A stretch of 9,605 bases of DNA from Helicobacteraceae bacterium (lineage in GTDB: Bacteria > Campylobacterota > Campylobacteria > Campylobacterales > Sulfurimonadaceae): the NCBI GenBank assembly GCA_030613795.1, contig JAUWLG010000034.1, positions 1 to 9,605 of the forward strand, given 5' to 3'. Positions 1-9,605 of this stretch are shown one piece after another. The notes below the pieces were generated by a model. That model was not told the DNA's origin and ran no database searches. It saw nothing but the letters and a program-made list of their open reading frames with translations. A program made the translations under genes and the position numbers. Positions within the stretch are counted from its first letter, which is position 1. Every line of letters begins with the position of its first letter.

Positions 1-355
1 CGTCATAAGGCCCTTCAATGATCTCAACACTCTCGACATTGTTAGTCGCGATATGTGAGGTTGTCGGGTCCATACGGTTTGGACAGGCACCGCAGATCTT
101 TCCATCGTCGATGAGGACATTGATATTGTCTTTTTTCTGTCCACGCAAGATAATATCGTTGGCGATACCACTACGGCGCACCAATGAGATGCTTGGTACC
201 TTTTTTGCAAGCGCTTCTGCAAGATCGGCAGACTTGATCTCATGACCGCTTACATCTTCTAAAATGGTACTTTCAACTGAGATCGTATCGATCTTGACTT
301 CTGCTGCACTAAGCACGGCAGCACAGGCAAGTGATAGGTAAACTAGCTTTTTCAT
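1..355 (-). CDS. TonB-dependent outer-membrane receptor, N-terminal part; possible copper (OprC/NosA-like) transporter
   Basis: The gene runs off the left edge, leaving about 118 N-terminal residues. A signal peptide (MKKLVYLSLACAAVLSAA) is followed by a TonB-box-like stretch (IDTISVES, about residues 22-29). A plug domain follows, with the usual pattern of an LRG motif (70-72), NVLIDDG (79-85) and VESVEIIEGPYD (107-118). The segment CGACPNRMDP (88-97) contains C91-x3-M95. In Pseudomonas OprC a CxxxM pair in the plug is part of the copper site, and the related NosA supplies copper for nitrous oxide reductase. Copper as substrate is therefore a reasonable inference, but the second half of that site (HxM in the barrel) lies outside the window. 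The ATG at 355 is chosen over the in-frame ATG at 361 because AGGAG lies 7 bases from it and only 1 base from the other. Confidence 0.88.
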   Translation of the reverse strand, partial: MKKLVYLSLACAAVLSAAEVKIDTISVESTILEDVSGHEIKSADLAEALAKKVPSISLVRRSGIANDIILRGQKKDNINVLIDDGKICGACPNRMDPTTSHIATNNVESVEIIEGPYD

Positions 356-394
356 TTTCATTCTCCTAAGTTATAACTTCCATAAGTTGATAGT

Positions 395-426
395 AGTATA
401 AAAGAAAAGTGTTACATAAGTGTTAA
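395..426 (-). promoter_or_regulatory. possible promoter of the TonB receptor gene
   Basis: On the minus strand TTAACA (421-426) resembles a -35 box and TATACT (395-400) a -10 box. The 20-base spacer is longer than ideal. It lies about 40 bases upstream of the receptor start, in an otherwise featureless AT-rich gap between divergent genes. This is a weak call from box similarity only. Confidence 0.25.
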
Positions 427-462
427 TTTATATCAAGATAAGATGAAAAGGGGGATATCTGT

Positions 463-468
463 TATAAT
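463..468 (+). promoter_or_regulatory. TATAAT -10 box of the 46-residue ORF, leaderless-type spacing
   Basis: A perfect TATAAT at 463-468 ends 7 bases before the ATG at 476, so transcription would be expected to begin at or just beside the start codon. The G-run at 450-454 is about 21 bases from the ATG, too far to act as its ribosome binding site. An alternative in-frame ATG at 443 would lie upstream of this -10 box and could not be on its transcript. Confidence 0.5.
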
Positions 469-475
469 TCGCCTT

Positions 476-616
476 ATGTACAGAACAGACAAAATCAAAC
501 GCATCACACTTATTTTTCTTGCCGCTCTTGCTTCGGGCTATTTTATGTACACTGGTTTCACTATACTGATGTCAGAGGACGAACCTGTTACTGAATCGAC
601 ACAGGGTACCTTTTAA
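476..616 (+). CDS. 46-residue putative single-pass membrane protein
   Basis: I do not recognise a family. The predicted product starts MYRTDKIKRITLIFLAALAS. It has a basic N-terminus (R3, K6, K8, R9), one hydrophobic segment at about residues 10-31, and an acidic, Thr/Ser-rich tail. This is the look of a small inner-membrane protein with the N-terminus inside. Support for its being a gene is the TATAAT box 7 bases upstream and the lack of any other gene here. Its TAA stop (614-616) is completed by the first two bases of hairpin repeat copy 1, so the present C-terminus may have been set by that insertion. An alternative start at 443 would add 11 residues. It could also be a chance ORF. Confidence 0.45.
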   Translation: MYRTDKIKRITLIFLAALASGYFMYTGFTILMSEDEPVTESTQGTF

Positions 617-781
617 CCCGGATTATCCAGTAGAATATCACCAACCTAGTATTCATCATTTGTCTTAGGGCATATGTGAAAAATTATCGCCTAACCTTCA
701 GGTTAAGCTCAAATTTCTCACAAACACCCTAAAACAAAGCATAAACACTAACTTAGTAATCTCTACTGCATAATTCGGGTT
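615..781 (-). repeat. ~167-bp palindromic hairpin repeat, copy 1 (same family as 5868-6035, opposite orientation)
   Basis: Almost the whole element is an imperfect inverted repeat. The ends are AACCCGGATTATCCAGTAGA (615-634) and, read from the other strand, AACCCGAATTATGCAGTAGA (781-762). The arms run to an apical 8-bp stem, GCCTAACC (689-696) with GGTTAAGC (701-708), around a four-base loop (697-700). The reverse complement aligns end to end with copy 2 at roughly 70% identity by eye. Read as minus-strand RNA, arm differences are mostly G.U pairs (about 9, against about 1 A.C). Each end has TA at 614-615 and 781-782, compatible with a TA target duplication as made by IS630/Tc1-type elements. 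It fills the gap between two convergent genes and its ends complete both stop codons. No U-tract follows either end, so it is not a classical intrinsic terminator. It carries no ORF of its own that I can support. Confidence 0.88.
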
Positions 782-1823
782 ACACTTTCAGAGTAACCTC
801 TTTAGGAAACTGCATGGTCACACAGTGCAGTGAACCATGTTGACGGATGAGTACCGAGCAGTCCACACCGATAATCTCTCTTTTTGGAAATGCTTGTTGA
901 ATGATCGCTAACGCCTCTTGGTCATGACGGTCGTTGTAGGTTGGTACAATGACAGCACCGTTGACAATGAGAAAGTTGGCATAAGTGGCAGGCAGCCGCT
1001 CGCCTTCATAGTAGATAGCATCCGTCATCGGCAGAGCGATCAGTCTGAAAGGGTTGCCATCTAAATCTCGAAGTGTCTGAAGCTCTTTTTCCATCTTTGA
1101 CAGTGCCTCAAAATGCTCATCGTTTTCATCTTGGCACCGGACGTAGACGATCGTCTCTCTGTCCGTAAAACGGGCCAGTGTATCGATATGGCTGTCGGTG
1201 TCATCACCGGCCAGATAACCGTGATCTAGCCAGAGTACTTTTTGCGTGCCGAAATTCTCTTTTAAAATATGTTCTATTTCAAATTTTTGGGTCAGTTTGA
1301 TGTTGCGGTTTGGGTTGAGCAGACACTCTGTGGTTGTGAGTAAGATGCCTTTGCCATTGGATTCGATAGCCCCGCCTTCAAGAATAAAACGCTGTTTTTT
1401 GTAGTCAGCATCATAGTAGTCGGCAAGTTTAGAGGTGAGTGCATTGTCGAGCGAGGCATCAAACTTATTGCCCCAACCGGTAAAGGTAAAATCAATCACC
1501 GTCGGCTCACCGTTTTCGATCATAGTAATACCGCCGCAATCTCTTGCCCAGGTGTCATCACTCTCCTCTTGAATAAAATAGATGTTTGCAGTTGTAGAAA
1601 AGTAGGCTTTGACTCTATCAACATCATCACAGACAATCAGACAGTTTTCAAATTTTGCAATACTCATCGCAATGTTTACAAATGTCCGTGAAGCCTCTTG
1701 CAAGTAAGGTGCCCAGTCGCTGTTAGCATGTGGAAAAATGAGTTGTACAAAGGATTGCTCTTCAAATTCACCAGGCAATCGCTTAATTGTCCTTCTATTT
1801 AAATTTTCTTCACGATTTCCCAT
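780..1823 (-). CDS. aguA: agmatine deiminase (agmatine iminohydrolase, PAD_porph family)
   Basis: It hydrolyses agmatine to N-carbamoylputrescine and ammonia on the arginine-decarboxylase route to putrescine, in the cytoplasm. The family signature is complete: RLPGEFEEQSFVQLIFPH near the N-terminus, TWARDCG, EGGAIESNG, DDTDSHID with the catalytic-type His, and the C-terminal HGSLHC with the nucleophilic Cys (about 14 residues from the end). The start is doubtful. Family members normally begin a few residues before RLP, but here that position is an ATT codon (1785-1787). The first ATG upstream (1823) lies inside the heptamer tandem repeat and adds about 12 residues. The open frame continues to an ATG at 1886 that would overlap alr. 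A TTG at 1778, 11 bases after AGAAGGA, is a further option. The stop TAA uses the last two bases of hairpin repeat copy 1. Divergent from alr. Confidence 0.9.
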   Translation of the reverse strand: MGNREENLNRRTIKRLPGEFEEQSFVQLIFPHANSDWAPYLQEASRTFVNIAMSIAKFENCLIVCDDVDRVKAYFSTTANIYFIQEESDDTWARDCGGITMIENGEPTVIDFTFTGWGNKFDASLDNALTSKLADYYDADYKKQRFILEGGAIESNGKGILLTTTECLLNPNRNIKLTQKFEIEHILKENFGTQKVLWLDHGYLAGDDTDSHIDTLARFTDRETIVYVRCQDENDEHFEALSKMEKELQTLRDLDGNPFRLIALPMTDAIYYEGERLPATYANFLIVNGAVIVPTYNDRHDQEALAIIQQAFPKREIIGVDCSVLIRQHGSLHCVTMQFPKEVTLKV

Positions 1824-1849
1824 TTCCGATTTCCCATTTCCGATTTCCC
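1815..1849. repeat. heptamer tandem repeat, five ATTTCCS units
   Basis: Five perfect back-to-back copies of ATTTCC followed by C or G, alternating C, G, C, G, C, which makes a 14-bp higher-order unit. It lies between agmatine deiminase and alr. On the minus strand each 14-bp unit creates an ATG (at 1823 and 1837) in different frames. It ends at the expected -35 region of the alr promoter. Gain or loss of one unit would shift frame or spacing, so this is the kind of tract that can vary in length by slippage. Function is inferred only. Confidence 0.8.
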
Positions 1850-1868
1850 TTGCGAAGCATTCTCTTGC

Positions 1869-1874
1869 TATAAT
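1869..1874 (+). promoter_or_regulatory. TATAAT -10 box of alr, leaderless-type spacing
   Basis: A perfect TATAAT ends 5 bases before the alr ATG (1880), so the expected start of transcription falls on or next to the start codon. No Shine-Dalgarno sequence is visible before the ATG. No good -35 box is present; TTGCGA (1850-1855) would leave a spacer of only 13 bases. The heptamer repeat ends at 1849, about 20 bases upstream. Confidence 0.55.
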
Positions 1875-1879
1875 CGCAC

Positions 1880-2896
1880 ATGGCAATTATTCGACTCAGC
1901 CGCAAGGCATATTTTCATAATCTCGACATTATCGCACAAAAAGTTGGTGCTGTCTCTAAAATAGCGGTGGTCTTAAAAGACAACGCGTATGGGCATGGCC
2001 TTCTTGAGATGGCAAAACTATCACATGAGTATGGCATCAAAGAAGCTGTGGTTCATAATGTTAATGAAGCAAACGAGATAAAAGAGTACTTTGAAAAAAT
2101 ATTAGTTTTTGCAGGGCATGAGTATTTCGTTGATGAGAAGTTGTGCTATGCGATCAATGCACTTTCTCAGATAGAGAAGATGCCGCGCGGCGCTCTTGTT
2201 GAACTGAAAGTCGACACGGGGATGCACCGTAATGGTGTTGCGATGGATGAGGTTGAAAAGGCACTCTCTCAGATCAGTGAACAAGGACTTGTTTTAAAAG
2301 GGGTCTTTACTCACAACCGAAGTGCAGACACTTTGAGCTCTGAGTGGTTTTGGCAGCGAAAAAACTTTGAAAAAGTAAAAGAAAAAGTGTTGGCTCTTCA
2401 AGCTGAATATGGTTATGAAATACCGCGTTTTCACTCATCTAACTCAGCAGCCGCCTTTCGTTTTAAAGAGTTTGACGAAGATCTGGTTCGGGTAGGGATA
2501 GCTGCTTATGGTTGTCTAGAGATGGACGAAACACTTGAGCAACCTGATTTACAACCGGTGATGACATTAACAGCACAAAAAATTGCTACGCGCACACTTC
2601 AACAAGGTGAGCATGTCGGTTATAATGCAACGTTTAGAGCAGAGAAAGAGATGGTTGTCTCAACCTACGATGTAGGTTATGCGGATGGCCTGATCCGAGC
2701 GGCTTCAAACAGGTACACAACACCCGATGGCGAACAACTTCTTGGTCGTATCTCTATGGACAATAGCTCTTTTACAGGTGCAAAAGAAGAGTTGGTGATC
2801 TTTGAGAATGTAAACCGCTATGCTGAAGCTGCCGGGACGATAGGGTATGAGGTGTTAGTAGGCCTGCATCCTGAAATAAAGAGGGTGATTATTTAA
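1880..2896 (+). CDS. alr: alanine racemase
   Basis: A PLP enzyme that interconverts L- and D-alanine to supply D-Ala for peptidoglycan, in the cytoplasm. The N-terminal TIM-barrel begins with the family pattern and carries the Schiff-base lysine K33 in VLKDNAYGHG (31-40). Other family features are VDTGMHRNG (111-119), FTHNRSAD (143-150, the MTHFA-like block), RVGIAAYG (204-211), the second catalytic base Tyr248 in VGYNATF (246-252) and RISMD (290-294). At 338 residues it is somewhat shorter than the usual 355-390, mostly at the C-terminal end. The ATG at 1880 is supported by the conserved IIRLSRKAYFHNLD start and by the -10 box just upstream. Its 3' end overlaps the convergent NlpC/P60 gene by 8 bases. 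Confidence 0.92.
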   Translation: MAIIRLSRKAYFHNLDIIAQKVGAVSKIAVVLKDNAYGHGLLEMAKLSHEYGIKEAVVHNVNEANEIKEYFEKILVFAGHEYFVDEKLCYAINALSQIEKMPRGALVELKVDTGMHRNGVAMDEVEKALSQISEQGLVLKGVFTHNRSADTLSSEWFWQRKNFEKVKEKVLALQAEYGYEIPRFHSSNSAAAFRFKEFDEDLVRVGIAAYGCLEMDETLEQPDLQPVMTLTAQKIATRTLQQGEHVGYNATFRAEKEMVVSTYDVGYADGLIRAASNRYTTPDGEQLLGRISMDNSSFTGAKEELVIFENVNRYAEAAGTIGYEVLVGLHPEIKRVII

Positions 2897-3365
2897 TTCG
2901 TCTCGTCATCCAGTAATGTTTTTTCCAATACCCATTATTCATACTGGAGATAATAACGCCCTTGCTTGAAGAGGCGTGCATAAAGTCACCATTTTGCAAG
3001 TAGATACCAACGTGACGAGTGTTGTAACCTGTTTTGAAAAAGACCAAGTCACTGGTTCTGATGGTCGATCGGGATACTTTTTTTCCGTAGTTGGTTAAAG
3101 ATTTAGTTGTCCTAGGGATCTTCATATTAAAAAGGTCGTAGTAGGCTCTCTGAACAAAGGCAGAACAGTCGATGCCTTGTGAGCCGTAACCGCCAAGTTT
3201 ATAGGGGGTCTGGTGCCATCTGTTGTGATAGGGATAGAGCTTGTCAAGATCATTATGGTTGACATGTTGTGAGGATGTACCAGTGCTTGCAGAACGGGTA
3301 GAACAACCGCTAAACAGTATGAAGATAAGAACTAAGAAAGCAACACGCATATTAAGCGTTTTCAA
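2889..3365 (-). CDS. NlpC/P60-family lipoprotein (probable murein endopeptidase)
   Basis: Predicted lipoprotein of up to 158 residues. The hydrophobic signal MRVAFLVLIFILFSGC ends at lipid-accepting Cys21, with F instead of the usual L at -3 of the lipobox. The NlpC/P60 fold follows: Cys67 in GIDCSAFVQ, His118 in RHVGIYL and His130 in DFMHAS form the expected Cys-His-His set. Such enzymes cut D-Glu to diamino-acid bonds in peptidoglycan stem peptides in the periplasm. It is the last gene of the five-gene operon. The start taken here is TTG at 3365, overlapping the previous stop by 4 bases (TTGA), which suggests translational coupling. An ATG at 3350 is an alternative and would also leave a complete signal peptide. 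The 3' end overlaps alr tail-to-tail by 8 bases. Confidence 0.87.
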   Translation of the reverse strand: MKTLNMRVAFLVLIFILFSGCSTRSASTGTSSQHVNHNDLDKLYPYHNRWHQTPYKLGGYGSQGIDCSAFVQRAYYDLFNMKIPRTTKSLTNYGKKVSRSTIRTSDLVFFKTGYNTRHVGIYLQNGDFMHASSSKGVIISSMNNGYWKKHYWMTRRIK

Positions 3366-3754
3366 TTGCTTATTTTGATGATCGCTTGGGCAAAGATCAC
3401 CCCGTCGATCCCTTCACTGATCTTCTCTTCAAGGTTGGTACCGCTCTCTAGTCGGCACAAGATTTTGGCATCAAAAAGGTAGTTCTCGGCAACATTTTGT
3501 GCTGATTTTGCCAAGTTCTCTTTAACAAGAATGTACTTTGCTCCTAGGTTATGTGCAAAGACCACTTCACTCAAATCAGTTGCTTCAAGTGCAAAAGAGA
3601 GGTGGTTCTGCTGCATATGTTTGATGATGTCGAGATTCTCCTCTTTGAAATGAATAAAGAGAGTACTGTTAGCAGGCGTATGTTCGATCTCATCGATCTC
3701 ATCGATATGATAAAACGGTTCAAAGTCGATGTAAGGGTGGCCAAAAAGAAGCAT
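3362..3754 (-). CDS. conserved-looking hypothetical protein, 130 residues
   Basis: I cannot name a family with confidence. There is no signal peptide or membrane segment, so it should be cytoplasmic. The sequence alternates short hydrophobic strands and helices: STLFIHF (29-35), SFALEA (53-58), AKYILV (72-77), AKILC (95-99), then EGIDGVIFAQAI (113-124). The spacing and the closing GIDGVIF resemble beta/alpha barrel proteins. This is only an impression. An in-frame 9-base repeat gives the local motif IDEIDEIE (17-24). AAGG lies 7 bases before the ATG. It sits between the PP0621-type gene (9-base gap) and the NlpC/P60 gene (4-base overlap), so it is co-translated with envelope genes and rsmG. 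Confidence 0.75.
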   Translation of the reverse strand: MLLFGHPYIDFEPFYHIDEIDEIEHTPANSTLFIHFKEENLDIIKHMQQNHLSFALEATDLSEVVFAHNLGAKYILVKENLAKSAQNVAENYLFDAKILCRLESGTNLEEKISEGIDGVIFAQAIIKISN

Positions 3755-3763
3755 GGTAACGCC

Positions 3764-3991
3764 TTACGCTTTGTCTCGACATTCTGTCGAGCAGTAGAAT
3801 TTTCCTGAAGAGACGATGGCTTCGCTAGTACTGATATAAGTGCCGCAAGTCGCACACTCTATCATGGTCTCTTCATCATCTTTTCTCTTTTTATTGTCAT
3901 GACGCTCTTTAGTAAGTGGGGTGCTTTTTTTGATAAAGAAGAAGTAGATAACAGCGATAACAGCGATAATAAGTAGTATTTTTAATAACAT
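3764..3991 (-). CDS. PP0621-type small membrane protein with zinc-ribbon tail
   Basis: 75 residues. The N-terminal segment (about 2-20) is a strong membrane anchor, followed by a highly charged linker (KERHDNKKRKDDEE). The C-terminal domain ECATCGTYISTSEAIVSSGKFYCSTEC has a C-x2-C...C-x3-C arrangement that should bind one zinc. This combination is known as the PP0621 family, whose function I do not know. An AAGGAG lies 6 bases before the ATG and overlaps the rsmG stop codon, so translation is likely coupled to rsmG. The anchor contains a small in-frame 9-base tandem repeat (IIAVIAVI). Confidence 0.85.
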   Translation of the reverse strand: MLLKILLIIAVIAVIYFFFIKKSTPLTKERHDNKKRKDDEETMIECATCGTYISTSEAIVSSGKFYCSTECRDKA

Positions 3992-4000
3992 GAATTCTCC

Positions 4001-4576
4001 TTAGACTTCGATAACAAGGTAGTGACGGTTTTGTGTCTGAATGACCTTATGGTTCAGTGAAGCATCCACTTCATCAAAAACGCGTTCGCCTTTATAAAAA
4101 AGCAGCTTACTCCCTTTAGAGACAAAAGGTGCGCTCAGTTTCATCAACATAGAGGTCTCTGTTACTGCACGAGAGGTGACAAGGTCGATAGGTCGAGGTT
4201 CCAACTCTTCAACACGGCAGTTTGCAACGGTGACATTTTTGAGCCCAAGATCGGCTTTGATGAACTGCAAAAAGCTGGCGCGTTTTTGCAGGGGTTCGCA
4301 CAAGATGACCTCTGTCTCAGGCAGAGCAAATGCAAGGATCATGCCTGGAAAGCCGGCACCGGTACCGATGTCTAAGATGCTGTTGACCTTAGGCAAAAAA
4401 GAGACAGGAAAGACAGCGTCGTAGATGAACTTGTCCATCAGCTCTTCTTTTTTTGCACCGGTCAGGTTGTGGATCTTGTTCCACTTTTTGAGGTGCTCTT
4501 TATATTTTGTGACATAAGTGAAAAATTGATCATCAAGAGTGATATTGTCTTTTAAAAGTTCTGCTTTTATATTCAC
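4001..4576 (-). CDS. rsmG: 16S rRNA (guanine527-N7)-methyltransferase RsmG (GidB)
   Basis: It methylates N7 of G527 in 16S rRNA using S-adenosylmethionine. The 191-residue protein has the family's N-terminal helical region with [10 protein letters not shown] (31-40). The SAM-binding motif I is [16 protein letters not shown] (67-82), followed by [13 protein letters not shown] (91-103) and TSRAV (134-138) holding the conserved Arg. [10 protein letters not shown] (154-163) closes the Rossmann core. The start is GTG at 4576, with a GAGA-type ribosome binding site 5-9 bases upstream. It is the second gene of the minus-strand operon, with 9-base gaps on both sides. Confidence 0.95.
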
Positions 4577-4585
4577 GTTGATCTC

Positions 4586-5119
4586 TTAAAAAGCATAAAA
4601 TTTATAGTTAAGACCACCATAGAAAGCACCGGCATTGAAGTCAGTGTCTTTACCTTTATAGGTCCAATAGTGACGGTAGGCCAGCTCGACCTCAAAGTCG
4701 GCAGGCAGCATGAAGATCAGTCCTGTCTGCAGACCACCCATAAAAGCTGTTGTAGAGGTAGTGTTAACATCAGCAATAGAAGCGCCCAAGCGTGCACCAA
4801 AAAAGAATTTAGCCGTTGACTTGGCGATAACTTTAAACTCGTCACTGATACCCTCAAGTGCGATGTATGGGTTGAGTGTTTTACTCACTTCATCACCAAT
4901 ATCATCTGAAGAAGTAACGCCAATGTACATACGCCCATTGTCTTCACGAAGACCGATCTTTAGACCGTATTCCGGTCCAAAATCATAGTCGCTTCCTGCT
5001 GTAGCACTTGAGGATTTTGTTCCAGTGATACCGCCTTCGATACCGACAAACCATTCACCGCTTTCAGCTGTCAGAGAGTAAGGAAGTAGAGCAAGAAGTA
5101 AAAATGTGAAAAATTTCAT
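4586..5119 (-). CDS. small outer-membrane beta-barrel-like protein
   Basis: 177 residues. A signal peptide (MKFFTFLLLALLPYSLTA, cleavage near residue 18) is followed by alternating short amphipathic strands rich in Gly, Tyr and Phe, such as EWFVGIEGGITG, YGLKIGLRED and KFFFGARLGASIA. It ends in YGGLNYKFYAF with a terminal Phe, the signal recognised by the BAM machinery. The length suits an 8-stranded barrel. No specific substrate or named family is visible. It is the first gene of the operon leading to rsmG. A weak ribosome binding site (AAGG) lies about 10 bases upstream. A possible -10 (TATGAT, 5160-5165 on this strand) lies in the AT-rich leader, with no convincing -35. Confidence 0.82.
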   Translation of the reverse strand: MKFFTFLLLALLPYSLTAESGEWFVGIEGGITGTKSSSATAGSDYDFGPEYGLKIGLREDNGRMYIGVTSSDDIGDEVSKTLNPYIALEGISDEFKVIAKSTAKFFFGARLGASIADVNTTSTTAFMGGLQTGLIFMLPADFEVELAYRHYWTYKGKDTDFNAGAFYGGLNYKFYAF

Positions 5120-5199
5120 TGAAAATCTACCTTAGAATAATTGAATTTATTTGACTCTTATCATATAACATCTGCACTAAAAAGAACTTCATCGTCAAT

Positions 5200-5229
5200 G
5201 TAAAAAGAGGTGTTGGCAATACTTTTTAC
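5200..5229 (-). terminator. possible terminator hairpin after ribA
   Basis: GTAAAAAG (5200-5207) and CTTTTTAC (5222-5229) form an 8-bp inverted repeat with a 14-base loop. It overlaps the ribA stop codon and precedes the next gene on the same strand. The U-run lies within the stem's 3' arm rather than after it, and the stem is AT-rich. It is a weak terminator at best. Confidence 0.35.
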
Positions 5230-5789
5230 AGTAAATGACCCATCTTGTCTTTCTTGACTTGAAGATAATCCTCGTTATGCACATTGGCATCAATAATGAT
5301 AGGCAGTCGTTCTATGATCTCAATATTTTCCAAAGAGTTGATCTTGTTGGGATTGTTGGTGAGCAGGCGGACCTTCTTAATATTAAAATGCTCCAAGATC
5401 GTGGTGACGATCTCATAGGTGCGTTCATCTGCAGCAAATCCAAGTTGGTGGTTGGCCTCGATGGTGTTAAGGCCCTTGTCTTGCAGTGCATAAGCATTGA
5501 TCTTGTTAAGCAGACCGATGTTACGACCCTCTTGACGCAGATAGATCACCATACCGCCCTCACTTTCAACGGTGTGCAGTGCAAATGCGAGTTGGTCACC
5601 ACAGTCGCATTTAAGACTGCCCAGTGCGTCACCTGTTAAACACTCCGAGTGAACACGAACAATTGGGGCGTCATCTAAAGGCTCTTTGTAGATGACAAGA
5701 TGCTCTTTATGCGCTTCTTTAAAAGCCTTGACATTAAAATTGCCAAAACGTGACGGCAGCTTGGCAACTTCTGATATTTTTATCTTCAT
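5226..5789 (-). CDS. ribA: GTP cyclohydrolase II
   Basis: It opens GTP to 2,5-diamino-6-ribosylamino-pyrimidinone phosphate, formate and pyrophosphate, the first step of riboflavin synthesis. In the 187-residue protein, Cys50, Cys61 and Cys63 (SECLTGD...KCDCGDQL) are the zinc ligands. LRQEGRNIGL (84-93), DERTYE (121-126, containing the catalytic Asp and Arg) and LLTNNPNKI (142-150) are family blocks, and it ends in the usual GHLL. It is a stand-alone RibA, not the RibBA fusion. The ATG at 5789 gives the standard MKIKISEVAKLPSRFG beginning. A 25-residue upstream extension to 5864 is open but would start in promoter DNA, and is rejected. No strong Shine-Dalgarno is visible. Divergent from hemB, with hairpin repeat copy 2 between them. 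Confidence 0.95.
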   Translation of the reverse strand: MKIKISEVAKLPSRFGNFNVKAFKEAHKEHLVIYKEPLDDAPIVRVHSECLTGDALGSLKCDCGDQLAFALHTVESEGGMVIYLRQEGRNIGLLNKINAYALQDKGLNTIEANHQLGFAADERTYEIVTTILEHFNIKKVRLLTNNPNKINSLENIEIIERLPIIIDANVHNEDYLQVKKDKMGHLL

Positions 5790-5826
5790 ATTTTCTATTC
5801 TACTTATTTTTAATAATCTAATCGAT

Positions 5827-5849
5827 ATTATATAGTCAATAGAATTATA
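5827..5849 (-). promoter_or_regulatory. probable ribA promoter, two TATAAT boxes
   Basis: On the minus strand perfect TATAAT boxes lie at 5844-5849 and 5827-5832. The nearer one would give a leader of roughly 30 bases before the ribA ATG. No good -35 is found at the right distance. For the outer box, the -35 position would fall at the end of hairpin repeat copy 2. Confidence 0.45.
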
Positions 5850-5867
5850 CATAAAAATTATCACTTA

Positions 5868-6035
5868 AACCCGAATCATGCAGTAGAGATTGCGAAAATA
5901 GTGTTTATACCTTGTGCTAGGAGGTTTGCAGAAGATCTTAGCTTAACCAAAAGGTTAGGCGGTGATTTTCTTGTGTGCCTCATGGTGCAAGGGATGAATG
6001 CTAGTTTTGTGATATTTTACTGCATGATTCGGGTT
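5868..6035 (+). repeat. ~168-bp palindromic hairpin repeat, copy 2 (same family as 615-781, opposite orientation)
   Basis: Both termini share the same 18 bases, AACCCGAATCATGCAGTA, in inverted orientation (5868-5885 and 6035-6018). The arms continue inward to an apical stem, GCTTAACC (5941-5948) with GGTTAGGC (5953-5960), closed by an AAAA loop. Read as plus-strand RNA, about 15 arm differences are G.U pairs and only about 2 are A.C. Relative to copy 1, paired positions have changed together: 5877/6026, 5911/5991, 5917/5985, 5922/5980, 5929/5973 and 5930/5972. Both copies have an extra base at the same place in one arm (here 6004). TA follows the right end (6035-6036), but the left side reads AA, so a target duplication is not clear. 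It separates divergent ribA and hemB and ends 22 bases before hemB, so it is either the hemB leader or contains the hemB promoter. Confidence 0.88.
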
Positions 6036-6057
6036 AAATATTTCAAAGGTCCAAGAA

Positions 6058-7026
6058 ATGTTCCAACGCTTTCGCCGTAACCGTTTAAACCCACATCTTC
6101 GTGCACTTGTCCGTGAGACACATGTCTCAACTGATGACTTTATCTACCCGCTGTTTGTACGTCCTGGTAAGGGCATTAAAACTGAAGTTGCTTCAATGCC
6201 GGGTGTTTTTCAGATGAGTATTGATGAGGCTATCAAAGAGTGTGACGAACTTAAGACTTTAGGTCTTAACTCTATTATATTGTTTGGTATTCCTGAAACA
6301 AAAGATTCTGTAGGTTCAGATGCACTTTGTGAGCATGGGATCATCGCTGAAGCGGTACGTGCTATCAAAAAAGCACATCCTGATATGTTTGTCGTGACGG
6401 ACCTCTGTTTTTGTGAGTACACAGATCATGGACATTGCGGGATCATTGATCATGTACATGAGACGGTAGATAATGATGCGACCTTGGAAATCTCTGGTAA
6501 ACAAGCTATCGTGCATGCCAAAGCAGGAGCAGACATGATCGCACCGTCTGGGATGATGGACGGCATTATCGAGACACTTCGAACCGCACTGGATGAAGGC
6601 GGGTATGAGAACTTGCCGATTATGAGTTATTCGACTAAATTTTCAAGCGGTTATTACGGTCCGTTTCGTGATGTAGCGGAGTCTACGCCATCTTTTGGCG
6701 ATCGCGGTTCTTACCAGATGGACCCGGCAAATCGCCGTGAAGCGATCAATGAGAGTATTGCTGATGAAGCACAGGGTGCTGATATCTTGATGGTGAAACC
6801 AGCCTTGGCGTATCTTGATATTATTCGTGATATTAAAGAGAATACCCGTCTTCCGCTTGCTATCTATAATGTCAGTGGCGAGTACGCAATGCTTAAATAT
6901 GCAGGAGAAAAAGGCCTCATCGATTATGATCGTGTCATGATGGAGACTATGATCGCTTTTAAACGCGCAGGCGCTGATATTATTATCTCATACCATGCAA
7001 AAGAAGTGGCAAAGCTTTTAGGATAA
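6058..7026 (+). CDS. hemB: delta-aminolevulinic acid dehydratase (porphobilinogen synthase)
   Basis: It condenses two 5-aminolevulinate molecules to porphobilinogen in haem synthesis, in the cytoplasm. The 322-residue protein is full length. Zinc-site cysteines are Cys117, Cys119 and Cys127 in [14 protein letters not shown], so it is of the zinc-dependent type. The substrate lysines are Lys194 ([16 protein letters not shown]) and the Schiff-base Lys247 ([10 protein letters not shown]). The N-terminal [18 protein letters not shown] is typical. AAAGG lies 8 bases before the ATG. Only 22 bases separate it from hairpin repeat copy 2, so its promoter must be within or beyond that repeat. It leads a probable operon with the next two genes (gap of 9 bases, then a 4-base overlap). 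Confidence 0.97.
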
Positions 7027-7035
7027 GATGTATTA

Positions 7036-9447
7036 ATGACCAACTCCGTTCTCTACTTTCTTAGCCGTTTTAGCGTTAAGTTCAAAGTCGGTTTTCTGAT
7101 CCTGTTTTTGATCACGGGAATCGTCTTTTGGAACCTCTCTTACATTTCGACTAACTATAGTATCTATACTACAAAAGTCACCAACTTAGAATCTTTGAAA
7201 AAAGTAAGAGAGATCGAGGAGTTGATCGGATCTTTTCAAGAAGAACGCCGAGAAGCACTTGCCTTTTTATATGTCACACATGATCCTGCTGCTTATAATC
7301 GTGCTGTTGACATGACAAAAGTCAAACTTGCCCAACTCCAAGACCTGATGCAACACTGCAGCTATAAAAAGAAGCAAAACATTATTCGTCAAAGTCTGGA
7401 CAACTTTCCAACGATACGCAAAGAGCTTCTCTCTAACAAGCTTAGCGGTACAGAAGTGGTTCGATATTACACGGACGGGGTGATCAAGCATCTTATCGAT
7501 ATTGTTGCAGCCATTACTCAAAACAATAGTACCGGTGGCTTTGTCTCCTACTCAGATATGATAAATGCAGTAGAGTACAGTGCCCTAGAGGCTGATTTGA
7601 CAATGGCAGTGATGGGCGAAGGTTCGCTCAGTTCCGATCTTTTTGAAGTGATTGTGTTGCAAAGCGGTAAGGCACAGAGTGAACTGGACAGTTTTAAACG
7701 TGTTGCTGATCCTGTCGCTATAGAAAAGTTATATGAGACCTATCGAAACGGTGATTTTGTTGAGATGAACATCCAAAAAGAGAACTTTCGAAACCATGTT
7801 TTCAAGATTGAAGGTGACCCTTTTGACCTGACTGCCTGGAGTGGTGCGACCAAAACCTATATACAAAACCTTCGACTGATCTCGGATTTTGAATTTGAAC
7901 AGCTCTCTTTGCAACTGCAAACGGAGACGGAACGTTACCTCTCTAGAGTCTACAAAGACCTGGCAATGTTGATCGTTCCTATTTTGATAGTAGGGATGAT
8001 CGCCTATTTTATCTTTTTAGATATCAATATCGCTCTGCGTACCATGTTGGACTTTTTAAGCGGCCGCCGCTCTGATGAGACAAAGAAGGATCGCCTTCTG
8101 CTTCTGAAATCGCCAAGTGAGTTGGGACAGGTCTATCGTAAACTTTTTGCCTTTAATACAAAGATCAATAAACAGTTCAAGATCATTCGTCAAAACTATG
8201 AGTTTGACACCTTAACCGGACTGCCCAACCGTGTTAAGTTGTTAAACGTGTTGGAAAATGCACTAGAGGATAAAAAGAAATTTAGTCTGCTTTATATCGA
8301 CATCTACAACTTTTCGCTTATTAATGACTCTTTTGGTCAATCTGTCGGCGATATCTATTTGAAAGAGGCAGCAGATGTTTTGCAGGGGCTTGTTAAAGAG
8401 ATCGCGATCGATCCGCTTATGAAGCTGCAGGTCTATCGCATGGGTTCAGATGAATTTATCATCGTCTGTGCGAATCAGCAGTATATTTCACGGGTAGTCG
8501 AGGCATTGACCGATACGTATCTGGTAAAATACAACGGAATAGAGATGCCGTTGACCTTTAACTTTGGCTTGGCACACAGCAGCGATACCTCTACGTGTAG
8601 CTCTATCTTGACACAAGCGGAGTTGGCTGTTAAAGATGCTATTGCTAATCAGCAACGTTATAGCATCTATACGGGTGATGACTCGTATAAGGTCAAATAC
8701 CAGACGAATCTGGAGTGGGTAAAACGTATTAAAAATGCATTTGAGCAGAACCGGTTCGAAGCCCATTTTCAGCCTATTGTCTCGACAAAAGATGAGAGTT
8801 GTTCTAAGTTTGAAGTTTTGATCCGCCTGCGCGAAGAGGATGGGGCTGAGGTTATCTTGCCTAATGAATTTTTGCCTGTTCTGCAGAAGATGGGACTGGA
8901 AAAACGTCTGACCAAGGTGATCATCGACCAGAGTTTTGAGTTGATGCACCGCTGTGATAAAGATATCTCTATCACCATGACCCGTGATGACCTGGATGAG
9001 GACATGCTTCGATACCTTGAGAGAAGTCTGCATCTGCATGATGTTAAGGCTTCAAGTGTTTCGATTGAGTTAGTGGAGACAGAAGCGCTGCTTCAAGAGC
9101 GGTATATTAAGATCATTCAAGACATTAAAGCATTAGGGTTCAAGATATCGATTGATGATTTTGGTACAGGTTATTCAAATTTTGCCTACTTGACACAGAT
9201 CAGACCTGACTTTCTTAAGATCGACGGTTCGTTGATCAAAGATATTGATGTGAACATAGAGAGTCGTAACATTGTTAAAGGGATCGTAGACCTTGCCCAC
9301 TCGCTTGATATCACATTGATCGCAGAATATGTCAGTACACCAGAGATTTATGTTATTATTAAAGAATTAGGTATTGAATACGCACAGGGCTACCATTTTG
9401 GCAAGGCTGAAAGTTGTGACGTTATCATCCAAAAAGGAAAAAAGTGA
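7036..9447 (+). CDS. NIT-sensor / degenerate GGDEF / EAL membrane signalling protein
   Basis: 803 residues. Order: membrane segment (about 17-36); periplasmic region (about 40-305) with two helical halves resembling the nitrate/nitrite-sensing NIT domain ([14 protein letters not shown] at 65-78, [16 protein letters not shown] at 181-196); second membrane segment (about 309-328); linker; GGDEF domain from DTLTGLPNR (391-399); EAL domain from about 565. In the GGDEF domain the signature is GSDEF (470-474), the second metal-loop Asp is Tyr424 (IDIYNF), the GH..GD His is Gln, and no RxxD I-site is seen. In the EAL domain E593 (EVLIR), E678, DDFG (707-710), K728 and Q784 are kept. The Asn of the NLS motif is replaced (ITMT, 646-649) and EGVE reads EYVS (764-767). 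Cyclase activity is unlikely and phosphodiesterase activity doubtful. It may bind c-di-GMP or GTP as an effector. It lies between hemB and argF on one transcript. Confidence 0.88.
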
Positions 9448-9605
9448 GACATTTTTTAACACTTAAAGATTATACCAAAGAGGAGATCCTGGAGATTATC
9501 GACTTGGGCTTAGCAATCAAAAAAGAGCTTAAAAGCGGTGAACGAAAACCTCATATGTCAAATCAGACTCTTGCAATGATCTTTGAAAAGAGTTCAACGC
9601 GGACA
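9444..9605 (+). CDS. argF: ornithine carbamoyltransferase, N-terminal part
   Basis: It transfers the carbamoyl group to ornithine to give citrulline in arginine synthesis. Only 54 residues are present before the right edge. [20 protein letters not shown] is the usual N-terminus. FEKSSTRT at the edge is the carbamoyl-phosphate-binding STRTR motif, cut after its second T. Aspartate carbamoyltransferase is unlikely given the [11 protein letters not shown] start. The start is GTG, overlapping the previous stop by four bases (GTGA), with AAGGA 5 bases upstream, so translation should be coupled to the signalling gene before it. Confidence 0.93.

Follow-up and report, generated by a model that had tools for sequence, protein, structure and literature searches.

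A dispersed miniature transposon family of Campylobacterales with IS1380-type ends and an interior likely selected to fold as RNA from one strand

The window analyzed here, a stretch of 9,605 nucleotides from a Helicobacteraceae bacterium of the order Campylobacterales, contains two long hairpin elements. Copy 1 (617–779, 163 bp, matched by the pairing model R2 at E 4.5e-26) lies immediately downstream of the stop codon of a minus-strand PAD_porph or agmatine-deiminase-like gene (780–1886), and copy 2 (5870–6033, 164 bp, R2 match at E 5.9e-23) is enclosed by the divergent pair ribA (5226–5864, minus) and hemB (6058–7026, plus). The strand on which the arms favor G.U over A.C, referred to below as the G.U strand, is the minus strand for copy 1 and the plus strand for copy 2. 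An earlier note on this DNA had placed hairpins at 615–781 and 5868–6035, where they are indeed present, with ends slightly too far out that took in part of the duplicated target. That target is evident around copy 2 as identical TTAAA flanks at 5865–5869 and 6034–6038; the flanks of copy 1, TTTAA at 612–616 and TTACA at 780–784 (the latter containing the stop codon of the adjoining gene), match at three of five positions and are read as a decayed duplication. Terminal inverted repeats occupy 5870–5886 (plus) and 6017–6033 (minus) in copy 2, located from the sequence and the repeat consensus, and, in the direction of the element strand of copy 1, 763–779 (minus, from the sequence) at the 5' end and 617–633 (plus, two differences from the consensus) at the 3' end.

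The predicted folds of the G.U strands run almost end to end, as originally described, at −97.6 and −94.4 kcal/mol for the two copies (z −14.6 and −15.4 against shuffles), compared with −53.5 and −54.5 kcal/mol for the opposite strands. Both are capped by an apical 8-bp stem that is unchanged between copies while its loop varies, UGAA in copy 1 (689–708, minus) and AAAA in copy 2 (5941–5960, plus); the stem may resemble attC core boxes and tRNA T arms. Farther down, copy 1 has a two-by-two internal loop with GC at 739–740 on the 5' side and UG at 657–658 on the 3' side (minus strand). Copy 2 deviates from the conserved form of this loop: the aligned columns hold AC at 5909–5910 and GG at 5992–5993 (plus strand), and its own minimum-energy fold shifts the loop by one base, to 5908–5909 and 5993–5994. 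Identity between the copies, put at about 70% in the note, was measured at a somewhat higher 77% over 171 query bases. At all six positions for which compensatory change had been proposed (5877/6026 and 772/624, 5911/5991 and 738/659, 5917/5985 and 732/665, 5922/5980 and 727/670, 5929/5973 and 720/677, 5930/5972 and 719/678) the letters are as given there and pair in both predicted folds. The reported excess of G.U over A.C, about 15:2 and 9:1, reappears as 16:0 and 10:1 in a symmetric DNA self-alignment.

These two hairpins are copies of a dispersed family of miniature inverted-repeat transposable elements (MITEs) of about 160 bp, spread over six host families of one order, the Campylobacterales. 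The note had anticipated a dispersed repeat, now represented by 172 copies in 46 genomes found with pairing models (R1 and R2) that may favor well-paired copies; its nature as a MITE with IS1380-type ends and 5-bp duplications is an addition to that account. Family copies are short (157–168 bp) and non-coding, with seven in the genome of the window, 26 in G015 and 36 examined in G361. The terminal inverted repeat CCCRAATTATGCAATAG is found at both element ends, and perfect 5-bp target duplications flank 71 of 112 copies (1000 shuffles of partners averaged 10.1 and never exceeded 19) and 106 of the enlarged set of 172; in the 112 copies the signal falls precisely on length 5 and on the CCC/GGG boundary. 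Another 17 end pairs are short (42–123 bp) and lack most of the hairpin, and because 10 of them still have perfect duplications, the interior either is dispensable for insertion or was lost later. The DNA of copies was taken from 80 plus 60 places, and the counts leave aside partial, shortened, or weak matches (for example G015:C122, G026:C74, G203:C36, G154:C102, G209, G009, and G002), the shorter G006:C80, which was folded only, the end fragment C219, G444 and G280 (L101, L102), full-length matches in named records, and copies listed in G448, G534, G275, G419, G567, G471, G431, G269, and others. Rfam gave no match at gathering scores across the whole window and none at E up to 1 for 5800–6100. 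In viral contigs the longer pattern of the element ends was not found; a second pattern search found ends in four contigs, none of which had a facing second end matching 13 of 17 positions within 6 kb.

Evidence on what may move the elements comes from insertion sequences of the IS1380 family. A plasmid of Aliarcobacter cibarius (L330) carries a 1470-bp element with an intact 429-residue transposase, assigned to IS1380 by its annotation and its similarity to a second protein (from L249); each end of this element agrees with 16 of the 17 positions of the MITE consensus, and ATAAT lies on both sides. The second protein, cut by a contig end and lying beside an exact MITE end, scores 189.7 bits against the NCBIfam model NF033539 (cut-off 180) and 118.8 against PF13701 (cut-off 34.7). 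In G275, a TTTTGC variant is common to one insertion sequence end and one MITE end. A short-word comparison of the 172 copies with the plasmid element (E up to 0.01) placed 62 of 65 matches at the ends of the insertion sequence and three in its interior. Because the same kind of ends and duplications flank an intact IS1380 transposase gene on the Aliarcobacter plasmid, transposases of this type are the likely movers of the MITE. No IS1380 match turned up in 15 of 19 carrier genomes, including that of the window, which is 72% complete. At an E threshold of 1e-10, a search of the host family with the L249 protein detected relatives in eight of 228 genomes, at 22–23% identity except for one short fragment, and none in the genome of the window.

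The strand bias noticed in the two copies extends throughout the family and persists with more data: G.U outnumbers A.C by 1656 to 252 on one strand, and leads in every one of the 172 copies and 46 genomes. Under a fair-coin null in which each copy may choose its strand, the major side would have held a mean of 1181 and at most 1229 in 2000 draws, against the 1656 seen. The bias peaks in the interior (1177 to 63, or 18.7:1, at arm positions 33–72) and is weak in the terminal repeats (3:1), a point missing from the earlier note, as are the conserved internal loop and the independence of the bias from the strand of adjoining genes. Other mismatches on the G.U strand, counted outside the loop zone, are also asymmetric, with U.U exceeding A.A in 34 genomes (reversed in four, tied in eight) and G.A exceeding C.U in 44 (reversed in one, tied in one). 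Strand polarity likewise rests on features beyond transitions, as 122 of 172 folds contain the exact internal-loop form U[GC]U/A[UG]A, which outnumbers any other form in 39 of 46 genomes, and the motif pair ATGCTT..AATGAT is found on the G.U strand of 106 of 172 copies and on the other strand of none.

Pairing itself is maintained through extensive change. Among 26 copies, all from host family f1, two-sided changes occur at 31 of 35 pairs, 96.1% of cells pair (76.8% when shuffled), and the covariation score is 0.592 against 0.209, with none of 500 shuffles as high, in a test whose structure was derived from the same alignment and whose shuffles were not tree-aware. Versions with partners slid out of register pair at only 39.8–42.3%. 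The covariation suspected from two copies is strong among these 26.

An internal promoter was not recognized. No sigma-70-like site was found at 5780–6080, and no conserved −10 box was seen in the consensus as read by eye. A promoter on the element strand was considered and set aside when −10-like boxes within 45 bp of the upstream end proved to lack polarity (23 of 112, and 21 of 112 on the mirrored side). A single terminator-like site sits in the apex of the G.U strand (shuffle mean 0.2) and was set aside because its T run forms part of the 3' arm.

Several processes could in principle generate such patterns, and those that dispense with selection on pairing are the least credible. Arm-to-arm gene conversion copies changes to both arms and, combined with strand-biased mutation, could yield paired changes as well as a G.U excess; the arms match almost perfectly over the terminal 16 bp, and the inverted apex of one copy (C58) points to arm-to-arm recombination. 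This combination would need new mutations to arise at the standing ratio of 6.6:1. At Watson-Crick pairs, private changes do favor G.U (41 to G.U and 21 to A.C, p 0.015), in a sample of nine genome groups drawn from genomes with at least four distinct copies and from copies with at least three neighbors at 80% identity (G000 yielded none); at about 2:1, they are far below the standing ratio (p 2.6e-5), so that mutation bias does not explain the excess and was set aside. A single genome, G044, supplies 14 of the 62 changes (12 and 2), and its removal leaves 29 to 19 (p 4.8e-6 against the standing ratio). All private transitions together are balanced, 71 to 74, a spectrum that would not by itself refute mutation bias, as equilibrium could give the same. 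Both the G.U and the U.G form of a single pair are common at some pairs, and the excess of G.A over C.U (44 genomes to 1) is not a G/T mutation bias, leaving conversion with mutation a very improbable account. Similarly hard to credit is the idea that the bias was inherited from a single founder and compounded by the search bias of pairing models, although all counted copies share one polarity and the two models, R1 and R2, reward pairing and were derived from copies rich in G.U. Most positions have changed pair identity, which shows that the G.U pairs are not frozen; moreover, many copies were also matched on the opposite strand, at scores lower by tens of bits, and the bias is present in each of the host families f1, f4, f7, f8, f9, and f11, with f7 and f8 represented by one and two copies only. 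Selection for pairing on one strand is therefore supported, by covariation, by a bias in every copy and genome, and by less biased new mutations. The earlier reading of selection on an RNA hairpin holds to that extent, the RNA nature of the selected molecule being likely only.

Where and as what the hairpin would act is a separate question. A role in cis was the expectation at the outset: the hairpin would tune mRNA stability from the untranslated regions of host transcripts, along the lines proposed for ERIC, NEMIS, and YPAL (precedents in PMC10969869 and PMC2229807). It would suit the mostly intergenic location of the copies, 101 of 112 lying outside called ORFs, and the excess of divergent over convergent gene pairs around them (33 to 11). 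The G.U strand, however, has the sense of both neighbors in 22 copies and the opposite sense in 27, with Watson-Crick, G.U, A.C, and mismatch counts alike in the two classes (p 0.32–0.79), and copies inside called ORFs are antisense in eight cases and sense in three. Because the favored strand is independent of the strand of neighboring genes, an ordinary role inside host mRNA is disfavored by this indirect test and seems rather improbable. The main rival to RNA is a fold formed by one strand of DNA, single-stranded during DNA uptake, for example, or at the replication fork, with selection for G.T over A.C on the folding strand. DNA folding parameters favor the same strand (−38.9 against −23.9 kcal/mol), and a polarity intrinsic to the element rather than to its neighboring genes is what a DNA process would give. 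The identical inverted repeats at both ends, on the other hand, would give a DDE transposase no strand preference, and the bias is least near the ends, where a transposase would act. The U.U excess over A.A also suits RNA better, being expected from RNA stability. Twenty MITEs of other phyla with the same ends point in both directions. On their lower-energy strand they hold 101 G.U and 54 A.C, with G.U ahead in 15, behind in three, and tied in two, and as a set they are not far from the fair-coin null: the major side holds 108 where the null averages 99.4 (P 0.02), and leaving out three Myroides copies raises P to 0.12. A few are one-sided, the three from Myroides at 4:0, 5:0, and 4:0 and a Chitinivibrionales copy, outside the 101:54 sum, at 12:1, whose inclusion gives P 0.002. 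These elements, which have the 17-bp end and the kind of 5-bp duplication in common with the family but different interiors, lean only slightly to G.U and are not a clean control. Folding of one DNA strand is, on this evidence, unlikely, if well short of negligible.

The reading preferred here, with moderate confidence, is that of an IS1380-type MITE, likely moved by that transposase, with an interior that has likely been selected for folding as RNA, from one defined strand. The target of selection seems to be the element's own RNA because base pairs covary and the strand polarity is independent of the neighboring genes. Where a carrier genome yielded no IS1380 gene, an IS1380 transposase would act on its copies in trans, and a transcript of the G.U strand would fold into the long hairpin. 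A double-strand-RNA-binding enzyme, for which RNase III would be a first guess, is predicted to recognize the conserved two-by-two internal loop and to release a discrete RNA; because the favored strand is not that of the neighboring genes, this RNA is predicted to act away from the insertion site. Lineages keeping the fold would outlast those losing it. A fuller proposal, tentative and held with less conviction, is that of a transposon-borne hairpin RNA distinct from mRNA, undergoing compensatory evolution through G.U steps in either orientation of the copy, with the internal loop as the site of a partner and a service performed in trans for the element or the cell, so that it could be a selfish or a domesticated non-coding RNA gene spread by IS1380 transposases.

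Bacterial MITEs that fold in transcripts are known, and the effects described in passages of PMC10969869 and PMC2229807 are those of insertions on neighboring genes. ERIC, a 127-bp enterobacterial MITE whose RNA conformation is proposed in these sources to affect mRNA stability in an orientation-dependent manner, is likewise small and dispersed over many species of one bacterial group; as there described, it differs from the present family, with its CCCRAATTATGCAATAG ends, 5-bp duplications, IS1380-type partners, and lack of any orientation effect seen. The palindromic YPAL or RU-2 element of Yersinia resembles it in length (about 168 bp), intergenic location, and target duplications, but according to PMC2229807 those duplications range from 3 to 26 bp and the inverted repeats are internal, whereas here the duplication is exactly 5 bp and the repeats are terminal. 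The NEMIS or Correia MITEs of Neisseria (about 107 and 155 bp), whose RNA stem-loops are cut by RNase III in transcripts according to the same two papers, belong to another host group, and cleavage of the present element by RNase III is a guess. REP/RAYT elements, palindromes of 20–40 bp with a GTAG or CGTC end (PMC3733652), were considered and rejected as an identity for an element of 157–168 bp with CCC..GGG ends and 5-bp duplications. Also among the closest known systems are IS1380 insertion sequences of the same order, with nearly the same terminal repeat and an A+T-rich 5-bp duplication, although essentially only the ends are held in common with the MITE. No description of the element was found among the listed titles and abstract openings of open-licence literature, which is weak evidence of absence.

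A repeat abundant in some genomes of the Campylobacterales is now linked to IS1380 transposases, and the MITEs of other phyla that have the same ends and little bias provide a comparison set. With covariation and a polarity independent of neighboring genes in a MITE lineage that spans six families, the question becomes what role its RNA may have and what partner may bind its internal loop.

The window is one entire contig (C167) of a 1.74-Mb genome that is 72% complete in 314 contigs. Copy 1 of the element (617-779, minus strand) immediately follows a PAD_porph gene (780-1886, minus strand) that agmatine deiminase models match at scores below their cut-offs, and copy 2 (5870-6033, plus strand) lies between the divergent genes ribA and hemB. 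The six compensatory pairs that the earlier note described between the two copies are all correct, and its statement that each copy folds on itself almost end to end is borne out by predicted folds of 73 pairs each on one strand. Among these pairs, 16 are G.U in copy 2 and 11 in copy 1, whereas folds of the opposite strand have 0 and 1; the strand that holds G.U rather than A.C at arm transitions is here called the G.U strand. On it, the apical stem and the T run that follows (window 5941-5960) give a terminator-like score. Copy 2 carries the target duplication TTAAA on either side, and that of copy 1 has decayed, its flanks agreeing at 3/5 positions.

These copies belong to a dispersed repeat family, as the earlier note had proposed. 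Searches with BLAST and two covariance models yielded seven full copies in the window's genome; model R1 spans 105 positions and was built from four of that genome's copies, and R2 spans 162 positions and was built from 26 copies. Matches to the models extend over six families of the order. R1 matches 20/200 genomes sampled from the host family (E up to 0.1) and R2 matches 41/228 genomes of that family (E up to 0.001); in a sample of the class, 20/397 genomes match, all 20 in the window's order and spanning six families. Some genomes hold tens of copies (63 rows in G015 and 78 in G361, both strands counted). Among 93 other loci, high-scoring full-length R2 matches occur in Sulfurovum, Sulfurospirillum, Nitratifractor and unclassified Campylobacterales MAGs, and weak ones in the bin L284 (E 4e-9) and in Aureitalea of the Bacteroidota (E 8e-7); those in Tenacibaculum, Labilibacter, Melioribacteraceae and Chitinivibrionales have E values of 2e-4 to 5e-4. 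The loci L018 and L021, from genomes G001 and G006, apparently hold one old insertion common to two species, the flanks being alike by eye; both copies pair weakly (-44 kcal/mol), as if decaying.

With the element ends set at CCC/GGG, the target duplication is exactly 5 bp and is perfect in 71/112 copies, compared with a partner-shuffle mean of 10.1; other lengths occur in 0-4 of these copies and shifted boundaries in 0-1. After 60 copies were added, perfect duplications numbered 106/172. The same end pattern, present in at least 120 stretches, extends to other phyla, on MITEs with different interiors and a similar 5-bp duplication. Those with the common 17-bp end (L184, L200-L203, L222, L224, L242, L298 and others) come from Bacteroidota, Melioribacter, Omnitrophota and Chitinivibrionales. 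Such ends also bound shorter elements, 42-123 bp long (L190, L192, L212, L214, L216, L217, L237, L239, L265), with perfect 5-bp duplications at 10/17 short end pairs, and a 74-bp form occupies three places in one Sulfurospirillum MAG (L216, L217 and L299, of which L299 has an imperfect duplication).

The ends of the MITEs are those of IS1380 elements. Genome G471 carries three copies of an intact IS1380 element with cousin ends CCCAAATCCGTAAATAG and, where checked, the duplication TTAAA. In a Bacteroidetes MAG (L249) an exact MITE end adjoins an IS1380 transposase interrupted by the contig end; the Aliarcobacter cibarius plasmid pACIB encodes an intact transposase inside a 1470-bp element whose ends match at 16/17, with ATAAT on either side; and in G275 a truncated IS and a MITE have the variant TTTTGC in common, at one end each. 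The IS1380-type domain PF13701 is found in 4/19 carrier genomes, above cut-off in 3; searches of the window's genome, which is incomplete, gave no IS1380 match. The IS1380 transposase is the putative mover of the MITEs. A transposase copy at L308 (G431:C1:1315125-1316363) has four stop codons within the matched region and shares 95% identity with the intact G471 protein over a 384-residue stretch. Another DDE element, below the PF13701 cut-off, is present in three copies in G351 (L310, L314, L316) with ends ACTCAACTTTCGCA.

Covariation among further copies was evaluated at 35 named pairs in 26 copies aligned with MAFFT, every one from a single host family (f1). Two-sided changes occur in 31/35 pairs, and all six standard pair types are present at two pairs. 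The covariation score of 0.592 compares with 0.209 for shuffled alignments and was equaled in 0/500 shuffles, under a null that ignores kinship. Standard pairs make up 96.1%, versus 76.8% when shuffled, and slid partners pair near 40%. As the structure was obtained with RNAalifold from the same alignment, the paired percentage is biased upward, which makes the counts of two-sided changes the more reliable guide.

With arms aligned as DNA, without an energy model, 172 copies contain 9910 Watson-Crick pairs, 1656 G.U, 252 A.C and 1865 other mismatches. The preference for G.U on the same element strand, seen earlier in two copies, holds in 172/172 copies and 46/46 genomes; a fair-coin null in which the better strand is chosen per copy gives 1181 on the major side, compared with the 1656 counted. 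The G.U:A.C ratio along the arm is 3.0 (positions 1-16), 3.1 (17-32), 18.7 (33-72) and 1.8 (73-80), and other mismatches on that strand lean the same way. Because the model's strand choice partly uses the same letters, orientation was also examined by a feature that does not consist of transitions, a conserved two-by-two internal loop. Its exact form, U[GC]U/A[UG]A, is present in 122/172 folds, and in 39/46 genomes it is more frequent than any other; copy 1 carries it, and copy 2 departs from it, with AC/GG in the aligned columns and a one-base shift in its own fold. Likewise, GCTT is in place on the G.U strand in 140 copies versus 4 on the mirror, and the motif pair ATGCTT..AATGAT in 106 versus 0 among the 172. 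One full-length copy (L140, G014:C113:22424-22586) shows a poor bias, with 12 G.U and 8 A.C. In another (G000:C58:3600-3760; L026:1472-1632) the apex appears, by eye, inverted relative to the arms; of its A.C pairs, two fall within the inverted segment and another at the loop there, which is the pattern that segment-wise inheritance of polarity would give.

Mutation bias was considered as the source of the interior G.U excess and rejected. Private changes, those that distinguish copies from close relatives within genomes, comprise 41 from Watson-Crick to G.U, 21 to A.C and 19 to other mismatches. Such a ratio, about 2:1, does lean toward G.U (p 0.015 against 1:1) but is far under the standing 6.6:1 (p 2.6e-5); leaving out genome G044 changes it to 29:19 (p 0.19 and 4.8e-6, respectively). 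Selection, or differences in which lineages spread, must therefore have produced the interior excess. Copies judged older by the decay of their duplications contain fewer Watson-Crick pairs (p 3e-5), and their A.C counts rise only weakly (p 0.09).

Twenty-eight elements with the same ends were also folded, and the 20 from phyla other than Campylobacterota were summed. On the lower-energy strand these have 101 G.U and 54 A.C; G.U outnumbers A.C in 15 of them, is outnumbered in 3 and equals it in 2; against a strand-choice null of 99.4 on the major side, 108 were observed (P 0.02). Without three Myroides copies (4:0, 5:0, 4:0) P is 0.12, and once a Chitinivibrionales element (12:1) outside the sum is included it is 0.002. 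Taken together, these MITEs show little bias; the few that are one-sided may be similar hairpins. One-sided elements outside the order, L222, L224 and L275 (Myroides) and L282 (Chitinivibrionales), are possibly independent RNA hairpins.

The element matches no Rfam family. Its nearest kind, as far as the descriptions compared extend, is that of NEMIS, ERIC and YPAL, MITEs with folding transcripts, from which it differs in size or duplication; its own folding is predicted from sequence.

Gene context, taken from a simple ORF caller for 112 copies (8 without one neighbor), shows the G.U strand to be sense with respect to both neighbors for 22 copies and antisense for 27, with no difference in pairing counts between these two sets; 33 copies lie between divergent genes, 11 between convergent genes and 11 inside called ORFs (8 antisense, 3 sense). 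A polarity so independent of the neighbors argues against a function within host mRNA and favors one for either the element's own RNA or one DNA strand. Folding of a DNA strand would be consistent with DNA parameters, which favor the same strand (-38.9 versus -23.9) as RNA parameters do (-94.0 versus -50.4), but the bias peaks well away from the ends, is slight across the MITEs with the same ends taken together, and is accompanied by more U.U than A.A. By these arguments, which fall short of proof, RNA is preferred over DNA as the molecule that folds.
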